From positions 1 to 64,000 of the forward strand of contig NZ_JADPUN010000177.1 in assembly GCF_015690345.1 (NCBI RefSeq): a stretch of DNA of 64,000 nt. Reading direction: 5' to 3'. How positions within the stretch are numbered: the stretch's first letter is position 1; every line of letters starts with the position of its first letter. Made by a program: the position numbers and the translations under genes. Source of the DNA: Plantactinospora alkalitolerans (GTDB lineage: Bacteria; Actinomycetota; Actinomycetes; Mycobacteriales; Micromonosporaceae). The notes beneath the pieces were generated by a model that saw only the letters and a list, made by a program, of their open reading frames with translations, was not told the DNA's origin and made no database searches. Positions 1 to 64,000 of this stretch are shown here, one piece after another.

Positions 1-108
1 GTCTGTGGATCCGGCATCGTCTGTGGATCCGGCATCGTCTGTGGATCCGGCATCGTCTGTGGATCCGGCATCGTCTGTGGATCCGGCATCGTCTGTGGAT
101 CCGGCATC
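1..108. repeat. 18-bp tandem repeat, six copies, inside MFS gene
   Basis: Six exact copies of GTCTGTGGATCCGGCATC run from the left edge, and the array may continue beyond it. Each contains a BamHI site. On the minus strand a unit encodes DAGSTD in frame, so copy-number change would lengthen or shorten the central loop of the transporter by six residues without breaking the frame. Confidence 0.95.
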
Positions 109-735
109 GTCGCCGGTCCGCCCGGTCGACGCGGTCCCGGCGGTCCCGGCCCGGTGTTCGGGCAGCGCCAGGGCCACCGCCGCGCAGAGCAGTGACACGA
201 GCACACTCGCCGCACCCGCCGCCGGGTAGCCACCGCTGGCGAACACCGGAGCCGCGACCGCGGTGGCCAGCAGCACGGCGAGCAGGCTGAGCGTGCTGGC
301 CCGGCCGATGACCCGCCCGTACCGGTCGGCCAGGCCGAGTCGGTCGAGTTCCTCGTAGACCAGTGCCTCGGAGGCTCCGGACTGGAGCGCACCGCGCGCT
401 CCCCACAGCACGAACCCGAGCGCGAACGCCCAGTACGAGGGGGCCGCGACCCACAGTCCGAACCCGAGGCCACCGAGCAGCGGTGCTCCGGCGAGCAGCA
501 GCCGCCGGGAGACCATGTCGGCCCAGACGCCGGAGGGGACCTCCAGCAGGATGCCGGTCGCGGCCCAGATGACGAACAGCGAGGAGATCTCGGCGACGGA
601 GAGTCCGGTGTCGGTGAAGAGCAACGCGTACACCGGGTAGAGCAGGACGAAGTCGTCCAGGAACGCGTAGAGGTAGAAGGTGACGACGAGACGCCGCGCG
701 GCGCTCGCCGCCGCGCGCGCTGGAGAGATGAACAT
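1..735 (-). CDS. MFS transporter, N-terminal half (runs off left edge)
   Basis: The frame begins with an ATG at 733-735 behind a GGGAAGG ribosome binding site and stays open to the window edge, so only about 245 N-terminal residues are visible. They form roughly six hydrophobic helices, starting near VVTFYLYAFLDDFVLLYP. A motif-A-like loop follows the second helix (EVPSGVWADMVSRR), typical of major facilitator superfamily transporters. After helix 6 the chain enters the central cytoplasmic loop, which here is made of six DAGSTD hexapeptides encoded by an 18-bp tandem repeat. The substrate cannot be told; similar actinobacterial proteins are usually called drug or small-molecule exporters. The gene is divergent from 1183. 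Family assignment is from helix pattern and the motif-A-like segment. Confidence 0.8.
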   Translation of the reverse strand, partial: MFISPARAAASAARRLVVTFYLYAFLDDFVLLYPVYALLFTDTGLSVAEISSLFVIWAATGILLEVPSGVWADMVSRRLLLAGAPLLGGLGFGLWVAAPSYWAFALGFVLWGARGALQSGASEALVYEELDRLGLADRYGRVIGRASTLSLLAVLLATAVAAPVFASGGYPAAGAASVLVSLLCAAVALALPEHRAGTAGTASTGRTGDDAGSTDDAGSTDDAGSTDDAGSTDDAGSTDDAGSTD

Positions 736-1182
736 GAGGCCTTCCCACCGGGACGATTCGGACAGGGGTCACGAAGGTCCCGGCGGTGCCCGGCAGCGGG
801 TGCCGTGGCGGCCTCTGGTCGAGAACTAATGTCGTTGCGTCATGCGGGTCAGTCTAGGCGCTCCACCGCCGTCACAGGGCCCGCGCCGAGGCGGTCGGCG
901 CCGCCCCGTCGACCGAAACCGGGATCGCGATTTCCGGGCGGGGAGCAACCGGAGAATCGGCCCGGTACCGGGCCCATGGAGCGCCGGACGTCGTGGACGT
1001 CGTGGACCGCCCAGGTGGGAAGTGTCAGGCCGGCAGCAACCCGTCCAGGCTGGGCCGTTTTCTGGTAGTTGCCGCATCTTCCGACTGGTTACCACCGGTT
1101 CCCGCCAGCGGACACGAAAGTGCGCCGGATCGGGATTGCTGATCAGGGCTGAACGGGAATAGCAGTTGACGAAGGAGGAGCC
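736..1182. other. Divergent intergenic region, no gene seen
   Basis: This 447-nt spacer separates the leftward transporter from the rightward gene at 1183 and must carry both promoters. Open frames here lack ribosome binding sites and look like GC-rich noise. The one clear structure is a perfect 16-bp palindrome, GGCCCGGTACCGGGCC, at 959-974, whose role is unknown. Confidence 0.5.
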
Positions 1183-1776
1183 ATGTCGCCCATAGAAGTC
1201 GTCCTGATCGTCCTTGTGGTCCTCGCCGTCGCGGCCGCCGTTCCCGCCATCTGGGTAGCCAGCCGCCGACGGGCCCTACGCACCCGGTTCGGCCCCGAGT
1301 ACGACCGGGTGGTCGCCGAGCAGCAGGACCGTTCGGCAGCCGAACGCGAACTGCGGGAGCGCGAACGCCGCCACGCGGAGTTGAACCTGACCTCGCTCTC
1401 GGCCGACTCCCGCAGCCGGTACACGGCCGCCTGGGAGGAGATCCAGGCCCGCTTCCTCGACTCCCCCGCCGAGGCGGTCGGTGCGGCGGACGAACTGGTC
1501 ACCCGGCTGATCGCCGAGCGCGGTTACCCCACCGGGGACTACGACGACCACCTCGCCCACCTGTCCGTCGAGCACGCCCGCACGCTGACCCACTACCGGG
1601 ACGCCCACGACATCCACCTGCGCAACGAGCGTGGCGAGGCCAGCACCGAGCAACTCCGCCAGGCAGTCGTGCACTACCGGGAACTCTTCGCCGACCTCCT
1701 CGGCGAGGACCCCGTACGCCAGCAAACCTCGGACGAACCCCGTCCGGACACCCCGCAGGACGTATCGAGTCGGTAA
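1183..1776 (+). CDS. Membrane-anchored protein with a WxEIQxRFxDxP domain, unknown function
   Basis: The start is well supported by GAAGGAGGAG just upstream. The 197-residue product has one N-terminal membrane helix (residues about 5-25), an RRR stop-transfer, a charged coiled-coil-like stretch (about 40-68) and a soluble domain from about 75 to 175. The domain contains W-E-E-I-Q-A-R-F-L-D-S-P (84-95) and, near its end, TEQLRQAVVHYRELFADLLG. The same two signatures recur at the C terminus of the next gene, so the two proteins share a domain. The stop codon TAA is part of the next gene's ribosome binding site (TAAGGAG), so the pair is almost certainly co-transcribed. I do not recognise a function. 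Confidence 0.85.
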   Translation: MSPIEVVLIVLVVLAVAAAVPAIWVASRRRALRTRFGPEYDRVVAEQQDRSAAERELRERERRHAELNLTSLSADSRSRYTAAWEEIQARFLDSPAEAVGAADELVTRLIAERGYPTGDYDDHLAHLSVEHARTLTHYRDAHDIHLRNERGEASTEQLRQAVVHYRELFADLLGEDPVRQQTSDEPRPDTPQDVSSR

Positions 1777-1789
1777 GGAGAGACTTGCC

Positions 1790-3139
1790 ATGCGCCAGCA
1801 GGACCGCCAGATCAACGACGACACCCCCGATGTGATCAAGTCCGAGCCGGTGCCCGTACCCGGGCCCGGCAGCGTCGAGTTCCCGGCGCCGGACGACCCC
1901 GACGGCCGACACCGGACCGGTTACCCGAACAGCGACATCGCCGACCACGGTCCGGAGGACGCGCTGGACGAGCGGGGCTCCTACGACAACGACCTCGACA
2001 CGTCCGGGCCGGGACCGTGGTCCGGCGACCCGGCGGCGGACGCACGTACCAGGGACGAGCGGCTCGGGAGCGACCGCCGGCCCGAGGAACGGGCCGAGGA
2101 CGCCGCGTTGGACGACGACGCGCTCACCGAGCGCACCCCCGGCGACCGGGCGGCGGACCCCGACGGCGACGACCGCGGCACGAGCGACCGGGGCGACCTG
2201 GCCGACGCCAGCCAGGCCGACGCCGACGGCCCGTCGGCGGATGCCGACAGATCACGGGCCGACGCCGAACGGGCCGACGCCGAGCTGGTCGACACCGAAC
2301 GGGCCGACGGCGAGCACGTCGACGCCCAGCAGGCCGACGCCGAGCAGGTCGACACCGAACGGGCCGACGGCGAGCAGGTCGACGGGGACGCCCGGAACCG
2401 GCCGGAGTTCCACGAGCCGGCACCGCTGCCGACCTCCTTCGGCGCCCCGACGGTCGGCGGCGCGGTAGCGGCGTCCGCGCTGGCCGGGAGCCACCGCGAC
2501 GCCCGGGAGGAGGACACCGTCCGATCCGGCGACGGCCCGGCCGAGGACCGGATCGACGGCGTCGGCGACGAATCGGAGCGTGACCGCCACGCCATCCTGG
2601 CCAGCGACGAGGACCGGAGTCTGGGCGCCGCCGATGCCGCGGTCGATCAGCGGTCCGACGGAACGGCCGTGGGCCGGGATGCGATCGACGGCGCGGACCA
2701 TGGATTTGGCACCGCGAACACGACGGAGACCGGCAGCACCACGGATGCCGTAACCACGCCGGATGCCGTAACCGTGTCGGATACCGGAACCGTGCCGGAT
2801 ACCGGAACCACACCGGCTGCCGGTACGACGCCGGACGGCGAACTGCTGCCCGGCGCGGCACCGGCCGAGCCGATCGTCGCCATCCTCAGCCCGGACACCG
2901 TCCAGGGCCTCCGCGACCGGTGGCGGGAGGTCCAACTGCGCTTCGTGGACGATCCGCCCGGCGCTACCGCCGACGCCCACCGACTGGTCGAGGAGTCCGT
3001 CGACGCGGTCACCGCCGCCCTGACGCAGCAGCGCGAGGAACTCGGCGGCTGGCAGCGCGACGGCGCGACCGACACCGAGGAGTTGCGCATGGTGGTCCGC
3101 CGGCACCGGGACTTCCTGGACCGCCTGCTCGGCAGCTAG
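1790..3139 (+). CDS. Acidic low-complexity protein sharing the C-terminal domain of its neighbour
   Basis: The ATG at 1790 is preceded by TAAGGAG at a good distance and lies 13 nt after the previous stop. The 449-residue product is extremely rich in Asp, Glu and Ala. Residues about 150-205 are degenerate repeats of ADAE/VDTERADGE type, and residues about 318-347 are five TPDAVT/TPDTGT hexads encoded by an 18-bp DNA repeat. A hydrophobic stretch near GGAVAASALAG is too weak to call a membrane helix. The last 85 residues are folded-looking and match the neighbouring protein: RWREVQLRFVDDP and TEELRMVVRRHRDFLDRLLG. The long disordered acidic arm followed by a small domain suggests a tether or scaffold, but no function is known to me. 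Confidence 0.8.
   Translation: MRQQDRQINDDTPDVIKSEPVPVPGPGSVEFPAPDDPDGRHRTGYPNSDIADHGPEDALDERGSYDNDLDTSGPGPWSGDPAADARTRDERLGSDRRPEERAEDAALDDDALTERTPGDRAADPDGDDRGTSDRGDLADASQADADGPSADADRSRADAERADAELVDTERADGEHVDAQQADAEQVDTERADGEQVDGDARNRPEFHEPAPLPTSFGAPTVGGAVAASALAGSHRDAREEDTVRSGDGPAEDRIDGVGDESERDRHAILASDEDRSLGAADAAVDQRSDGTAVGRDAIDGADHGFGTANTTETGSTTDAVTTPDAVTVSDTGTVPDTGTTPAAGTTPDGELLPGAAPAEPIVAILSPDTVQGLRDRWREVQLRFVDDPPGATADAHRLVEESVDAVTAALTQQREELGGWQRDGATDTEELRMVVRRHRDFLDRLLGS
2741..2830. repeat. 18-bp tandem repeat, five degenerate copies, in the acidic protein gene
   Basis: Five consecutive 18-nt units at 2741, 2759, 2777, 2795 and 2813 follow the pattern CCGGATRCCGKAACCRYG. They keep the reading frame and give hexapeptides of the type TPDAVT and VPDTGT. 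Confidence 0.9.
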
Positions 3140-3167
3140 CAGTACCAGCGCTCAGACGATCTTCGAC

Positions 3168-3203
3168 GGCTCCCCGACGCGCCCGCCCGCGGGTCGGGGA
3201 GCC
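3168..3203 (+). terminator. GC-rich hairpin downstream of the acidic protein gene
   Basis: GGCTCCCCGAC (3168-3178) pairs perfectly with GTCGGGGAGCC (3193-3203) around a 14-nt loop, 28 nt after the stop at 3139. There is no U-tract, as is common for terminators in high-GC actinobacteria. Confidence 0.65.
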
Positions 3204-3335
3204 GCCGCCGCTCCGGCCGGGTCGACACCGCCCGGCCGCCGTCGACACAGGCGTGAAAACTCCTCACCCCGGGTAGTAGGGCCTCGCCCGGCGGCGGGTC
3301 CGCCGGAAGCGGACGGCGCGAGGCGTACGAACGAG

Positions 3336-5000
3336 GTGGACACTGTGGATGGTGGCCTGCGACTGGACATGGACGCGCTGGACTACGTGATCCTGGCGCT
3401 GTACTTCGTCACCGTTCTCGGGGTCGGTATCGCGGCCCGCCGCGCCATCCGGACCAGTGTCGACTTCTTCCTCTCCGGCCGTTCGCTGCCGGCCTGGGTG
3501 ACCGGACTCGCCTTCGTCTCGGCCAACCTCGGTGCGCTGGAAATCATGGGGATGGCGGCCAACGGCGCCCAGTACGGCCTGATGACCCTGCACTACTACT
3601 GGATCGGCGCCATCCCGGCGATGGTCTTCCTCGGCATCGTGATGATGCCCTTCTACTACGGCTCCAAGGTACGCAGCGTGCCGGAGTACCTGCGGCTGCG
3701 GTTCAACCGACCCGCCCACCTGCTCAACGCGCTCAGCTTCGCGATCGCCCAGGTGCTCATCGCCGGAGTCAACCTCTACGCGCTGGCACTGATCATGCAG
3801 GCGCTGCTCGGCTGGCCGCTCTGGGTGTCCATCGTGGTCGGCGCCCTGATCGTGCTGGCGTACATCACGGTCGGCGGGCTCTCCTCGGCGATCTACAACG
3901 AGGTGCTGCAGTTCTTCGTGATCCTTGCCGGTCTGATCCCGATCACGATCATCGGACTGGTCAAGGTAGGTGGGGTGGACGGACTCTGGGACAGGGTCCG
4001 CGGCTCCGACCTGGGCGAGGCGGGGCTGCACACCTGGGCCGACACCGGCAGCTCCGCGAACCCGCTGGGCGCCAGTTGGATCGGGATCGTCTTCGGCCTC
4101 GGCTTCGTCCTCTCCTTCGGCTACTGGACGACAAACTTCGCCGAGGTCCAGCGGGCGATCTCAGCGAAGAACATGAGCGCCGCGCGCCGTACGCCGATCA
4201 TCGCCGCGTACCCGAAGATGTTCATCCCGTTGGTCACGGTCATCCCGGGCCTGATCGCGGTGGTGACCGTCAACGGCCTGGGCGCCGAGACCGGCGACCT
4301 GACCTACAACAACGCGATCCCGCTGCTCATGCGCGACCTGCTGCCGACCGGGGTGCTCGGGGTGGCGGTCACCGGCCTGCTCGCGTCCTTCATGGCCGGG
4401 ATGGCCGCCAACGTCAGCGGCTTCAACACCGTCTTCACCTACGACATCTGGCAGGCGTACGTCCGGCGCGACCGACCGGACGGGTACTACCTGCGGGTCG
4501 GTCGGATCGCCACCGTCGCAGGGGTGCTCGTGGGGATCGGGACGGCGTTCATCGCCGCCGGTTTCAACAACATCATGAACTACATCCAGATGCTCTTCTC
4601 GGTGTTCAATGCGCCGTTGTTCGCCACCTTCATCATCGGCATGTTCTGGAAGCGGATGACCGCCTGGGCCGGTTTCTGGTCGCTGTTGACCGGTACCGCC
4701 GGGGCACTCGCCACCTATCTGCTGTACGAGGCCGGGGTGCTGCCGTTCGACTCCGACCTGGAAGAGAGCTTCTGGGGCGCCGGGATCGCGTTCGGGCTGG
4801 TCGTCGTCGTCGCGGCGATCCTCACCCCGCTCACCCCCGGCAGGCCCGAGGACGAACTGCGCGGCCTGGTCTACGGACTGGGTGGCGCCGACGCCCAGGG
4901 CGACATGCTGGCCGGTGACGCCCGCTGGTACCGCTCGCCGATTCTGCTCGGCGGGATCGCGGTGCTCCTGGCCGCGCTGTTCTACCTGCCGGTGCTGTGA
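3336..5000 (+). CDS. Sodium:solute symporter (SSS family)
   Basis: The 554-residue protein has about 13-14 hydrophobic helices. It shows the family's early hallmark FFLSGRSLPAW (about residues 45-55), followed by the helix FVSANLGALEIMGMAANGAQYG, as in Na+/sugar and Na+/proline-type symporters. Such proteins use the sodium gradient to import a small organic solute, and the substrate cannot be read from sequence. The GTG at 3336 gives the longest frame; an ATG at 3369 (MDALDYVILALYF) begins right before the first helix and is an equally plausible start, since neither has a strong ribosome binding site. Two small genes follow on the same strand. No histidine-kinase domain is fused to it. Confidence 0.9.
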   Translation: MDTVDGGLRLDMDALDYVILALYFVTVLGVGIAARRAIRTSVDFFLSGRSLPAWVTGLAFVSANLGALEIMGMAANGAQYGLMTLHYYWIGAIPAMVFLGIVMMPFYYGSKVRSVPEYLRLRFNRPAHLLNALSFAIAQVLIAGVNLYALALIMQALLGWPLWVSIVVGALIVLAYITVGGLSSAIYNEVLQFFVILAGLIPITIIGLVKVGGVDGLWDRVRGSDLGEAGLHTWADTGSSANPLGASWIGIVFGLGFVLSFGYWTTNFAEVQRAISAKNMSAARRTPIIAAYPKMFIPLVTVIPGLIAVVTVNGLGAETGDLTYNNAIPLLMRDLLPTGVLGVAVTGLLASFMAGMAANVSGFNTVFTYDIWQAYVRRDRPDGYYLRVGRIATVAGVLVGIGTAFIAAGFNNIMNYIQMLFSVFNAPLFATFIIGMFWKRMTAWAGFWSLLTGTAGALATYLLYEAGVLPFDSDLEESFWGAGIAFGLVVVVAAILTPLTPGRPEDELRGLVYGLGGADAQGDMLAGDARWYRSPILLGGIAVLLAALFYLPVL

Positions 5001-5097
5001 GGCCCACGGCCGCGCCGGCCCCGGCACCGGGGCCCGGGACACCGACCGTGGCGGCACCTCGGATCGCCGACGCCGATAGCGAGAAGGGACAACCTCG

Positions 5098-5391
5098 ATG
5101 GAAGACGACAACCGAGCCCCGGGCGAGGCACCGATGGACGAGGCGCCGGTCGACGGGGCCGAGCAGGAGCGTCGGTCGGCCGCCGCCCGGCTGTTCGACA
5201 TCCGCCGGGTGATCGGAGGTCTCTTCGTCGCGTACGGCGTGATCGTCGGCCTGATCGGGCTCTTCGACGGCTCGGCGGCGATCGAGAAGGCGGAGGGAAT
5301 CCGGATCAACCTCTGGGCCGGTCTGGCCATGCTCGCCCTCGGCCTCGGCTTCCTGCTCTGGCAGTGGCTCCGCCCGGTCGACCGCGAGTGA
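5098..5391 (+). CDS. Small two-helix membrane protein
   Basis: An ATG at 5098 follows GAGAAGGGACAACCTCG. The 97-residue product has an acidic soluble N terminus (about 35 residues) and two membrane helices (VIGGLFVAYGVIVGLIGLF and NLWAGLAMLALGLGFLLWQWL) joined by a short charged loop. It lies 97 nt downstream of the symporter on the same strand, so it may be co-transcribed with it and could be an accessory subunit, but that is inference from position only. Unrecognised family. Confidence 0.75.
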   Translation: MEDDNRAPGEAPMDEAPVDGAEQERRSAAARLFDIRRVIGGLFVAYGVIVGLIGLFDGSAAIEKAEGIRINLWAGLAMLALGLGFLLWQWLRPVDRE

Positions 5392-5585
5392 CAAACGGGC
5401 GTCCGGGGCCGGGAAGTGCACCGGTCGTGTCCGGTCCCGACGGGCCGACCCGGGGCACGGCGCGGCCCGGCCACGGGTCCGGCGGGCAGGCATGGCGTCG
5501 GTGGTCCGGGGTAGTCGATTTGGAGGACCGACGCCCGCACGAAGACCGACAACCGGATGGCGTAGCCGGACAGGAGGGCAGGAAG

Positions 5586-5954
5586 ATGACGGACCGCGAT
5601 CCGCTACCGAATCGGCCGCTCGAGGAGAGTCCCGAGGTGGCCTCGGCCGTCGACGACGACACGGCCGTACCCCAGTTCGCCTCCGATGGCGGGCGGGGCG
5701 CCCAGAGCCCGGACTTTCTCGACGCCGAGGATGCTCCCGGCGACTTTCCGGCAACCGACGACCTGATCGGCGACCCGTACGGCGCCGGCGCGGGCAGCGC
5801 CGGCGACACCCGTACCGGAGCCGAGCAGCCGTGGGAACCGGCCGATCTCGCCATCGCGCAGGGGCGCGATCCGACACCGGAGAACATCGACCGTGCCCGC
5901 GGGGAACTCGACCGGGAGGGTACGGCCGCCGCGGTGGAGAAGACCGTTCCCTGA
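5586..5954 (+). CDS. Small acidic soluble protein, unknown function
   Basis: The ATG at 5586 has a strong GGAGGGCAGGA ribosome binding site, which decides it over the longer upstream frame. The 122-residue product is acidic and poor in hydrophobic segments, with a short conserved-looking end, PENIDRARGELDREG. Nothing suggests an enzyme. With the acidic protein at 1790 and the membrane protein at 5098 it forms a set of small charged proteins around the symporter. Confidence 0.65.
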   Translation: MTDRDPLPNRPLEESPEVASAVDDDTAVPQFASDGGRGAQSPDFLDAEDAPGDFPATDDLIGDPYGAGAGSAGDTRTGAEQPWEPADLAIAQGRDPTPENIDRARGELDREGTAAAVEKTVP

Positions 5955-6066
5955 CCGCCGTTCCCGGGCCGCCGTTCCCGGACGGTCCGGATGATGCACC
6001 CGAGCGGGGCGGGACTGTCCGAACCCGACACCGGGTTCGCTCCCCCGATCGGCATCGACGACCGAC

Positions 6067-6102
6067 GGTCCCCGGTCGGCGCCTGTGCGCCGGCCGGGGA
6101 CC
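6067..6102. terminator. Strong hairpin between convergent genes
   Basis: GGTCCCCGGTCGGCGC (6067-6082) faces GCGCCGGCCGGGGACC (6087-6102) with a 4-nt loop and one mismatch-like position. It lies between the stop of the small acidic gene (5954) and the end of the leftward cellulase gene (6140), so it can terminate both. Confidence 0.75.
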
Positions 6103-6139
6103 GCCTGGTGGTGTAGCCGTGGTGGTGCTGTTCAGCCGA

Positions 6140-7918
6140 TCAGAGAGCCGGGTAGGCGTTCTGCATCAGCTGGGTGAGCTGGGCGGGGAACCAGGCACCG
6201 GAGATCGGGGCACCGGACAACGCACCACTCATGTTGTTGTTGTTACGCGGGTTACCGGTGTAGGTCGGGTCACACATCCGGTCGAAGCCCTTGCCCTCGT
6301 CGTTGTCGATGAGGGTGCTGGAGCCGTCCGACTCGCCCGGAGGCTTGATCCAGACGTACGCGTCGATGCCGGTGGCGGGCGCCGCACGGGGCCGCTCGCC
6401 GATGCCGGCACCGCTCTGGTTGCACCAGTTGCCGAGGTGGATCCGGCGGTCGATGCGGGAGCCGTTCACCTGCGCGTTGACGTCGCCCGTGGTGACCGCG
6501 GCGGTCGGCCGGCCCGCGCCGCCCCAGCCGTTACGGGAGGTGTCGATCAGCATGCCGACGTTGGAGTCGAAGCCCTGCGAGACCATCTCCGTACGGAGTG
6601 CCTGGGCGTAGCGCTGCTCGTCCACGTACCGGTTCCAGTCGATCCAGGTCGACAGCCGGTTCGCCTCGGTCACGTTGAGGTAGGGCTCCACGGTGGCCGA
6701 GAAGTTGGCGGTGTTGGCGATGAAGCCGTGCACGTTCGCCGTGGTGCTGCCCTCGGCCCGAGCCGCCTCGGCGATGATCTGCGCCGACGGCCGGAAGTTG
6801 TCGTCCCAGCCGAGCCAGCCGTGGTGGCCGACGTCGACGTAGTTGTAGACGTTCGGGATCGCGCCGAGCTTCGCCAGGGCGTAACCCACACCCTTGACGT
6901 AGTTGCCGTTGGCCTTCATCGTGTCGCAGTTCGCGGTCGCCGTCGCTCGCGGGGAGACGTTGGTGATCAGGTTCGGCAACGAGTCGATCTCGACGATCGT
7001 GATGATCCGCAGGCTGCTGTACGCCGCGTCGTCCAGGATCGCCGCAATCGGGTCGATGTAGTCCGTCTTGTACTTGGGCAGGTCCGTCGCCTGGAGTTCA
7101 CCGTTCGACGCCAGCGCAGAACAGTCGCGGCCCGGCAGGTTGTAGATGACGAACTGGATGTAGCCGGCACCCTGGGCGAGGGCCTCGTCCAGGTGGTCCC
7201 GGACGCCCATCGGGCCGTTCGAGCTGCTGTCCGGGTCACCCTCGATCGCGGAGATCCGGTCGATCCAGACGCCGGTCGGGTTGCTGGAGATCCGGTTGCC
7301 GCCGGAGACGCTCTCCGCCTTGGCCTTCCACTCCGGGTTCACGTAGCCCCGGGCACCCGAGTACGGGTTGTTCACCCGCGCCGGGCCGGGCCCGCCGGTC
7401 GGTCCGGTCGTCGGGCCGGTCGTCGGACCGGTCGTCGGCCCCGTGGTCGGACCGGTCGTCGGCCCCGTGGTCGGACCGGTGGTGGGCGGGGCGCCGTTGC
7501 AGTTCACCCCGTTGACGCTGAAGGAGGTGGGCGACGGGTTGCTGCCGCTCCACGCGCCGTTGAAGCCGATGTTGGTGGAGGCACCGGTCGCCAGGTTGCC
7601 GTTGTACGACATGTTCGTCGCGGTCACCTGGCTGCCGGACTGGGTCCAGTTGGCCGACCAGCCCTGGCTCACCCGTTGGCTGCTGTTCGGGAAGGTGAAG
7701 CGAAGGGTCCAGCCGTTGATCGCGTCGCCGACGTTCCGGATGGTGACGCTGGCGGTGAAGCCACCCTGCCACTGGTTGCTGCTGTACGTGACGTCACACC
7801 CGGGGGCGGCGTACGCCGATGTCGCAGGAAGGGTGACCAGGCCGGCAGCCACGAGGGTACTCGCGCCGGCCAATGCCACGACCTTCTGCCGGGCGGACAT
7901 TCTAGTCCGTAAATTCAT
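6140..7918 (-). CDS. Secreted GH6 exo-type cellulase with N-terminal CBM2
   Basis: The ATG at 7916-7918 has AAGGAG at proper spacing. The 592-residue protein starts with a signal peptide cut near ATSAYA (about residue 37). A type 2 cellulose-binding module follows (about 40-141, bracketed by Cys41 and Cys140 and with exposed tryptophans), then a TTGP-repeat linker (about 146-175) and a GH6 catalytic domain (about 184-592). NLPGRDC (Asp265) and VEIDSLPNL (Asp312, the expected proton donor) are present, as are VGHHGWLGW, IDTSRNGWGG and WIKPPGESDGSS. A catalytic domain near 400 residues fits cellobiohydrolases rather than the shorter endo-type GH6. It would release cellobiose from cellulose outside the cell. 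A CebR-type operator lies 250 nt upstream. Confidence 0.95.
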   Translation of the reverse strand: MNLRTRMSARQKVVALAGASTLVAAGLVTLPATSAYAAPGCDVTYSSNQWQGGFTASVTIRNVGDAINGWTLRFTFPNSSQRVSQGWSANWTQSGSQVTATNMSYNGNLATGASTNIGFNGAWSGSNPSPTSFSVNGVNCNGAPPTTGPTTGPTTGPTTGPTTGPTTGPTTGPTGGPGPARVNNPYSGARGYVNPEWKAKAESVSGGNRISSNPTGVWIDRISAIEGDPDSSSNGPMGVRDHLDEALAQGAGYIQFVIYNLPGRDCSALASNGELQATDLPKYKTDYIDPIAAILDDAAYSSLRIITIVEIDSLPNLITNVSPRATATANCDTMKANGNYVKGVGYALAKLGAIPNVYNYVDVGHHGWLGWDDNFRPSAQIIAEAARAEGSTTANVHGFIANTANFSATVEPYLNVTEANRLSTWIDWNRYVDEQRYAQALRTEMVSQGFDSNVGMLIDTSRNGWGGAGRPTAAVTTGDVNAQVNGSRIDRRIHLGNWCNQSGAGIGERPRAAPATGIDAYVWIKPPGESDGSSTLIDNDEGKGFDRMCDPTYTGNPRNNNNMSGALSGAPISGAWFPAQLTQLMQNAYPAL

Positions 7919-8167
7919 GCCAGTGATCTCCTTGGGCCAGCCGGTCACGACAGGCGGAACCGGCGCGGCGACCGCGCGGACGTGGTACTTGGTGGGTACG
8001 TCCGTGGACGCCATGGGGGACTGCGGTATGCCCGGCCCGGACGGGCGCGGGAGCGGTGGTGGTGCCGGCCGCGGGTAGCGACCGTGTTGACGCCGTCCGG
8101 AAAACCGGCTGCCCTCGGCGTCTGCTGCGCGGTGTGGCTCCCCCAGCACAGTGGATGAATTCTTGCA

Positions 8168-8181
8168 TGGGAGCGCTTCCA
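8168..8181. promoter_or_regulatory. CebR/CelR-type operator
   Basis: TGGGAGCGCTTCCA differs by one base from the 14-bp palindrome TGGGAGCGCTCCCA, which is the established binding site of the cellobiose-responsive LacI-family repressors CelR/CebR of actinobacteria. It lies 250 nt upstream of the cellulase start and 468 nt upstream of the rightward gene. The likely effect is repression of the cellulase until cellobiose appears. Confidence 0.85.
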
Positions 8182-8585
8182 CCACAACACCTCGACACTG
8201 ATGGATGACGATACCTGACACCCGGCCGCGCCGCCCGGGCGACCGAGGGTGTGCCGGCTGACCGCCACCCACTTTGGACACGTCCGCACTGGTGAACGCG
8301 GAGATTCCGCACCCCACCGCGCGGCGCCGGCGAGCAAGATACCCGTGGGACAAACCGGACGACCGGCCCCCACGTCCCGGGCCAGCACCATCCCGGATGA
8401 ACAGCGGTTGACCACCCGGAACCGACGAGCACCCCCAGAAAGGCGGGATCTCGTACGGGAAGCACCCGCGAGCGCAATGGGTGCGGTAGGGCCGGTTCCC
8501 GCCAGGCTCCCAGTTAGCACGTACCGCCCCCAAGTCGGCCTGTTTGGGGAAAAGCCGAGAAAATCCGATGAAAGCTCACAAATTC

Positions 8586-8606
8586 GCTAATGTCGGTCGT
8601 GGCTCG
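8586..8606 (+). promoter_or_regulatory. Leader segment shared by the two surface-protein genes (copy 1)
   Basis: GCTAATGTCGGTCGTGGCTCG occurs 43 nt before the ATG at 8649 and differs from the copy before the second module (10794-10814) at three positions. It is the best-conserved stretch of the two leaders besides the GGGAAGG ribosome binding sites. It could be a shared transcription factor site or the transcribed leader; which one is unknown. Confidence 0.5.
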
Positions 8607-8648
8607 TCTCCCGGCGAGCCGAGACAAGAGGGAAGGATGACGAAAGTC

Positions 8649-9839
8649 ATGTCCAAGAAGTTCCTCGGCAAGGTGATCGCTGGAGCCGCTCTGGGCGGCG
8701 CGTCCCTACTGGTATGGGCCCCCTCGACCGCTCTCGCGGACGGCGGGTACCACCCGGACGGGTACCAGAAGCACGACTCGGGCCATGTCTTCGCGAAGCC
8801 GGAAGTGGCAAAGCCAGGGCAGGAGGTCAAATTCATCGAGGTCTGCTCTGAGGCGCAGGAGCACGCATGGCTGTGGTCCAAGGTCACCGGCAAGGTGGAT
8901 CTGGCACCCAAGGACCACAAGGTGGGCCACGAAGGCGGCAAGGAAGCCGACAAGAAGGCCGAAGAGCGCAAGGACGGCTGGGACGACAAGAAGGCCGGAG
9001 ACAGCGCGGAGGACGCCGCGAAGCCCGGGGACGCCGGCGGCCACGAAAGCAGCGGCGAAAACTACAAGAAAGAGCGCGAGTACCAGGAGTTCCTGAAGTA
9101 CAAGGAGCAACAGGAGTACCTCGAGTACCGCCGCTACAAGGACAAGGCGGCCCCGGAGGAGGAGCAGGCGGCCCCGGGAGAGAAGGAAGCGCCGGAGGCC
9201 GAGGGCGCTCCGTCTGCCGGAGAAGGGGCACCCGCCGCGCCTGGCCCGACGGCCGACGCGGTCCCGGCTCCGACACCGTCGGCGACCGGGCAGCTCCCCC
9301 AGCCTGCCGAGGGCTACCAGCCGCCGGCCGGCGGTGCCGGTGGCGCCATGGCGGACGACGGTAAGGCATACGAAGAGGGCGCGCAGGGCTGGGACGGCAA
9401 GAAGGCCGACGAGGGCGAGCACGGCCGGGACGACAAGAAGGCCCAGGAAGGCGAACGCACCTGGGAAGACAGCAAGCCGGCCGAGAAGGGCAAGCCCAAC
9501 TCGGACGAGAAGAAGGCCCAGGAGGGCGAGCACGGCTGGGAGGACAAGAAGGCCGACGAGGGCGAGCACGGCTGGGACGACAAGAAGGCCGGCTACGAGT
9601 ACTGGGCCAGTGTCACCATCCCGTGGGACGCCAAGCCGGGGACGTACGAAGTGAAGGGCTCGTGCGGCGAGGGCGAGTTCGTCGTCACGCCCAAGGGTTG
9701 GGTCGACGGTGGTGACGGTGGACTCACCTCCGGCAGCAGCGACAACCTCGCGGTTGCGGGCGTGGGCATGCTCGGCATGGCCGCCCTCGGCGGGCTGGTA
9801 CTGATGCGGCAGCGCCGTACCGATGAATCGCACGCCTGA
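8649..9839 (+). CDS. Surface protein 1: split beta-sandwich with charged-repeat insert, sortase-type C terminus
   Basis: The ATG at 8649 gives MSKKFLGKVIAG, which aligns with the paralogue at 10858 and has GGGAAGG 12 nt upstream; an ATG at 8637 touches the ribosome binding site and is less likely. The 396-residue protein has a signal peptide (to about STALA). The first half-domain (about 38-85) contains KPGQEVKFIEVC and WLWSKVTGK. A long Lys/Asp/Glu-rich insert (about 90-315) follows, with 12-residue KKADEGEHGWDD-like repeats. The second half-domain (about 318-350) is YWASVTIPWDAKPGTYEVKG followed by a Cys. Then come VDGGDGG, a membrane helix and an RQRRTDE tail. The two half-domains resemble one interrupted Ig-like fold closed by a disulfide. 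It overlaps its sortase gene by 17 nt. Confidence 0.85.
   Translation: MSKKFLGKVIAGAALGGASLLVWAPSTALADGGYHPDGYQKHDSGHVFAKPEVAKPGQEVKFIEVCSEAQEHAWLWSKVTGKVDLAPKDHKVGHEGGKEADKKAEERKDGWDDKKAGDSAEDAAKPGDAGGHESSGENYKKEREYQEFLKYKEQQEYLEYRRYKDKAAPEEEQAAPGEKEAPEAEGAPSAGEGAPAAPGPTADAVPAPTPSATGQLPQPAEGYQPPAGGAGGAMADDGKAYEEGAQGWDGKKADEGEHGRDDKKAQEGERTWEDSKPAEKGKPNSDEKKAQEGEHGWEDKKADEGEHGWDDKKAGYEYWASVTIPWDAKPGTYEVKGSCGEGEFVVTPKGWVDGGDGGLTSGSSDNLAVAGVGMLGMAALGGLVLMRQRRTDESHA
9370..9590. repeat. Imperfect 36-bp coding repeat in surface protein 1
   Basis: Units of about 36 nt encoding KKADEGEHGxDD, KKAQEGERTWED, KKAQEGEHGWED and KKADEGEHGWDD recur through this stretch, separated by one divergent unit. They form the C-terminal part of the charged insert. 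Confidence 0.8.
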
Positions 9840-10596
9840 CTCGGCGGTGCGCGGGGCCGGCGGCCGTCACGGGGTACCGTGGCGCGCCGCCGGCATCAGC
9901 CTGGTCGCCCTGTTGGCGCTGGTCGGTGCCGGTCTGATCGGCGCCGGCCTGAACGCTCCGGATCCGACAGCACCGCCACAGCCGAGTGCCGCCGCCGCAC
10001 CGCAGAACCCCGACGACGAGTCCACGACCGCCGCACCGCAGACCGGAGCGGCCCTTCCACCGACGGCCACGCCGCCGCCCGGATCGGATCTCCCCGAGGT
10101 CGCCCAGACACCCGGAGCCATGCCGACCAGGAGATCCCTCGACCGGTCCGAACCGATCAGGATCGCCATTCCGAAGATCGACGTCGGTGCGACGATCATG
10201 CCGCTCGGGGTCACCGCCGACGGCATGGTCCAGGTGCCGCCGTTGGCAAAGGCGCAACTCGCCGGGTGGTACCAACTCGGCCCGGCACCCGGGGAGGTCG
10301 GCAACGCCGTGATCGTCGGCCACGTCGACTCGAAGGAGATCGGGCCGGCGGTGTTCTTCCGACTGGGGGCCCTGCTGCCCGGAGACACGATCGAGGTGAT
10401 CCGGAAGGACGGCAAGATCGCCAACTTCGTCGTCGAGGGCGTGAAGTCGTACCCGAAGACGGCGTTTCCGACCGACCTCGTCTACGGTCCGACCGACGTG
10501 CCGGGACTGCGGCTCATAACCTGCGGCGGCGACTTCGACGAGCGGATCGGCTCCTATCCCGACAACATCATCGCCTTCGCCAGGCTTGCCACCTGA
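9823..10596 (+). CDS. Class F sortase 1
   Basis: The 257-residue protein has a single N-terminal membrane helix (about 22-43), a Pro/Ala/Thr-rich spacer (about 44-105) and a sortase domain. IAIPKIDVGATI opens the barrel, NAVIVGHVDS carries the catalytic His, LRLITCGG the catalytic Cys, and DERIGSYPDNIIAFA the Arg, all as in class F sortases of actinobacteria. It should act outside the membrane, cutting a sorting signal and linking the protein to the cell wall. It overlaps the preceding surface-protein gene by 17 nt, which makes that protein the obvious substrate. The start at 9823 lacks a good ribosome binding site, so translational coupling or the in-frame GTG at 9847 are possible. Confidence 0.92.
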   Translation: MNRTPDSAVRGAGGRHGVPWRAAGISLVALLALVGAGLIGAGLNAPDPTAPPQPSAAAAPQNPDDESTTAAPQTGAALPPTATPPPGSDLPEVAQTPGAMPTRRSLDRSEPIRIAIPKIDVGATIMPLGVTADGMVQVPPLAKAQLAGWYQLGPAPGEVGNAVIVGHVDSKEIGPAVFFRLGALLPGDTIEVIRKDGKIANFVVEGVKSYPKTAFPTDLVYGPTDVPGLRLITCGGDFDERIGSYPDNIIAFARLAT

Positions 10597-10623
10597 GCGG
10601 GACGGCTACACCGTAGGGCCTGT

Positions 10624-10657
10624 TTCGGGGGACGGCGATCGCTCGCCGTCCCCCGAA
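10624..10657 (+). terminator. Perfect hairpin after sortase 1
   Basis: TTCGGGGGACGGCG (10624-10637) pairs with CGCCGTCCCCCGAA (10644-10657) around a 6-nt loop, 28 nt after the sortase stop. It separates the two modules transcriptionally. Confidence 0.8.
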
Positions 10658-10793
10658 GGTGTATCTCCGGGCCCGCGAGGTCGACAAGGCCCCGCAAGCA
10701 CGGCAACGCCCGATGTTGGCGACAACCGCTCTATCACCTCAATACGAGCTTTCGGAAAAAATACTCGTAATCACGACATCAACTCCCAAAGTG

Positions 10794-10814
10794 GCTAGCG
10801 TCGGTCGTAGCTCG
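10794..10814 (+). promoter_or_regulatory. Leader segment shared by the two surface-protein genes (copy 2)
   Basis: GCTAGCGTCGGTCGTAGCTCG matches 18 of 21 positions of the copy at 8586-8606. It sits 44 nt before the ATG at 10858, almost the same distance as in module 1. The preceding 60 nt are AT-rich (TTCGGAAAAAATACTCG), as in module 1. Confidence 0.5.
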
Positions 10815-10857
10815 ACTGGCCGTCGGGCGAACCAACGGGGAAGGAGTACCTCGAGAT

Positions 10858-11577
10858 ATGAGTAGCAAGTTGCTAAAGGTGATGGCCGGCGCTGGCCTGG
10901 GCGCCGCCGCACTATTGATCTGCGCGCCCGGAACCGCCCTGGCGGATGACGCCCCTCCCGGACACGAGTACAACAAGGGCTACATCTACACCGAGCCGAA
11001 GGGGGTGAAGCCGGGACACAAGTTCAAGATTCTGCTCAAGTGCGAGCACCCGGTGCAGCGGCCCTGGGTGTGGTCGAAGATCACCGGCAAGCTCTGGCTC
11101 AAGCCCGTGGAAGAGAACGGTGGGTGGGAGCCGGAACACCCACAGGCGCCCGACGACGGCCAGCCCGAAGACCCCGGCCAGCCGGAGAACCCCGGCCAGC
11201 CCTCGCAGCCTCCGGGGCAACCGACGCCGCCCCCGAACGGCGGGCAGCCAGGAGTGCCGCAGGACGGGCCGCCACAGGCCGAAACCGACGAGCCGGACCA
11301 GGGCGGCGAGGGCGGCCAGGCGGCGTACGGCAACGAGGCGAAATACTGGGCCTGGGCCGAGGTCCCTTGGAAGACCGGGCCCGGCCACTACGCGGCCAAG
11401 GGAGCGTGTGGCAACGGCAGGATCGTGGTCCTGCCTCGCGGCTCCGTCGACGGTGGTGAGGGTGGAGCCAGCACCGACCCGAGCCGTACCGCCGCCGGTG
11501 CGAGCCTGTTGGGGGCGGCCGCGCTCGGCGGATTCCTACTGATCCGTCGGCGTCGTACCGATGGCTCACCCGCCTGA
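10858..11577 (+). CDS. Surface protein 2: split beta-sandwich with proline-rich insert, sortase-type C terminus
   Basis: The ATG is preceded by GGGGAAGGAG. The 239-residue protein is a paralogue of the product at 8649. It has a signal peptide (to about GTALA), a first half-domain with KPGHKFKILLKC and WVWSKITGKLWLKP, an insert of about 85 residues, and a second half-domain YWAWAEVPWKTGPGHYAAKG plus Cys. VDGGEGG, a membrane helix and RRRRTDG follow. The insert is made of PGQPENPGQPSQPPGQP-like repeats, completely unlike the charged insert of protein 1, although the flanks align. Two cysteines at matching positions could form a disulfide. It overlaps the next sortase gene by 17 nt. Confidence 0.85.
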   Translation: MSSKLLKVMAGAGLGAAALLICAPGTALADDAPPGHEYNKGYIYTEPKGVKPGHKFKILLKCEHPVQRPWVWSKITGKLWLKPVEENGGWEPEHPQAPDDGQPEDPGQPENPGQPSQPPGQPTPPPNGGQPGVPQDGPPQAETDEPDQGGEGGQAAYGNEAKYWAWAEVPWKTGPGHYAAKGACGNGRIVVLPRGSVDGGEGGASTDPSRTAAGASLLGAAALGGFLLIRRRRTDGSPA

Positions 11578-12361
11578 GGTGCCGATCAGGGGCGCCGGCG
11601 GCCGGCACGGGCAACCGTGGCGTGCCGCCGGCGTCGTGCTGGTCGCCCTGCTGGCCCTCGGCGGAATCACGCTGGTCGCCACCGGCCTCAGTCTGGTCCC
11701 GGCGCAGCCACCTCAACCGGTGGACAGCGTGCCCGAGACGGCCCCGGCGCCGGACTGGGGCGCCGGAACGGACTTCGGCACGGACCTCGGATTGGACCTC
11801 GGCTCGGGGCTGGAGTCGACGACACCGACCCCGTCGACGACCACCGGACCCGCCCGTACGGGTCCGCCCGCCGGCACCCCGACGACACCGGCACCGGTGG
11901 CCCTGCCCCGATCCGAACCGACCACGATCGCGATACCGAAGATCAAGGTGAACGCCAAGATCATATCGATCGGACTGAACGGCGACGGCACGGTCCAGGT
12001 GCCTCCGCTGAAGCAGGCCCAACTCGCCGGCTGGTACAAGCTCGGCGTGAGCCCCGGCGAGATCGGTAACGCCGTCGTCGTCGGACACGTCGACTCGGCA
12101 GCGATGGGACCGGCGGTCTTCTTCAAACTCGGCGCGCTCCGACAGGGCGACGAGCTGCGGGTGACCCGCAAGGACGGCGAGATCGTCCGATTCGCCGTGG
12201 ACACCGTCGAGTCATATCCGAAGACGGCGTTCCCGGCCGAGCTGGTCTACGGAGCCGTCGACACCGCCCGACTCCAGGTGGTCACCTGCGGCGGCAAATT
12301 CGATCGTAAGAAGGGCAGCTATCCCAACAACATCGTGGTGTCCGCGACCCGGATCCCATGA
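11561..12361 (+). CDS. Class F sortase 2
   Basis: This 266-residue paralogue of sortase 1 has the same layout: RGAGGRHGQPWRAAG before the N-terminal membrane helix (about 25-45), a Thr/Pro-rich spacer to about residue 110, and the sortase domain. IAIPKIKVNAKI, NAVVVGHVDS (catalytic His), LQVVTCGGKFD (catalytic Cys) and KGSYPNNIVV (lysine-rich where sortase 1 has DERIGSYP) are visible. Next to the active site the Arg is probably supplied from FDRKKGSYP. It overlaps surface protein 2 by 17 nt, exactly as in module 1, and a terminator follows 6 nt after its stop. The likely job is anchoring surface protein 2. Confidence 0.92.
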   Translation: MAHPPEVPIRGAGGRHGQPWRAAGVVLVALLALGGITLVATGLSLVPAQPPQPVDSVPETAPAPDWGAGTDFGTDLGLDLGSGLESTTPTPSTTTGPARTGPPAGTPTTPAPVALPRSEPTTIAIPKIKVNAKIISIGLNGDGTVQVPPLKQAQLAGWYKLGVSPGEIGNAVVVGHVDSAAMGPAVFFKLGALRQGDELRVTRKDGEIVRFAVDTVESYPKTAFPAELVYGAVDTARLQVVTCGGKFDRKKGSYPNNIVVSATRIP

Positions 12362-12366
12362 GTCGC

Positions 12367-12406
12367 GGAGCCTGGCCGGCGCGACCTCGCCGGCCGGCCA
12401 GGCTCC
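12367..12406. terminator. Hairpin between sortase 2 and glutamate dehydrogenase (convergent)
   Basis: GGAGCCTGGCCGGC (12367-12380) pairs with a GCCGGCCAGGCTCC-type arm ending at 12406. It fills the short space between the convergent stops at 12361 and 12417, so it can serve both genes. Confidence 0.75.
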
Positions 12407-12416
12407 CCGGTACGTC

Positions 12417-15400
12417 TCAGCTGGCCGCCGACGTACGCACCAGCGTGCGGATCTGTCGCAGCAGCACGGAGAGCGCCGCCAGATCGGCCCGGGACTCGTC
12501 GAACTCCCCCATCGCCCTGCGGGTCCGGTTGATCGAGATGGAATTCGACCGCTCCCACTGCTCGACCCGCTCGTCCGGAGCCAGGTCGGCCGAAGTCCCG
12601 CTGAGCACCTCGGCGGTGAGCGCGGCCAGTGCGGCATAGAGGTCGTACCGCAACGCCATCCGGGCGAGCGTCTGCCAGCGGTCCTCCCTCGGCAGCAGCG
12701 AGATCTTCGACAACAGGGAGTCGACCCGGAAGCGGTCGGAGAGTACGAAGTAGACCGCCGCGACCTCGCTGACGTCCCGACCGGTCGTGGTGGCCGTCTC
12801 GACCACGTCCAGCAGTCCGAAGCTGTACATCAGCCGGGTCGCCTGCTCGGCCAGTTCCCGGGGCAGCCCCCGCCCGACCGACGCCTCGACGTGCGCCTCC
12901 AGCGCCCGCCGTTCGCTGCCGTAGAACAGGTTGCCCAGCTCCGGCAGGAGGCGGGACACCCCGTCGCGCAATCGGGCGACCTCGGTCGGCACGTCGATCG
13001 GGGAGCGCCGGTTCGTCACCAGCCACCGGACCGCGCGGTCGAGCAACCGGCGGGTGTCGAGGTAGACCGCGGTCTGCACCTCGGTCGGCACCCGGTTGTC
13101 CAACGCCTCGATGTCGGCCCAGACCTCGCGCAGCCCGAACACCTCGCGGACCACCACGTACGCCCGGATCACGTCCGCCGGGGTCGCGCCGGTCTCCTCC
13201 ACCACCCGGTAGATGAACGAGATGCCGCCCCGGTTGACCGCCTCGTTCACCAGCATGGTGGTGACGATGTCCCGGTGCAGGCGGTGGTCCGACATCCGGT
13301 CGGCGTACCGCTGGCGCAGCGGGGTCGGGAAGTAGCCGGCGAGCACCTCGAAGGTCCACTCCTCGTCCGGTAGCCCGTCGGCCAGGATCTCCCGCTCCAG
13401 CACGATCTTGACGTACGCGAGCAGCACCGCGAACTCCGGCGCGGTCAGTCCCGAGTCGGTCCTGGTCGCCAGTTCCTCGTCCGGCGGCAGCGCCTCCAAC
13501 TCCCGGTTGAGGTGACCGGCGCGCTCGAAGTCGGAGATCATCCGCCGGTGTACCGGCAGCAGGGACGCCGCCTGGGCCATCGCGTTGCCGATCGCCCGCG
13601 CCTGGTCGTAGTTGTCCCGCAGCACCAGGTGGGTGACCTCGTCGGTCATCTCCGCCAGCAGGGCGTCCCGGTCCGGAACGCTGAGCTGGCCGTCGGCCAC
13701 CGCCGCGCCGAGCAGGATCTTGATGTTGACCTCGTGGTCCGAGGTGTCCACCCCGGCCGCGTTGTCGATGAAGTCGGTGAAGATCCGGCCACCCCCGAGG
13801 GCGTACTCGATCCGGCCGACCTGGGTGAAGCCCAGGTTGCCGCCCTCGCCGACCACCTTGCAACGCAGGTCCCTGCCGTCCACCCGGATGGCGTCGTTGG
13901 ACTTGTCGCCGACCTGGCCGTTGGACTCCGACGACGCCTTGACGTAGGTACCGATCCCACCGTTCCAGAACAGGTCGACCGGAGCGCTCAGGATCGCCTT
14001 CATCAGCTCCTGCGGGGACATCGACTCGGCACCCGCGTCGAGGTCGAGCGCCGCCCGGACCTGCGGACTGATCGGGATCGACTTCGCGGTACGCGGGTAG
14101 ATCCCGCCCCCTTCCGAGATCAGCTCCGGATTGTAGTCCGCCCAGGAGGAGCGCGGCTGGTCGAACAGCCGCCGCCGCTCCTGATAGGAGGACGCGGCGT
14201 CGGGATCCGGATCCAGGATGATGTGCCGGTGGTCGAAGGCGGCCACCAGCCGGATGTGCTCCGACAGCAGCATTCCGTTACCGAAGACGTCGCCCGACAT
14301 GTCGCCGACGCCGGCCACGGTGAAGTCCTGGGCCTGGGTGTCGATCCCCATGTCCCGGAAGTGCCGCTTCACCGACTCCCAGGCACCCCGGGCGGTGATG
14401 CCCATCTTCTTGTGGTCGTAGCCGGCCGAGCCGCCGGAGGCGAACGCGTCGGCCAGCCAGAATCCCTGGGACACCGAGATCTCGTTGGCGATGTCGGAGA
14501 AGCTGGCGGTGCCCTTGTCCGCCGCCACCACCAGGTAAGGGTCGTCGGCGTCGTGCCGGACCACGTCGTGCGGCGGCACGATCTGCCCACCGACCAGGTT
14601 GTCCGTCACGTCCAGCAGGGCCGAGATGAACCCCTTGTAACAGGCCACCGCCTCGTCCCGGTCGCCCGGCTTCTGCTTGAGCACGAAGCCACCCTTGGCA
14701 CCCACCGGCACGATCACCGCGTTCTTCACCATCTGCGCCTTGACCAGGCCCAGCACCTCGGTACGGAAATCCTCCCGCCGGTCCGACCAGCGGATGCCAC
14801 CCCGGGCCACCGGCCCGAACCGCAGGTGCACACCCTCGAAACGCGGCGAGTAGACGAAGATCTCGTACTTCGGCCGGGGCGCCGGCAGGTCAGGGATCGC
14901 CTGCGGGTCCAGCTTGAACGCCACGTACGACTTGGGCCGCCCGTCCATCCGGCGCTGGTAGAAGCTGGTCCGCAGGGTGGCCTGGATCAGCGTCAGGTAC
15001 GACCGCAGGATCCGGTCCTGGTCGAGGCTGCTCACCTCGTCGAGCTGCTGCCCGATGCTGGTCACCAGCTCCTTGCTGCGCAGCACGCGCTCCTCGGCGC
15101 CGCGGCCCGGCGACGGCGAGAACCGCACCTCGAAGAGTTCCACCAACGAGGCGGCGATCGCGGGGTAGGCGATGAAGGTGGACTCCATGTAGTCCTGCGA
15201 GAAGACCGTGCCGGCCTGCCGCAGGTACTTCGCGTACGCCCGCAGCACCACCACCTGCCGCCAGGTGAGGCCGCCGCGCAGTACCAGTTCGTTGAAGCCG
15301 TCGACCTCGGCCTCGCCGCGCCAGGTGGCGGAGAAGGCGTTCTCCACGTGCGGGCGGACCTCGGCGAGATCCCGGGCGCCGTCCGGCAACTCCAGGCCGA

Positions 15401-17471
15401 AGTCGTAGAGGTAGATCCGCCCGTCGATCCGGTCCACCTCGTACGGGTGCTCGTCGACCACCCGTACGCCGAGGGAGTGCAGCACCGGCAGCACCGCGGA
15501 GAGCACCATCGGCTCGCCGTACCGGTAGACCTTGAACCGGACGTCCTCGATCGCGGTGGCCGGTGCGGTCCCGCCCGGCCGGACGGCCTGCTGCTTGCGG
15601 AACATGTGCATCTCGAGCTGGCCCGGCTCTTCGAGCAGTTCGAGCTTGGCGAGGTCCTTCATCGCCTCGTACGGGGTGTGCCCGTCCTTGTAGCCCTCCG
15701 GGAACGCGTCGGCGTACCGGGTGAACAGCCGCTTAGCCTGCTCGTCGCCGAGCTTGCGCTCCAGCACCAGCCGGTAGTCGTCGTCCCACAGCCGGGTGGC
15801 GTCGGCGAGTTCCTCGGCGAGCAGGTCCGCGTCGACCTCGCTCGGCGGGTTGGCCGGGTCGGTCCGGACGATGAAGTGCACCCGGGCGAGCATCGACTCG
15901 GTGACCCGGGTGGTGTAGTCGACCCCGATCCCGTTCAGCTCGCGGAGCAGGATCTCCTGCATCCGTAGCCGGTTCTGGGTGGTGAACCGGTCCCGGGGCA
16001 GGTAGATCAGGCAGGAGATGAACCGGCCGTAACCGTCACGGCGCAGGAAGACCCGCAACTGGCGGCGGCCCGCCATCCGGAGCACCCCGACGACCGCGTG
16101 GTAGAGGTCGTCGGTCTTGATCTGGAACAGCTCGTCGCGCGGATAGGTCTCCAGGATCTGCAGCAGGTCCTTGCCGGAGTGGCTGCGCGGGCTCAGCCCG
16201 GACCGGTCCAGCACCTCGGCGACCTTCCGCCGGACCACCGGCAGCTCGCGGACGCTGGTCCGGTACGCCGCCGTGGCGAGCAGGCCGAGAAAGCGTCGCT
16301 CTCCCACCACATCGCCGGCTTCGTTGAAGACCTTGAAACCGATGTAGTCCAGGTACGCGGACCGGTGCACGGTGGCCCGGGAGTTCGCCTTGGTGATGAT
16401 GAGCAGGCGCTTCTCCGTCACCTTCTGGTGCGCCTCCGGCGTCATGGAGGACAGTGCCCTCGGCACCGTCGAGTCCTGACGCAGGATGCCGAGTCCGGTG
16501 CCGAGGACCGCCTCCAGCGCCTTCTCACCGCCGGAGACCTCGACCAGCCGGTACTCGCGGTAACCGAGGAAGGTGAAGTGTTCGTGCGCGAGCCAGCGCA
16601 GCAGTTCCACCGAGTCCGTGATGTCCTTCTCCGGCACCGGTGGGCGGTTCTCCGCGGTGCGGGCCGCGGCCAACTCGTCGGCGAGCGCCAGGGCCCGCTG
16701 CCGCATTTTCGGCCAGTCTTCCACCGCCTCGCGTACGTCGGTGAGCACCCGCTGCAACTCGGCCCGCAATCGGTCCCGGTCCGCCGCACCGCGGACAGGA
16801 TCGATCTCTATTCGCATCCAGCTCTCGACGATGTCGCCGTCGATCGCGTCGTCGGGTTCGACGTCGGCGGCGACCTCGGTCAACCTGCCGAGCGGCTCGC
16901 GGCGGACCACCACGAGCGGATGAACCAGCATGTGTACGTCGAGGTGGTGACCGGTGAGCAGGGCGGTGATCGAATCCACCAGGAAGGGCATATCGTCCGT
17001 GACGATCTCGATCACGGTGTGCTGCTGGTCCGGAACCGGCTCGTGGATCCGGATCTTCAACTCGCCCGGCACCCGCTGCTCGGCCAGCTCCCGATGAGCC
17101 CGCGCCGCGGTCAGCATCTCCTCGGCGGTGAACCCGATCAGCTCCTCGTCCGGCGCGAACCGCCAGAACCGGTCGACAAGCGTCGCCGCGTCGTGGTCGT
17201 TCCCGGCCAGCGTGACCGCCTGGGCGACGAGGCGCTCCGCGTTCGGCACCGGCTCGTCGAGGTCCGCGTCCTCCACGTCGTCCGCCAGCGCCTCCGGTGG
17301 CAGCCCCAGGTCGTAGAGAGTGTCGATGCTGGCTCCCGGTACGCCGGTCACGCCGGATGCGAGTCGAGAGCCGACCCCGTCATCGTCGACCGCCGTGTCG
17401 TAGCTGTCATCTCGGTCGGCATAAGCCGGCCGGAGATCGGGTTCCGGTTTGATCGCCGGACGCCGGTCCAT
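12417..17471 (-). CDS. gdh: NAD-specific glutamate dehydrogenase, large (about 180 kDa) type
   Basis: At 1684 residues this matches the very large NAD-dependent glutamate dehydrogenases of actinobacteria and proteobacteria, which convert glutamate to 2-oxoglutarate and ammonium. The ATG at 17469-17471 follows GGGGAG. The N-terminal half (to about 730) holds the family's regulatory ACT-like segments, for example HTVIEIVTDDMPFLVDSITALL. The catalytic region includes RWSDRREDFRTEVLGLVKAQ and the lysine motif PVGAKGGFVLK (about residue 924). The nucleotide-binding part includes GEGGNLGFTQVGRIEYALGGG (about 1220). A helical C-terminal domain completes the chain. It stands alone between two terminators and a 409-nt upstream region, so it is probably monocistronic. 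Confidence 0.96.
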   Translation of the reverse strand: MDRRPAIKPEPDLRPAYADRDDSYDTAVDDDGVGSRLASGVTGVPGASIDTLYDLGLPPEALADDVEDADLDEPVPNAERLVAQAVTLAGNDHDAATLVDRFWRFAPDEELIGFTAEEMLTAARAHRELAEQRVPGELKIRIHEPVPDQQHTVIEIVTDDMPFLVDSITALLTGHHLDVHMLVHPLVVVRREPLGRLTEVAADVEPDDAIDGDIVESWMRIEIDPVRGAADRDRLRAELQRVLTDVREAVEDWPKMRQRALALADELAAARTAENRPPVPEKDITDSVELLRWLAHEHFTFLGYREYRLVEVSGGEKALEAVLGTGLGILRQDSTVPRALSSMTPEAHQKVTEKRLLIITKANSRATVHRSAYLDYIGFKVFNEAGDVVGERRFLGLLATAAYRTSVRELPVVRRKVAEVLDRSGLSPRSHSGKDLLQILETYPRDELFQIKTDDLYHAVVGVLRMAGRRQLRVFLRRDGYGRFISCLIYLPRDRFTTQNRLRMQEILLRELNGIGVDYTTRVTESMLARVHFIVRTDPANPPSEVDADLLAEELADATRLWDDDYRLVLERKLGDEQAKRLFTRYADAFPEGYKDGHTPYEAMKDLAKLELLEEPGQLEMHMFRKQQAVRPGGTAPATAIEDVRFKVYRYGEPMVLSAVLPVLHSLGVRVVDEHPYEVDRIDGRIYLYDFGLELPDGARDLAEVRPHVENAFSATWRGEAEVDGFNELVLRGGLTWRQVVVLRAYAKYLRQAGTVFSQDYMESTFIAYPAIAASLVELFEVRFSPSPGRGAEERVLRSKELVTSIGQQLDEVSSLDQDRILRSYLTLIQATLRTSFYQRRMDGRPKSYVAFKLDPQAIPDLPAPRPKYEIFVYSPRFEGVHLRFGPVARGGIRWSDRREDFRTEVLGLVKAQMVKNAVIVPVGAKGGFVLKQKPGDRDEAVACYKGFISALLDVTDNLVGGQIVPPHDVVRHDADDPYLVVAADKGTASFSDIANEISVSQGFWLADAFASGGSAGYDHKKMGITARGAWESVKRHFRDMGIDTQAQDFTVAGVGDMSGDVFGNGMLLSEHIRLVAAFDHRHIILDPDPDAASSYQERRRLFDQPRSSWADYNPELISEGGGIYPRTAKSIPISPQVRAALDLDAGAESMSPQELMKAILSAPVDLFWNGGIGTYVKASSESNGQVGDKSNDAIRVDGRDLRCKVVGEGGNLGFTQVGRIEYALGGGRIFTDFIDNAAGVDTSDHEVNIKILLGAAVADGQLSVPDRDALLAEMTDEVTHLVLRDNYDQARAIGNAMAQAASLLPVHRRMISDFERAGHLNRELEALPPDEELATRTDSGLTAPEFAVLLAYVKIVLEREILADGLPDEEWTFEVLAGYFPTPLRQRYADRMSDHRLHRDIVTTMLVNEAVNRGGISFIYRVVEETGATPADVIRAYVVVREVFGLREVWADIEALDNRVPTEVQTAVYLDTRRLLDRAVRWLVTNRRSPIDVPTEVARLRDGVSRLLPELGNLFYGSERRALEAHVEASVGRGLPRELAEQATRLMYSFGLLDVVETATTTGRDVSEVAAVYFVLSDRFRVDSLLSKISLLPREDRWQTLARMALRYDLYAALAALTAEVLSGTSADLAPDERVEQWERSNSISINRTRRAMGEFDESRADLAALSVLLRQIRTLVRTSAAS

Positions 17472-17880
17472 CGTGCAACTCCCCTCGACCCACCACGCCG
17501 TGGGTCACTCTCCGCCAGACTAGGCCCTGCCGACGCACCCCTCTATCGGCGGACGGTCAGCCGGACGTCGGATCCGGACTCTGTCCTTTCACCTGTTGCG
17601 GGTAATCGACACGCCCGCCTCGGAGTACCCACGCTTCCCCTGCCTTCACCCGATTCACCGCATCCCCTCACCGAACCACCACATCCGCGGCCCGGCCACC
17701 GCGTTCCGCCGTACCCTCCACGACAACGCCGGGACCAGCATCGGAGGGCACCGAAAGGGACGTACGGGCCGGAGGGGCATCCCCGGCACCAGGGCACCCG
17801 CCGAACGGACCCGCGTACTACCGTCAAGCTGCCGCCGGAGGAGTTCACGGCGGTGCGCCGATCTGGAAGGTAACCGCAGC
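17472..17880. other. Divergent intergenic region, no gene seen
   Basis: This 409-nt spacer lies between the leftward glutamate dehydrogenase and the rightward penicillin-binding protein. It contains the two promoters by necessity. I found no convincing promoter boxes, repeats or small gene in it. Confidence 0.4.
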
Positions 17881-19851
17881 ATGGGCTCTCCGTATCCATC
17901 CCTCCGCCACCACGGCCGGCGAACCGCCCCTCGCCAGGTGGTCGGTGCGGTCGTCGGACTACTGCTCGTCACCGGAGCCCTGGTCGGCTGTTCCGGGTCG
18001 GACGGCCCGGAACGGGCCGTGGACGCCTTTATCGCCGGCTGGCGGGGCGGCGACCTCAACAAGGTCGGTTTCCGGGACCCGGCCGGCGGGCGCATACCGG
18101 CGACCGACGTGGCCGACGAGATCAGGGAACTCTCCGGCGACCTGGCCAAGACGCCACCGGCGCTCCGCCGGGAGGGCGAGGCGAAGATCACAGCAGACAC
18201 CGCGACCGTGACGGTACGGGTGGACTGGACACTTCCGGATAACACGCACTGGACGTACCCGTCGGAGATCCACCTCAAGCGTGGCAATGATGACGATTGG
18301 CAGGTGCTCTGGGAGCCCAAGGTGGTCGAGCCGAAGCTCACCAGCGGCGATCAGCTCGCCCTGCGCCGGCTCCCCGCCAAGCGGGCCCAGGTGACCGACG
18401 GCGCGGGCAACGGCATCGTGCTGCCCCGGCCGGTGGTCGTCGTTGGCGTGCAGCCCGGTGAGGTGTCCAACGTACCGGCGCTGGTACGCGACCTGGACCG
18501 GGCGTTCAAGGCGATCCGTCCGCCGATCACCCCGGCCATCGACCTATCCGACCTGCCGAAACGGTTGAGCGAGGCGAAACCGGACGCCTTCGTCGACATC
18601 GTCAGCCTGCGCCGGGACGCGTACCTCCAGATCAAGTCCCGCATCTACGACCTGCCGGGAACGAAGTTCCGGGACGAGCAGCGCGAGCTGGCACCGTACC
18701 GGGGCTTCGCCGCAGCCCTGCTCGGCTCGGTCGATCCGGTGCAGGCCGCCGACCTGGAGGCCAACCCCGGCTTGTTCTCCGACGGTGACGTGGTCGGCCA
18801 CGGTGGACTCCAGGGCCGCTACGACAAGCAACTGCGGGGTGGAACCGGGATCAGCGTGATCATCACCAGCAAGCGGCCGGACGGTTCCGTGACCCCGACC
18901 GGCACCGAGGCGTTCCGCCGCGAACCGGCGGCCGGCATCCCGCTGAAGACCACCCTCGACGTGCGGGTGCAGAGCGCCGCCGACCGTGCCGTGGAGGCGG
19001 AGAAGCGCCGGAGCGCCCTGGTCGCGGTACGGATCAGCGACGGCGCGGTGCTCGCGGCGGCCAACGGTGGCAGCGCCGAGAACCTCGCCTTCACCGCCCA
19101 GGTACCGCCGGGCTCGACCTTCAAGATGGTCAGCACGCTCGGTCTGCTCGACGCGGGCGCGGTCACCCTCGACGGTCCGGTCGCCTGCCCGAAGACCTTC
19201 ACCGTGGAGGGACGTTCGTTCAAGAACTCCGACTCCTTCGAACTCGGCACGGTGCCGTTCCGGACCGACTTCGCCAAGTCCTGCAACACGGCCTTCGCCG
19301 CGCTCGCTCCCAAGCTGGGCCCGGACGGGCTGGCCAACGCGGGCCGGAGCCTCGGTCTGGAGGGCACCTGGCAGCTCGGGGTCGACGCGTTCACCGGCAA
19401 GGTCTCGGCCGGCGGCTCGGCCGCCGAACGGGCCGCAGCCGCCTTCGGTCAGGGGACCACGCTGGTCAGCCCGCTGAGCCTGGCGGCGGCCACCGCCGGG
19501 GTGGCCCGGGGCCAGTGGCAGCAGCCGAAACTGGTGGTGGAGCCGAACCCGGGCCAGGCCGCGCCACCCGGTCCGCAACTTCAGGCCGGTTCGGTCGAAC
19601 CGCTGCGCACGATGATGCGCGAGGTGGTCACCTCGGGGACCGGTTCGGCGCTGAAGGACGTGCCGGGCAAGCCGGTGTACGGCAAGACCGGCACCGCCGA
19701 GTACGACGACAATCCGGCACACACCCACGCCTGGTTCGTGGGCTGGCAGGGAGACGTCGCGTTCGCGGTCTTCGTCGAGAAGGGCGGAGCGAGTACGGCC
19801 ACCGCCGTGCCGATCGCCGAGCGCTTCCTGCGCAGTCTGGCCGCCCGGTAA
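17881..19851 (+). CDS. Class B penicillin-binding protein, lipoprotein with NTF2-like domain
   Basis: The ATG at 17881 follows GGAAGG. The 656-residue product begins with a lipoprotein signal whose lipobox is ALVGCSG (Cys about 39). A MecA_N/NTF2-like domain follows (about 44-160), then a dimerisation domain (about 170-340) and a transpeptidase domain (about 355-656). The penicillin-binding motifs are complete: active-site STFK at Ser412, SCN at 467-469 and KTGT at 602-605. It should cross-link peptidoglycan at the outer face of the membrane. The arrangement is that of MecA/PBP2a-like class B enzymes, many of which bind beta-lactams weakly, but resistance cannot be inferred. It is monocistronic, with a terminator 27 nt downstream. 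Confidence 0.93.
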   Translation: MGSPYPSLRHHGRRTAPRQVVGAVVGLLLVTGALVGCSGSDGPERAVDAFIAGWRGGDLNKVGFRDPAGGRIPATDVADEIRELSGDLAKTPPALRREGEAKITADTATVTVRVDWTLPDNTHWTYPSEIHLKRGNDDDWQVLWEPKVVEPKLTSGDQLALRRLPAKRAQVTDGAGNGIVLPRPVVVVGVQPGEVSNVPALVRDLDRAFKAIRPPITPAIDLSDLPKRLSEAKPDAFVDIVSLRRDAYLQIKSRIYDLPGTKFRDEQRELAPYRGFAAALLGSVDPVQAADLEANPGLFSDGDVVGHGGLQGRYDKQLRGGTGISVIITSKRPDGSVTPTGTEAFRREPAAGIPLKTTLDVRVQSAADRAVEAEKRRSALVAVRISDGAVLAAANGGSAENLAFTAQVPPGSTFKMVSTLGLLDAGAVTLDGPVACPKTFTVEGRSFKNSDSFELGTVPFRTDFAKSCNTAFAALAPKLGPDGLANAGRSLGLEGTWQLGVDAFTGKVSAGGSAAERAAAAFGQGTTLVSPLSLAAATAGVARGQWQQPKLVVEPNPGQAAPPGPQLQAGSVEPLRTMMREVVTSGTGSALKDVPGKPVYGKTGTAEYDDNPAHTHAWFVGWQGDVAFAVFVEKGGASTATAVPIAERFLRSLAAR

Positions 19852-19877
19852 CCGCGTCCGGTCTCCGGACCGGGCTC

Positions 19878-19914
19878 GGGGCGGCCGACGGGGAACTTTC
19901 CCGTCGGCCGCCCC
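19878..19914. terminator. Hairpin between convergent penicillin-binding protein and TM2 genes
   Basis: GGGGCGGCCGACGGG (19878-19892) pairs perfectly with CCCGTCGGCCGCCCC (19900-19914) with a short AACTTT-type loop. It sits between the stops at 19851 and 19951. Confidence 0.8.
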
Positions 19915-19950
19915 GGTGTCAGGCCTTCACCAGCAGCAGTGGACCGCTGG

Positions 19951-20184
19951 TCAGCGGGCCAGCGCCAGACCTTCCTTGTCGGTGAACTTGCCGATCAGGA
20001 TCATGATGAAGTCGATCAGCACCCAGACGCCGAGCCCACCGAAGGTCAGGATCATGAGAACGCCGGTGCCGATCTTGCCGACGTAGAACCGGTGCACCCC
20101 GAACCCGCCGAGGAAGAAGCAGAGCAGCACCGCGACGAGCCAGGACCGGGTCCCGACGCCAGCACCGGTAGTGGTTGTGGACAT
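19951..20184 (-). CDS. TM2 domain-containing small membrane protein
   Basis: The ATG at 20182-20184 has AAGGGA upstream and gives a 77-residue protein starting MSTTTTGAG; a longer frame lacks support. It consists almost entirely of a TM2 domain, two helices with the hallmark [19 protein letters not shown] between them, followed by [18 protein letters not shown]. The function of bacterial TM2 proteins is unknown. It lies between the penicillin-binding protein and the TetR regulator, transcribed toward the former. Confidence 0.9.
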
Positions 20185-20340
20185 GTTTATTCCCTTCAGG
20201 ACACACAGGCTGATTGCGCGCGCCGGAGGACGGCGCGACTCGTCCACGCCAAGGGGGTTTTCCGGCGTGGACGGCGATCGCGCACACTACCGCAACAGGC
20301 GCGGTCATGTTGTCCCTGAGCTGGGGTCCGAGCAGGGACG

Positions 20341-20934
20341 TTACGGGGCGACGGGCCGAGGCAGGCTCGCGACGAACATCGCGATCAGTTGCTCGTACGT
20401 CTCGTCCAGATCCTCCGGTAGGCCGAAGCCGCCCCCGGCCTCGATCGAGACGAAACCGTGCGCGATGGACCGGGCACACCTCGTGGCGTGGATCGCCCCC
20501 GAATCCGTGAGCCCGTATCCGCGCAGGGTGGCGAGGAAGACCTGCAACAGCCGGGTGCCGGCGGCCACCATCACCGGGTTGTGCAACGGGTCGGGGGGCA
20601 GCGCGGCATAGCGGGCGGGATGGTCCCGTACGTAATCGCGGTAGCCGCGCATCAGCACCGCCACCGCCTCGTCCCCACTGCGGCCCATCGCCGCCGCCGT
20701 GAACCGCTCGGTCATCTCGTCCATCACCCGCGCGCCGACCAGCATCCGCAGCTCGGCGAGTCCTGCGACGTGCTTGTAGAGCGACGGCGGCGCGACCCCG
20801 GTACGCCCGGCGACCGCCGCCAGGGTCAGCGCCTCCGCGCCCTGCTCGTCGATGACGGCCAGCGCGGCGTCCACGACCGCCGTGGTGGACAATCCGGCCC
20901 TAGGCACCGCTTCGTCCGGCAGGGACTCGAACAC
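20341..20934 (-). CDS. TetR-family transcriptional regulator
   Basis: The 197-residue protein has an N-terminal helix-turn-helix (about 18-62) containing ALTLAAVAGRTGVAPPSLYKHV, the classic TetR recognition-helix pattern. A C-terminal ligand-binding region of the WHG/TetR_C type follows (RDHPARYAALPPDP near 105). The apparent start is a GTG at 20932-20934 without a strong ribosome binding site, so leaderless translation is possible. A small inverted repeat ATAGC-N6-GCTAT 24 nt upstream could be its own operator. No obvious target gene neighbours it: the TM2 gene is on the same strand downstream and the arginase-like gene ends toward it. Confidence 0.88.
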   Translation of the reverse strand: MFESLPDEAVPRAGLSTTAVVDAALAVIDEQGAEALTLAAVAGRTGVAPPSLYKHVAGLAELRMLVGARVMDEMTERFTAAAMGRSGDEAVAVLMRGYRDYVRDHPARYAALPPDPLHNPVMVAAGTRLLQVFLATLRGYGLTDSGAIHATRCARSIAHGFVSIEAGGGFGLPEDLDETYEQLIAMFVASLPRPVAP

Positions 20935-20957
20935 GGCGGGTCACCCGGCTATTGCTC

Positions 20958-20973
20958 ATAGCCGCAAAGCTAT
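20958..20973. promoter_or_regulatory. Possible TetR autoregulatory operator
   Basis: ATAGC-CGCAAA-GCTAT is a perfect 5-bp inverted repeat with a 6-nt spacer, in an AT-rich patch 24 nt upstream of the TetR start. Short palindromes in this position are often autoregulatory operators. The assignment rests on position only. Confidence 0.35.
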
Positions 20974-21030
20974 TCACCACTACCACCACCTGTCAACCGA
21001 CCGCGACCTCCGCCCCACCGACTCCAGACC

Positions 21031-21082
21031 TTGACGACCTGTTGTTGCTCGAACAACCGCGGTGACGACAACAGGTCGTCAA
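21031..21082. terminator. Perfect 15-bp interrupted palindrome, possible terminator
   Basis: TTGACGACCTGTTGT (21031-21045) is exactly complementary to ACAACAGGTCGTCAA (21068-21082). The 22-nt centre holds a smaller stem (GTTG/CAAC). It lies 87 nt downstream of the arginase-like stop (21169), on the side where that transcript ends. It could instead be a protein-binding palindrome in front of the TetR gene. It is less GC-rich than the other terminators here. Confidence 0.5.
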
Positions 21083-21168
21083 CATCTACGACAAACCGTC
21101 GAGGTTGACGTGGAACTCGAGCCGGTTGCCCGCCGGGGAGCCGGCTGGGCACCCTGAAGCGCGGCCAG

Positions 21169-22923
21169 TCAGGCGATCTCCGCAGCCGACCCGGTCTCCG
21201 GACCTGGCGTCGGCGACTCCCGATCCGGCCCACCGATCCCCGGCACGGAATCATCGGCCGGCAGCACACCGGCCGACGGAGTCTCGGCGGGCCGCAGGCC
21301 CGTGGCTGGCGAGGAGTGGCGCCGTAGCCGTCCCGGGCCCGCCGACGCGGGCGGGCCGACCGCCTCGGACCAGCGGGCGGACAGGTCGCGAGGCTCGGGC
21401 CGTCGGGAGTTGACGCTGGTCGACTCGTCCCGGCCGAACGACGCGGCACCGTCGAACGACGCGCCCCGATCGGATGCCTCAAGGCCCTCGGGCAGCCCAA
21501 CACCCTCGGGCAACTCGACACTCGCGGGCAGCCCAGCACGGGCAGACGACTCAGCCCGATCGAACGACTCAGCCCGATCGAACGACTCAGCCCGGTCGGA
21601 CGACTCAGCCCGATCGGACGACTCAGCAGGGTCGGCGGCGACCGGGGCGCGGCGGTCAGACCCTGGTCCGACCGCCTGCACCAAAGGCTCGTCCGACACC
21701 GGAATCAGGGACGGGACCGGGGTCGGGGTCGGGACCGGGGACGACACCGGAATCAGGGGCGACACCGGAATCAGGGGCGACACCGGAATCGGGGCCGGGT
21801 CCGGAATCGGGGCCGGGACCGCGCCCAGGGCGGCCGCCGCCGACGAGGGCTGGGCGAAGGCAGACATCCCGAGCGGCGGGACGCCCCGCGGCGCGACCGT
21901 GGACACGGTGGGCTGCCTGGCCGGCGGGACCGCCCGGGGTCCGGGCATCGCCGTCGGACCGCGCTCGGTTCCGGCTGACCGGGTCGACACGAGCCGCGGC
22001 GGGACCGCGTCCGGGGCGGCGACCGGAGCCAGACCGGCGACCAACGTACCGACGATCTCGGCGGCGTACGAGCCGGTCGGGTCGTAGTCGGGGTCGAAGA
22101 CCGTGACCTCCACCCCCAGACAGTGCGGGGTGTCGACCAGGCCCGCCAACAGCAGCTCCAACTCGGCGAACGCGATCCCGCCCGGGTCCGGCGCGTCGAC
22201 CGCCGGCATCACCGCCGGGTCGAGTACGTCGACGTCGACGTGCACCCAGTAGCCCGCGCAGTCGGTCAACTGGTCATGGGCCCACTGGGCGGTCCGGGCC
22301 GCCCCCTCGACCCGCAGCGCCGGTACCGGCCGGGTCACGATCCCGGCCGCCTGCAGGTCGAGTCGGTACTCGTCATGGGCCCGGATGCCGAGCACCACCA
22401 CGTCGATGTCCCGAAAGTACGGCCGGCGTCCCTCGATCGCGGCCAGGTCGGCCTGTCCCCGCCCGGTGACCAGGGCCAGGTCCTCGCCGGCCGCCGCGCC
22501 GACGTACGAGGCATTGCCCGGGTGCCGGAAGTCGGAATGGCCGTCCACGAAGACGAGGCCGATCCGACCGCCGACCGACTCGCCGAGCCGGTGCATCGCG
22601 AGCGCCGAACCGAGCAGGATGGAGCAGTCCCCGCCGAGCACCAGCGGGAACTCGCCCTGGTCGATGATCCCGCCGATCCGGTCGGCCAACTCCATCGAGT
22701 AGTCCGCGATCGCACCGGCATGGCACACCCCGTCCCCGGGACGCCAGTCGCCCGGGTCGTACCGGGACGGGGTGAGGCAGCCGGCGTCCCGGGCTCCCAG
22801 CCGGGCGATCAGCTCGTGGTCCCGCAGCGCGCCCGGTGCCTTGGCACAGCCCGGCACCGACGTGGAGGTCGGCGGACGCAGACCCAGGTTGGACGGAGCG
22901 TCCAGGACGGCGATCCGGCGCAT
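21169..22923 (-). CDS. Arginase-fold ureohydrolase-like enzyme with long disordered tail
   Basis: Residues 1 to about 305 form an arginase/agmatinase-type domain. VDGHSD (127-131), HVDVDVLDP and EVTVFDPDYDP match the manganese-binding motifs, and PDPGG is present. The usual GGDHS motif is GGDCS here (Cys100), so one histidine ligand is replaced by cysteine. Such enzymes hydrolyse guanidino compounds (arginine, agmatine, guanidinobutyrate) to urea, but the substrate is not clear and the Cys change leaves activity open. The remaining 280 residues are low complexity: PIPVSPLIPVS repeats, then DRAESS/DRAESF repeats from 18-bp DNA units, then Pro/Ser/Gly-rich sequence. Family members normally end near residue 310. 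Confidence 0.85.
   Translation of the reverse strand: MRRIAVLDAPSNLGLRPPTSTSVPGCAKAPGALRDHELIARLGARDAGCLTPSRYDPGDWRPGDGVCHAGAIADYSMELADRIGGIIDQGEFPLVLGGDCSILLGSALAMHRLGESVGGRIGLVFVDGHSDFRHPGNASYVGAAAGEDLALVTGRGQADLAAIEGRRPYFRDIDVVVLGIRAHDEYRLDLQAAGIVTRPVPALRVEGAARTAQWAHDQLTDCAGYWVHVDVDVLDPAVMPAVDAPDPGGIAFAELELLLAGLVDTPHCLGVEVTVFDPDYDPTGSYAAEIVGTLVAGLAPVAAPDAVPPRLVSTRSAGTERGPTAMPGPRAVPPARQPTVSTVAPRGVPPLGMSAFAQPSSAAAALGAVPAPIPDPAPIPVSPLIPVSPLIPVSSPVPTPTPVPSLIPVSDEPLVQAVGPGSDRRAPVAADPAESSDRAESSDRAESFDRAESFDRAESSARAGLPASVELPEGVGLPEGLEASDRGASFDGAASFGRDESTSVNSRRPEPRDLSARWSEAVGPPASAGPGRLRRHSSPATGLRPAETPSAGVLPADDSVPGIGGPDRESPTPGPETGSAAEIA
21547..21814. repeat. Two 18-bp tandem repeat arrays in the tail of the arginase-like gene
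   Basis: Array one (21547-21633) is four full copies and a partial copy of GACTCAGCCCGATCGAAC, encoding DRAESS-type hexads on the minus strand. Array two (21743-21814) is four copies around GACACCGGAATCAGGGGC, encoding IPVSPL-type hexads. Both keep the frame. Confidence 0.9.
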
Positions 22924-22986
22924 AGTGTGCTCCCGTCCGGTATCGCGGCTGCCAGGCCGGCATGCGCGCTGCTCGTACTCACATTG

Positions 22987-23922
22987 TCAGAAGAGCGCGC
23001 GCGAGAGCGCCCGCCGGGCGCTGGCCACCGCAGGATCGTCCGGACCGGCGATGCTGAACAGGGACACCAGGTGCTGCCGGGTCGCCTCCCGGTCATCGCC
23101 GGCGGTCCGGCGGACCAGTTCGACCAGCCGGGCGTACGCCTGCTCCGCCTGGCCGCTGAGCACCTCGATGTCGGCGGCCAGTAGCTGCGCCGCGACGTCG
23201 TCCGGCGCCGAGTCGGCCACCGCGAGCGCTGCCGCCGGGTCCGCACCGCTCACCCGGCGGGCCAGCGCGACGTGCGCCAGGCCGGCCTCGGCCGCGGCGT
23301 CCGCCGGAGCATCCGACAGGATCTTCTTGTACGCCCGCTCGGCGGCGTCCAGGTCACCGCTGATCAGCGCCTCGTCGGCCTCGGTGAGCCGGGGGTCCTC
23401 CGGAGCCTCCACCGATACGCCACCGGCCTTGAGGACCGCGCCGATCCACTGCCGCAACTGCGCCTCGGGCACCACGCCGGAGAAGGCGTCGACCGGCTGG
23501 CCGCCCACCACCGCGTAGACCATCGGGATGCCCTGCACCCGGAACATCTGGGCGAGGCGGGGGTTGGCGTCGACGTCGACCTTGGCGAGCACCCATGCGC
23601 CGTCGCCCTCGACGGCCAGCCGCTCCAACACCGGAGAGAGCTGTTTGCAGGGCTCGCACCACTCGGCCCAGAAGTCGATCACCACGGGGGTGGTCAGGGA
23701 ACGTTCCAGCACCTCGGACTGGAAAGTGGCTTCGGTGACGTCGATCACCGAGACTCCACCCGCGCCCGCGGGAGGTGTGCTGGCCGGGGCCGCGCCCGGC
23801 GTGGCACGGCTGGCCGGCTGGGCGGAGGGTGCCGGCGTGGCGGGCGTCTGGGCGGCGCGCAGCGCGCCGAGGTCTACCGCGCCGCGGGTGAAGATCGACG
23901 AGGTGATCCGTGGGTCGCTCAT
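22987..23922 (-). CDS. YbbN/CnoX-like thioredoxin-TPR protein
   Basis: The 311-residue protein has a Pro/Ala-rich N-terminal arm (to about 55), a thioredoxin domain (about 57-165) with active site WCEPC, and a C-terminal helical TPR-like region (about 185-311). This matches the YbbN/CnoX family of holdase chaperedoxins, which protect clients from oxidative aggregation. Unlike the E. coli protein, which has lost one cysteine, both cysteines are present, so thiol-disulfide activity is plausible. It is cytoplasmic, as no signal peptide is visible. It sits between the isobutyryl-CoA mutase gene and the arginase-like gene, all leftward, with 63 nt between this gene and the latter. Confidence 0.92.
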
Positions 23923-24033
23923 GGTTGTCTAGTCTCGCACGCGACGCTGGCATCCCAGCCCAACCGCCACCGCCCGACAGTATCGACCGGGTCACCCATC
24001 CCAATACCGGCCGTCACCGGGCGCACCGCCGCG

Positions 24034-25722
24034 TCAGAACCGGGCCGGTTCCCGGTAGACGCCCCATTCGGCGCGCAGTGCGTCACAGATCTCCCCCAGG
24101 GTCGCTTCGGCGCGTACCGCGTCCAGCATCGGCGGAATGAGGTTCTCCCCGGTCCGGGCGACGTCGACCATCCGGGCCAGGGCCGCCGTCACGGCGTCGG
24201 CGTTCCGGCCGGTTCTGCGATCGCCCAGCAGCCGGCGCTGCTCCACCTCGACCTCGTGCGAGACCCGCATGATCTCCAGCTCCTTGGCGATCGTCCCGGT
24301 GTGGCAGTTCACTCCGACGATCCGCTTGTCGCCCTTCTCCAGCGCCTGCTGGTAGACGAAGGCCGACTCGGCGATCTGGCCGGTGAACCAACCGTCCTCG
24401 ATCCCGCGCAGGATGCCGGAGGTCATCGGCCCGATCGGGTGCGGCCCCTCCCCGCCGAGCTGCCGGATCCGGCTGAAGATCTCTTCCGCCTCGGCTTCGA
24501 GCCTGTCGGTGAGCGCCTCGACGTACCAGGAGCCACCGAGCGGATCGGCCACATTGGTGACTCCGGTCTCCTCCATCAGTACCTGCTGGGTCCGCAGCGC
24601 GATCTCGGCGGACGAGTCGCTGGGCAACGCCAGGGTTTCGTCCAGCGCATTGGTGTGCAGCGAGTTGGTGCCGCCGAGCACCGCGGCGAGCGCCTCGACC
24701 GCGGTGCGTACGACATTGTTGACCGGCTGTTGGGCGGTCAGCGACACCCCGGCGGTCTGGGTGTGGAAGCGCAGCCAGAGCGCGCGCTCGTCGGTGGCGC
24801 CGTACACCTCGCGCAACCATCGGGCCCAGATCCGGCGCGCGGCCCGGAACTTGGCGATCTCCTCGAAGAAGTCGACGTGCGAGTCGAAGAAGAAGCTCAG
24901 GCCGGGCGCGAAGCTGTTGACGTCCAGGCCCCGGGACAGTCCCAGTTCGACGTAGCCGAACCCGTCCGCGAGGGTGTACGCCAACTCCTGCGCGGCGGTC
25001 GACCCGGCCTCCCGGATGTGGTAGCCGGAGACCGACAGCGGCTTGTAGCGGGGGATCTCCCGCGCGCAGTACTCCATCAGGTCGCCGATCAACCGCAGGT
25101 GCGGCTCGGGATCGAAGAGCCACTCCTTCTGCGCGATGTACTCCTTGAAGATGTCGGTCTGGAGCGTTCCGTCGAGTGCGGAGATGTCGGCGCCCTGCCG
25201 TTCGGCGGCCACCAGGTACATGCAGAAGACCGGTACCGCCGGGCCCGAGATGGTCATCGAGGTGGTCACCCCGGCGAGGTCGATTCCGTCGAACAGCGTC
25301 TCCATGTCCGCCGCCGAGTCGATCGCCACCCCACAGTGCCCGACCTCGCCGAGCGCCTGCGGGTCGTCGGAGTCCCGGCCCATCAGGGTCGGCATGTCGA
25401 AGGCGACGGACAGTCCGCCGCCACCCGCGCCGAGGATCATCTTGTAGCGCTCGTTGGTCTGCCGGGCGTTGCCGAACCCGGCGAACTGCCGGATCGTCCA
25501 GGTCCGCCCCCGGTAGCCGGTCGGGTACAACCCCCGGGTGTACGGGTACTCGCCCGGCCAGCCGATCCGCTCGAAGCCGGGATGGGCGGTCCCGGGTTGG
25601 GGGCCGTACACCGGTTCGACGGGCAGGCCGGAGAGTGTGGTGAAGTCCGCGTCCCGCTTGCGTGCCGCGTCGTACCGGGCCTGCCAGCGGGCTCGACCAG
25701 CGGCGATTTCGTCGGCGTTCAT
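24034..25722 (-). CDS. icmA: Isobutyryl-CoA mutase large subunit (methylmalonyl-CoA mutase family)
   Basis: This 562-residue protein is the catalytic barrel of an adenosylcobalamin-dependent acyl-CoA mutase without the C-terminal B12-binding domain. [38 protein letters not shown] and [16 protein letters not shown] are family hallmarks. In methylmalonyl-CoA mutase an arginine contacts the substrate carboxylate in a KEFMVRN-type segment; here the equivalent is KEYIAQK, with Gln, the replacement typical of isobutyryl-CoA mutases. It would interconvert isobutyryl-CoA and butyryl-CoA, feeding valine carbon into fatty-acid and polyketide precursors. It needs a separate small B12-binding subunit (IcmB), not encoded in this window. 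The MeaB GTPase that protects such mutases lies 1.4 kb away. Start: ATG after AAGGAGG-type purines. Confidence 0.85.
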
Positions 25723-25797
25723 CGGGAAGGCCTCCTTGCGATCCTCGACTGCGCCCCGAGTGTAGAGGCCCGACCTGAACGATCGCTAAGGAGAGTC

Positions 25798-25857
25798 GTG
25801 ATCAAGGGATCTTCCGGGTTCGAGCCGGCGCGATTCCGGACGAAAGATCCCTGATCA
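25798..25857. repeat. 60-nt interrupted palindrome
   Basis: GTGATCAAGGGATCTTCCGG at the left is mirrored by CCGGACGAAAGATCCCTGATCAC at the right, with one base missing in the right arm and a short core. It lies between the Asp23 stop (25903) and the mutase start (25722), on the leftward transcript of both. It could be a terminator for the Asp23 gene or a dispersed palindromic element. Confidence 0.7.
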
Positions 25858-25902
25858 CGGTGATTGGCGGCCACCCCACCCCCGGCCGCAGGGTCGGGGC
25901 GG

Positions 25903-26361
25903 TCAGGCTCCGGCGGCCGGCGGCGCGTTCAGCTCGATGTCGTCGACCTTCACGTTCACCTCGGCGACCTGAAGGCCGTAGTTCTCGACCGCCTCGATCA
26001 CCTTGGCCCGGACCGCCTCGGTCACCTCGTGCACGACGTGGCCCGCCTGGATCACCAGGACGACCCTGATGGTCGCACTGGTTCCCTTCACCTCGGCCGA
26101 GACGCCTCGCCCGGCGTCGCCCACCTCGTCCAGCCCGACCTTGTCCAGCACGCTGTTGAAGAACCGCGCCACGTCGCCACCCAGATCGGCGACACCCGGC
26201 ACCGAACGGGCCGCCGTACCCGCGATCTTCTCCACGACCTCTTCGGACACCTCGGTGGCGCCCCTCGGCGCGGCGGCCGGCGCGGGCTGGGCTACCGGCG
26301 CGGGCTGGGCGGCCGGCGCGGTGCTCTCCGGCGCCTGGCCAGAATCGTTAACGTCGGTCAT
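25903..26361 (-). CDS. Asp23/Gls24 family envelope stress protein
   Basis: The 152-residue product has a disordered Ala/Pro/Gln-rich N terminus (about 45 residues with QPAP repeats) and an Asp23/Gls24 domain. The domain includes VSEEVVEKIAGTAARSVPGVADLG, VSAEVKGTSATIRVVLVIQAGH and VAEVNVKVDDIEL. These proteins are abundant, cytoplasmic or membrane-associated, and tied to alkaline or envelope stress; the biochemical role is unclear. It is transcribed alone from the 334-nt divergent region shared with the DUF2000 gene. Confidence 0.92.
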   Translation of the reverse strand: MTDVNDSGQAPESTAPAAQPAPVAQPAPAAAPRGATEVSEEVVEKIAGTAARSVPGVADLGGDVARFFNSVLDKVGLDEVGDAGRGVSAEVKGTSATIRVVLVIQAGHVVHEVTEAVRAKVIEAVENYGLQVAEVNVKVDDIELNAPPAAGA

Positions 26362-26695
26362 TCTTCGTCTCTCCCCTGGTCTCGACGGCCTGGCACGGCG
26401 CCGTCAGCGTTGACGGAGCCTACTCGCCGCGGGCAACCAACGACGGAACTGACACATTCTCGCTGTTTCGCCGGCCGCATCCCGGCCCCGTCCAGCGGCT
26501 CGGAGTCCACAGTCGCCGCGACGGAGCGCTCCGAAGTGGGCACCGAGTGGCGCCGAAAGCACGCACGCAAAGAACGTACAAGACCCACCCCCACCACCCC
26601 ACGCATGCTCGCCGAGCGTAAGGAAGGGCCCCCTGTTATCGCTTTTTGTAGATAAAGGGCCCCTTCCTAACCACTGCGAGCCCGAGGAGTTCGAG
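26362..26695. other. Divergent intergenic region with palindromic element
   Basis: This 334-nt region separates the Asp23 gene and the DUF2000 gene. Apart from the palindrome at 26619-26669 it holds no gene or repeat that I can support. Both promoters must be here. Confidence 0.5.
26619..26669. repeat. GGAAGGGCCCC-type palindromic element
   Basis: TAAGGAAGGGCCCCC (26619-26633) and GGGCCCCTTCCTA (26657-26669) form a near-perfect stem around a lower-GC loop, CTGTTATCGCTTTTTGTAGA. The contrast between loop and surroundings makes it stand out. Similar AAGGAAGGGCCCC palindromes are, as far as I recall, common between genes of Micromonosporaceae genomes. It ends 27 nt before the DUF2000 start, so it would be in the 5' leader or a terminator ahead of it. 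Confidence 0.75.
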
Positions 26696-27148
26696 ATGAG
26701 CGTTTCCGTTCCCACCAGCGAGCCGGAGGCGGCGCGGGTACGGTTCGACACCAAGATCGCCGTACTGCTCCGCGCCGACCTGGCCGGCTGGCAGCGGCTC
26801 AACGTCACCGCGTTCCTGTGCAGTGGCATCGCCGGAGCCGAACCGGATCTGCTGGGTGCCGAGTACCTGGACGCCGACGGAACCCGTTACCTGCCGATGT
26901 TCCGCCAGCCTGTACTGGTCTTCGCGGGTGATCGGGACACCGTCATCGGCGCGCACCGGCGTGCCGTCGAGCGTGGGATGCGAATCGCCGTGTTCACCGA
27001 GGAACTCTTCCGGACCGGCAACGACCGGGACAACCGCGCGGCGGTACGGGCCGTCGGGCGGGACCGGCTCGAGGTGGTGGGACTGGCCGTGCACGGACCG
27101 AAGAACGCGGTCGACAAGCACATGAAGGGCGCCGTCCTGCACCCGTGA
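26696..27148 (+). CDS. DUF2000 family protein
   Basis: The 150-residue protein matches DUF2000, a family with a peptidyl-tRNA-hydrolase-2-like fold. FDTKIAVLLRADLAGWQRLNVTAF at the start, the central QPVLVFAGD and the late DRLEVVGLAVHGPKNAVDKHMKG are typical. Molecular function is unknown. No signal peptide or membrane helix is visible, so it is cytoplasmic. It is convergent with meaB, the stops being only 11 nt apart. Confidence 0.88.
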   Translation: MSVSVPTSEPEAARVRFDTKIAVLLRADLAGWQRLNVTAFLCSGIAGAEPDLLGAEYLDADGTRYLPMFRQPVLVFAGDRDTVIGAHRRAVERGMRIAVFTEELFRTGNDRDNRAAVRAVGRDRLEVVGLAVHGPKNAVDKHMKGAVLHP

Positions 27149-27158
27149 ACCGGAGCGG

Positions 27159-28256
27159 TCAGCCGGCGTGGTGACCGAGTTGGTCGAGCAGCTCGGCGGC
27201 GGCGGCGTACGGGTCCAGCACGCCGTCGGCCACCCGTGCGGCGAGCCCTGCGAGCGGCGTACCCGCGCGCAGCGAGCCCATCCGGTCCCGAAGGGTGCCG
27301 AGCGCGATCGCCTCGACCTCGGCGGCGGCCCGCGCCTCGCGGCGCTGCCGCAGCTCGCCGTGCTCGACCAGCCAGCCGCGGTGTTTCTCGATCGCCGTGA
27401 CGAGTTCGTCGATCCCCTCGCCCCGGGTGGCCACCGCGCGCACCACGCGTGGCCGCCATGCCCCGGCACCGCGCTCGCCCAGCGCGATCATGCCCTGGAT
27501 GTCCCGGACGGTGGCGTCCGCGCCGTCCCGGTCGGCCTTGTTGACGACGAACACGTCGGCGATCTCCAGGATGCCGGCCTTAACCGCCTGGATCGCGTCG
27601 CCCATTCCCGGCGCGAGCAGCACCAGCGTGGTGTCGGCCAGCGAGGCGACCTCCACCTCGGCCTGGCCGACCCCCACGGTCTCCACCAGTACGACGTCGC
27701 AGCCGGCGCCTTCCAGCACCCGGACCGCCTGCGGGGTGGCCGCCGCCAGCCCGCCCAGGTGACCCCGGCTGGACATGGACCTGATGTAGACACCGGGATC
27801 GGTGGCGTGGTCCTGCATCCGGACCCGGTCGCCGAGGATCGCCCCACCGGTGAACGGGCTGGACGGGTCCACGGCGAGCACCCCGACCCGGTGGTCGCGG
27901 GCCCGCAACGCCCGGACGAGTTCGTTGGTGGTGGTCGACTTGCCCACCCCGGGCGATCCGGTCAGGCCGATCACCTGGGCTGCGCCGGTGTGCGGCGCGA
28001 GAGCCGCCGCGACCTGCGGCAGCAGTTCGTCGCCCGACTCGACCAGGGTGATCAATCGGGCCACCGCCCGTGGATCACCGTCCCGGGCCCGGCTGACCAG
28101 CGCCGGCACGTCCCGACTCCGCCGTACCGGCCCCGCCGGAGTGGCCACCCGCGAACCGTCGCCAGCCCGCGCCGTCGGGGCATCGCCTGGCCGCGCCGTC
28201 GGGGCATCGCCTGGCCGCGTCGTCGGGGCCGGACCTGCGGAACGCGGCGCCGTCAC
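27159..28256 (-). CDS. meaB: MeaB-type GTPase, mutase chaperone
   Basis: The 365-residue protein carries GSPGVGKST (P-loop), [36 protein letters not shown] and NKAD, the signature of MeaB/ArgK GTPases that load and protect adenosylcobalamin-dependent acyl-CoA mutases. Residues 1 to about 45 are an extra arm with PGDAPTAR repeats (24-bp DNA repeat at about 28171-28218), not part of the family domain. The GTG start overlaps the thiolase stop by 4 nt (GTGA), so translation is coupled. Partners nearby are icmA and the methylmalonyl-CoA epimerase gene. Confidence 0.95.
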
Positions 28257-29452
28257 TCCTGCCCGCCACCCTGCCGGGGCACGTGGATGATCAGCGCGTC
28301 GCCCTGGCCACCACCACCGCAGAGTGCCGCCGCCCCGGTGCCGCCACCCCGGCGTCGCAGTTCCATCGCCAGGGTGAGGACCAGCCGGGCCCCGGACATC
28401 CCGATCGGGTGGCCGAGCGCGATCGCTCCGCCGTTTACGTTCACGATCTCGGGGCTCACTCCGAGGTCACGGGTCGACTTGACACCGACCTGGGCGAACG
28501 CCTCATTGATCTCGATCAGATCCAGGTTGGCGACGGAGAGCCCGCCCTTGCGGAGCGCGTGCTCGATGGCGTTGGACGGCTGCGAGTGCAGCGAGTTGTC
28601 GGGACCGGCGACGTTGCCGTGCGCGCCGATCTCGGCGAGCCAGGTCAGGCCGAGTTCCCTGGCCTTGGCCTCGCTCATCACCACCACCGCACAGGCGCCG
28701 TCGGAGATCGGCGACGAGCTGCCGGCGGTGATCGTCCCGTCCGGAGTGAACGCGGGGCGCAGCCGGGCCAGGGACTCGACGGTGGTGTCCGGACGGATCC
28801 CCTCGTCCTCGCTGATCACCAGCGGGTCGCCCTTGCGCTGCGGAACCGTCACCGGAACGATCTCGTCGGCGAAGGCACCGTTCTTCTGCGCGGCGGCGGC
28901 CCGCTGGTGGCTGGCCGCCGCGAAGGTGTCCTGCTCGGTACGGCTGATCCCGTGCCGGGAGTTGTGCCGCTCCGTGGACTCGCCCATCGCGCAGCAGTCC
29001 CAGGGGTCGGTCAGGCCGTCCAGCGCCATGTGGTCGGAGATCACCACGTCGCCGTACTTGTAGCCGGCCCGCTGACCGCGCAGCAGGTGCGGGGCGTTGG
29101 TCATCGACTCCATCCCGCCGGCCACCACGATGTCGAACTCGCCGGCCCGGATGAGCTGGTCGGCCAGGGCGATCGCGTCGAGGCCGGAGAGGCAGACCTT
29201 GTTGATGGTCAGCGCGGGTACGGACATCGGAATGCCCGCCTCGACGGCCGCCTGTCGGGCCGGGATCTGGCCGGCACCGGCCTGGAGCACCTGCCCCATG
29301 ATCACGTACTGCACCTGGTCGGCAGGGACACCGGACCGCTCCAGGGCGGCCCGGATGGCGATCCCACCGAGCTTCGTCGCCGGAAAGTCCTTGAGGTTGC
29401 CCAGCAGCCGCCCCATCGGGGTACGGGCGCCGCTGACGATCACGGATGCCAT
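28253..29452 (-). CDS. Acetyl-CoA C-acetyltransferase (thiolase)
   Basis: The 399-residue product is a type II thiolase. [15 protein letters not shown] carries the nucleophilic Cys, [10 protein letters not shown] the conserved His, and [10 protein letters not shown] the second Cys. It condenses two acetyl-CoA to acetoacetyl-CoA or runs the reverse reaction in fatty-acid and ketone breakdown. The ATG at 29450-29452 has GGAGG 11 nt upstream. The gene leads a two-gene operon with meaB and is divergent from the epimerase gene with only 65 nt between starts, so all three may share control. Confidence 0.94.
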
Positions 29453-29517
29453 CGAAACTCTCGCCTCCGGGGGGACCTGGCGAAACGCCTTAACGTCGGT
29501 TAGGTCAGACTATCGCG

Positions 29518-30114
29518 GTGGACGACGACGACTCGGTCTGGCCCGCTGCCGACAATGTCACAGGCACCGGTGACGTCACAGGCACTGACAACGCCACAGG
29601 CACTGGCAACGTCACAGGGATCGACAACGCCACAGGCACTGGCAACGTCACAGGGATCGACAACGCCACAGGCGCTGACAACGTCGCGGGGATCGGCCTG
29701 CTCCGTATCGATCATGTCGGGGTGGCGGTTTGGGACCTCGACGCGGCGATCGAGTTCTACCAGCGGGTCTTCGGGATGCGCTGCGTACACACCGAGACGA
29801 ACACGGAGCAGGGCGTCCGCGAGGCGATGCTGAGCGTCGGCCCGACACCGGCCGGCGGCTGCGTACAACTGCTGGCACCGTTGACCCCGGAGGCCCCGAT
29901 CGCGAAGTTCCTGAACCGGTTCGGGCCGGGCGTCCAGCAGGTGGCGTACACGGTGGCGGACGTCGATGCCGCCTGTGCCGCGCTGCGCGACCGGGGCGTG
30001 CGCGTGCTCTACGAGACGCCGAGACGCGGCACCGCGGGGTCCCGGATCAACTTCGTACATCCCCGGGACGCCGGTGGGGTGCTGGTGGAACTGGTCGAAC
30101 CCGCGAAGGGATGA
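29518..30114 (+). CDS. mce: Methylmalonyl-CoA epimerase with repeat-rich N-terminal arm
   Basis: From about residue 60 the 198-residue protein is a vicinal-oxygen-chelate fold epimerase. IDHVGVAVWDLDAAIEFY carries the first metal His, and GCVQLLAPL and VLVELVEP carry Gln and Glu ligands. The position where well-studied epimerases have a second His reads GPGVQQVAYTV here, so that ligand appears to be Gln. It interconverts (S)- and (R)-methylmalonyl-CoA, linking propionyl-CoA and mutase metabolism. Residues 1-59 are an added arm, mostly TGTGNV/TGIDNA hexads from an 18-bp DNA repeat. The GTG at 29518 has no ribosome binding site, so the transcript may be leaderless or the true start could lie near the fold. 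Confidence 0.88.
   Translation: MDDDDSVWPAADNVTGTGDVTGTDNATGTGNVTGIDNATGTGNVTGIDNATGADNVAGIGLLRIDHVGVAVWDLDAAIEFYQRVFGMRCVHTETNTEQGVREAMLSVGPTPAGGCVQLLAPLTPEAPIAKFLNRFGPGVQQVAYTVADVDAACAALRDRGVRVLYETPRRGTAGSRINFVHPRDAGGVLVELVEPAKG
29551..29694. repeat. 18-bp tandem repeat, eight units, at the 5' end of the epimerase gene
   Basis: Eight consecutive 18-nt units based on GACAACGCCACAGGCACT and GGCAACGTCACAGGGATC, partly alternating as a 36-nt higher-order unit, encode an in-frame hexapeptide series. Confidence 0.95.
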
Positions 30115-30142
30115 GCCCGGCGGGACGGGCGAGGGTCGTTGG

Positions 30143-31024
30143 TCAGGCCGGCACGGTGTCGTACGACTCGATCAGCTCGGCCGGCAGCGGCGCCAGGTCG
30201 GTCGCCCGCAGGAAGTCGCCGAGGGTCGTCCCGGTGCATTCCGAGTCGACGTTCCGCGCGCCGGCCCGAGCCTGCACGTCCCGGAGGTTGACGGCCCGGA
30301 AGTCGATGGAGAACCGGGTCCGGCCCGAGGTGTTCGGCACGGTGCTGTGCAACTGGGCGCCGGAGAAGAGCAGGACGCCGCCGGGCGGGGTGACCACCCG
30401 GAGATCCGGCTCCGGTTCGAGGTCCTGCAGGGCCGCAGGCTGCTTGCGGGTCTCGGCGTGTACCTGCTGGGCGGCGCTGGTCCGCCCGTGCGCCACCCAC
30501 TCGGCGTAGTTGTAGTTCCGGGAGCTGTTCGGGATCCCGGTGTCGAAGTATCTCGGGTGGAAGGCCATCACGTTGGACTCCGCCACGTCGTACACCGGCA
30601 TCCAGAAGTTCAGCTGGGACATCGGCGCGGAGAACCAGGTGTCCCGGTGGGACTCGAACTGGAGGGTCAGGCCGGCGTTGAGGTACTCGCTGGTCATCGT
30701 GCGGAGCCGGGGGACGTCGAAGTACGTCTGCGCCGGATCCGCGCCGAGGTCGGAGAGCATGCCCCGGACGAGTTCGGCGCTCCGCGGATGGTTGATGAAG
30801 CTCGGCTTGAGCTCGGCCAGCACCCGTACGTAGTCCGGACCGGCGAGGTGGTGCTGGGCGTCGGGCGGGAAGTGTGGTGTGAACGCCGTCTCGACCATCT
30901 GCCGGGCGAAGGCGACCAGCGCCATCGAGTGCGGCGTCGGCGAGTAGACGAACAGGTCCCCGGCGAAGAGCCTCTTCCGACGCTCGTCGTCGGACATCGG
31001 CGAGTCGAAGTGCAGCACCGTCAC
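30143..31024 (-). CDS. Phytanoyl-CoA-dioxygenase-like Fe(II)/2-oxoglutarate enzyme
   Basis: A GTG at 31022-31024 follows AGGAGG at 5 nt and gives 293 residues. The protein shows a facial-triad pattern: ESHRDTWFSAP (His-x-Asp) in the middle and GAQLHSTVPN (distal His) followed by RTRFSIDFRAV, whose Arg would bind 2-oxoglutarate. NFWMPVYDV and GGVLLFSGAQLH are beta-strands of the double-stranded helix. It would hydroxylate or otherwise oxidise an unknown small molecule or carrier-bound substrate. It is divergent from the F420-dependent oxidoreductase gene, 181 nt apart. No biosynthetic cluster is evident at this spot. Confidence 0.75.
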   Translation of the reverse strand: MTVLHFDSPMSDDERRKRLFAGDLFVYSPTPHSMALVAFARQMVETAFTPHFPPDAQHHLAGPDYVRVLAELKPSFINHPRSAELVRGMLSDLGADPAQTYFDVPRLRTMTSEYLNAGLTLQFESHRDTWFSAPMSQLNFWMPVYDVAESNVMAFHPRYFDTGIPNSSRNYNYAEWVAHGRTSAAQQVHAETRKQPAALQDLEPEPDLRVVTPPGGVLLFSGAQLHSTVPNTSGRTRFSIDFRAVNLRDVQARAGARNVDSECTGTTLGDFLRATDLAPLPAELIESYDTVPA

Positions 31025-31205
31025 TGAGGCCTCCTGCGGTAGCTCCCGGTAGGTCTGCGCAGCGGTCACGGTAGGCGGCGTCCGGCGGCCGGCGGAAGCG
31101 GCCGTGCGGTCGGGGCGGCGCCCGTGTCGCGAATCCGACTTCACGAAGCGCGACGAGCCGGTCACGTACGACCGCCTCGGGGATCCGGGCACATAGAGTC
31201 GGACG

Positions 31206-32330
31206 ATGCCGCCGCGCCCGCCCCTGGAGAGTCGGACGACGCCGCCCGCGCCCACCCGTGGCGAGCCACCCGCCGGGCGGTCCGTCCAGCCACCCGCCGG
31301 GCGGGGAACCGAGCCACCCGCCGGGCGGGGAACCGAGCCATCCGCCGGACGGTCCGTCCAGCCACCCGCGTACCGGTCCGTCCCGGCGCGGCCGTTCCGG
31401 TTCACCGCCTCCATGCCCGCTCTCGACGGACCGGTGGCCCGCTGGCGCGACGAGATCCGCCGGATCGAGGACCTCGGCTTCAGCTCGGTCTCGATCTCCG
31501 ACCACCTCACCGGCGGCTGGGCGATGGACCCGCTCGTGGCGATGACCGTCGCCGCCGAGGCCACCACCCGGCTCCGGGTGTCGGCGATGGTCTTCTGCAA
31601 CGACTTCCGGCATCCGGTGCTGCTGCACAAGTCACTGGCCAACCTCGACGTCTTCTCCGGCGGCCGGGTCGAGGTCGGGCTCGGCGCCGGCTGGCTGCGC
31701 GACGACCACGACGCGGCCGGTCTGCCGTTCGACCCGCCAGGGGTACGCGTCGAACGGCTGAGCGAGTCGATCGAGGTGCTACTCGGCCTGTTCGGGGACA
31801 AGCCGGTCAGTTTCGCCGGGCGGCACTATCAGGTCGCCGGGCTGGACGGTCTGCCCAAGCCGGTGCAGCGGCCCCATCCGCCGCTACTGGTGGGTGGCGG
31901 CAGCCGCCGGATCCTCGAACTGGCTGGCCGGCGTGCCGACATCGTCGGCATCAATCCGCGGCTCGCCCCGGACGTCGATCCGCTCGCCGCCGTCGACGAG
32001 ATGAGCCCGGAGCGCTTCGCCCGCAAGGTTGCCTGGGCCAGGGAGGCCGCAGTCGCCGCCGGTCGCGACCCGGGCGCGTTGGAGTTCCAGTTGCGGATGT
32101 TCGACGTACGGGTGGTGCACCGTGGTGTCGAGCACCAGGCCAGCTCCAGTCATGCCCGGCTCGCCGACCCGGCCGCGCTGGCCTCCTCGCCGTCGGTGCT
32201 GCACGGCAGCGTCGACGAGTGTGTCGACCGGCTCCTCGCGATCCGGGAGCGGTACGGCGTCAACTACCTGCACCTGGGCGGCAACCTGGACGCCGCCGCG
32301 CCGATCGTGGCCCGGCTGGCCGGACGATGA
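31206..32330 (+). CDS. LLM-class F420-dependent oxidoreductase
   Basis: The catalytic part (from about residue 60) is a luciferase-like monooxygenase-fold barrel. RPFRFTASM, EDLGFSSVSISDHL, FSGGRVEVGLGAGWLRDD and KPVQRPHPPLLVGGGSRRILELAGRRADIVGI are hallmarks of the actinobacterial F420-dependent family. The substrate is unknown. Residues about 20-59 are PPAGRGTE-type octads from a 24-bp tandem repeat, an extra N-terminal arm. The ATG at 31206 has only a weak ribosome binding site. No in-frame ATG or GTG lies between it and the first beta-strand, so this start or a nearby upstream one must be used. Confidence 0.88.
   Translation: MPPRPPLESRTTPPAPTRGEPPAGRSVQPPAGRGTEPPAGRGTEPSAGRSVQPPAYRSVPARPFRFTASMPALDGPVARWRDEIRRIEDLGFSSVSISDHLTGGWAMDPLVAMTVAAEATTRLRVSAMVFCNDFRHPVLLHKSLANLDVFSGGRVEVGLGAGWLRDDHDAAGLPFDPPGVRVERLSESIEVLLGLFGDKPVSFAGRHYQVAGLDGLPKPVQRPHPPLLVGGGSRRILELAGRRADIVGINPRLAPDVDPLAAVDEMSPERFARKVAWAREAAVAAGRDPGALEFQLRMFDVRVVHRGVEHQASSSHARLADPAALASSPSVLHGSVDECVDRLLAIRERYGVNYLHLGGNLDAAAPIVARLAGR
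31263..31382. repeat. 24-bp tandem repeat, five units, in the F420 oxidoreductase gene
   Basis: Five 24-nt units (31263, 31287, 31311, 31335, 31359) based on GAGCCACCCGCCGGGCGGGG plus AACC or TCCGTC endings encode an in-frame octapeptide series. Confidence 0.92.
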
Positions 32331-32487
32331 GCCGGTCGGCGAGCACGGCGGCGGCCGTGGCCGGTCGATCGCGGCGGTCGGTGCTCCCCGTCGGCGGTCG
32401 CGGCCGGCGACCCGAAACCGGCGAGCGAAGTGGCGAGCCAAACCGGCGACCGAAAGTGGAAAAGGTACGACCGTCCGGCGAGTTGTG

Positions 32488-32516
32488 TTGACCTTGTCAT
32501 CTGCGCGCGATAGAAC
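32488..32516 (+). promoter_or_regulatory. Candidate housekeeping promoter for the FilP-like gene
   Basis: TTGACC (32488-32493) and TAGAAC (32511-32516) are separated by 17 nt and lie about 48 nt upstream of the start at 32564. The -35 box is a good match to the main sigma-factor consensus; the -10 box is weaker. Confidence 0.45.
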
Positions 32517-32563
32517 GGGCCGGCTCTTGCGAAGGACCCCGGGGAGTCTGCAAGTATGTCCCA

Positions 32564-33826
32564 ATGCCCCAGCAGCAGTCCTCCCCTCTCGCGTTCTTCG
32601 ACAACGCGAACTCGCAGCCAGACTTCACGGTCGCCCTGCGCGGCTACGACCGTGAGCAGGTCAACAGTCATCTCGGCCGGCTGACAGCGGCACTGAACCA
32701 GTCGGAACAGGGCCGTGCAGAGGCCGAACAGCGGATGAACGACGCCCAGCGTCGACTCCGCCAGGCCGAGCAGCGCCTCGCGTCGGTGGAACAGAAGCTC
32801 ACCGACACCAACAAGCAACTCGAGGAGAACAACCGCCCCACCCTCTCCGGCCTGGGTACCCGGGTCGAGCAGATCCTCCGGCTCGCCGAGGAGCAGGCCA
32901 ACGACCACCGCAGCGAGGCCAAGCGCGAGTCGGAGGGCATCCTCTCGGCCGCCCGGCTGGAAGCTCGGGAGATCACCGACAAGGCCCGCGCCGAGGCCGC
33001 CGCGATGAAGGCCTCGGCCGAGCGGGAGGCGGGCAGCGTCCGTACCGCCGCCGAGCGCGAGGCCGCCGAGGTCCGGGTGCAGGCCCGCCGCGAGGCGGAC
33101 ACCCTGCGTGCCGACGCCGAGCGCGAGACCAAGCAGCTCCGTACGGTGACCGCGCACGAGGTTGCCGAGCTGAAGTCCACGGTCGAGCGGGAGGTCGCCA
33201 CCCTGCGGGCCACCGCCGAGCGGGAGATCACCCAGCAGCGAGCCAAGGCTGCCCGGGAGGCCGAGGAGAAGCGCGCCGAGGCCACCAAGCTCCTCACCGA
33301 CGCCCGGGACAAGCGGGACAAGGACCTCCAGGCGTTGGAACTCCAGTTGGCGGAGCGCCGGGAGAAGGCCGAGCGCGAGGAGTCCGAGCGGCACGCCGCC
33401 CAGGTGGCCCAGACCCAGAAGCTGGTCGGCGAGGCCGAGCAGCGGGCCCGGGCCGCACAGGACCGCGCCAAGGAGATCGAGCAGCGCGCCGAGGCCCGCC
33501 GGGTGGAGTCGGAGCGGTCCGCCGCCGAGACCATCGACAAGGCCAAGAACCTGTCCGACAAGACCCTCAACGAGGCCCGCGCGGAGGCGCACCGGGTGCT
33601 CAGCGAGGCGCGTACCGAGGCGGACCTGACCACGCAGGCGGCTCGCCGGGAGGTCGAGGACCTCACCCGGCAGAAGGACGCCGTCACCTCGCAGCTCGGT
33701 CAGATGCTCTCGGGCCTGGCCGGCATCGTTCCCGGTGTGGGCGCGGCGGCCAAGGCCGAGCCCGCCAAGCCGGCGGCCGACAAGGACGACTCGGAGGACC
33801 GGGTCACCGCCGACGCAGCCGGCTGA
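32564..33826 (+). CDS. filP: FilP-like coiled-coil cytoskeletal protein
   Basis: The 420-residue protein opens with a DivIVA-type segment, FTVALRGYDREQVNSHL (about 21-37). It then has PTLSGLGTRVEQILRLAEEQAND and a long Arg/Glu/Ala coiled coil (about 110-375), ending TSQLGQMLSGLAGIVPG and a short acidic tail. This is the layout of Streptomyces FilP, an intermediate-filament-like protein that forms gradients at hyphal tips with DivIVA and Scy. A second DivIVA-domain coiled-coil gene follows, as scy and filP are also neighbours in Streptomyces. A terminator between the two genes suggests separate transcripts. Confidence 0.82.
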   Translation: MPQQQSSPLAFFDNANSQPDFTVALRGYDREQVNSHLGRLTAALNQSEQGRAEAEQRMNDAQRRLRQAEQRLASVEQKLTDTNKQLEENNRPTLSGLGTRVEQILRLAEEQANDHRSEAKRESEGILSAARLEAREITDKARAEAAAMKASAEREAGSVRTAAEREAAEVRVQARREADTLRADAERETKQLRTVTAHEVAELKSTVEREVATLRATAEREITQQRAKAAREAEEKRAEATKLLTDARDKRDKDLQALELQLAERREKAEREESERHAAQVAQTQKLVGEAEQRARAAQDRAKEIEQRAEARRVESERSAAETIDKAKNLSDKTLNEARAEAHRVLSEARTEADLTTQAARREVEDLTRQKDAVTSQLGQMLSGLAGIVPGVGAAAKAEPAKPAADKDDSEDRVTADAAG

Positions 33827-33870
33827 GCCGTTCGAGGGTCACAGGTCGGACTGCGGGGCAGCAGCACGGC

Positions 33871-33902
33871 CGGGGCCGTACCGGATTTCCGGTACGGCCC
33901 CG
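33871..33902 (+). terminator. Perfect hairpin after the FilP-like gene
   Basis: CGGGGCCGTACCGG (33871-33884) pairs exactly with CCGGTACGGCCCCG (33889-33902) around a 4-nt loop, 45 nt after the stop. Confidence 0.85.
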
Positions 33903-34018
33903 AGTGCTGTCCACCAACAGGTCCGGTAGGTTGGGCATTGTCATTACCCGTGAGCTTCGTCCCATCAGCGGCGCCGGGTATCGCCGCAGAACGGGGCGAC
34001 CCGTGTGAGGATGGGAGC

Positions 34019-36205
34019 ATGTCGCACGGCGAGGAACTGTTTGCCCTGAACGGGGACGTGGCTACGGAGCCGAGCTTCGAGCCGGCCTTTCGGGGCTACG
34101 ATAAAGGGCAGGTGGATCGGTACGTCGCTCGCGCCGAGAACGATATCGCCACCCTGGCGGCCCAGCGTGAGCACGCGTACAGCCAGATTCACAACCTGGC
34201 GGGTCAGGTCGAGGTGTTACAGCGCGACCTCACGGCGGTACGTCGGCAGACCGGCGTGGTGGACCGGGCCTCCTTCCGGCACCTGGGTCCGGTGGTCGAA
34301 CAGATCCTGACCCTGGCCGAGGAACAGGCCGAGTCCATCGCGCGGGACGCGGCGCACGAGATCGACGCCCGCAAGGCCGAGGCCGACCAGGTCCTCGAGG
34401 ACGCCCGCCAGCAGGCCGCCGACGCGCTCCGCGACTTCGAGCTGGCCCTCACCGCCCGGCGGGCGGAGGAGGAGAAGGTCAACACGGCCCGACGGGCCGA
34501 GGCCGACGCCGCCGTCGCCGCCGCCGCCCAGGAGGCCACCCGGCTCCGCGAGGCCGCCCAGGCCGCCTTCGCAAAGGCCCAGCAGGAAAGCTCCGAGTTG
34601 CGCAACCGCGCCGCCGAGGAGGCGAACCGACTGCGCGACGCCAGCCAGGCGGCACACGCCAAGGCCCTGCAGGAGGCGAAGCAGCTCCGGGACACCGCCG
34701 AGCAGGAGGCGACCCGGCTCACCGAGCAGACCGCGCGGGAGAGCCAGGAGCTGACCGAGCGGACCGAGCGGGAGACCCAGCAGGTCGTCGAGCGGGCCCG
34801 GCAGGAGTCGGCACGGCTCCGCCACGCCGCCCAGCACGAGGCCAACCGGCTGCGCGACGCCGCCCAGCAGGAGGCCACCCGGCTCCGCGAGGCCGGCCAG
34901 GCGGCACACGTCAAGGCCCAGCAGGAGGCCCAGCGCCTCACCGACGCGGCGGCGCAGGAAGCCGACCGGGTGGTCGAACTCGCCAAGCAGGAGGCCACCC
35001 GGCTCCGCGAGGCCGGCGAGGGGCTGTACGCGAAGGCCAAGCACGAGGCGACCCAGCTACGCGAGGCCGGGCAGGCGGCACACGCCAAGGCCCAGCAGGA
35101 GGCGAAGCGGATCAACGAGGAGACCGCCGAGTTCGTCCAGCGTTCCCGGGCCGACGTGGAGGACTACGCCCAGAAGATCCGAGCGGAGACGCAGCAGGAG
35201 CTGGGCGCCTGGCGGGCCGGGGTCGAGCAGGAGGTGAACCGGCGTACCACCGCCGCCGAGCAGGAGATCGCCGCCCAGCGGACGGCTGCCGAGGAGGAGC
35301 TGGCCGCCGGTCGGGCCGCGCTGGAGGAGGAACTGGCCGCCTACCGGGCCGGAGCCGACCGCGAGTACGCCCAACGGCAGTCCGAACTGGAGCAGCAGTT
35401 CCAGCAGCGGCAGGCGGAGCTGGAGCAGTCGTACGAGGAACGGCGTGCGGAGATCGAGGGCGGCGCCGACGAGGTGCGCCGGCAGGCCGACGAGTACGCC
35501 GCCGAGGTCCGGGCGAAGGCGGAGGAGCGGGCCGCCGAGATCCGCCGGGAGGCCGAGGAGCGTCTCGCCGAGTTGCACCGGGAGGCGGAGGAGCAGGCCG
35601 CCACGTCCCGCCGCCAGTTCGAGGAGTACATGGCGACCGCGCAGCAGCACCTGGCCACCACCCAGCAGCACCTGGCCAGTACCCAGCAGGAGGCGGTCGC
35701 CGGACGGCAGCAGTTGGCCGAGGTCATGCAGGAGATCGCCGCGGCTCAGCAGGCACTCGCCGACATCCGGCAGGAGACGGTGTCCTCCCGGCAGGAATCC
35801 GACCGGATCCAGCGACAGTTGGCCACGGCGCGCGAGCAACTGGCCGGCGAGCAGGACCGGTTGACGGGTACGGAGCAGTCGGCCCAGCAGGCCGGGGAGC
35901 AGTTGGCCCAGGCCGAGGCCGACATGCAGCAGCTCGTCGAGGCGGCCGCCGAGCAGACCGCTCCGGACAAGCGGGCCGACGGTGGCCGGTCGTCCGGGTC
36001 GACCCGGGTGACCGAGCCGGTGACCGGCGGCGTGGACGGCGGGTTGGACGGAGAGCCGACGGTGGCCGCGATGCCGGGTACCGGTGGCCGCGAGCCGACG
36101 CCCACCAAGATCACAAGCACCGGCGACTCCGGCAAGCGGAGCGGCAAGCCGATCGTCGAGGACCAGGGCACGAAGTCGAACAAGGTCAGCGTCGACTCGG
36201 ACTGA
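34019..36205 (+). CDS. Scy-like long coiled-coil polarity protein with DivIVA domain
   Basis: The ATG at 34019 (MSHGEELF) has GGGAG close upstream. The 728-residue protein has a DivIVA-like segment FEPAFRGYDKGQVDRYVARAE (about 20-40) and YSQIHNLAGQVEVLQRDL, then HLGPVVEQILTLAEEQAESIARDAAHEIDA. A coiled coil of about 530 residues follows, with repeats such as EATRLREAGQAAHAKAQQEA that suggest hendecad periodicity, then Gln-rich HLATTQQHLAST repeats and a disordered tail (about 640-728). Scy in Streptomyces organises the tip polarisome. This protein is shorter than Scy, so it may be a relative rather than the true orthologue. No membrane segments. Confidence 0.78.
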   Translation: MSHGEELFALNGDVATEPSFEPAFRGYDKGQVDRYVARAENDIATLAAQREHAYSQIHNLAGQVEVLQRDLTAVRRQTGVVDRASFRHLGPVVEQILTLAEEQAESIARDAAHEIDARKAEADQVLEDARQQAADALRDFELALTARRAEEEKVNTARRAEADAAVAAAAQEATRLREAAQAAFAKAQQESSELRNRAAEEANRLRDASQAAHAKALQEAKQLRDTAEQEATRLTEQTARESQELTERTERETQQVVERARQESARLRHAAQHEANRLRDAAQQEATRLREAGQAAHVKAQQEAQRLTDAAAQEADRVVELAKQEATRLREAGEGLYAKAKHEATQLREAGQAAHAKAQQEAKRINEETAEFVQRSRADVEDYAQKIRAETQQELGAWRAGVEQEVNRRTTAAEQEIAAQRTAAEEELAAGRAALEEELAAYRAGADREYAQRQSELEQQFQQRQAELEQSYEERRAEIEGGADEVRRQADEYAAEVRAKAEERAAEIRREAEERLAELHREAEEQAATSRRQFEEYMATAQQHLATTQQHLASTQQEAVAGRQQLAEVMQEIAAAQQALADIRQETVSSRQESDRIQRQLATAREQLAGEQDRLTGTEQSAQQAGEQLAQAEADMQQLVEAAAEQTAPDKRADGGRSSGSTRVTEPVTGGVDGGLDGEPTVAAMPGTGGREPTPTKITSTGDSGKRSGKPIVEDQGTKSNKVSVDSD

Positions 36206-36291
36206 TCCGGACCCGCCGCCCGAGACGTACCGTCGCGACACGCGCGACCGCCCGCTAACCTCTGCCGAGGCGATCGGTCGGGAGGTTCGGG

Positions 36292-37578
36292 GTGGACGGC
36301 GAGCAGCGGGCGGTGCACGGCGAGCAGGCGGCCGGCGGAAACGGCGGACCAACCGGCGGGAACGGCGGACCGGCTGCCGGGGCGGCAGCGGCCGGCACCG
36401 CGACGGATCCCGGCGAGCAGACGTCGGCGTCGACCAGCGACGCGACGGATCCCGGCGGGGGGACGTCGGCGTCGACCGGCGATGCGGCCGACCCGGGCCC
36501 GGTCCCGGGCCACCCGGCGGCCGGCGGCGCCGGTCAGTTCGGGCAGCCAGGACGGCCGCTGCGGCTCAACCCGTTTCTGGTCGGGCTCACCGGTGGGCTG
36601 GGCGTGCTGCTGGCGTACGCGTTGTTCCTGGCGGTGCGCAACGCGGGCTCGGTGCTGGTCCTGGTCTTCATCGCCCTGTTCCTGGCGATCGGGCTGCATC
36701 CGGCGGTGGTCCGGCTGCGCTCCTGGGGGCTGCCCCGGGGGCTCGCCGTGGCGGCGGTGACGCTGACCCTGCTTGCGATCATCACCGGCGCGGTGTTCGC
36801 GCTGGTCCCACCGATCGTCAGCCAGACCGGTGAGTTGATCGAGAACGTGCCCGGCTACGTCACGCAGCTACAGCGCAACGACACCGTCAACGACCTGATC
36901 GTCCAGTACGACCTCCAGGGAAAGATCAATTCGGCCGCCACCACGGAGAACATCACCCGGGCCCTGGGCGGGGTCTTCGGGGCCGCCGGGTTCGTCTTCG
37001 GCGCGGTCTTCAACATCGTCACCGTGATCGTCCTGACCATCTACTTCATGGCCACCTTCGACCGGCTCCGCGACCTCGGGTACGGGCTGGTCCCCGCCAC
37101 CCGGCGGGACCGGGTCCGGCTGATCGGGGACGCGATCCTCGCCAAGGTCGGCGCGTACATGGTGGGGGCGCTGGCGATCGCGCTGCTGGCCGGGGTGTGC
37201 ACGTTCGCCTTCGCGGTAGTCGTCGGCCTGGCGTACCCGTTCGCGCTCGCCGTGGTGGTGGCCATCTGCGACCTCATTCCGCAGATCGGCGCGACCATCG
37301 GGGCGGTGGTGATCAGTCTGGTGGGCTTCGCCGCCGACGTGCCGACCGGAATCGCCTGCGCGGTCTTCTTCCTGATCTACCAGCAGGTGGAGAACTATCT
37401 GGTCTATCCCCGGGTGATGCGGCGGTCCGTCCAGGTAAACGACGTGGCGGCGATCGTCGCGGCGCTGCTCGGGGTGGCGCTGTTCGGGGTGATCGGCGCG
37501 CTGGTGGCCATCCCCGCGGTGGCGGCGATCCAACTGGTGTTGCGTGAGGTGGTGCTTCCCCGGCAGCAGGTCCGCTGA
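36292..37578 (+). CDS. AI-2E/PerM family transporter
   Basis: The GTG at 36292 follows GGGAGG at 6 nt. The first 85 residues are Gly/Ala/Ser-rich and include two 14-residue units (ATDPGEQTSASTSD-type) from a 42-bp DNA repeat. The rest is a UPF0118/AI-2E family membrane domain with about 8 helices; the family's central soluble segment (IVSQTGELIENVPGYVTQLQ) and the late DLIPQIGATIGAVVISLVG and QVENYLVYPRVM motifs are clear. Members have been linked to autoinducer export or Na+/H+ exchange; substrate unknown here. It lies 86 nt after the Scy-like gene on the same strand. Confidence 0.92.
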   Translation: MDGEQRAVHGEQAAGGNGGPTGGNGGPAAGAAAAGTATDPGEQTSASTSDATDPGGGTSASTGDAADPGPVPGHPAAGGAGQFGQPGRPLRLNPFLVGLTGGLGVLLAYALFLAVRNAGSVLVLVFIALFLAIGLHPAVVRLRSWGLPRGLAVAAVTLTLLAIITGAVFALVPPIVSQTGELIENVPGYVTQLQRNDTVNDLIVQYDLQGKINSAATTENITRALGGVFGAAGFVFGAVFNIVTVIVLTIYFMATFDRLRDLGYGLVPATRRDRVRLIGDAILAKVGAYMVGALAIALLAGVCTFAFAVVVGLAYPFALAVVVAICDLIPQIGATIGAVVISLVGFAADVPTGIACAVFFLIYQQVENYLVYPRVMRRSVQVNDVAAIVAALLGVALFGVIGALVAIPAVAAIQLVLREVVLPRQQVR

Positions 37579-37836
37579 GCGTGGGTAGCAACTTCTGTCC
37601 GCAATCCGTCTGAATCGAGAATAGTAACCCCTTCGATACGGCTTGTAGTATTCGTTCACGGCCAACAGATCGGAACGATCCGAATCACACCCCATCTGAG
37701 CAGGGAAGTATTCGAATCGTAGCGATCACGCCGACCGCCACGGTCGGCGCGGAGCGGCCGAACCGGCGGTGGGCAGACCTCGTTGCGAACGAGCTGCGGC
37801 CCATGCCTGTGTGTAACGCGCCCGTGGGGGGTAGCC

Positions 37837-39183
37837 GTGACCGACACCAACGCCGTACCGCCGATCGAGCCTCCGGATCTCGCCCGCCGAGCGGACCGCA
37901 CCCGACGTCGCGCTCTGCTCGCCGGGGCCTTCACCCTCACCCTCGTCGTCCTCGCCGCCAGCGGCTATCTCGTGCTCACCCTCGCGGGCGCACCGGTCCG
38001 GGCCGCGCCGCTGGTCCTGGACCAGCCGGCCGGAGTCCTCTGGGGGCAGACCGTCAACCGGCCGATCGAGGTGGCGGCCGACAACGTCACCATCCGACGG
38101 GTGAAGGTACGCACCGGCGGTGGCGGCGCCGCGATAACGATCAGGTCCGGCGTCATCGGCACCCTGATCGAGGACACCGAGATCCGGTGCACCTCGGCCG
38201 GTACCGACGGGGTGGCCCCCGGCGGCTACTCGGCACTGCGGGTCCGGGTCAACGGCTGCCGTCAGGCGTTCCGGCAGACCGAACGGCACACCGCCACGAT
38301 CGTCGAGTCCGAACAGGACGGAAAGCCGTACCCGGGTGGCGAGCTGAGCAGCCCGATCGGCCCGGTTCCGTCACCCGACCCCGAGGCCGACCAGATGCGG
38401 GACGAACCCCCGTACGCGCCCGCGGCGGCCCCGCCGACCCCGATCACGTACTGGCCCAGCGCGGCCAACACCGGCGTGCCGGTCGGGACCGCGCTGCGCA
38501 ACTCGGGCTCGCTGAGCCTGCGTACCGCCGGACAGGTGGTGACCGGGCTGAACATCGTCGGCTGCGTCACCGTGGCCGCCGCCAACGTGAAGATCATCAA
38601 ATCGAAGATCACCTGTAGCAGCACCACCTACTCGATCCGGACGCTGGCCGGAACGACGAACCTGCTGATCCAGGACGTCGAGATCAACGGCATGGGGATG
38701 AACTCGGCCTCGATCTGCTGCGGCGACTACACTCTGCAACGGGCGAACGTCTACAACATGATCGACGGGCCCCGGCTCGCCACCAACAGCAAGATCCTCG
38801 ACTCGTACCTGCACAGCCTGGCCCGGGTCACCGGTTCGCACAACGACGTACTCCAGAGCACCGGAGGCAACAACGTCCTCGTCCGGCACAACACGCTGCT
38901 GTCATACAACGCGGTGACAAGGGATCCGTTCAACTCCTGCCTCACGATCGGCTCGGAGACCGCCCCGACGCTGACGAACCTGACCTTCGAGGACAACTAC
39001 TGCAACGGCGGGAACTATTCGATCGGGATCAGCCCACGGCTGGTCGGCTCCGCCATCCTCTTCCGGAAGAACAAGTACGGCCGCGACTACCGGTACGGGG
39101 TGGTCTCCGGCTGGAACCGTGCCGGCGTGGTGTGGGAACGGGCCACCAACGTCTACTTCGACACCGGCCTGCCGGTGGTCTAG
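37837..39183 (+). CDS. Membrane-anchored parallel beta-helix protein
   Basis: The most credible start is GTG 37837 (MTDTNAVPPIEPPD after processing of the start codon). The 448-residue product has one membrane helix (about 28-52, after RADRTRRR) and an extracellular part with two beta-helix blocks. The first (about 70-150) shows ADNVTIRRVKVRTGGGGAAITI. The second (about 205-448) shows successive NVKIIKSKITC, NLLIQDVEINGM, NNVLVRHNTLLS and NLTFEDNYCNGG rungs. A Pro-rich linker separates them. Such folds bind or cleave polysaccharides; no catalytic residues can be assigned. It borders the sugar locus and converges on it, sharing the CTAG stop. Confidence 0.75.
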   Translation: MTDTNAVPPIEPPDLARRADRTRRRALLAGAFTLTLVVLAASGYLVLTLAGAPVRAAPLVLDQPAGVLWGQTVNRPIEVAADNVTIRRVKVRTGGGGAAITIRSGVIGTLIEDTEIRCTSAGTDGVAPGGYSALRVRVNGCRQAFRQTERHTATIVESEQDGKPYPGGELSSPIGPVPSPDPEADQMRDEPPYAPAAAPPTPITYWPSAANTGVPVGTALRNSGSLSLRTAGQVVTGLNIVGCVTVAAANVKIIKSKITCSSTTYSIRTLAGTTNLLIQDVEINGMGMNSASICCGDYTLQRANVYNMIDGPRLATNSKILDSYLHSLARVTGSHNDVLQSTGGNNVLVRHNTLLSYNAVTRDPFNSCLTIGSETAPTLTNLTFEDNYCNGGNYSIGISPRLVGSAILFRKNKYGRDYRYGVVSGWNRAGVVWERATNVYFDTGLPVV

Positions 39184-40508
39184 TGCGGATCCACCGACCT
39201 GCGAGCCTGCACCGGAGGCTGGTACGCGACCAGGGTCGCCGGTTCCCGCAGCCGCTTGCGTCCGATCCGGCGCAGCGTGCCGACGGTCGACCGCAGCTTC
39301 TCCCCGATCGACAGGTGCCGCCACCAGATGCCGGCCATCGGCAGGTGCCGGAGCCGGGGCACCATCAGGCCGGCCAGCCGCAGCGTGGTCAGCCGACCCC
39401 AGACCGCTCCCCTGGCCCGGAGCAGGTTCGGCTGTGACGCGGGCAGGATCCCGGCGGCCACCGGCGTCAGCACCAGTACGCCGGCGGCGATGGCGGCCTC
39501 GACCAGCCGTACGCCCCGCTCGGTGCGGGCCAGCACCAGCGACTGCCCCGGGTCGTCACCGGTCGGCCGGTACCACGGGTCGCCGACCGCGACGTCGGCG
39601 AACTCGCCGGTGTGGTCGGCGCAGAGGTAGCAGCGCCACTGCCGGTGCTTCTGGAGGATGTCGCCCCAGGACTCGGCGTAGCTCAGTTCCCGCTGCTGGC
39701 CGGGCGGGTCGTCGGTGAGTCGGGCCCGCGCCCGGCCGGGCCAGCCGGACCCGCGGTAGTGCACCGACTCCAGCTCCGCCGGGTCGGACACCCCGAGCCG
39801 GGTGAGCATCTCCAGCGTGCCCCGGGTGGTCGGGGTGCCGGCGCAGAAGACCGCGATGGTGAGGCCGAGCCGGCGGTCCAGTTCCGGCCGGACCTGCCGG
39901 GCCATCCGTACCGCCGCCACGTCGCAGGGCTTGCCGACGAAGACGCACGGCGCCTCGGCCGACTCGATCAGGTCGAGCCGGTCGCAGGGGCTGGCCGGCG
40001 CGTACCGGGAGCCGGCGTTCGCCAGCAACTCGGCCGGGGTCCGGGACAGCCGGGTCTCGTTCAGGTACGGCACGTCGGCCCGCGCGCCGATGTGCAGCAC
40101 CCCGGCCATTCCGGCGCCGGTCAGGCAGTAGCCGGCCAGTGCGGTCGCGACGCCGCCGCTGGAGCCGGCGTACCGGATCTCCGGGTCGGCTGCGTACCCC
40201 TCCCAGATCGCCCGGACCGGTCCCCAGGCCCCCCGCAGTTCGCCGATCTCGCCGGGTTCCGGCCGGCCGCTGTCGTGCGCCAGCCGTACCCCGGGGCAGC
40301 AGGCCAGCGCCGCCGCCGCGCCGCCGGCCGCCGGACCCGGGTCGCCGGCCCGGGTCGGGGTGCGCAGTGGCGTGATCGGCAGGGGACGCCGGCCGTGGTC
40401 GAGTACGTCGACCATCCGCACCTCGTCCGGGGCCAGGTAGGCGCAGACCCCGCAGCCGGTGCAGAGCTTGCCGGACGCCACGTCGTGCACGGTCCGGGGC
40501 CGGGGCAT
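39180..40508 (-). CDS. FrhB/FdhB-type iron-sulfur flavoprotein in the polysaccharide locus
   Basis: The 442-residue protein starts at the ATG sharing one base with the upstream stop (TGATG). Cys16, Cys19 and Cys22 (LCTGCGVC) begin a ferredoxin-like cluster motif whose usual fourth cysteine before Pro is missing (LAPDEV). YAGSSGGVATALAGYCL, VGKPCDVAAVR and AVFCAGTPTTRGT are typical of the coenzyme F420 hydrogenase/dehydrogenase beta-subunit family. Members of this family are known next to polysaccharide pyruvyl transferases in exopolysaccharide loci, where their electron-transfer role is not established. It is the last gene of a five-gene coupled operon. Its TAG stop overlaps that of the convergent beta-helix gene. 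Confidence 0.85.
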   Translation of the reverse strand: MPRPRTVHDVASGKLCTGCGVCAYLAPDEVRMVDVLDHGRRPLPITPLRTPTRAGDPGPAAGGAAAALACCPGVRLAHDSGRPEPGEIGELRGAWGPVRAIWEGYAADPEIRYAGSSGGVATALAGYCLTGAGMAGVLHIGARADVPYLNETRLSRTPAELLANAGSRYAPASPCDRLDLIESAEAPCVFVGKPCDVAAVRMARQVRPELDRRLGLTIAVFCAGTPTTRGTLEMLTRLGVSDPAELESVHYRGSGWPGRARARLTDDPPGQQRELSYAESWGDILQKHRQWRCYLCADHTGEFADVAVGDPWYRPTGDDPGQSLVLARTERGVRLVEAAIAAGVLVLTPVAAGILPASQPNLLRARGAVWGRLTTLRLAGLMVPRLRHLPMAGIWWRHLSIGEKLRSTVGTLRRIGRKRLREPATLVAYQPPVQARRSVDPH

Positions 40509-41821
40509 CAACGCGCCCCGACGGCGCCGCGCCGGTTCCGTTCGGCCCGGGCCACCGCGACGAACTCGTCCATCTGGGCGGCGGCGCGACCGACCGCGAC
40601 CGGCGTACGCAGCGCCAGTTCGGCGGCGGACGACGCCCGATCGGTCCAGGACTCCCAGAGTGCGCCGAGCAGGTCGTCGTCGGGCAGTCGACGGGCGTCG
40701 GCGACGTGCCGGCGCTGCCCCACACTCGTGAACACCCCGCGTGCCTTGTCGCTGTAGGCGACCACCGCCGCCGGAACCCCGGCGGAGAGCGCGGCGATGG
40801 TGGCGTGCATCCGCATCCCGCACAACCAACTGGTCCGGGCGATCACCCATTTCGTCTGGTGTGGATCAAGGCCGGCGGGTGAGAGGGCGACCCGGTCGCC
40901 GTACCGGACGGCGAGCGCGGCGTACAACCGCTCGCTGGCCACCCGGTCGTCGTCGGTCCCGTTCGGGGTGAGGACGTGCGGCACGATGATCACCCGGGTG
41001 TCCGACTGGTCGAGCAGCCGCTCGCAGAGCCGGGTGGCGACCCGGTGGGGGTCGCCGGCGATGCCGAACCGGGAGCGACCCTCCGGTCGGGTGATCAGTC
41101 CGCTCACGTTGATTCCGGCGACCGGACCCGACGCGGCCTCGAACCACCCGGTCAACCGCTGGTACGCCGGCTCGTCCGGCACCCTCGGCTCCAGCCCGAA
41201 GGCCACGTCCACGCCCTGCCGGTGGCGTGCCGGATCGAGGTCGGGGCCGAGCAGGTCGGCGAGGGCGGCAAAGCTCTCCGGATCCCGCGCCCAGGCCATC
41301 GTGGCCCCCCGGACCAGCGCCGCCGCCTCGGCCCGGAACCGGGCCGACCGGAACGGCCCGTACGTCTGCGGCAGCAGCACCAGTGGACGGCGGCGCAGCA
41401 GCGCCAACCGCTTCGGCCAGGCCACGGTCCGGAACCGGTGTTCGCCGTAGATGTCGCTGAAGCTGTCTCCCCCGCTGACGTCGAGCACCACGTCGGCCGC
41501 GTCGATCCGGGCCAGGCCGGCGTTGCCGAGCCCACCCAGCGCCGCGCTGATCCGCATGTTCAGGTACGACTCCGGGCGGTGGTACCGGCGTGAGTGCCGG
41601 GCACCGGCCAACGAGATCGGCACCGGGGACCCGGCCACGAAGGTGTGCCCGCGGCGTTGCCCCCAGCCGTCGTCGAAGACCGTGACGTCGGCGGCCGGCT
41701 CCCGGGCCAGCAGCCCGCTCAGGGTCGCGGCCCGCAGCGCGCCGACGCCCAGGTTCAGGTTCGCACCCGGTACCCCGAACAGGCACGCCGACAGCGGGGG
41801 CCGGGGAATGGTCTCGGTCAT
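40508..41821 (-). CDS. Polysaccharide pyruvyl transferase family protein
   Basis: The 437-residue product begins PPLSACLFGVPGANLNLGVGALR, then has ADVVLDVSGGDSFSDIYGEHRF, PLVLLPQTYGPFRS and the late RMHATIAALSAGVPAAVVAYSDKARGVF. This is the pattern of the CsaB-like polysaccharide pyruvyl transferase fold, a GT-B-like enzyme moving pyruvate from phosphoenolpyruvate onto sugar hydroxyls as a ketal. Some members of the family have other activities, so the donor is inferred. Its ATG overlaps the PIG-L stop by 4 nt, and its stop shares a base with the next start, so all are translated together. Confidence 0.9.
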   Translation of the reverse strand: MTETIPRPPLSACLFGVPGANLNLGVGALRAATLSGLLAREPAADVTVFDDGWGQRRGHTFVAGSPVPISLAGARHSRRYHRPESYLNMRISAALGGLGNAGLARIDAADVVLDVSGGDSFSDIYGEHRFRTVAWPKRLALLRRRPLVLLPQTYGPFRSARFRAEAAALVRGATMAWARDPESFAALADLLGPDLDPARHRQGVDVAFGLEPRVPDEPAYQRLTGWFEAASGPVAGINVSGLITRPEGRSRFGIAGDPHRVATRLCERLLDQSDTRVIIVPHVLTPNGTDDDRVASERLYAALAVRYGDRVALSPAGLDPHQTKWVIARTSWLCGMRMHATIAALSAGVPAAVVAYSDKARGVFTSVGQRRHVADARRLPDDDLLGALWESWTDRASSAAELALRTPVAVGRAAAQMDEFVAVARAERNRRGAVGAR

Positions 41822-42453
41822 GGTTCGATCACCGCTTTCTCGCACCGGAACGCCTCGGCGTACCGGGACCGGCACTCCATCCCCCGCAGCCGCGCCAGCC
41901 CGAGGAAGACCTCGTCGTCCCACCAGTCCCGGGCCTTCTGGGACGGGTAGCTGGCGTGCAGCAACTCGACCTTCCGGCGGGCCCGATCCTCGGCCAGCGG
42001 CAGGTAGACGTTCCGTCGGCCCAGGTCCCCGTCCCACTTGGGGATCTCGTAGTACAACACCGTCGCGTCCCGGAACGACGTGGGCACCAGCGCGGCGAGT
42101 GTGTGGTGGTCCTGGTGTGCGTCGTCCGGGGTGGGCGCCAGTACCAGGTCCGCCGCGAGCGTCGAGGCGGCGGTGTCGACGATCTGCTTCGCCTCCTCCC
42201 ACCTGGCCGGTACCCGGCCGTCCGGCAGGTCGTACAGATCGAAGCTCAACCGTGCGTGGGGCAGGAACGCCCTGGCCGCGGCCCGCGCCTCGGCCTGCCG
42301 GTCCGGTGTCCCGGTGAGCAGTACGTAGTGCACCCGCACTCCGGGCACGTCACCCAGGGCGAGCAGCAGCCCGCCGGCGCCGATCTCGATGTCGTCCGGA
42401 TGTGCCCCGAGCAGCACGACGGAACGGGCCGCGCCCAGTCGCAACGGCATCAT
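41818..42453 (-). CDS. PIG-L family deacetylase
   Basis: The 211-residue protein has VVLLGAHPDDIEIGAGG (zinc-binding His18 and the Asp pair) and DDAHQDHHTL, the two metal motifs of PIG-L/LmbE deacetylases acting on N-acetyl sugars. The later EIPKWDGDLGRRNVYLPL is a family-typical segment. In this locus it probably removes an acetyl group from an amino-sugar intermediate. The start is an ATG sharing its A with the preceding TGA (TGATG). Confidence 0.9.
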   Translation of the reverse strand: MMPLRLGAARSVVLLGAHPDDIEIGAGGLLLALGDVPGVRVHYVLLTGTPDRQAEARAAARAFLPHARLSFDLYDLPDGRVPARWEEAKQIVDTAASTLAADLVLAPTPDDAHQDHHTLAALVPTSFRDATVLYYEIPKWDGDLGRRNVYLPLAEDRARRKVELLHASYPSQKARDWWDDEVFLGLARLRGMECRSRYAEAFRCEKAVIEP

Positions 42454-43340
42454 CAACCGGTCAGCCCCAGGTTCCCGGGTGCTCCGACCACCGCGACCGC
42501 CGCGGTCGCTCCGGTCGCGGCGAGCGCCGGCTGCACGGCCGCCGGGCCGCGCCCCCGGCTCCGGTTCGCGTCCCAGAGCATCCACGGGCAGCGGGCCGAC
42601 TGGTAGAGCTGCTCCAACTCGGCCCGGTCCTTGAAGGTGTCGGCGGCCCGCCAGAAACCGGTGTAGCGCTGGGCGATCAGCCGTTGGTCCGGCAGCAGCC
42701 GGTCGAAACCGTGCGGCACCAGGTCCTCACCGTCACGCAGCACCGAGAAGATCTCCGGACGGAGGATGAAGTAACCGCCGTTCTCCCACTGCATCAGCTC
42801 GCGGATCGGGCGTACCCGGGTGACCTGGTCGCCGGAGTCGATGTCGATCACGTGGTGGGTCGACTGCACGGGTACGGCGAGCAGGCTGGCCACCGCGTCG
42901 CTGTACCGGAACCGGTCGATCATCTCCGGCAGCGGGGCGTCGGTGAGGGTGTCCGCGTAGTTGGCCAGGAACATCGGGTCGCCCTCGACGTACTTGCGGA
43001 CCCGCATCAGCCGCTCGCCGATGCTGGCGCCGAGGCCGGTGTCGATGAAGGTGATGTTCCAGTCGGTGATGTCGCTGGAGAACAGCCGCACGTCCCGGCC
43101 GTCCATCGAGAGGCTGAAGTCGTTGGAGAGTGTCTCGTCGTACCGCAGGAAGTAGTCCTTGACCGCGCGGGCGCCGTAGCCGAGGCAGAGGATGAAGTCG
43201 GTGTGCCCGAAGTGCGCGTAGTACCGCATCACGTGCCAGAGCAGGGGCCGGTCACCGATCATCGCCATCGGCTTGGGCGCGGAGGCCGCGTCCTCGCGCA
43301 TCCGCATGCCGAGACCGCCGCAGAACAGGACCACCTTCAT
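42453..43340 (-). CDS. Sugar-1-phosphate nucleotidyltransferase, RfbF-like
   Basis: The 295-residue protein starts MKVVLFCGGLGMRM, a pyrophosphorylase P-loop, followed by KPMAMIGDRPLLWHVMRYYAHFG and LGYGARAVKDYFLRYDETLSNDF. These segments resemble glucose-1-phosphate cytidylyltransferases (RfbF), including DTGLGASIGERLMRVRKYV. It would make CDP-glucose or a related activated sugar. CDP-sugar pathways often lead to branched or deoxy sugars, which fits the C-methyltransferase-like neighbours. The last 40 residues are an Ala/Gly/Val-rich extra tail. Coupled by TGATG to both neighbours. Confidence 0.85.
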   Translation of the reverse strand: MKVVLFCGGLGMRMREDAASAPKPMAMIGDRPLLWHVMRYYAHFGHTDFILCLGYGARAVKDYFLRYDETLSNDFSLSMDGRDVRLFSSDITDWNITFIDTGLGASIGERLMRVRKYVEGDPMFLANYADTLTDAPLPEMIDRFRYSDAVASLLAVPVQSTHHVIDIDSGDQVTRVRPIRELMQWENGGYFILRPEIFSVLRDGEDLVPHGFDRLLPDQRLIAQRYTGFWRAADTFKDRAELEQLYQSARCPWMLWDANRSRGRGPAAVQPALAATGATAAVAVVGAPGNLGLTG

Positions 43341-44569
43341 CAGACCACCTCCAGCACCGGGATCGGAAAGACCAGCCGGCCACCCCAGTGCCGGATGTAG
43401 GCCAACTGGGCGGAGATCTCGGTGCGCAGGTTCCACGGCAGTACGAGGACGTAGTCGGGACGGTCCTCGGCGATCCGCTCGGGCGGATGGATCGGGATGT
43501 GGGTGCCGGGCAGGTACAGGCCCTGTTTGTGCGGGCTGCGGTCGACCGTGTACTCCAGCAGGTCGGACCGGATCGCACAGTGGTTGAGCAGGGTGTTGCC
43601 CTTGCCCGGTGCGCCGTAGCCGACCACCCGGCGGCCCTGGGCCCGCGCGGTCAGCAGGAAGTCGAGCAGTTCCCGCTTGATGTCGAAGACCGCGTCGGCG
43701 AAGCCGAGGTGTCCGGCCAGGCTGTGCAGGCCGGCCTCGGTCTCGGCGTCCAGTACGGACTTGACGTTGCCGGACGGTTCGCCGGCCGCGGCGGCCGGTC
43801 GGGCATGCACCCGCAGCGATCCGCCGTGCGAGGAGAGTTCGTCCACGTCGGTCACGATCAGGCCGGCGGTGGCCAGCGCGCGCTGCGCGGTACGCAGGGT
43901 GAGGTACTGGTAGTGCTCGTGGTAGATGGTGTCGTACTGCCGGCGTTCGATCAGCCGCAGCAGGTGCGGGACCTCGCAGGTGACCAGGCCGGTCGGCTTG
44001 ACCAGCGCGGCCAGTCCGGCGGTGAAGTCCACGATGTCGGGCACGTGCGCGTACACGTTGTTGGCCGCGACCAGGTCGGCCCGGCCGTACCGGTCGGCCA
44101 GCTCGGCCCCGGTCGCGGCGCCGAGGAACCGCGTCTCGGTCCGGATCCCCCGACCCCGGGCCACCTCGGCGACGTTGCCGGCCGGCTCGACCCCGAGCAC
44201 CGGAATGCCCCGGGCGACGAAGTGCTGCAACAGGTACCCGTCGTTGCTCGCCACCTCGGTCACCAGGCTGTCCGGTCCCAGGTCGAGCGCCTCGGCCATC
44301 GCGTCGGCGTACCGCCTGGCGTGCGCCACCCAGGAGTCGGAATAGGACGAGAAATAGGCGTAGTCGGAGAATATCTCCTCACCGGACACGTAGGCTGGAA
44401 GTTGCACGAGCAAACAGTTTGCACAGATTCGTACGTGCAAAGGATAGAAGGTCTCGGCCGAATCAAGTCGATCCGCGGGCAGATAGCTCTCACAGAGTGG
44501 AGACATGCCCAGGTCGACAAACGTTTCGGTCAATGCCGCGGCACACAGCCGGCATTTGGCAACGGTCAT
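43340..44569 (-). CDS. Sugar C-methyltransferase-like SAM enzyme A
   Basis: The ATG at 44567-44569 follows GGGTGGGGC. The 409-residue protein has an N-terminal zinc-binding part (CRLC and CANC pairs at about 6-9 and 51-54), a SAM domain with motif I VTEVASNDGYLLQH, IYHEHYQYLTLR, and a C-terminal domain with VVGYGAPGKGNTLLNHC. These three parts are those of TylCIII-type NDP-hexose C-3 methyltransferases. It leads the leftward operon. A second enzyme of the same layout is encoded in the divergent operon at 45776. Confidence 0.88.
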   Translation of the reverse strand: MTVAKCRLCAAALTETFVDLGMSPLCESYLPADRLDSAETFYPLHVRICANCLLVQLPAYVSGEEIFSDYAYFSSYSDSWVAHARRYADAMAEALDLGPDSLVTEVASNDGYLLQHFVARGIPVLGVEPAGNVAEVARGRGIRTETRFLGAATGAELADRYGRADLVAANNVYAHVPDIVDFTAGLAALVKPTGLVTCEVPHLLRLIERRQYDTIYHEHYQYLTLRTAQRALATAGLIVTDVDELSSHGGSLRVHARPAAAAGEPSGNVKSVLDAETEAGLHSLAGHLGFADAVFDIKRELLDFLLTARAQGRRVVGYGAPGKGNTLLNHCAIRSDLLEYTVDRSPHKQGLYLPGTHIPIHPPERIAEDRPDYVLVLPWNLRTEISAQLAYIRHWGGRLVFPIPVLEVV

Positions 44570-44747
44570 GCCCCACCCACCCCGATATGATCGGAATACC
44601 GGCGCGGCGCCCGCCCGCCTGCGGGCCACGCTAACCAGGGCTCCGGTACGCCGGGAGTGGTTCAGTAAAAAGTCCGACAATAGCCGGCCCGGTCATCCGA
44701 GCACCCATAAACTCGCCTTCTCACCCGGCGACGACGGGAGCTTTGCC
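44570..44747. promoter_or_regulatory. Divergent promoter region of the sugar locus
   Basis: This 178-nt spacer lies between the starts of the leftward five-gene and rightward four-gene operons and must promote both. It contains the short inverted repeat CCGAT-ATG-ATCGG at 44582-44594 and AT-richer patches (CAGTAAAAAGTCCGACAATAG, CATAAACT) in its right half. Specific boxes cannot be assigned. Confidence 0.5.
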
Positions 44748-45779
44748 GTGCGTGTTCTCGTTACCGGCCATCATGGTTACCTCGGCGGCGTACTCACCCC
44801 GATGCTGCGCGCGGCCGGACACGATGTGACCGGCCTGGACACCGATTACTACCTGGACTGTCTACTCGGCCCGCCGCCACCGGCCGTACCCACGATCCGG
44901 CTCGACCTGCGGGACTGCGAACCCGAGCACCTCGCCGGCTTCGACGCGGTGTGCCACCTCGCCGCCCTCTGCAACGATCCGATCGGCAACCTCAACCCCG
45001 AACTGACCTACGACATCAACCACCGGGCGACGCTCCGACTGGCCCGGGCCGCCAAGGCGGCCGGGGTGTCCCGGTTCCTCTTCTCCTCCTCGTGCAGCCT
45101 CTACGGCGCGGGCACCGACGACCGGCCGCTGAACGAGAACGCCGGCTTCGCGCCGGTGACCCCGTACGGCGAGTCGAAGATCCGCGCCGAGCAGGACCTC
45201 GCCGGGCTCGCCGACGACGACTTCTCCCCGGTGTTCCTGCGCAACGCCACCGCGTACGGCTTCTCGCCCCGGCTCCGGGGCGACCTGGTGGTCAACGATC
45301 TCACCGCACACGCACTGCTCACCGGCGAGGTCCGGCTGCTCTCCGACGGCTCCGCCTGGCGTCCACTGGTGCACGCCGAGGACATCTGCGCGGCCTTCCT
45401 GGCACTGCTGGAGGCGCCCCGGGAGCAGATCCACGGCCGGGCGTACAACATCGGGGTCAGCACCGAGAACTACCTGATCCGGGACGTCGCCGAACTCGTC
45501 GCCGACGTGGTGCCGGGGTCGAGGGTCACCTTTGCCGGTGGTGCGTCACCGGACGCCCGCAACTACCGGGTGAGCTGTGATCTGGTGGCGGCCCAGGTGC
45601 CCGGCTTCCGTCCCCGGTGGACGGTGCGCAAGGGCATCGAGGAACTGGTCGAGGCGTACCAGCGGCACGGGCTGACCATCGAGGCGTTCCGGAGCGCGCG
45701 GCACCAGCGGCTACGCCAGATCCGCGCGCTCACCGACGCCGGCCGGCTCGACAGCGAGCTGCGCTGGAGTGCGCGGTGA
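44748..45779 (+). CDS. NAD-dependent sugar epimerase/dehydratase
   Basis: The GTG at 44748 has GGGAG 8 nt upstream. The 343-residue short-chain dehydrogenase/reductase has VTGHHGYLGGVL (Rossmann glycine motif), FLFSSSCSLYG (catalytic Ser region) and PYGESK (Tyr-x-x-x-Lys), then RPLVHAEDICAAFLALL. It resembles nucleotide-sugar 4-epimerases and dehydratases; the exact reaction cannot be told. The stop overlaps the next GTG by 4 nt (GTGA). Confidence 0.9.
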   Translation: MRVLVTGHHGYLGGVLTPMLRAAGHDVTGLDTDYYLDCLLGPPPPAVPTIRLDLRDCEPEHLAGFDAVCHLAALCNDPIGNLNPELTYDINHRATLRLARAAKAAGVSRFLFSSSCSLYGAGTDDRPLNENAGFAPVTPYGESKIRAEQDLAGLADDDFSPVFLRNATAYGFSPRLRGDLVVNDLTAHALLTGEVRLLSDGSAWRPLVHAEDICAAFLALLEAPREQIHGRAYNIGVSTENYLIRDVAELVADVVPGSRVTFAGGASPDARNYRVSCDLVAAQVPGFRPRWTVRKGIEELVEAYQRHGLTIEAFRSARHQRLRQIRALTDAGRLDSELRWSAR

Positions 45780-46996
45780 CCGAGGCCGGTACACCGGTCG
45801 GGGTGCGGCGGTCGGTCCACCGCTGTGCCGCCTGCGGGCGCCACGACCTGGTTCCCTTCGCCGACCTGGGCGAGATTCCGGTGTTCTGCGGTGTGCACTG
45901 GGCGAGTCGGGACGAGGCGCTGGCCAGCCCGCTCGGCCGGATGTGGTTGGCCTACTGCCCAGAATGCGGGTACGTGCGCAACCTCGGGTTCGATCCGACC
46001 GTTCTGGTCTACGACACCACCATGGACACCAATCTGCACCACTCGCCCGCGTTCGGCGTCTTCTCGGCGGAACTGGTCAAGCACCTCGCCGAGCGGTACC
46101 CGCTGCGCGGCGGGACGGTCCTCGACGTCGGCTGCGGCCAGGGCGAGTTTCTCCGCGAGCTGTGTTCGGTGGCGAACTGCCGGGGTGTCGGCTACGACGC
46201 GATGTACGCCGGTGCGGTCGGTCCCGACCCCTCTGGCGCGACCTTTCGTCGCGGGCACGCGCCACTGGACGACGACACACCGGCGTTCGATCTCGTCACC
46301 TCCCGGCACTGGTTCGAGCACCTCGACGACCCGTACGCCTTCCTCGTCCGGCTGCGCGAGCTGGCCGGGGACAGGCCGGTGTACGGCTACCTGGAGGTGC
46401 CGGACGCGGGCTACGACCTGGCCACCGCCGGCTGGGAGGTGATCTATCCGCACGTCTCGTACTTCGACGGGTACTCGCTGTGCCGGATCGCCGAGCGGGC
46501 CGGTTGGCGGGTGACGGCCACCGAGCGGCTCTTCTCCGGAATGTTCCGGAGCGTGGAGATCTCGGTCAACGTGCCCGGCCCCGTACCCGGGAGCGGGCTG
46601 GCCGGGACCGCGCTGCCGGGGCCGGCGGACCGGGACCGGCAGTTGGCCTCGATCGCCGGCTTCGCGCAGCGGCACGCCGCCGAGCGGGAGCGGTGGCGCG
46701 ACACGATCGACCGGCTGATCGCCGACGGGGACCGGCCGGTGCTCTGGGGCGCCGGATCGCGCGGGGTGCAGTTCCTGCACCTGGCCGACCCGGGTCGCCG
46801 GCTCGCCGCGGTGGTGGACGTCAACCCGCGCAAGTGGGGCCGGTACCTGCCGGTGACCGGGCACGAGGTCACTGCTCCGGGAACTCTCGCCGGGTCGGGC
46901 ACCCGTTCGGTGATCATCACGAATCCGGCGTACCACGACGAGATCGACGCCGCACTTCGCCAACTCGGCGTGCATGCCACGCTGCTGGTCGCCTGA
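45776..46996 (+). CDS. Sugar C-methyltransferase-like SAM enzyme B
   Basis: The 406-residue product starts at the GTG coupled to the epimerase stop. It has zinc-type pairs (CAAC about 18-21 and CPEC about 61-64), a SAM domain with VLDVGCGQGEFLREL, SRHWFEHLDDPYAF, and a C-terminal part with VLWGAGSRGVQFLHL. Like enzyme A it has the layout of TylCIII-type or C-methyltransferase-like proteins with a C-terminal Rossmann-like half, but the SAM motif is of the classical kind. It may methylate a sugar carbon or act on another nucleotide-sugar intermediate. The next gene starts 13 nt later. Confidence 0.82.
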   Translation: MTEAGTPVGVRRSVHRCAACGRHDLVPFADLGEIPVFCGVHWASRDEALASPLGRMWLAYCPECGYVRNLGFDPTVLVYDTTMDTNLHHSPAFGVFSAELVKHLAERYPLRGGTVLDVGCGQGEFLRELCSVANCRGVGYDAMYAGAVGPDPSGATFRRGHAPLDDDTPAFDLVTSRHWFEHLDDPYAFLVRLRELAGDRPVYGYLEVPDAGYDLATAGWEVIYPHVSYFDGYSLCRIAERAGWRVTATERLFSGMFRSVEISVNVPGPVPGSGLAGTALPGPADRDRQLASIAGFAQRHAAERERWRDTIDRLIADGDRPVLWGAGSRGVQFLHLADPGRRLAAVVDVNPRKWGRYLPVTGHEVTAPGTLAGSGTRSVIITNPAYHDEIDAALRQLGVHATLLVA

Positions 46997-47009
46997 GCGG
47001 AGGGATCTG

Positions 47010-47924
47010 ATGGAGTCCGCACCGCGGGTGACTCTGGGCGTGCCCCTCTACAACGCCGAGCGCTACCTCGAAAGCTGCCTCGACGCGCTGCTCGCCCAGG
47101 ACTATCCCGACTTCGAGATCATTGTCAGCGACAACGCCTCGACCGACCGGACCTGGGAGATCTGCCAGACGTACGCGGCGAAGGACGCCCGGATCCGGCT
47201 CTACCGCAACCCGCGCAACTTCGGCGGCCACGTCAACTACACCCGGGTGGTCGAGCTGGCCCGGGGCGAGTTGTTCAAGTGGGTGGCGTACGACGACGTC
47301 TGCCTTCCTTCGTACCTGCGCACCTGCGTGGCGGCCCTGGACGCCGCCGGCCCGCAGGCCGTGCTGGCCTATCCCCGTACCGTGCTGATCGACGAGTCCG
47401 GCGAGGTGATCGGCCCGTACGCCGACCGGCTCGACCTGCGTGATCCGCGACCGTGGCGCCGGGTGGCCCGGGTGGCGAGGAACATCAACCTCTGCCACGC
47501 GCACTTCGGGGTGTTCCGGATGTCCGCGCTGCGCCGGACCGGCATGATCCGCCCCTTCCTCTCCTCGGACTACACCCTGATCGCCGAGGTGGCCCGGCTC
47601 GGCGAGATCCACGAGGTCGCCGAGCCGCTGTTCCTGCGCCGCATGCACGGCGGCTCCACCCGGCAGGCCAAGGGCGCGACCCCGGCCTCGGCGCTGGCCT
47701 GGTACGGGCAGGCGGGGCGACGGGTACGCGCGCCCCGGCTGCGGATGCTCGCCGAGACGCTCCGGATGCTCTCCACCGGCTCCGACCCGCTGGGCACCCG
47801 GATCAGCTCCGCCGCGGCCTTCCTCGCCACCTGGTGGGCCCGCCGGGTCCGGGTCCGGCTCGGTCGACTGCGCCGCAGTGTGGTCCGACGGATCCGGGCC
47901 AGCACGGCAAAGGGCAGCGCCTGA
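47010..47924 (+). CDS. Family 2 glycosyltransferase
   Basis: The ATG at 47010 follows GCGGAGGGA. The 304-residue enzyme has a GT-A fold: VTLGVPLYNAERYLESCLDAL, IIVSDNASTDRTWEIC and FKWVAYDDVCLP, whose Asp pair would bind the metal and nucleotide. The C-terminal 90 residues are very Arg-rich and may dock at the membrane. It would transfer a sugar from a nucleotide donor to the growing lipid-linked glycan. Confidence 0.9.
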   Translation: MESAPRVTLGVPLYNAERYLESCLDALLAQDYPDFEIIVSDNASTDRTWEICQTYAAKDARIRLYRNPRNFGGHVNYTRVVELARGELFKWVAYDDVCLPSYLRTCVAALDAAGPQAVLAYPRTVLIDESGEVIGPYADRLDLRDPRPWRRVARVARNINLCHAHFGVFRMSALRRTGMIRPFLSSDYTLIAEVARLGEIHEVAEPLFLRRMHGGSTRQAKGATPASALAWYGQAGRRVRAPRLRMLAETLRMLSTGSDPLGTRISSAAAFLATWWARRVRVRLGRLRRSVVRRIRASTAKGSA

Positions 47925-47990
47925 ATGGCTCGTCCGCGAACCGGGTCCAGGGAAGATGGTGGTCGAGCGTGATGACTCTGCGGCATAAAT

Positions 47991-49625
47991 ATGACTGAGC
48001 GGCATATCCCCTCGGGAGCATACGAGTCACCGGCCGTCGGCGCGGTCGCGACGGACCCGACGCAGGTGTCGACCGACGCGGCGCAGACATCGACCGACGC
48101 GGCGCAGGTGTCGACGGATGCGGAGCGGACCCGGTCGGGCGGCACCGGAGGGCTGCGTTCGGCGATCGGCTGGTCGTACGTCCTCACCGCCGGTCGGATC
48201 GGCTCGTCGATCCTGGTCACCTTCCTCCTCGCCCGGTTGCTCGGGCCGAGCGACTTCGGGTTGGTGGCGATGGCCACCGTCTTCATCACCGTGGCGCAGA
48301 CCCTGATCCAGCAGGGGCTGGTCTCCGCGATCGTGCAGCGCGACAAGCTGACGCCGGAGCACCTGGACGGTGCCTTCGTCGTACTGGTGCTGGCCGGGGT
48401 GGTGATCGGCGGGCTCACCGCCGCCGCGAGCCCGCTGTGGGCGTTGGCCAACCGGGCTCCGGAGTTGACCATGATCTGCGTGGCGCTCTCCCCGCTGGTA
48501 CTGCTGCAAGGGCTGTCCATCGTGCCCGAGGCGGTGCTGCGCCGGGAGCTGCAATTCCGCGCGGTGGCCATCCGTACCCTGCTCGCCTCGCTGCTCAGCG
48601 GCGCCGTCGGGGTGGGGCTGGCGCTGGCCGGTGCCGGCATCTGGGCCCTGGTCGCCCAGCAGTTGGTCAACGCGGCGGTCGGCCTGGTGGTGCTCTGGAC
48701 CGTCTGTCCGTGGCGGCCGAGCCGCCGGCCCCGGCTGTCCGGGATCCGGGACCTGCTGGTCTTCTCCGCCCACTCGGCCAACGCCGGACTCGGCCTGATG
48801 CTCAGCTCCAAGGCGGACGTCATCTTCACCGGCCTGTTCTTCGGCCCGGTGGCGACCGGCATCTACCGGCTTGCCGCCCGGCTGCCGGACATGCTGGTCG
48901 ACGTGACGATCCGCTCGCTGCAACAGGTGGCGCTCCCCTCGCTGTCCCGGTTGCAGCGGGACCGGGCCGCCCTCGCCGCGCACCTGGGCCAGCTCCAGCA
49001 CCTCGGTGCCGTGGCCGGGCTGCCGGTGCTGGGCGTGCTGGCGGCGACCGCACATCCGCTGGTCACGCTGCTGGGTCCGCAGTGGGCCGGCACCGAGGTC
49101 CCGCTCCGGCTGCTCTGTCTCTTCGGCGCCGCCAACGTGTACGGCGTGCTCCTCGGCCCGGCGTTGCAGGCGATCGGTCAGCCGGGCAAGCTCGCCGCGA
49201 TCCTCTGGACCCGCGGGGTGCTCGGAGTGGCGACGCTCGCCGCCGTGGGTACCCTGTTGACCGGGTACAGCGACGTGGCCGAGGCGACGGCGGTGGCCCT
49301 GGCCGGGATCGTCATGCAGGTCACCGTCACCGCGCTCGCGGTCTGGGTCACCGTACGCCGGGCCGCGCAGGCGTCGATCGCCGGTTTCCTCGTTCCCACG
49401 CTGCCGGCGGTGCTGGCGGCCACCGCCGCCGCGCTGGTTCCGCTGGCGTACGACTGGATCGGTCTGTCGGTCGGGCCGGTGGTCGGCCTGCTGGTGCTGG
49501 GCGGCACGGCGAGCCTGGTCGCCGGGGTGCTGCTCTGGCTCACCGACGCGCGGCTACGCCGGCTGGTGCTGACCCGGCTCCCCGACCGGCTGCGCGATCG
49601 GATACCCGGTCGCCGCCAGGCGTGA
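47991..49625 (+). CDS. Wzx-type polysaccharide flippase
   Basis: The 544-residue membrane protein has about 14 helices (first at AIGWSYVLTAGRIGSSILV) and the MOP/oligosaccharide exporter features FLLARLLGPSDFGLVAMATVF, LTPEHLDGAFVVLVLAG and LPSLSRLQRD. It should flip a lipid-linked repeat unit across the membrane. The N-terminal 45 residues hold three STDAAQV heptads from a 21-bp DNA repeat (48063-48125). No clear ribosome binding site precedes the ATG. It closes the rightward operon; chain-length and polymerase genes are not seen here, but a Wzz-like gene lies at 62934. Confidence 0.9.
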   Translation: MTERHIPSGAYESPAVGAVATDPTQVSTDAAQTSTDAAQVSTDAERTRSGGTGGLRSAIGWSYVLTAGRIGSSILVTFLLARLLGPSDFGLVAMATVFITVAQTLIQQGLVSAIVQRDKLTPEHLDGAFVVLVLAGVVIGGLTAAASPLWALANRAPELTMICVALSPLVLLQGLSIVPEAVLRRELQFRAVAIRTLLASLLSGAVGVGLALAGAGIWALVAQQLVNAAVGLVVLWTVCPWRPSRRPRLSGIRDLLVFSAHSANAGLGLMLSSKADVIFTGLFFGPVATGIYRLAARLPDMLVDVTIRSLQQVALPSLSRLQRDRAALAAHLGQLQHLGAVAGLPVLGVLAATAHPLVTLLGPQWAGTEVPLRLLCLFGAANVYGVLLGPALQAIGQPGKLAAILWTRGVLGVATLAAVGTLLTGYSDVAEATAVALAGIVMQVTVTALAVWVTVRRAAQASIAGFLVPTLPAVLAATAAALVPLAYDWIGLSVGPVVGLLVLGGTASLVAGVLLWLTDARLRRLVLTRLPDRLRDRIPGRRQA

Positions 49626-49685
49626 CCCAGATGCTGGGCGCGGCTGTCCTCCCGGCCCGACACCAACCCCAGGAGGAGTTGCACC

Positions 49686-50234
49686 ATGCGGCGATTCATC
49701 ATCACCGGAGCGCCGGGCGCCGGCAAGACGACGATCCTGGCGGCGCTGCGGGGTCGCGGACACGCCGTGGTCGACGAGGCGGCGACCGACGTCATTGTCC
49801 ACCTGCAAGCGCTGGGCCAGGACGAGCCGTGGCGTGATCAGGGGTTCGTCGACGCGATCACGCTCCTACAGCGAGAGCGTCTGGAGCATCCCGCACCGCC
49901 GGCAACATCGGTCCAGATCTTCGACCGGTCGCCGATCTGCACGCTCGCGCTGGCCCGCCACCTCGGCCTGCCGGTAACGCCGATCCTGACGAAGGAGGTT
50001 GACCGCGCGGTCGCGGACGGGATCTACCAACCTCGGGTCTTCTTCATCCATCTGCTCGGGTTTCTCACGCCGACGGCGGTTCGCCGGATCAGCCTCGCGG
50101 AGTCGGTCACGTTTGAGCGCTTACACGTGCAGGCGTACCGGGACCACGGCTTCGAGCTGGTCGACGTACCGGCCGGATCCGTCGAGGAACGGGTGGAACT
50201 CATCGACCGGTGCCTCCGGGCCTGGGCCGAGTAG
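49686..50234 (+). CDS. AAA ATPase / NTPase domain protein (AAA_28 type)
   Basis: The ATG at 49686 is preceded by AGGAGGAGTTG. The 182-residue protein has FIITGAPGAGKTTILAAL (Walker A), VVDEAATDVI, VQIFDRSPICTLALARHL and the late RLHVQAYRDHGFELVDVPAGSVEERV. This matches single-domain P-loop NTPases resembling nucleoside or small-molecule kinases. Substrate unknown. Codon use looks slightly less GC3-biased than in neighbours, a hint rather than proof of transfer. It is convergent with the uridine-kinase-like gene. Confidence 0.85.
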   Translation: MRRFIITGAPGAGKTTILAALRGRGHAVVDEAATDVIVHLQALGQDEPWRDQGFVDAITLLQRERLEHPAPPATSVQIFDRSPICTLALARHLGLPVTPILTKEVDRAVADGIYQPRVFFIHLLGFLTPTAVRRISLAESVTFERLHVQAYRDHGFELVDVPAGSVEERVELIDRCLRAWAE

Positions 50235-50306
50235 TCCGCCAAGCCGACGAAGGTCCGGCCGTAGCCGTTTAGCTAACCTCGCCGCTTGTCGAGGGCCGAT
50301 CGCTCG

Positions 50307-50969
50307 CTACGGCCATTTCAGCACCCTCGGCGCGGACGGGTCGTTGTTGTCGACCACCACGTCCGCCCGCCGGGTCGGTGCCGCCTCGTCGCGATAGAGC
50401 TGCTGTCCGGGCAGGTAGCGTGCAAGGTAGCGCTCTCGCACCGCTTCCACGGCACCGAACAACTCGACGTCCCGTACCAGGGCCCGGCGGATCGACTCGG
50501 CCGGAGCGACCTCGAGATAGATGCTGAGGTCCCAGTGTTCACGCAGCTCCGGACGGAGCAGGAAGACGCCGTCGACCAGCAGGACCGCGTCGTCGGGCGC
50601 CACCTGGAACTGCCGCTCGGTGGCCGTGTCTGCCCGATGGTCGTAGCTGGCCGTCCGATAGTGCCGGTTGCCGCCGGGACCGAGCGGGTCGAGCAGCGAG
50701 TCGCGCAGTGCGACATGGTCGAAGGAGTCGTGGTAGTAGCCCTCCGGCGACAACTCGCCTCGGCGGCGGCGTACGGCTCTGGGCTGGTGGAAGCCGTCCA
50801 CGCTGGCCTGAATCGTGTTCCGGGTAACGGACAACCGCTGCCCCAGTTCCGCCACCAGCGTGCTCTTGCCGGCCGCGTCCGGACCGTCCACCGCCACCCG
50901 GAGCACGCGTCCCGGCCGCATCGACAGGATCAGCGCGACCAATCCCCCGACCAGTTCCGCTCGCTGCAC
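50307..50969 (-). CDS. Uridine kinase-like P-loop protein
   Basis: The frame can start as far upstream as GTG 50999. GTG 50969 has the best-spaced ribosome binding site (GGAGG then 6 nt), so it is preferred. The protein of about 220 residues has LRVAVDGPDAAGKSTLVAEL (P-loop), IQASVDGFHQPRAVRRRRG, YYHDSFDHVALRDSLLDPLGPGG and VLLVDGVFLLRPEL, as in actinobacterial uridine kinase-like proteins. It would phosphorylate a nucleoside or similar substrate. It is next to another small P-loop NTPase. Confidence 0.88.
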   Translation of the reverse strand: MQRAELVGGLVALILSMRPGRVLRVAVDGPDAAGKSTLVAELGQRLSVTRNTIQASVDGFHQPRAVRRRRGELSPEGYYHDSFDHVALRDSLLDPLGPGGNRHYRTASYDHRADTATERQFQVAPDDAVLLVDGVFLLRPELREHWDLSIYLEVAPAESIRRALVRDVELFGAVEAVRERYLARYLPGQQLYRDEAAPTRRADVVVDNNDPSAPRVLKWP

Positions 50970-51039
50970 CAGCATCCTCCACCGAGCGTGTCCTCCCACC
51001 GTCCCGCCGAAGGATAGCGGGAGGACAACGACCGCCTCG

Positions 51040-51225
51040 TCAGCCCTTGACGTTGACCACGAAGGCCTGCCAGGCGGCCGGACCGAAGGCCAGGGTGCCG
51101 CCGTCGCGGTCCTTGCTGTCCCGGACCAGCACCCGGCCGGGCAGGTTGTCCGCCACCTCTACGCAGGTGCCCTGGTTGGAATTGCTGCGGGTGCTCGTGC
51201 GCCAGCGCGCGTCCGTTACGTCCAT
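51040..51225 (-). CDS. DUF397 small regulatory protein
   Basis: The 61-residue protein starts MDVTDARWRTSTRSNSNQG and contains CVEVADN, VLVRDSKDRDGGTLAFGPAAWQAFV, the full DUF397 pattern. Its start overlaps the end of the HTH gene by 10 nt, so the two are coupled. DUF397 proteins paired with WhiJ-like HTH proteins act, in Streptomyces, in developmental control, probably by binding the partner regulator. Confidence 0.92.
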   Translation of the reverse strand: MDVTDARWRTSTRSNSNQGTCVEVADNLPGRVLVRDSKDRDGGTLAFGPAAWQAFVVNVKG

Positions 51226-52019
51226 CTCTCCGCCACCTCCCGGAACTTCTCCACCGACTGCTGCGGGGGCAGTGCCTCGCTCAGTATCGCCTCCCAGTGT
51301 CGGCGCAGCAGTTCCACTTCCTCGGGCCGGACGGTCACCTGCCCCTGCAGAGGGTTGTCGAGGTATGCGATCTCCTCGTCGCCCGGCATGGTGGCGATGA
51401 CGAACTGCCCGTCCAGTCCGGGATAGGCTCCGACGCCGGCTGGCACGACGTGCAGCCGCAGCCGGGGGTGCTCTTCGCCGAGCCGGGCCAGCTCCAGGCA
51501 CTGTTCGCGCATCACCTTCGCCCCGCCGATCGGCCGGCGCAGCGCCTCCTCGTCCAGCACCGCCACGATCTGGGGCGGATCGGCGACGTCCAGGATCCGT
51601 CGCCGTTCCAGTCGGGCGGCCACCCGTTTCTCCACCTCGGCCGTCCGCAACGCGGGGTTACTCGTGAACACCGCGCGGGCGTACTCCTCGGTCTGCAACA
51701 GGCCCGGCACGTACGCGTGCTCGTACCAGCGGAGCAGGACCGCATCGCGCTCCATCGCGGCCCGCTCGCGTACCCAGGATGGCTCGTCGTCCAGCCCGGA
51801 CAGTTCCTTCCACATCCGTTCGAAGAGTCCGCCGGTCTTGAACGCCTTGTCGACCGCGCGCAGGTAGTCGAGCTTCAGCGGTCGGGTTCCCACCTCCACG
51901 GCGCTGACGTGCGAGCCGGAAAAGTTGATTAGTTTGCCCATCTCGTCCTGGTTCAGGCCCGCCGCCAGTCGGGTCCGTCGTAACTCCCGGAGCAGGAACT
52001 CGCTGAACGGACTTCCCAT
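51216..52019 (-). CDS. WhiJ-like XRE-family regulator (HTH plus DUF5753)
   Basis: The ATG at 52017-52019 has GGGAGGACC upstream. The 267-residue protein has a helix-turn-helix (about 10-62: LRRTRLAAGLNQDEMGKLINF, SGSHVSAVEVGTRP) and a DUF5753 domain (about 85-265) with PGLLQTEEYARAVF and FVIATMPGDEEIAYLDN. It is the usual partner of a DUF397 protein, as found here with a 10-nt overlap. Many such pairs exist per actinomycete genome, so its target is unknown. Confidence 0.94.
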   Translation of the reverse strand: MGSPFSEFLLRELRRTRLAAGLNQDEMGKLINFSGSHVSAVEVGTRPLKLDYLRAVDKAFKTGGLFERMWKELSGLDDEPSWVRERAAMERDAVLLRWYEHAYVPGLLQTEEYARAVFTSNPALRTAEVEKRVAARLERRRILDVADPPQIVAVLDEEALRRPIGGAKVMREQCLELARLGEEHPRLRLHVVPAGVGAYPGLDGQFVIATMPGDEEIAYLDNPLQGQVTVRPEEVELLRRHWEAILSEALPPQQSVEKFREVAERWT

Positions 52020-52097
52020 CGGTCCTCCCACGTTCTGATCGAACACGTCGGCACCCGAGCGTAGCGAACTGATCAACGGAGCGTGAGATGTAGCTCG

Positions 52098-54944
52098 TCA
52101 ACCCCCCGCCGGCGGCGTGAAGATGATCGCCTTGCTGTTCGCCAGCACGAGTTGGTTGTAGGAGTACTGCACCGCGCCGGTGCCGGTCGCGTTCTCGATA
52201 CCGACGGTCGCCGAGTTGCCCAGCTCCCGTCCGGAGTTCAGCGCGGCGTAGTTGAAGGTGATCTGCCCCCACTCGGAGATGACCACCTCGAAACTGATCC
52301 GGGCGGCCGGCGCACCGGACAGGCCCATGTCACGCCACTCGACCACGAACTGGCGGTCCGGCGCGGTGCCCACCACGGCGGTCCGGACCCGCGACTCGGG
52401 ATGCATCACCAGGTCGTCCCAGAACGGGTAGAGCGTCGCGTTCGGTGCCGCCGCGTTCGGCAGCGGCCGGTTCGTCGGCCAGGAGCCGCGCGGGTCGACG
52501 AAGGACAGGGACCCGTTGGTGTCCACCCACGCCCTGGAGTAGTTCTGCCCGTAGAACGGAACCGGGAACGGTAGCGGCACCGAGGCGCTGTCGTTGTCGG
52601 CGGTCAGCGGCATCTCGCTCGGTCCGGCCGGTACGAAGGGCGTCCCGGTCTGGGTCCGGCAGGTGTAGCCGAAGCTGTCCGCACAGCTTCCCGGCGCGCC
52701 GTCGTAGGTTGCGGTGTAGGTCCGCGCGGTGGCGGGCGCCGTGATCACATGCGTCGCCGCGCCCCCGTCCGACCAGTTCTCGAAGGTGTACGTCGCCGGG
52801 CCGAGCGTCTGTGGTCCGGGCGCGCTGATCGTGTTCGTCGACCCGACGATCACCTGGGTACTGTTCGGCGTGGTGAGGTTCCGGCCGTTCACGTTGAGCC
52901 GCAGCCCGGCGGGCTTGGTAGCCAGCGCGAGGTTCACGGTCTGCGGGTCGAGCCGGAGCGTCGTGCTGCCGGTCAGTCCGCCGTTGTCCCGGGCGGTCAG
53001 CGTCAGCTCCAGGTAGGACGGATACTCGTGGTCCGGTGCCAGGAACGAGCCGGAGGCGGCCCCGGTCCACTCCCGCACCGGATGGCTGTGGCAGTTGTCC
53101 GGCGTGCTGCAGTGCTGCTGGACCAGTTGCCAGGAGAGTCCGGAGGCCGGCAGCGCGCCCTGCTGCGGATCGGTGGCCCGGCCGCTGAAGCTGACGGTCT
53201 GGCCTACCGACCAGCGGAGCGCCGCCGTCGGCGTCTCGATGACCGGCACCGGAGCGGCGGTACCCACCCTGATCTGCACCGTCGCGGTGTCACTCAGCCC
53301 GGCGAAGTCGACCACCCGCAGCCGGGCGGTGTAGGTGCCCACCGTTGGATAGCGGTGGCTGGCGGTCAGTCCGGTGGCGTCGATGGTGCCGTCGTCGGTG
53401 AAATCCCACTGGTACTCCAGGATCTCGCCCGGGTCGGGGTCGGTCGACCCGACGGCGTCGAAGGAGACCGTCAGCGGCGCGTTCCCACTGGTCGGGGTCG
53501 CGTCGAGCACGGCGTGCGGCAACTGGTTCCCCGAGTTGTAGTGGAACCGTCGCACCGTGCCGCCGGTCAGGTCCACGTAGTACAGATCGTTCTCCGGCCC
53601 GATCCGCAGGTCCACCACGCCCGGCGCGGACGCGAACGGCACGATCCGGGCCGGGTCGGGCAGTCCGTCCGTGCCCGCCCGCATCGCCCAGACGCAGCCG
53701 CGCGAATAGTCGGCGAAGAACAACGAGCCCGCGTACGTCGCCGGATAGCTGCCGCCGCCGGTCGGATAGAACGCCAGGCCGGACGGGGCCGATCCGCCGG
53801 TACGGCAGCCGTCGCCGGGCGCCACGACCTGGCTGTGCTGGTACGTGTAGTACGGCGCGGTCACCGTACCGGCGGGCGAGGCGTACAGGCTCTCGCAGAG
53901 GGTCAGGTTCGCGGCGTTGTAGCCACCCTGTGCGGCGTTGCCCTCGTAACACGGCCAGCCGTAGTTCCGGACCGGCCCGACCGCCGGGTCGACGATCCGG
54001 TTTATCTCCTCCCAGGTACGCCAGCCGATGTCGCCGATCCAGACCTCGTTGGTGCCCGGCCGGAACGTCCAGCGGAACGGGTTGCGCAGCCCGTACGTGA
54101 GGATCCGTCGACTGTTCGGGTCGGCGCTCGCGGCCAGCGGGTTGTCCGGCAGCCCCGCCCCGGTGGTGGGGGAAACCCGGATCAGGGTGCCGGAGAGGCC
54201 GGTCGGATCGGCCGGGGTGCGGATGTCCTGGGACCGCAGTGCGCCACCCTCGGCGGTCGGCGGCGTCACCGCCGTACCGGCCGGACCGGGCGGGTCACCG
54301 CACGGGTTGACCGGGCTGCCCGCCTGCCCGTAGTCGGTGAAGGTGGCGGAGGCGCCCTCGCCGCCGGTGACGTAGAGCGCGCCGTCCGCGCCGAATCCGA
54401 GGTCGCCGATCGAGTGGCTGTCGATCTGGTGACACCAGTCGTGCAGCAGCACCTGCTCGGGGCCGGTCATCACGTCGCCGCTGGCCCGCAACCGGGAGAC
54501 CCGGGCGCTCGCCCGACAGTTTCCGATGACCGGGCAGGCGTCCCCGTAGGTGGGGGCGCTGCCGCCGATCACCCCGTCGTAGGTGTAGCTGACGTAGACG
54601 TACGGGTCGGTGGGGAAGGTCGGCGCCAGGGCCAGGCCGATCAGGCCGAGGTCGGTGAAGTTGTAGACGTTGGTCCGCAGGTCGGCGAAGACCGTCGGGG
54701 TGTTGTCGGAGAGGCTGTCGAAGACCTTCACCAGTCCGCTTTTCTCCGCCACGAAGACGCGTCCGTCGGAGGCGAAGACCAGTTTGGTCGGCCGGGTCAG
54801 TCCGGTGAACACGACCTGCTGGGTGAATCCGGTCGGTACGGCTGCGGCGGGCCGGGGTCCGAGTGTCGGTAGTCCGACCACGACCGGCGCGCCCAACACG
54901 AATGCCAGGATGAATGCCTGGACACGTTCCACGGCGCGCGACAT
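52098..54944 (-). CDS. Secreted multi-domain PQQ-type sugar dehydrogenase 1
   Basis: The 948-residue protein starts after GGAGGGAGACCGTC. It has a signal peptide (to about residue 36), a GSDH/sorbosone-dehydrogenase beta-propeller (about 40-490), a PKD domain (about 500-590), an Ig-like stretch and a C-terminal beta-sandwich (about 770-948). Propeller motifs include RPTKLVFASDGRVFVAEKSG, DSHSIGDLGFGADGALYV (candidate catalytic His) and LRNPFRWTFRPGTNEVWIGD. PKD shows YQWDFTDDGTIDATG. The terminal domain has YSRAWVDTNGSLSFVD and LYPFWDDL. It likely oxidises sugars or binds glycans outside the cell; cofactor binding is inferred. It is a full-length paralogue of the gene at 58274. Confidence 0.88.
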   Translation of the reverse strand: MSRAVERVQAFILAFVLGAPVVVGLPTLGPRPAAAVPTGFTQQVVFTGLTRPTKLVFASDGRVFVAEKSGLVKVFDSLSDNTPTVFADLRTNVYNFTDLGLIGLALAPTFPTDPYVYVSYTYDGVIGGSAPTYGDACPVIGNCRASARVSRLRASGDVMTGPEQVLLHDWCHQIDSHSIGDLGFGADGALYVTGGEGASATFTDYGQAGSPVNPCGDPPGPAGTAVTPPTAEGGALRSQDIRTPADPTGLSGTLIRVSPTTGAGLPDNPLAASADPNSRRILTYGLRNPFRWTFRPGTNEVWIGDIGWRTWEEINRIVDPAVGPVRNYGWPCYEGNAAQGGYNAANLTLCESLYASPAGTVTAPYYTYQHSQVVAPGDGCRTGGSAPSGLAFYPTGGGSYPATYAGSLFFADYSRGCVWAMRAGTDGLPDPARIVPFASAPGVVDLRIGPENDLYYVDLTGGTVRRFHYNSGNQLPHAVLDATPTSGNAPLTVSFDAVGSTDPDPGEILEYQWDFTDDGTIDATGLTASHRYPTVGTYTARLRVVDFAGLSDTATVQIRVGTAAPVPVIETPTAALRWSVGQTVSFSGRATDPQQGALPASGLSWQLVQQHCSTPDNCHSHPVREWTGAASGSFLAPDHEYPSYLELTLTARDNGGLTGSTTLRLDPQTVNLALATKPAGLRLNVNGRNLTTPNSTQVIVGSTNTISAPGPQTLGPATYTFENWSDGGAATHVITAPATARTYTATYDGAPGSCADSFGYTCRTQTGTPFVPAGPSEMPLTADNDSASVPLPFPVPFYGQNYSRAWVDTNGSLSFVDPRGSWPTNRPLPNAAAPNATLYPFWDDLVMHPESRVRTAVVGTAPDRQFVVEWRDMGLSGAPAARISFEVVISEWGQITFNYAALNSGRELGNSATVGIENATGTGAVQYSYNQLVLANSKAIIFTPPAGG

Positions 54945-55123
54945 GACGGTCTCCCTCCGGGCGGAGCGACCGGGTTCGGCGCCTGTTGCCCTGACCCAGA
55001 ATCGCCACTCGCGCCGTGACTGACTGTCACGAGGTTGACCCTCGGGGGTGACCGACCGGATCGACTTAACGACCGATCAGCATCCCTGGTCAGCCGTTTG
55101 AACAGGTCGTGGCGCGGGCCGGA

Positions 55124-55384
55124 TTACCGCCGTCTTCGGAGGAATGCGAGGACCTGTCTCGTGCTGCCGAACTCGGCGACGTTCAGCAACTCCCAGCCGA
55201 ACCGGTCGAGCACTTCCGCGGCGGCGACCGCCGCCGTCACCCGCTCCGGGCTGAAACCCCGCTGGGCCCGGATCACCAGATTCCGGTACGGGTAGCCCCG
55301 AAGGTCGACCCGGTTCTCCAGCACCGCCTCGGCGTTCACCATGCGCAGCCGCGCGATTGCCTCGGGGGTATCCGGATTGGACAT
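55124..55384 (-). CDS. Small conserved-looking protein, unknown function
   Basis: The ATG at 55382-55384 gives 86 residues: MSNPDTPEAIARLRMVNAE, then YPYRNLVIRAQRGFSPERVTA and FGWELLNVAEFG, ending in FLRRRR. The YPYR...GWELL...RRR pattern resembles small DUF4177/DUF5703-like proteins, but I cannot place it firmly. It is upstream of sugar dehydrogenase 1 on the same strand, 179 nt away. Confidence 0.6.
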   Translation of the reverse strand: MSNPDTPEAIARLRMVNAEAVLENRVDLRGYPYRNLVIRAQRGFSPERVTAAVAAAEVLDRFGWELLNVAEFGSTRQVLAFLRRRR

Positions 55385-55458
55385 GCCCCCCACGATAGTC
55401 AGGGCCGGGAAACGTCGACCGGTCTGTGGCCGGTGCCCACGACGGGTACGTTGGCGGC

Positions 55459-56124
55459 ATGGGGCAGTCGGTTCGCGGGCGCGGGCATTCGGGGCGCGGG
55501 CGCTGGGCGCTCGCCTGTTCCGGCGGCCTCGCGGCGGTCCTGCTTCTCGGCGGCTGCACGGGCGAGAGGGACAACCCCGGGAGGACACCGTCCGCCTCCG
55601 CCACCGGATCGGCGCCGTCGGCGAGCACTGGTGCGGCGCCGGACGGGTCCGGCTCGACGTACGACGCCGTCGGGCTCGATCTCTGTGCCGGCACGGACCT
55701 CGCCCCGCTGGCCGACCTCTCACTCAGGGTCGAGAAGAAGAACGCCCAGGCGCCACGGTCGGCACCTGGCTCGGCATGTCAGTTCAACCTGCGCACCCGG
55801 AGCGGGCACGAGGCGACCCTGCTGGTCGAGGCATCGACACTGACCTCGGCCGAAGAGGCCGGCCGCCTCTACAAGGCCACCCGGGACGTCACGGCGATGC
55901 GCCCGGACGGGGCGGTCGGCGGCATCGGCGACGAGGCGGAGGGGTTCAGCGAGGAATCGGACCCCGGGTTCAAGTACTCCGAATACATGATCCACGCGCG
56001 CAGCGGCAACCTGGTCCTCAAGGTGTGGCTGGCGGTGGGCGGCACGGCGTTCACCCCGAAGGACGTACTGGCCGAGAAGACGACGGCGATCACTGGGGCG
56101 ACCCTGGCCCAGGTGCCCCGGTAA
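55459..56124 (+). CDS. Lipoprotein, DUF3558-like
   Basis: The 221-residue protein starts MGQSVRGRGHSGRGRW and has a lipobox LLLGGCTG (Cys about 35), then a Ser/Ala/Pro-rich linker. A globular domain follows (about 68-221) with LDLCAGTDLAPLADLSL and GSACQFNLRT, whose two cysteines could pair. The pattern resembles DUF3558 lipoproteins of actinobacteria, anchored at the outer membrane face; function unknown. An ATG at 55426 is possible but would push the signal peptide inward. It converges on the WXG-type operon, with a terminator between. Confidence 0.75.
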   Translation: MGQSVRGRGHSGRGRWALACSGGLAAVLLLGGCTGERDNPGRTPSASATGSAPSASTGAAPDGSGSTYDAVGLDLCAGTDLAPLADLSLRVEKKNAQAPRSAPGSACQFNLRTRSGHEATLLVEASTLTSAEEAGRLYKATRDVTAMRPDGAVGGIGDEAEGFSEESDPGFKYSEYMIHARSGNLVLKVWLAVGGTAFTPKDVLAEKTTAITGATLAQVPR

Positions 56125-56125
56125 C

Positions 56126-56165
56126 GGACCGGCGCCCGCCCCGGTGGCGGGGAGAGCGCCGGTCC
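56126..56165. terminator. Hairpin between the lipoprotein gene and the WXG-type operon
   Basis: GGACCGGCGC (56126-56135) pairs with GCGCCGGTCC (56156-56165); the interior holds a second CCGCCCC/GGCGGGG stem. It lies between the convergent stops at 56124 and 56172. Confidence 0.75.
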
Positions 56166-56171
56166 GGCCGA

Positions 56172-56921
56172 CTATCCGCGTACGGCCTCCGGCCAGCGCC
56201 CGCCGGGCAGCTTCGTATGGTCGCCGACCTGGCCGTTGATGTCCCGGACGTTGCCGAGCGCCTCGACGAATCTCGAGCCGACGTCGACCAGCCTGTTCAG
56301 CCCTGCCTCGACCAGCTCGCCCACCGAGTCCGAGAGAGTCTCGACGATCAGTGGGATCGTGATGACCCCGGCGGCCTCGCCGGCCGCCTCGATGATCTCG
56401 CCAGCGAGCCCGGTCACCAGCTTCGCCAGTTCGAGGGCGAAGTCGACGTTGCTCTTGGCGATCTTGAAAAGCCACTGACTGATGAACTCGGCCTTGAGGA
56501 CCATGTCGTCGACGGCGCCCTTCTGCTGCGCCGCCTTGTGGAGGTAGGAGCTGGCCGCGTCGCCGGTCCACTTCGGCAGGTCCTGGTCCGCGGGCTCCGT
56601 GATCGCGAAGGAGAGGTCGGAGACGGGCGTCTTCACGGAGTTGACCCAACGGAAGCTGTTGATGATCAGCGACAGCACCGGGACCTGGTGTTCGAGCGCG
56701 TACTTCACCTTCTCGATCGCCTTGGCGAGTGCGTCCCGCACGGCCTCGAGTCCCCGCTTGACCCACAACAGCGCGGCCGCACCGAGCAGCCAGGACCACT
56801 TGTTCACCTTCTGGACGAGCGAGTTGAACCCGTCGACGGCCTTCTTTATGCCGTCCTGGATCTTCTGGAACGCCTCGTTGTACGGGCCGGTGAGTTCGGG
56901 CTCGCTGAGCGTCGGCGCCAT
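56172..56921 (-). CDS. WXG-motif type VII secretion-associated protein
   Basis: The 249-residue, almost all-helical protein has a WTGDAASSYLHKAAQQKGAVDDM segment (about 117-139), the WxG turn plus following helix seen in WXG100-related ESX/type VII substrates. It also has a hydrophobic stretch near WSWLLGAAALLWVKRGLEAV (about 43-62). It is the last gene of a three-gene operon 22 nt after an EspC-like gene. A toxin domain is not visible. Secretion by an ESX system is inferred, since no EccC or other core gene is in the window. Confidence 0.72.
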   Translation of the reverse strand: MAPTLSEPELTGPYNEAFQKIQDGIKKAVDGFNSLVQKVNKWSWLLGAAALLWVKRGLEAVRDALAKAIEKVKYALEHQVPVLSLIINSFRWVNSVKTPVSDLSFAITEPADQDLPKWTGDAASSYLHKAAQQKGAVDDMVLKAEFISQWLFKIAKSNVDFALELAKLVTGLAGEIIEAAGEAAGVITIPLIVETLSDSVGELVEAGLNRLVDVGSRFVEALGNVRDINGQVGDHTKLPGGRWPEAVRG

Positions 56922-56943
56922 ATCTGAATCCTTCCCCCGTTTG

Positions 56944-57261
56944 TCACGCCGTGTATATCTTGTTGAGATCGAGGCTGACGATCCTGTCGGTCCGGTCGTA
57001 CGCCTCGGCGATGGTGTCGAGCGCGTGGGCGAGCTGGTTGAACTCCTTCACCCCACCCGCGAGCGCCTGCTCACAGAAGTTCTGGAAGCTGATGTACGCC
57101 TGGGAGTGCGGGGCAGCGTTGGCGTCACCGATGAAGAACGCGGTGGCGTCGAGGTCGAGGTCCCGCACCGCCGAATGAACGGGCTCCATCTTGTCGGCGA
57201 GCTGTTTCCACTTCTTCGCCTCCTTGTACACCGTCCGGGTGACGACGGTCACTTCCGACAT
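56944..57261 (-). CDS. EspC/WXG100-like small helical protein
   Basis: The 105-residue product (ATG after GGGAGCTGACAT) is two long helices with a central turn, typical of WXG100/EspC-type ESX-secreted proteins. TVYKEAKKWKQLADKMEP leads helix 1, and FNQLAHALDTIAEAYDRTD near the end carries the YxxxD-like signal (YDRTD) often required for type VII export. No classical WxG in the turn. Three nt separate it from the upstream YbaB-like gene. Confidence 0.75.
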   Translation of the reverse strand: MSEVTVVTRTVYKEAKKWKQLADKMEPVHSAVRDLDLDATAFFIGDANAAPHSQAYISFQNFCEQALAGGVKEFNQLAHALDTIAEAYDRTDRIVSLDLNKIYTA

Positions 57262-57264
57262 ATG

Positions 57265-58011
57265 TCAGCTCCCTCGTGAGACGGCTCGGTGTGAGCCGGT
57301 TTCGGCCCGGACGGCGCGGAACAGGCCGATCGCCTCCAGGCGCAACTGTTCGGTGCTGGCCCCCCGGATCCGCTGGGTGTCGCCGGTGATCCCGGCGATC
57401 CCCCGCCCCTGGATCCGGGCGGTGAGGTGGCCGTGCGGGCTGGTCAACGTCCGCTCCGGGTCGTCGGCCGCCACGAGTCCGATGTCGATCCGGTCCAGCC
57501 GACGTAGCTGGTCGTCGAGGTCGTCCAGGGTGCTCCGGGTGATGGCGAGCCAGTCCCGGTCGTCGGGCTCCGGCTCGGCCACCTGCCGGGGTCGGGCGTA
57601 CCGGTCCGTTCCGCGCTCGTCGGGTCCGAACGGTGACTTCGGGCGCCGCCCGAGGCCGAACGGGTCGCCTCCGGACTCCTCCTCCTTGGCGAAGGCGGCG
57701 AGTGCGCTACCCGTGATCAACTTCTGCACCCCTGCGGCGTACGCCTCGAACAGCGCGGCCGGAAAGCCGGCCGGATCGATTCGCTCCTGCCAGCCACGGG
57801 TGATCTCGACGCTCTCCACCTGCCCCTCGGCGTCGACGGACACCCGGATCGAATCCGTCCGGTCCGCGCCCTCGTGGTGGGCCGCCGGCCGGATCCGGCC
57901 ACCCGCCGCGTCCAGCTCCCGCCGGGCCTGCGCACGAAGTACGTTGCTGTCTCCGAGGAAGTCCAGGCTCGCCAGATTCAGGTCGTCATCGCGGTCGTAT
58001 CGCTGTGACAC
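57265..58011 (-). CDS. YbaB/EbfC-like protein heading the WXG-type operon
   Basis: The 248-residue protein has DSIRVSVDAEGQVESVEITRGWQERIDPAGFPAALFEAYAAGVQKLI (about 52-100), a YbaB/EbfC nucleoid-associated-like core, followed by a disordered and then helical C-terminal half. YbaB-like proteins with WXG100 partners are frequent in actinobacterial type VII loci, possibly as cytosolic chaperones or regulators. It is the first gene of the operon: the EspC-like gene starts 3 nt after its stop. Confidence 0.78.
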   Translation of the reverse strand: MSQRYDRDDDLNLASLDFLGDSNVLRAQARRELDAAGGRIRPAAHHEGADRTDSIRVSVDAEGQVESVEITRGWQERIDPAGFPAALFEAYAAGVQKLITGSALAAFAKEEESGGDPFGLGRRPKSPFGPDERGTDRYARPRQVAEPEPDDRDWLAITRSTLDDLDDQLRRLDRIDIGLVAADDPERTLTSPHGHLTARIQGRGIAGITGDTQRIRGASTEQLRLEAIGLFRAVRAETGSHRAVSRGS

Positions 58012-58273
58012 TTTTGGGCCCCATGATCATATTCCACGGGGTTCGTGCTCCCGTGGTGGTCGATCAGGGAGTAGACCAGACACACGCCGCACCCGCGACC
58101 CCTGCCCCCGCGCCACTGCACCAAACCACCCTGCCGATCCAACCGACCACCGTGCCGATCCCACCGGAGCGCTCCGATCCGCACCGGCCACGGAGGACGG
58201 TGTGGCCGCTACCGGATCCGGGCCGCACTCCAACCCCGGCGTCCGGCCCTGGACGCGCCTCGAATCAGTACGT

Positions 58274-61105
58274 TCACGGACGGAAGACCATCGACGTGCC
58301 GTTGGTCAGCTTCGGCTGGTCGACCGAGACTGACAGGGCCGTCGTACCGGCCGCATTCTCGATCCCGATGGTCGCCGAGTCACCCCGCTCCCGCCCACTC
58401 GTGTTCAGGTCCCGGTATCCGAAGACGATCTCCCCGTCCACGGCGAAGACCGCCTCGAAACTGATCCGTGCCGAGGTGGAGCCGTAGAGGCCGATATTGC
58501 GCCACTCCACCACGAACCGGCGGTCCGATCCGGTACCCAGCACGGCGGTCCGGACACTCGAGTCCGCCCGTACCACCAGGTCGTCCCAGAACGGGTACAC
58601 CGCCGCGTTCGGGGGGCTGGAACTGGGCAGGGCGCCGTTAACCGGCGCCGGGTCGATGGTGTCCACGAAGGACAGATGTCCGTTGCTCGACACCCACGCG
58701 TCGGCGTACGTCTGGCCGAACAGCCGGACCGGGAACGGCAGCGCGACCTGGGTGACCTGGTCGTCCCCGGTCAACGGCAGCACGGTGGCGTCCGCCGGGA
58801 GCCACGGCCGCCCGCTGTCGGTCGTGCAGGTGTAGCCGGGCGTGCTGCCGCAACCGACCCCCGCCGAGGACGCGTACGTCGCCGTGTAGGTGGTGGCGGC
58901 GGCCGGTGCCGTGATCACGTGCGTCGCGGCGCCCCCGTCGGACCAACTTCGCAGCGAGTACGGCATCCCACCGACCTGCTGCGGCCCCGGCGCGCTGACC
59001 GTGTTCGTCGACCCGACGATCACCGTACGCGTGAACGGGGCGATCCCGGTGGCGGCGCCGACGCTGAGCTGTAGCCCGGGTGGGTTGGTGGCGAAGGTCA
59101 GGTCGACCGTGTCCGGGTCGAGCCGCCGCACCACGGTGTTCGCCAGGCCCTGCGCGTCGGTCGCGGTCAGCTCCAGTTCCAGGTACGACGGGTACTCGTG
59201 GTCCGGTGCCACGAACGAGCCCGAGGCCGCGCCCGACCACTCGCGTACCGGATGGGTGTGGCAGTTGTCGACCGACTCGCAGTGCTGCATCCGCAACCGC
59301 CAGGACAGCGCGGACGCCGGCAGGGTCCCCTGCTGCGGGTCGGTGGCGTGCCCGCTGAAGGTCACCGTCTCGCCCACCCGCCACCGGGTACCCGATCCGG
59401 GCGTGTCCAGCACGGCGGTCGGCGCACCGTTGCCGGGCTGGATGGTGACCGTGCTGCTCGCCGAGACGTTCAGGGTGTCGGTGACGGTCAGTGTCGCGGT
59501 GTAACTGCCGTTCGCCGGATAGCGGAAGCTGGTCGTCGGCGTACTGGCGTCGACCGTGCCGTCGCTGGTGAAATCCCACTCGTAGCTCAGCCGGCCCGCG
59601 TCGGCCGGGTCCGGATCGGTCGAGCCGGTGCCGTCGAACGCGACGGTGAGCGGCGCGGGTCCGCTGGTCGGCGTCGCGCTGATCACCGCGGTCGGCGGCT
59701 GGTTGCCGGGGAAGTACCGGATCCGCCGGACGGTGCCGCCGGCCATGTCGACGTAGTAGAGCTCACCGCCGGGACCGACGGCCAGGTCCACCGGCCCGGC
59801 GGCGGCCTGGCCGAACGCCTGGAGGTTGGCCGGGTTCGGCAGCCCTCCGGCGGTGCTCGGACGCATCGCCCAGATGCAGCCGCGCGAGTAGTCGGCGAAG
59901 AACAGCGCCCCGGCGTACGCCGCCGGATAGCTGCCGCCGCTGCCGGGGTAGAACGCCAGCCCGGAGACGGCGTCCCCGCCCGAGCCGCAGTTCTCCCCCG
60001 ACACCACGGGCGCACTGTGGTTGTAGGTGTAGTAGGGCGCGGTCTGCCCGGCGCCGGCGTAGAGGGTCTCGCAGAGGTTCAGGTTGGCGTTGTCGTAGCT
60101 GGCCATCCGGCCGGTGCCCTCGTAGCAGGGCCAGCCGAGGTTGGTGACCGGGCCGGTCGGGTCGACCACCCGGTCGATCTCCTCCCAACTGTTCCAGCCG
60201 ACGTCGCCCAGCCACACCTCGTTCGTGCCCGGCCGGGTCGTGAACCGGAACGGGTTGCGGGCGCCGTGCGCGACGATCCGGCGGGTGTTGAGGTCCGCCG
60301 AGCCGATCAGCGGGTTACCGGCGGCGGCCGCCCCGGTCGCCGGATCGAGCCGCAGCACCGCGCCGTCCAGACTGGTCGGGTCGGCCGTGGTCCGGACGTC
60401 CTGGGAGCGCAGCGCACCACCCTCGGCGCCCGGTGGCGTCATGGTGCCGCCCGGCGGGTCACCGCACGGATTCGCCGGGTTGCCCAGTTGGCCGTAGTCG
60501 GTGGCGCTGAAACTGGCACCGTCGCCCGCGGTGGCGTAGAGCATGCCGTCGGCGCCGAACCGCAGGTCGCCGACGGAGTGGCTCGGATACTGCTGGCACC
60601 AGTCCTGGACGAGCACCTGCTCGGTGCCGGTCATCACGTCGCCGCTGGCCCGCAGCCGGGACAGCCGGCCGGTGACCACACATCGGCCGTTGTTGGCGTC
60701 ACCACAGGTGTCGTTCCACACCGGAGCGGTCTGCCCCGGCGGCGCATCGTAGGTGTAGAGCACGTAGACCCAGGGGTTGGTCGGGAAGTCGGGCGGCAGG
60801 GCCAGCCCGAGCAGGCCCCGGTCCCACTGGTTGTGCACGTTCCTGGACAGGTCGGCGAAGACCGTCGGGGTCGGATCGGCCAGGTCGGCGAAGACCTTCA
60901 CCCGCCCGCCCTTCTCGGTCACGAAGACCCGGCCGTCCGGGGCGAACTCGATGTTCGTCGGCTCGGTCAGGCCGTTGAAGACGACCTGCTCCTGGAACCC
61001 CGTCGGCAGGGTCACGGCCGCGGCCGGGGCGCCCTGGAGCGGGCTCAGGACGCCGACCAGTAGTGTCAGTACCAGGCTCAGCCGCATGCGGCGACGCAGG
61101 CGCAT
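58274..61105 (-). CDS. Secreted multi-domain PQQ-type sugar dehydrogenase 2
   Basis: The ATG at 61103-61105 follows GGGGAGGG. The 943-residue protein aligns with the one at 52098 along its whole length: signal peptide (to about 30), GSDH beta-propeller (to about 480), PKD (EWDFTSDGTVDAS), an Ig-like stretch, and a terminal beta-sandwich (YADAWVSSNGHLSFVD, YPFWDDL). Propeller motifs include YPSHSVGDLRFGADGMLY (candidate catalytic His) and ARNPFRFTTRPGTNEVWLGD. It likely acts extracellularly on sugars or polysaccharides. It stands 262 nt upstream of the WXG-type operon, on the same strand. Confidence 0.88.
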   Translation of the reverse strand: MRLRRRMRLSLVLTLLVGVLSPLQGAPAAAVTLPTGFQEQVVFNGLTEPTNIEFAPDGRVFVTEKGGRVKVFADLADPTPTVFADLSRNVHNQWDRGLLGLALPPDFPTNPWVYVLYTYDAPPGQTAPVWNDTCGDANNGRCVVTGRLSRLRASGDVMTGTEQVLVQDWCQQYPSHSVGDLRFGADGMLYATAGDGASFSATDYGQLGNPANPCGDPPGGTMTPPGAEGGALRSQDVRTTADPTSLDGAVLRLDPATGAAAAGNPLIGSADLNTRRIVAHGARNPFRFTTRPGTNEVWLGDVGWNSWEEIDRVVDPTGPVTNLGWPCYEGTGRMASYDNANLNLCETLYAGAGQTAPYYTYNHSAPVVSGENCGSGGDAVSGLAFYPGSGGSYPAAYAGALFFADYSRGCIWAMRPSTAGGLPNPANLQAFGQAAAGPVDLAVGPGGELYYVDMAGGTVRRIRYFPGNQPPTAVISATPTSGPAPLTVAFDGTGSTDPDPADAGRLSYEWDFTSDGTVDASTPTTSFRYPANGSYTATLTVTDTLNVSASSTVTIQPGNGAPTAVLDTPGSGTRWRVGETVTFSGHATDPQQGTLPASALSWRLRMQHCESVDNCHTHPVREWSGAASGSFVAPDHEYPSYLELELTATDAQGLANTVVRRLDPDTVDLTFATNPPGLQLSVGAATGIAPFTRTVIVGSTNTVSAPGPQQVGGMPYSLRSWSDGGAATHVITAPAAATTYTATYASSAGVGCGSTPGYTCTTDSGRPWLPADATVLPLTGDDQVTQVALPFPVRLFGQTYADAWVSSNGHLSFVDTIDPAPVNGALPSSSPPNAAVYPFWDDLVVRADSSVRTAVLGTGSDRRFVVEWRNIGLYGSTSARISFEAVFAVDGEIVFGYRDLNTSGRERGDSATIGIENAAGTTALSVSVDQPKLTNGTSMVFRP

Positions 61106-61297
61106 GGTGCACCCTCCCCACTGTCGGGGTGCCGCGGTCCGTAACCGAACCGTCGTCCTCCCCGTCGGCACAGGGTAGGTTTTCCGGCGGTCGTTGCGGG
61201 CGCCCCGCACCAAATCGCGTTTCCGACGAAGATCAATAAATCGGCGCGCTCCAGACACCTATCGCGACAGGCACCCGACCCTATAACCGGATTAGGG

Positions 61298-61352
61298 CCG
61301 ATCGGACTGTCGATACCCCGATGAATGAGTGAAGGAACAATAGTCCGATCGG
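61298..61352. promoter_or_regulatory. 11-bp inverted repeat with long spacer
   Basis: CCGATCGGACT (61298-61308) is mirrored exactly by AGTCCGATCGG (61342-61352). The 33-nt AT-rich spacer (AATGAGTGAAGGAACAAT) looks like promoter DNA. Each arm contains the smaller palindrome CCGATCGG, so two dimers could bind and loop or flank the promoter. About 210 nt upstream of the GT4 start. Confidence 0.6.
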
Positions 61353-61484
61353 TCGTTACCTTGTAAGTAAGTCGACAGATCCGCCATTCCGTGGTCCTTG
61401 CCCCCGCCGGGCTGGTAGAGCAATGTCTTTGTAGGACACCGGCCGGTAGCGGGATACCTCGGTGTGTGAACTTTGCTTCCTTTG

Positions 61485-61515
61485 GGTCGCGGCGAAATTC
61501 GAATTCGCCGCGACC
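61485..61515 (+). promoter_or_regulatory. Strong leader hairpin before the GT4 gene
   Basis: GGTCGCGGCGAA (61485-61496) pairs perfectly with TTCGCCGCGACC (61504-61515) around ATTCGAA. It lies 44 nt before the ATG at 61560. In this position it may act as an attenuator or RNA regulatory element for exopolysaccharide genes. Confidence 0.6.
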
Positions 61516-61559
61516 TTCCATCGAAAACGTCGTCCGAGCTGCGCGGATGGGAGTTAGAG

Positions 61560-62891
61560 ATGGCCGATCGACGTCCCCATGTGGTCATCGTGGTGGTCAA
61601 TCTGCCGGCTGAGCGGGATCGCCGGGTGATCCGGGAGTGCCAGGCCCTGGAGGCCGCCGGCTACCGGGCCTCGGTGATCTGCCCGCGTGGCCCACGGCCA
61701 CTGACGGTGCTGCCGGGCACTGCGGCCACCACGATCCTCTCGTTTCCCCAGCCGCTTGCCGGCAAGGGCGTACTCTCCTTCGCCGCCGAGTTCGCCTGGG
61801 CGCTGATCGCCGTCACCGTCCGGCTGCTGGGCCTGATGCTCCGCACCCGGGTGGACGCCGTGCAGGCGTGCAATCCGCCGGACGTCTTCTGGGTCGTCGG
61901 GCTGCTGATGCGGGCCCTGGGGCGGCCGTTCGTCTTCGACCACCACGACCTGAGCCCGGAGCTGTACGAGTGCAAGGCCGGGCAGCCCCGGACGAGCGTG
62001 CTGTGGATGCTCCGGCTGTTCGAGCGACTCTCCTGGCGGTGCGCCACCGCCGTGGTGGCGACCAACGAGTCGTTCCGCGAGCTGGCGATGAACCGGGGCG
62101 GATGTCATCCGGACAAGGTGGTGGTGGTCCGCAACGGCCCGGCACTGGCCGAGGTCCACCGCGACCGCGCCATCCGGGTGGAGCCGACGGCCGGCAGCAC
62201 GGACCGGGGAACGGCTGTCGAGGCCCGGAATCCGGGCTCCGGCAACGACCCGGGTTCCGGCAACGTCCGGCAGAAGGTCGTCTACGTCGGCGTGATCAAC
62301 CCACAGGACAACGTCGAGGCTGCGGTGCTGGCCGCCGAGCGGTTGGTGGGACTGCGCGGCACCGACGACTGGGAGCTGGTGGTCGCCGGGGACGGGGAGA
62401 GCGTGTCGGAGCTGCGCCGGCTGGCCATCCAGCGGGGAATCGAGGACGTCGTACGCTTCACCGGCTGGCTGGAGGCCGACGAGGTCGACGAACTGCTCTG
62501 CTCGGCGGCGATCGCGATCCAGCCGGACCTGCCGAGCCGGATGGCCGAGATGTACACCATGGCCAAGACCGTGGAGTACGTCGCCCGGGGCGTACCGGTC
62601 GTCGCCGTGGACCTGCTGGAGACCCGACGTACCGCCGACTCGGCCGCGAGCTATGTGCTGACCGGCAGCCCGGACGAGTTCGCCAAGGCCATCGACCAGC
62701 TGCTCGGCGACGAGCAGGCCCGAGCGGCGATGAGCGTCACGGGTCGGCAGCGGTTCATCGACGAGCTTGCCTGGGATCATCAGGTGAAGTCGTACATCCG
62801 ACTCTGGGACCGATTGCTCCGCCCGTCGCCGAACGGCTACAACCAAGTTTCATCCGGTAACGGGGCCGATGCCGCGCGCCTGCCGATCTGA
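61560..62891 (+). CDS. Family 4 glycosyltransferase
   Basis: The ATG at 61560 follows GGGAG. The 443-residue GT-B enzyme has HVVIVVVNLPAERDRRVIRE at the N terminus, FVFDHHDLSPELYE, VYVGVINPQDNVEA at the start of the C-terminal half, DWELVVAGDGESV and the late MAKTVEYVARGVPVVAVDL with the donor-binding Glu. It transfers a sugar from a nucleotide donor in exopolysaccharide synthesis. The Wzz-like gene begins 42 nt later. Confidence 0.9.
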   Translation: MADRRPHVVIVVVNLPAERDRRVIRECQALEAAGYRASVICPRGPRPLTVLPGTAATTILSFPQPLAGKGVLSFAAEFAWALIAVTVRLLGLMLRTRVDAVQACNPPDVFWVVGLLMRALGRPFVFDHHDLSPELYECKAGQPRTSVLWMLRLFERLSWRCATAVVATNESFRELAMNRGGCHPDKVVVVRNGPALAEVHRDRAIRVEPTAGSTDRGTAVEARNPGSGNDPGSGNVRQKVVYVGVINPQDNVEAAVLAAERLVGLRGTDDWELVVAGDGESVSELRRLAIQRGIEDVVRFTGWLEADEVDELLCSAAIAIQPDLPSRMAEMYTMAKTVEYVARGVPVVAVDLLETRRTADSAASYVLTGSPDEFAKAIDQLLGDEQARAAMSVTGRQRFIDELAWDHQVKSYIRLWDRLLRPSPNGYNQVSSGNGADAARLPI

Positions 62892-62933
62892 CGAATTTCC
62901 TCAGCATATCCGCGCACCCGAAGGGGCCGTCCG

Positions 62934-64000
62934 ATGGACCTTCTCGACCTGCTGAAACTCATGTTTCGGCGGTGGTATGTCTCGGCTCCGGTCGTCGTCG
63001 TGACGCTCGGCGCGGCCCTTGCCTTCGGCCTGGCGATCCAGCCGGAGTACAAGACCGAGGTCGCCATTCTGCTCGTGCCGCCGACCACCTCCGCCGCCGC
63101 GCCGGCGCCCGACGCGACCCCACGCCCGGGCAATCCCTGGCTGCGGATCGGCGAGAACGCGATGGCCCAGGCGGTGCAGATCTCGATTTCGGCGCACGAC
63201 GCCCGTACGAAGATCGCCACGGCCGGCGGTGACCCCGACTACGAGGTCGGGCTGGTGAACCGCAGTTCGATCCTGACCGTCGCCGTCGTGGCGGCGGACG
63301 AGGACAGCGCCCGGAAGACCGTGCAGGCGGTGACCAAGCTCATCCACGACGAGGTCGAGGGGCAGCAGGCACAGTACGAGCCGAAACCCGGCGAGCAGAT
63401 CACCACCGAGGTGCTCGACCCCGGCCTGAACATCGTGCAGTCCCGGTCCAACGTGCTGCGGGCGCAGGTCGTGATCGCCGCCATCGGCGCGCTGCTGGCC
63501 GCCGTATCGGCCGTCATCTACGACGCGGTCGCCCGGCGCCGCGCCGGCCGGGACGGCCCCGAGAACCGCGGTGGACTCCGGAAGGTCCACCTCCCGAAAG
63601 GCCAGCCAATCCAGTACGGCCGGCAGCCGGGTGTCGAGGAGCTGCCGGTACGCCTGCTCGCGCCGATCCGGATCGGCCGGCCGCCACGGGTCGTCGATCC
63701 CGCTGTCCCGGAACGGGTCGTCGATCCCCGTGTCCCGGAACGGGTCCTCGGGGTCGCCCTGGGTCACCGTCAGCCGGCATCCCTCCGCCGTCGGGGTCAG
63801 CTCGCAGACCACCTGGGTCGGCTGGCCGTCCTCGGGCCAGCGCACCACGATCCGATGTGGCGGGTCGAGTTCGACCAGCTCGACGGTGATCAGCTCGTCC
63901 AATTCGGGGAAATCCGTCGGCCGCAGCTCGAACCGACTGATCGACGAGGGTCGTGGTTCGACCGAGCCGAACCACTTCGGGAGCAGCTCACGGTCGGTCA
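62934..64000 (+). CDS. Wzz-type chain-length protein (no stop before right edge)
   Basis: Starting at ATG 62934, residues 1 to about 205 are a Wzz-like membrane protein: MDLLDLLKLMFRRWYV, a first helix (about 17-34), EYKTEVAILLVPPTT, an extracellular part ending ITTEVLDPGLNIVQSRS, and a second helix (VVIAAIGALLAAVSAVIYDAV, about 180-200). Such proteins set polysaccharide chain length or form the membrane half of a BY-kinase. After about 63570 the frame stays open to the edge but reads as antisense of an SRPBCC gene, so the true end is probably near 63570 and the normal tail and stop codon are missing. See the finding on this junction. Confidence 0.75.
   Translation, partial: MDLLDLLKLMFRRWYVSAPVVVVTLGAALAFGLAIQPEYKTEVAILLVPPTTSAAAPAPDATPRPGNPWLRIGENAMAQAVQISISAHDARTKIATAGGDPDYEVGLVNRSSILTVAVVAADEDSARKTVQAVTKLIHDEVEGQQAQYEPKPGEQITTEVLDPGLNIVQSRSNVLRAQVVIAAIGALLAAVSAVIYDAVARRRAGRDGPENRGGLRKVHLPKGQPIQYGRQPGVEELPVRLLAPIRIGRPPRVVDPAVPERVVDPRVPERVLGVALGHRQPASLRRRGQLADHLGRLAVLGPAHHDPMWRVEFDQLDGDQLVQFGEIRRPQLEPTDRRGSWFDRAEPLREQLTVG
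63571..64000 (-). CDS. SRPBCC/AHSA1-type protein, partial (runs off right edge)
   Basis: Leftward frame from the right edge: RELLPKWFG at the visible start, then ELVELDPPHRIVVRWPEDG, VVCELTPTAEGCRLTVTQGDPED and LPAVLDWLAFREVDLP. This is the C-terminal two-thirds of an SRPBCC (activator of Hsp90 ATPase-like) domain, a ligand-binding helix-grip fold. Two PFRDTGIDD-type repeats (18 bp-like unit GGTCGTCGATCCC) sit in the middle. No stop codon follows the domain: the frame continues antisense to the Wzz gene as far as 62901. Confidence 0.7.

What the first reader, a model, noticed from the sequence alone, without database searches (positions are those of the whole stretch)
8649..12361. Two tandem surface-protein/class F sortase modules
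Seen: a secreted, C-terminally anchored protein followed by an overlapping class F sortase, then a terminator, then a second copy of the same pair. Both substrates and both sortases are paralogues, and each module has its own leader. Known: class F sortases with dedicated adjacent substrates are poorly characterised. Inference: this is a duplicated, diverged surface-display system in which each sortase may be private to its neighbour.
Basis: partly seen in the sequence, partly recalled or inferred. Interest (0 to 1): 0.8.

Follow-up and report, generated by a model that had tools for sequence, protein, structure and literature searches.

The report
Tandem class F sortase–substrate cassettes
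A soil actinomycete carries two neighbouring copies of a two-gene cassette, each a surface protein plus the enzyme that probably glues it to the cell wall, and the attachment signal is an unusual glycine-glycine version that lacks the threonine such enzymes normally need.

Summary
8649-12361 holds two tandem cassettes. Each is a secreted, C-terminally anchored protein whose gene overlaps a class F sortase gene by 17 nt; sortases are 52% identical, substrates about 40% in their conserved parts. Each cassette has its own conserved leader with a covarying hairpin and ends in a strong hairpin.

Relatives such as Micromonospora have one cassette at this locus (between a GH6-like gene and NAD-GDH); all seven genomes of this genus have two.

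The main finding is the sorting signal. Class F sortases almost always sit behind a protein ending P-x-x-[G/A]-x-x-[T/A/G]-G-x-G-[G/S]-TM-Arg (86 of 90 strong signals in 61 genomes are sortase-adjacent). This genome has five class F sortases and five such signals, all adjacent. Here the P1 threonine is glycine (WVDG|GDGG, SVDG|GEGG), a trait following the sortase tree.

A 2026 Actinoplanes study set such neighbours aside for lack of a known motif; NCBIfam has a related GVDTG model. Pairing is real and widespread. 'Private' is supported against other paralogues but untested between the two copies, whose signals are nearly the same. No biochemistry exists for P1-Gly cleavage. New variant of a known kind.

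The parts
8587..8648 (+). Leader of cassette 1: CTAATGTCGGTCGTGGCTCG element, then hairpin (8601-8608 with 8613-8620) and GGGAAGG ribosome-binding region
   Evidence: Conserved in 28 cassettes across the family at 61-69 nt before the start codon; hairpin pairs covary, 94% of cells paired, covariation 0.323 vs 0.155 shuffled; within the genome exact only upstream of the two cassettes
8649..9839 (+). sub1: secreted surface protein, 396 aa: signal peptide, split Ig-like domain with a long charged repeat insertion, sorting signal, TM helix, RQRR tail
   Evidence: Ig-like fold predicted for its paralogue sub2 from a shared alignment
9371..9591 (+). 36-bp tandem repeats (6.1 copies) coding E-G-E-H-G-W-D-D-K-K-A type units inside the sub1 insertion
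9702..9722 (+). Sorting-signal core of sub1, VDGGDGG (P3-P4'; predicted cleavage between the two G of DG|GD)
9823..10596 (+). srtF1: class F sortase, 257 aa, N-terminal TM anchor, H167/C234/N248
10624..10657 (+). Terminator-like hairpin after srtF1, 15-bp stem, no U-tract
   Evidence: z -4.7; not found by consensus scan
10795..10857 (+). Leader of cassette 2: CTAGCGTCGGTCGTAGCTCG element, hairpin (10810-10816 with 10822-10828), GGGGAAGGAG
10858..11577 (+). sub2: secreted surface protein, 239 aa: signal peptide, Ig-like domain split by a disordered Pro-rich insertion (about residues 86-160), sorting signal, TM helix, RRRR tail
   Evidence: AlphaFold model with pLDDT 93-97 on most of the two halves of the beta-sandwich and about 40-57 in the insertion; Ig-like matches
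11446..11466 (+). Sorting-signal core of sub2, VDGGEGG
11561..12361 (+). srtF2: class F sortase, 266 aa, N-terminal TM anchor, H176/C243/N257
12367..12406 (.). Terminator-like hairpin between srtF2 and the convergent NAD-GDH gene, possibly serving both
   Evidence: z -4.4

Best explanation
Each cassette is a self-contained surface-display unit. The substrate is exported by its signal peptide and held by its C-terminal helix and basic tail. The co-translated class F sortase (gene overlap 17 nt, so probably translational coupling) recognises the signal P-[RK]-G-[W/S]-V-D-G-G-[D/E]-G-G. Its cysteine most likely cuts between the first two glycines (VDG|GDGG, VDG|GEGG) and passes the protein to peptidoglycan or lipid II. 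What is then displayed is an Ig-like domain whose two halves are joined by a long disordered loop. One cassette was duplicated whole, leader included, before the living species of this genus split, and the copies' loops diverged: charged repeats in sub1, Pro-rich in sub2. Shown here: genes, paralogy, synteny, leader, signal conservation, adjacency. Inferred: cleavage, its position, wall linkage, coupling and specificity.
For: Class F membership and sortase fold. Signal conservation: 27 distinct P1-Gly substrates keep P7 Pro, P5 Gly, P3 Val, P1' Gly, P3' Gly and P4' Gly without exception, while the linker positions after them vary (sets were picked by motif, so P1 itself is circular). Of 90 strong signals in 61 family genomes, 86 lie just upstream of a class F sortase. 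This genome has five class F sortases and exactly five strong signals, all adjacent; the next hit is E 0.003. Substrate bodies are swapped while signal and sortase stay: DUF4397-like by eye (L003), multicopper oxidase (L073), Asp/Lys/Arg-rich repeats (L146). P1 state follows the sortase tree: 13 changes against 62.9 in shuffles (15 against 38.0). The same framework occurs in Blastococcus, Modestobacter, Cryobacterium, Actinomadura, Rhodococcus and others, with P1 Thr there. Synteny shows one cassette in relatives and two here.
Against: No biochemistry or proteomics. Co-inheritance of an operon explains the tree match without any co-evolution of specificity; only four well-supported independent contrasts were available, too few to test. 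P1 Gly has no precedent that I found; the papers read here report Ala, Ser, Cys or Leu as alternatives to Thr at P1 and poor use of Glu (PMC10763551, PMC9126251). Deleting all four class F sortases in Actinoplanes missouriensis gave no visible phenotype (PMC13251363). The NCBIfam GVDTG model scores both window substrates below its cut-off as whole proteins (22.7 and 26.8 against 29). Sister relation of the two copies is not resolved (AU p 0.07 for sortases, 0.29 for substrates).
Confidence: 0.72

Rival explanations
1. The two sortases do process their neighbours but are not private: either enzyme, and perhaps other class F sortases, can act on either P1-Gly substrate. The duplication is about displaying two different loops, not two specificities. 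(This is a variant of the best explanation and not exclusive of it.)
For: The two signals share all near-invariant positions (V-x-G-G-x-G-G) and differ only at P4 and P2' in this genome. Copy 2 signals vary between species (SVPGG, WVHGG, HVPAG) with no obvious loss. Orphan substrates in G041, G053 and G016 must use a distant enzyme if they are processed.
Against: Strict adjacency in nearly all genomes and conserved overlap argue for local pairing, though that may be about co-expression rather than specificity.
Confidence: 0.5
2. The C-terminal region is cut elsewhere, or the proteins stay as membrane-tethered proteins; the Gly-rich run is a flexible linker and the sortase acts on it weakly or not at all.
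For: Thr at P1 is otherwise the sortase rule; Gly runs are common linkers; the quadruple class F deletion in A. missouriensis had no phenotype.
Against: Position-specific conservation (fixed Val, fixed Gly at four sites besides P1, Asp/Ala/Glu at P2') is not linker-like. The glycine state is nearly confined to one sortase clade, and GVDGGDGG in Micromonospora differs from GVDTGAGG only at P1 and P2'.
Confidence: 0.2
3. The glycine signal is a GlyGly-CTERM type signal handled by a rhomboid protease (rhombosortase), and the adjacent sortase has another job.
For: GlyGly-CTERM domains are also Gly-rich motif, helix, basic tail (PMC3237569, PMC6219818). Two generic rhomboids are in this genome.
Against: No protein passes the rhombosortase cut-off in this genome: best 58.1 bits against 84, and all 14 control genomes also give sub-threshold matches. 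Adjacency is to class F sortases in 86 of 90 cases, whereas GlyGly-CTERM is described as many-to-one (title of PMC3237569).
Confidence: 0.03

Closest known systems
Class F sortases of actinobacteria (NCBIfam NF033748; C. acnes SrtF; A. missouriensis SrtF1-4)
   Same: Family score above cut-off, His and Cys, Asn in place of Arg, N-terminal membrane anchor; two of the four A. missouriensis genes also have an adjacent secreted, C-anchored protein
   Different: Tandem duplication of the whole substrate-sortase cassette; neighbours carry a P1-Gly signal. In A. missouriensis the neighbours were set aside because no known pentapeptide motif was found (PMC13251363)
NCBIfam NF058571 GVDTG_CTERM sorting domain
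   Same: Same length, helix and basic tail; motif aligns position for position (GVDTGxGG with WVDGGDGG)
   Different: P1 Thr is replaced by Gly; whole-protein scores fall below the curated cut-off
LPXTG / LAXTG wall-anchored proteins with class A or class E sortases (e.g. CwpA, CwpB, SspA with SrtE; long chaplins)
   Same: Tripartite C-terminus, cysteine transpeptidase; disordered mature regions in SspA and CwpA-F
   Different: No LPXTG-like pentapeptide; one enzyme per substrate and operon-linked instead of one housekeeping enzyme for many
GlyGly-CTERM and rhombosortase
   Same: Gly-rich motif, helix, basic tail
   Different: Likely processing enzyme here is a sortase, one-to-one pairing, no rhombosortase above cut-off in the genome

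Membership tests
Class F sortase | Curated family model above cut-off | tested here: met
   NF033748: 197.8 and 195.6 bits, cut-off 166
Class F sortase | Catalytic His and Cys; Asn at the Arg site as described for actinobacterial class F | tested here: met
   Aligned to 172 sortases with P1 T, A or G: H and C in all, N257 in 170 of 172; Asn for Arg reported in PMC6998099. That N257 is that site is inferred from its position after Cys
Class F sortase | Transpeptidase activity | not testable with these tools
   needs an enzyme assay
Sortase substrate (tripartite wall-anchoring C-terminus) | Signal peptide, motif, hydrophobic helix, basic tail | tested here: met
   Sequences; hydropathy-based screen
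LPXTG-type anchored protein | LPXTG-like pentapeptide with Thr at P1 | tested here: not met
   Motifs are WVDGGDGG and SVDGGEGG; TIGR01167 only E 0.29 and below cut-off for sub2
GVDTG_CTERM (NF058571) | Score above curated cut-off of 29 bits | tested here: inconclusive
   22.7 and 26.8 bits as whole proteins; 27.7 and 30.9 in the genome scan
GVDTG_CTERM (NF058571) | Thr at P1 | tested here: not met
   Gly at P1 in both
GlyGly-CTERM / rhombosortase | A rhombosortase in the genome | tested here: not met
   Best TIGR03902 score 58.1, cut-off 84; assembly is 96% complete, so absence is not absolute
Ig-like domain | Seven-strand beta-sandwich | tested here: inconclusive
   Predicted sandwich with pLDDT 93-97 in residues about 41-80 and 161-190; best Foldseek E 0.03 and VIA Z about 8, mostly Ig-like chains: a common arrangement, not a named family

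The most novel reading that the evidence does not exclude
A clade of class F sortases in Micromonosporaceae has shifted its sorting signal from Thr-Gly to Gly-Gly cleavage, and in one genus this Gly-Gly sortase cassette has been duplicated into two parallel enzyme-substrate channels. This would be a natural sortase with glycine at P1, recognised by a framework (P-x-G-x-V-x-G|G-x-G-G) rather than by LPXTG.
Probability: 0.45. Interest if true: 0.72.

Novelty: new variant of a known kind. Interest (0 to 1): 0.55.

Why it matters
Class F sortases have no known physiological role, and the 2026 study that deleted all four in one species left their likely substrates out because they lack LPXTG-like motifs. 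The signal defined here names a likely substrate for nearly every class F sortase examined, so the open question of what class F sortases do becomes directly testable. If P1 glycine is truly cut, it would widen the known chemistry of sortases and could give an orthogonal Gly-Gly ligase for protein engineering.

Tried and rejected
Sigma-70 promoter and U-tract terminator consensus scan: nothing useful on the + strand. Rfam scan of 8300-12500: no match, so the leader hairpin is not a described family. PADLOC, PHROGs, plasmid and phage searches were not run: nothing points to defence or mobile DNA. Pfam on substrates: nothing. Alternative cut sites such as LTSG in sub1 or STG in Micromonospora were rejected because they are not conserved between orthologues. 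Residue 170 (Asn in 32 of 33 P1-Gly sortases, Pro in 82 of 106 P1-Thr) looked like a specificity site, but Asn also occurs there in the aligned class D structure and the independent-pairs test had only four supported contrasts, so it is reported as confounded by ancestry. Searching solved structures by sequence found no close relative (only 4d70, class D). AU tests could not decide whether the two copies are sisters. The first pattern for the leader had a wrong spacer and found only one copy; corrected.
Full report
OBSERVATION. Both sortases pass the class F model, and their catalytic domains keep the His and Cys; an Asn is invariant where the Arg is expected, as reported for actinobacterial class F (PMC6998099; own alignment). 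Each sortase begins 17 nt inside its substrate gene, an overlap kept in all nine genus pairs measured and in most outgroup pairs (14 nt in two). A strong hairpin without a U-tract separates the cassettes and another follows the second.

SURROUNDINGS AND ORIGIN. The genome is a Micromonosporaceae species: a genome that the tools place in the window's family has the same sortase as Asanoa siamensis, and the nearest named relatives are Micromonospora, Salinispora and Asanoa. The cassettes lie between a divergent gene that looks like a GH6 cellulase and a convergent NAD-glutamate dehydrogenase. In ten named loci with the dehydrogenase (nine Micromonospora, one Salinispora), and in five further family genomes, the same place holds one cassette as far as the fetched stretches and the sortase positions show; in all seven genomes of this genus it holds two. 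One of the seven (G001) has its first substrate broken by contig ends. Sortase copies 1 and 2 each form a clade (100/99), as do the substrate copies, so the duplication is older than the genus's sampled species. Whether the two copies are sisters is unresolved (AU p 0.07 and 0.29).

LEADER. Both cassettes and 26 relatives share an element close to CTARYGTCGGTCNTRGCTCG at 61-69 nt before the start codon, followed by a hairpin. On 22 leaders the stem is paired in 94% of cells, against 87% in shuffles and 22-44% when slid; covariation is 0.323 against 0.155. In the 9.2-Mb genome the element matches exactly only in front of these two cassettes; other hits have three mismatches, at or below the reversed-pattern control. 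It is not in Rfam. It may contain a -10 box followed by a transcript-leader hairpin; that is inference.

SUBSTRATES. AlphaFold on sub2 gives a confident beta-sandwich in two halves (about residues 41-80 and 161-190) with a disordered insertion between them, Ig-like by Foldseek and VIA, weakly. In sub1 the insertion is over 200 residues of charged and proline-containing sequence, including 36-bp tandem repeats. Two Cys, one in each half, are conserved and could form the usual disulfide. In some relatives the Ig-like body is gone and only repeats remain (L146, L065), and elsewhere the body is a DUF4397-like protein (by eye) or a multicopper oxidase. What stays constant is the C-terminal signal.

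SIGNAL. From 175 class F sortases with a neighbour I extracted the motif by pattern plus hand correction. The shared framework is P-x-x-[G/A/W/H]-[P/V/A]-x-[T/A/G]-G-x-G-[G/S] then helix and Arg tail. P1 is Thr in 106, Ala in 33, Gly in 33, other in 3. P1-Gly is almost one clade of sortases, all in Micromonosporaceae, and includes both window enzymes; the label needs 13 changes on the tree against 62.9 in shuffles (15 against 38 in the family-only tree). Part of that is plain co-inheritance of an operon. A profile of the signal (14 rows, some from this genome) finds five strong hits in this genome, all beside its five class F sortases, and nothing else better than E 0.003 (sortase count). In 61 family genomes 86 of the 90 best hits are just upstream of a class F sortase; of the four others one sits next to a frame-broken class F sortase, two are multicopper oxidases and one a small secreted protein. 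Starting from the sortases instead, 114 of 126 had such a neighbour in the fetched stretch; at least some of the 12 without are cut by the ends of the stretch.

MECHANISM. Most likely each sortase cuts its co-expressed neighbour between VDG and G(D/E)GG and links it to the wall, so that an Ig-like head with a long loop is displayed. Shown: anatomy, conservation, adjacency, duplication. Inferred: cleavage, its place, wall linkage. The claim of privacy between the two copies is not supported by the sequence: the two signals are nearly the same.

KNOWN OR NEW. Class F sortases and a GVDTG sorting domain are in NCBIfam. In the open-access library I found no paper that names the GVDTG signal, and the only genetic study of several class F sortases that I found (PMC13251363) saw no phenotype and left the neighbours out for want of a pentapeptide, while saying that they may be substrates. 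The P1-Gly form and the tandem cassette look undescribed. The C. acnes SrtF work (Di Girolamo 2019, cited in PMC13251363) was not available to read; that it uses LPXTG peptides is from memory.

LIMITS.

Noticed in passing
window 6140-8000 (-): Divergent neighbour with a CBM2-like and GH6 cellulase-like sequence (read by eye, not scanned); it flanks the cassette in Micromonospora and Salinispora too, so display and cellulose use may be linked.
   Followed up: partly
window 12417-17471 (-): Large NAD-type glutamate dehydrogenase-like gene (1684 aa, named by eye), convergent with srtF2, probably sharing its terminator hairpin.
   Followed up: partly
L073:472-2547 and L281, L282, L283: Multicopper oxidases (PhsA/CueO-like) bearing the class F type sorting signal: one beside a class F sortase, three as orphans. 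Suggests wall-displayed copper oxidases.
   Followed up: partly
L284 (G062:C1:1008389): A strong signal protein followed by a class F sortase split over two frames: a broken or mis-sequenced copy.
   Followed up: no
L062: Two paralogous substrates in a row before a single class F sortase (motifs AGTGGGA and PETGGGA): one enzyme with two adjacent substrates.
   Followed up: no
L002, L004, L003, L001: The same genome has three further class F cassettes with Thr-type signals (GPATGGGG, GPATGFGG, GVDTGAGG), and one further sortase of another class at a different locus (L001).
   Followed up: partly
L002:2326-2928 (contig C143): The NCBIfam GVDTG model misses the GPATGGGG substrate of this genome, so annotation based on it undercounts class F substrates.
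   Followed up: partly

What the first reader, a model, noticed from the sequence alone, without database searches (positions are those of the whole stretch)
21169..22923. Arginase-fold enzyme with a His-to-Cys metal ligand and a repeat tail
GGDCS replaces the near-universal GGDHS while the other metal motifs are intact, so the binuclear site is altered (a Cys ligand suggests a different metal or lost activity). The enzyme also carries a 280-residue tail made by two different 18-bp arrays, unusual for this family.
Basis: partly seen in the sequence, partly recalled or inferred. Interest (0 to 1): 0.55.

Follow-up and report, generated by a model that had tools for sequence, protein, structure and literature searches.

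The report
Cysteine-site arginase-like protein with variable tail
This is a strongly conserved arginase-shaped metal enzyme of unknown substrate whose cysteine metal site marks a whole branch of the family rather than an oddity, carrying a fast-changing repeat tail that still keeps one short fixed motif.

Summary
The 584-aa ORF has an arginase-fold core (residues 1-305) with GGDCS and a 279-aa tail. Three 18-bp arrays cover 262 of the tail's 837 bp. The His-to-Cys change is not a private lesion: Cys is in 157 of 157 unique cores aligned, from actinobacteria, proteobacteria, one Bacteroidota and haloarchaea, and is a single change on a 59-row tree. The metal-A acids are equally fixed, while the metal-B His is lost in 20 of 157. 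The arginase proton-shuttle His and guanidinium Glu are absent throughout, so it is unlikely to be an ordinary arginase, although one distant Cys enzyme (zmARG) is a published Mn arginase. The gene is in 120 of 121 Micromonosporaceae genomes and lies just behind a chaperedoxin-like thioredoxin gene in 104 of 106 orthologues. The tail is translated and turns over fast (1 to about 1200 aa), but 61 of 108 tails keep [GA]PGxLRR, and 23 identical VGPPASAGPGLLRR peptides have 23 different codings. Best reading: an active orphan Cys-branch metallohydrolase with a tether ending in a docking motif. Substrate, metal and activity are untested.

The parts
21169..22923 (-). whole ORF, 584 aa plus stop, ATG start
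22009..22923 (-). arginase-fold core, residues 1-305
   Evidence: Pfam PF00491; VIA-align Z 15.1 to Bacillus subtilis arginase 6dkt
22621..22635 (-). GGDCS motif (residues 97-101); Cys100 stands at rat arginase His101
   Evidence: conserved 157 of 157
22531..22545 (-). DGHSD (residues 127-131): Asp127, His129, Asp131 at rat Asp124, His126, Asp128
   Evidence: Asp127 and Asp131 157 of 157, His129 137 of 157
22489..22491 (-). Ala145 codon, at the place of the rat His141 proton shuttle
   Evidence: alignment; Ala/Gly in 157 of 157
22216..22236 (-). DVDVLDP (residues 230-236): Asp230 and Asp232 at rat Asp232 and Asp234
   Evidence: 156 of 156 with a residue there
22099..22101 (-). Val275 codon, at the place of rat Glu277 (guanidinium binding)
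   Evidence: alignment; never Glu in 154 with a residue there
21172..22008 (-). tail, residues 306-584, repeat-rich, Pro/Ala/Ser/Glu rich
21698..21821 (-). 18-bp array A, encodes PIPxxx / LIPVSP repeats (about residues 371-409)
   Evidence: TRF; 30 aa of it absent from the close relative L160
21545..21627 (-). 18-bp array B, encodes DRAES(S/F) repeats (about residues 433-460)
   Evidence: TRF, 93% matches; related but different copies in L160
21485..21539 (-). 18-bp array C, 3.1 copies, 75% matches
   Evidence: TRF
21319..21369 (-). conserved short motif SEAVGPPASAGPGRLRR (residues 519-535)
21172..21189 (-). C-terminal SAAEIA
   Evidence: 29 of 100 tails of 20 aa or more end IA, 21 end TA
22987..23922 (-). 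thioredoxin + TPR_20 gene directly upstream, YbbN/chaperedoxin-like, 63 bp from the arginase-like ATG
   Evidence: Pfam; PDB 3qou ybbN and 9wcw chaperedoxin; adjacent in 104 of 106 orthologues
24034..25722 (-). methylmalonyl-CoA mutase gene, next upstream (context)
   Evidence: Pfam PF01642; synteny

Best explanation
The core is a working metal-dependent C-N hydrolase of the arginase fold, from a Cys branch that is distinct from arginase and agmatinase, and is a core gene of the family Micromonosporaceae. Proposed mechanism: metal A is held by Cys100, Asp127, Asp131 and Asp230, metal B by Asp127, His129, Asp230 and Asp232, and a bridging hydroxide attacks the planar carbon of the substrate. 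SHOWN HERE: the residues, their conservation, purifying selection, the fold, the operon-like pairing, and the translated tail with a selected motif. SHOWN ELSEWHERE, for the distant zmARG: Cys binding to metal A and Mn-dependent activity. INFERRED: two metals are bound; with rat His141 and Glu277 replaced, protons are shuttled and the substrate is held differently, so the substrate is probably not plain arginine or agmatine; the chaperedoxin-like partner (active site WCEPC) folds or protects the protein, perhaps keeping the metal-binding thiol reduced; and the tail is a length-tolerant disordered tether presenting VGPPASAGPGxLRR to an unknown partner.
For: Cys100, Asp127 and Asp131 in 157 of 157 unique cores; Asp230 and Asp232 in 156 of 156 with a residue there; His129 in 137 of 157. 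Cys a single change on the tree, 49 Cys rows (quick IQ-TREE; SH-aLRT 92 for the 49-row branch). 120 of 121 family genomes, and 107 of 107 of those at least 90% complete and at most 5% contaminated. Core dN/dS 0.078-0.124 against eight relatives. Arginase fold, Z 15.1, rmsd 3.7 over 221 residues (model pTM 0.69, pLDDT 54.7). Thioredoxin/TPR gene upstream on the same strand, match-to-match gap 8-336 bp, in 104 of 106 orthologues. Tail motif in 61 of 108 tails, shuffled mean 0.07, maximum 2 in 200 rounds; 23 copies of VGPPASAGPGLLRR with 23 different DNA sequences. zmARG paper for Cys-metal A and Mn.
Against: No activity, metal or substrate has been measured. Loss of His129 in 20 of 157 members, of both arginase catalytic residues in all, and a thioredoxin partner would also fit a non-catalytic protein. 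Members outside Micromonosporaceae show no common neighbour that names a pathway. The structure model is of low confidence around the active site (residues 128-171 under pLDDT 50), so the site geometry was not tested. The tail motif is missing from 34 of the 95 tails of 40 aa or more, and several of the divergent family members have practically no tail, so the tail is not needed for the basic function.
Confidence: 0.58

Rival explanations
1. It is an ordinary manganese arginase in which Cys simply replaces His, as in zmARG; the tail is unimportant.
For: zmARG with GGDCL has Mn-dependent arginase activity, Km 6.8 mM, kcat 302 per s (PMC6988801 section 12). Nearest non-Cys relatives on the tree are rocF-type arginases. 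Asp184 at rat Asp183 is kept in 107 of 107 family orthologues.
Against: 82.7 bits against NCBIfam's arginase cut-off of 227.6. Rat His141 -> Ala/Gly in 157 of 157, Glu277 never Glu, Asn130 -> Arg in 107 of 107 and Ser137 -> Val in 106 of 107 family orthologues. zmARG's presumed chain 6ksy is only a weak match to this core (E 7e-4). The only other PF00491 gene of the genome is a GGDHS protein of another type.
Confidence: 0.12
2. It is an amidinohydrolase acting on a modified guanidine, in the manner of DcsB (N-omega-hydroxy-L-arginine amidinohydrolase), possibly for a specialised metabolite.
For: DcsB has a Cys ligand on metal A (recalled, not read here). The PDB chains 6lug, 7eul, 7euq of an N-hydroxyarginine amidinohydrolase are hits of Cys-branch members L111, L107 and L129.
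Against: A gene kept in 120 of 121 family genomes in a fixed place beside housekeeping genes does not look like a specialised-metabolite gene. These chains were not among the 60 rows shown for the family profile itself.
Confidence: 0.08
3. It is a pseudo-enzyme: the fold and a structural metal are kept for binding partners, and the tail is the working part.
For: Catalytic His and Glu of arginase lost in all; His129 lost in 20 of 157, in up to 6 changes on the tree, one of them a truncated row; tail motif under selection.
Against: The most invariant positions include exactly the metal-A ligands and the pocket stretch FVDGHSDFRHPGNASYVGAAAGE, and tailless members conserve the metal-A ligands equally.
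Confidence: 0.15
4. The tail is an artefact of assembly or of an over-long ORF.
For: The contig itself starts inside a perfect 18-bp array (1-111), so arrays may have troubled this assembly; a few relatives carry the motif in another frame, as if an array had shifted it (L047, L068/L161, L071).
Against: Same tail layout in the single-contig relative L160; 23 different codings of one peptide; the arrays here are 55-124 bp long; array periods are multiples of 3 in 63 of 72 tails with arrays.
Confidence: 0.03

Closest known systems
zmARG, Zymomonas mobilis arginase ZMO0432 (PMC6988801; chain 6ksy_A in the PDB search, an assignment by recall)
   Same: Arginase fold; Cys in place of the first metal-binding His; the same acid ligands; published with the keyword 'GGDCS motif'.
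   Different: GGDCL and DSHPD instead of GGDCS and DGHSD; weak sequence match to this core; no long tail reported in the sections read; substrate shown to be arginine, here unknown.
DcsB, N-omega-hydroxy-L-arginine amidinohydrolase (taken to be 6lug, 7eul, 7euq)
   Same: Cys ligand on metal A (recalled); sequence hits from Cys-branch members.
   Different: Belongs to the D-cycloserine pathway (recalled); here a family-wide gene beside a chaperedoxin-like gene.
Arginase RocF / TIGR01229
   Same: Fold, five of six metal ligands.
   Different: His101, His141, Glu277, Asn130 and Ser137 all changed; far below the NCBIfam cut-off.
NCBI 'arginase family protein' genes of the Cys branch (plasmid records of Sinorhizobium, Rhizobium, Clavibacter, Halocatena, Pantoea)
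   Same: Full-length homologues, 34-50% identical, Cys kept in those read.
   Different: No tail (2-8 residues beyond the domain); no thioredoxin neighbour in the annotation shown; function not annotated.
Peptide arginase OspR (PMC10028609, two passages read)
   Same: Another arginase-superfamily branch with a changed GGDHS motif.
   Different: EEH(N/H)EAF replaces GGDHS there; no such motif here.

Membership tests
Arginase/ureohydrolase superfamily (PF00491) | Profile score over the curated cut-off | tested here: met
   101.6 bits, cut-off 22
Arginase/ureohydrolase superfamily (PF00491) | Arginase fold | tested here: met
   VIA-align Z 15.1, 221 residues aligned, model pTM 0.69 but pLDDT 54.7
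Arginase (EC 3.5.3.1, TIGR01229) | NCBIfam equivalog cut-off 227.6 bits | tested here: not met
   82.7 bits
Arginase (EC 3.5.3.1, TIGR01229) | GGDHS metal motif | tested here: not met
   GGDCS, residues 97-101
Arginase (EC 3.5.3.1, TIGR01229) | Proton-shuttle His (rat His141) and guanidinium Glu (rat Glu277) | tested here: not met
   Ala145 and Val275; His never, Glu never among 157 unique cores
Arginase (EC 3.5.3.1, TIGR01229) | Mn-dependent hydrolysis of L-arginine | not testable with these tools
   Needs an assay
Agmatinase (TIGR01230) and formimidoylglutamase (TIGR01227) | NCBIfam cut-offs 174.3 and 229.15 bits | tested here: not met
   42.2 and 51.2 bits
Cys branch of the arginase fold (defined here) | Cys at rat His101, Ala/Gly at rat His141, no Glu at rat Glu277, acid ligands kept | tested here: met
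DcsB-type N-hydroxyarginine hydrolase | Hydroxyguanidine substrate | not testable with these tools
   Needs an assay
zmARG-type dimeric arginase | Dimer through a protruding C-terminal helix | not tested
   Oligomer not modelled; the full-length model is uninformative (pLDDT 38.5)

The most novel reading that the evidence does not exclude
The Cys branch is a separate enzyme class on the arginase fold that runs on metal site A alone, with a thiolate ligand, and hydrolyses something other than a guanidine: the thiolate site is never lost while the second metal's His is lost again and again. In Micromonosporaceae it is a universal enzyme held in a redox and folding partnership with a chaperedoxin, and tethered to a partner by a hypervariable repeat linker with a selected VGPPASAGPGxLRR end.
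Probability: 0.2. Interest if true: 0.68.

Novelty: new variant of a known kind. Interest (0 to 1): 0.42.

Why it matters
The Cys metal ligand itself is in print (zmARG; DcsB from recall), but here it marks a cross-domain branch in which metal site A is invariant and site B is expendable, a natural test of whether two metals are needed on this fold. A gene in practically every Micromonosporaceae genome with no known substrate, nearly always behind a chaperedoxin-like gene, is a good target for finding a missing housekeeping reaction in an antibiotic-producing family. The tail gives a clean case of a hypervariable repeat linker around a conserved short motif in bacteria, where such motifs are seldom documented (general knowledge, not searched beyond).

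Tried and rejected
Lost-activity reading rejected on strong purifying selection and universality. Assembly-artefact reading of the tail rejected.

Neighbours outside Micromonosporaceae gave no single pathway: GNAT, DUF5107, adenine deaminase, amidase, MerR, MFS and others in the class loci (20 proteins scanned, chosen from the neighbours listed, one of them from the family locus L135); VOC genes directly upstream in 4 plasmid loci (L208, L210, L213, L214).

A single-sequence model of the full protein was useless (mean pLDDT 38.5, core included), so tail disorder rests on composition and turnover only. The alignment-based core model was poor at the active site; geometry was not examined. 6lug and 6ksy did not appear in the 50 rows; absence there says nothing. 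DcsB and zmARG could not be put on the tree because their sequences were not at hand. The AU test of 48 Cys rows without L237 did not reject (p 0.219), which shows nothing by itself. Sigma-70 promoter and terminator scans found nothing (0 and 0), as expected for high G+C DNA. Paper searches for DcsB found nothing useful; the PMC set holds one paper with GGDCS and arginase; no paper held Micromonosporaceae, tandem repeat and intrinsically disordered together.

Rows dropped before counts: exact duplicate cores, second fetches of the same genomes (most of L115-L134), the GGDHS rows L081, L217, L218, and Bosea L213, whose gene has a deletion that removes the Cys motif and the DxHxD region. For one search, ORFs that run off a locus end and duplicates. 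L232, L235 and L237 (Cys present, motif AGNCN / GGSCT / GGNCT) are on the tree but not in the 157. The tree used 59 chosen rows of those available, built by the quick method without bootstrap.

Full report
WHAT IS THERE. The window is contig 441 of a 9.2-Mb genome. Its best matches in the named genome scan are Plantactinospora and Micromonospora. The ORF at 21169-22923 (-) encodes 584 aa. Residues 4-293 match Pfam Arginase (101.6 bits), well below the NCBIfam cut-offs for arginase, agmatinase and formimidoylglutamase. GGDCS, DGHSD and DVDVLDP lie where arginases carry GGDHS, DAHxD and DxDxxDP. The tail is 279 residues; TRF reports three 18-bp arrays in it, together 262 of 837 bases.

CYS IS A CLADE MARK. 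All 80 loci of the named genome scan have GGDCS. A search of 296 genomes of the class found relatives in 32 at E <= 1e-20; in the members read, Cys stands in this place, with GGECS, GGCCA and GADCT as rarer forms of the motif. The plasmid collection has 122 records with a match, the weakest of them ordinary arginases; those fetched and read from Sinorhizobium, Rhizobium, Shinella, Phyllobacterium, Pantoea, Clavibacter, Hymenobacter, Streptomyces and the archaeon Halocatena have GGDCS, GGDCT or GGDCA. Bosea L213 is an exception, with a deletion across the motif. Aligning 157 unique cores (107 family orthologues and 50 others, drops listed under Tried and rejected), Cys100 is in 157 of 157, Asp127 157 of 157, Asp131 157 of 157, Asp230 and Asp232 in 156 of 156, and His129 in 137 (8 Ser, 5 Asn, 7 gaps). 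On a quick IQ-TREE tree of 59 rows with arginases, agmatinases and GGDNS proteins as outside rows, the Cys state needs one change and the 49-row Cys branch has SH-aLRT 92. The loss of His129 needs six changes, one of which is a truncated row.

WHY IT IS PROBABLY NOT AN ARGINASE. From the alignments to Thermus arginase and, for a paralogous member, human arginase, rat His141 falls on Ala145 and rat Glu277 on Val275; numbering and roles of the rat residues are recalled. In the 157 cores the first is Ala or Gly in all, and the second is Val, Ile, Asp or Cys, never Glu. Asn130 and Ser137 are Arg in 107 of 107 and Val in 106 of 107 family orthologues. Against this stands zmARG, which has a Cys on metal A and is a Mn-dependent arginase (PMC6988801; abstract and sections 12, 14 and 19 read). 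So Cys alone predicts neither another metal nor inactivity. DcsB is a second known Cys case, from recall; PDB chains of an N-hydroxyarginine amidinohydrolase are hits of other Cys-branch members.

IT IS A CORE GENE UNDER CONSTRAINT. 120 of 121 family genomes have it, and 107 of 107 of those at least 90% complete and at most 5% contaminated (the miss, G319, is 80% complete). Core identity to the window is 85-96% in 47 aligned orthologues, and dN/dS against eight relatives is 0.078-0.124. The model folds as an arginase (Z 15.1), with low local confidence.

ITS PARTNER. Directly upstream is a thioredoxin-TPR protein, among whose best PDB matches are ybbN and chaperedoxin entries, matched over the thioredoxin part. 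By tblastn it is upstream on the same strand in 104 of 106 unique orthologues, with 8-336 bp between the matched stretches; in the other two the matches are 849 and 2153 bp apart. Methylmalonyl-CoA mutase is next in most of the loci. No promoter or terminator pattern was found in the stretch, which is no evidence either way in this DNA. None of the 20 wide class loci, L115-L134, matched the thioredoxin query.

THE TAIL. Among complete orthologues tails run from 1 to 1232 aa (108 unique rows). Divergent family members L135, L136, L137, L139 and L154 have practically none. Of 100 tails of at least 20 aa, 72 hold a TRF array; the best array's period is a multiple of three in 63 of the 72, and the units differ from species to species. 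Against the closest relative L160 (core 97% identical), the window tail has 30 extra residues of array A and a different set of array B copies. Tail dN/dS against the six relatives L155-L160 is 0.38-0.67, against about 0.1 for the core; against Micromonospora L017 it is 0.59 and against Salinispora L066 1.13, both on poorly alignable sequence. In this turnover [GA]PGxLRR is kept in 61 of 108 tails (61 of 95 of at least 40 aa; shuffled mean 0.07, maximum 2), mostly 16-60 residues from the end. Three further genes carry it in another frame. The peptide VGPPASAGPGLLRR occurs 23 times in 23 different codings: the frame is real and the peptide selected. No second good copy of this stretch was found in the window's genome (best other E 0.06).

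JUDGEMENT. Best reading: an active orphan metallohydrolase of a Cys branch (0.58). Rivals: plain arginase (0.12), hydroxyarginine-type amidinohydrolase (0.08), pseudo-enzyme scaffold (0.15), tail artefact (0.03). The Cys ligand is known, so the finding as first stated is not new. The branch-wide pattern (site A fixed, site B loose), the family-wide thioredoxin pairing and the selected motif in a hypervariable tail were not met in the searches made here, which cover open-licence PMC papers only and of which only the listings were seen, apart from the papers named.

Noticed in passing
window 1-111: The contig starts inside a perfect 18-bp tandem array (6.2 copies, 100% matches), as if assembly broke there; an ORF on the minus strand runs off the end.
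   Followed up: no
window 2257-2384, 9371-9591, 29550-29695, 34814-35103: Many other arrays with periods that are multiples of three lie within long ORFs of this window, e.g. a charged repeat at 9371-9591 and an array at the start of the ORF that holds the window's best glyoxalase-family match (29704-30093).
   Followed up: partly
L208, L210, L213, L214: A VOC (glyoxalase-type) gene sits directly upstream of the arginase-like gene in Clavibacter, two Rhizobium and Bosea plasmids.
   Followed up: partly
L213 (Bosea plasmid): This copy of the gene has lost the stretch from GGDC through DxHxD by an in-frame deletion.
   Followed up: no
L206, L207 (Halocatena plasmids): Archaeal homologues 47-50% identical to the window core, closer than the rhizobial ones; suggests transfer between domains.
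   Followed up: partly
L068/L161, L071, L047: Phytohabitans and one Micromonospora carry the tail motif in another frame from the core ORF, as if a frameshift lies in the repeat region.
   Followed up: partly
window 19951-20934: TM2 and TetR genes between the arginase-like gene and the penicillin-binding-protein gene were matched only in Plantactinospora-type loci among the family loci compared (plus one weak TetR match in L154).
   Followed up: partly
L116, L117: A DUF5107 gene directly follows the Cys-branch gene in two genomes of family f20.
   Followed up: no
L220, L222-L224, L226-L229: A separate actinobacterial arginase-superfamily branch with GGDNS or GGDNA in place of GGDHS.
   Followed up: no
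L144, L145: Two family genomes have an insertion in the core around residue 118.
   Followed up: no
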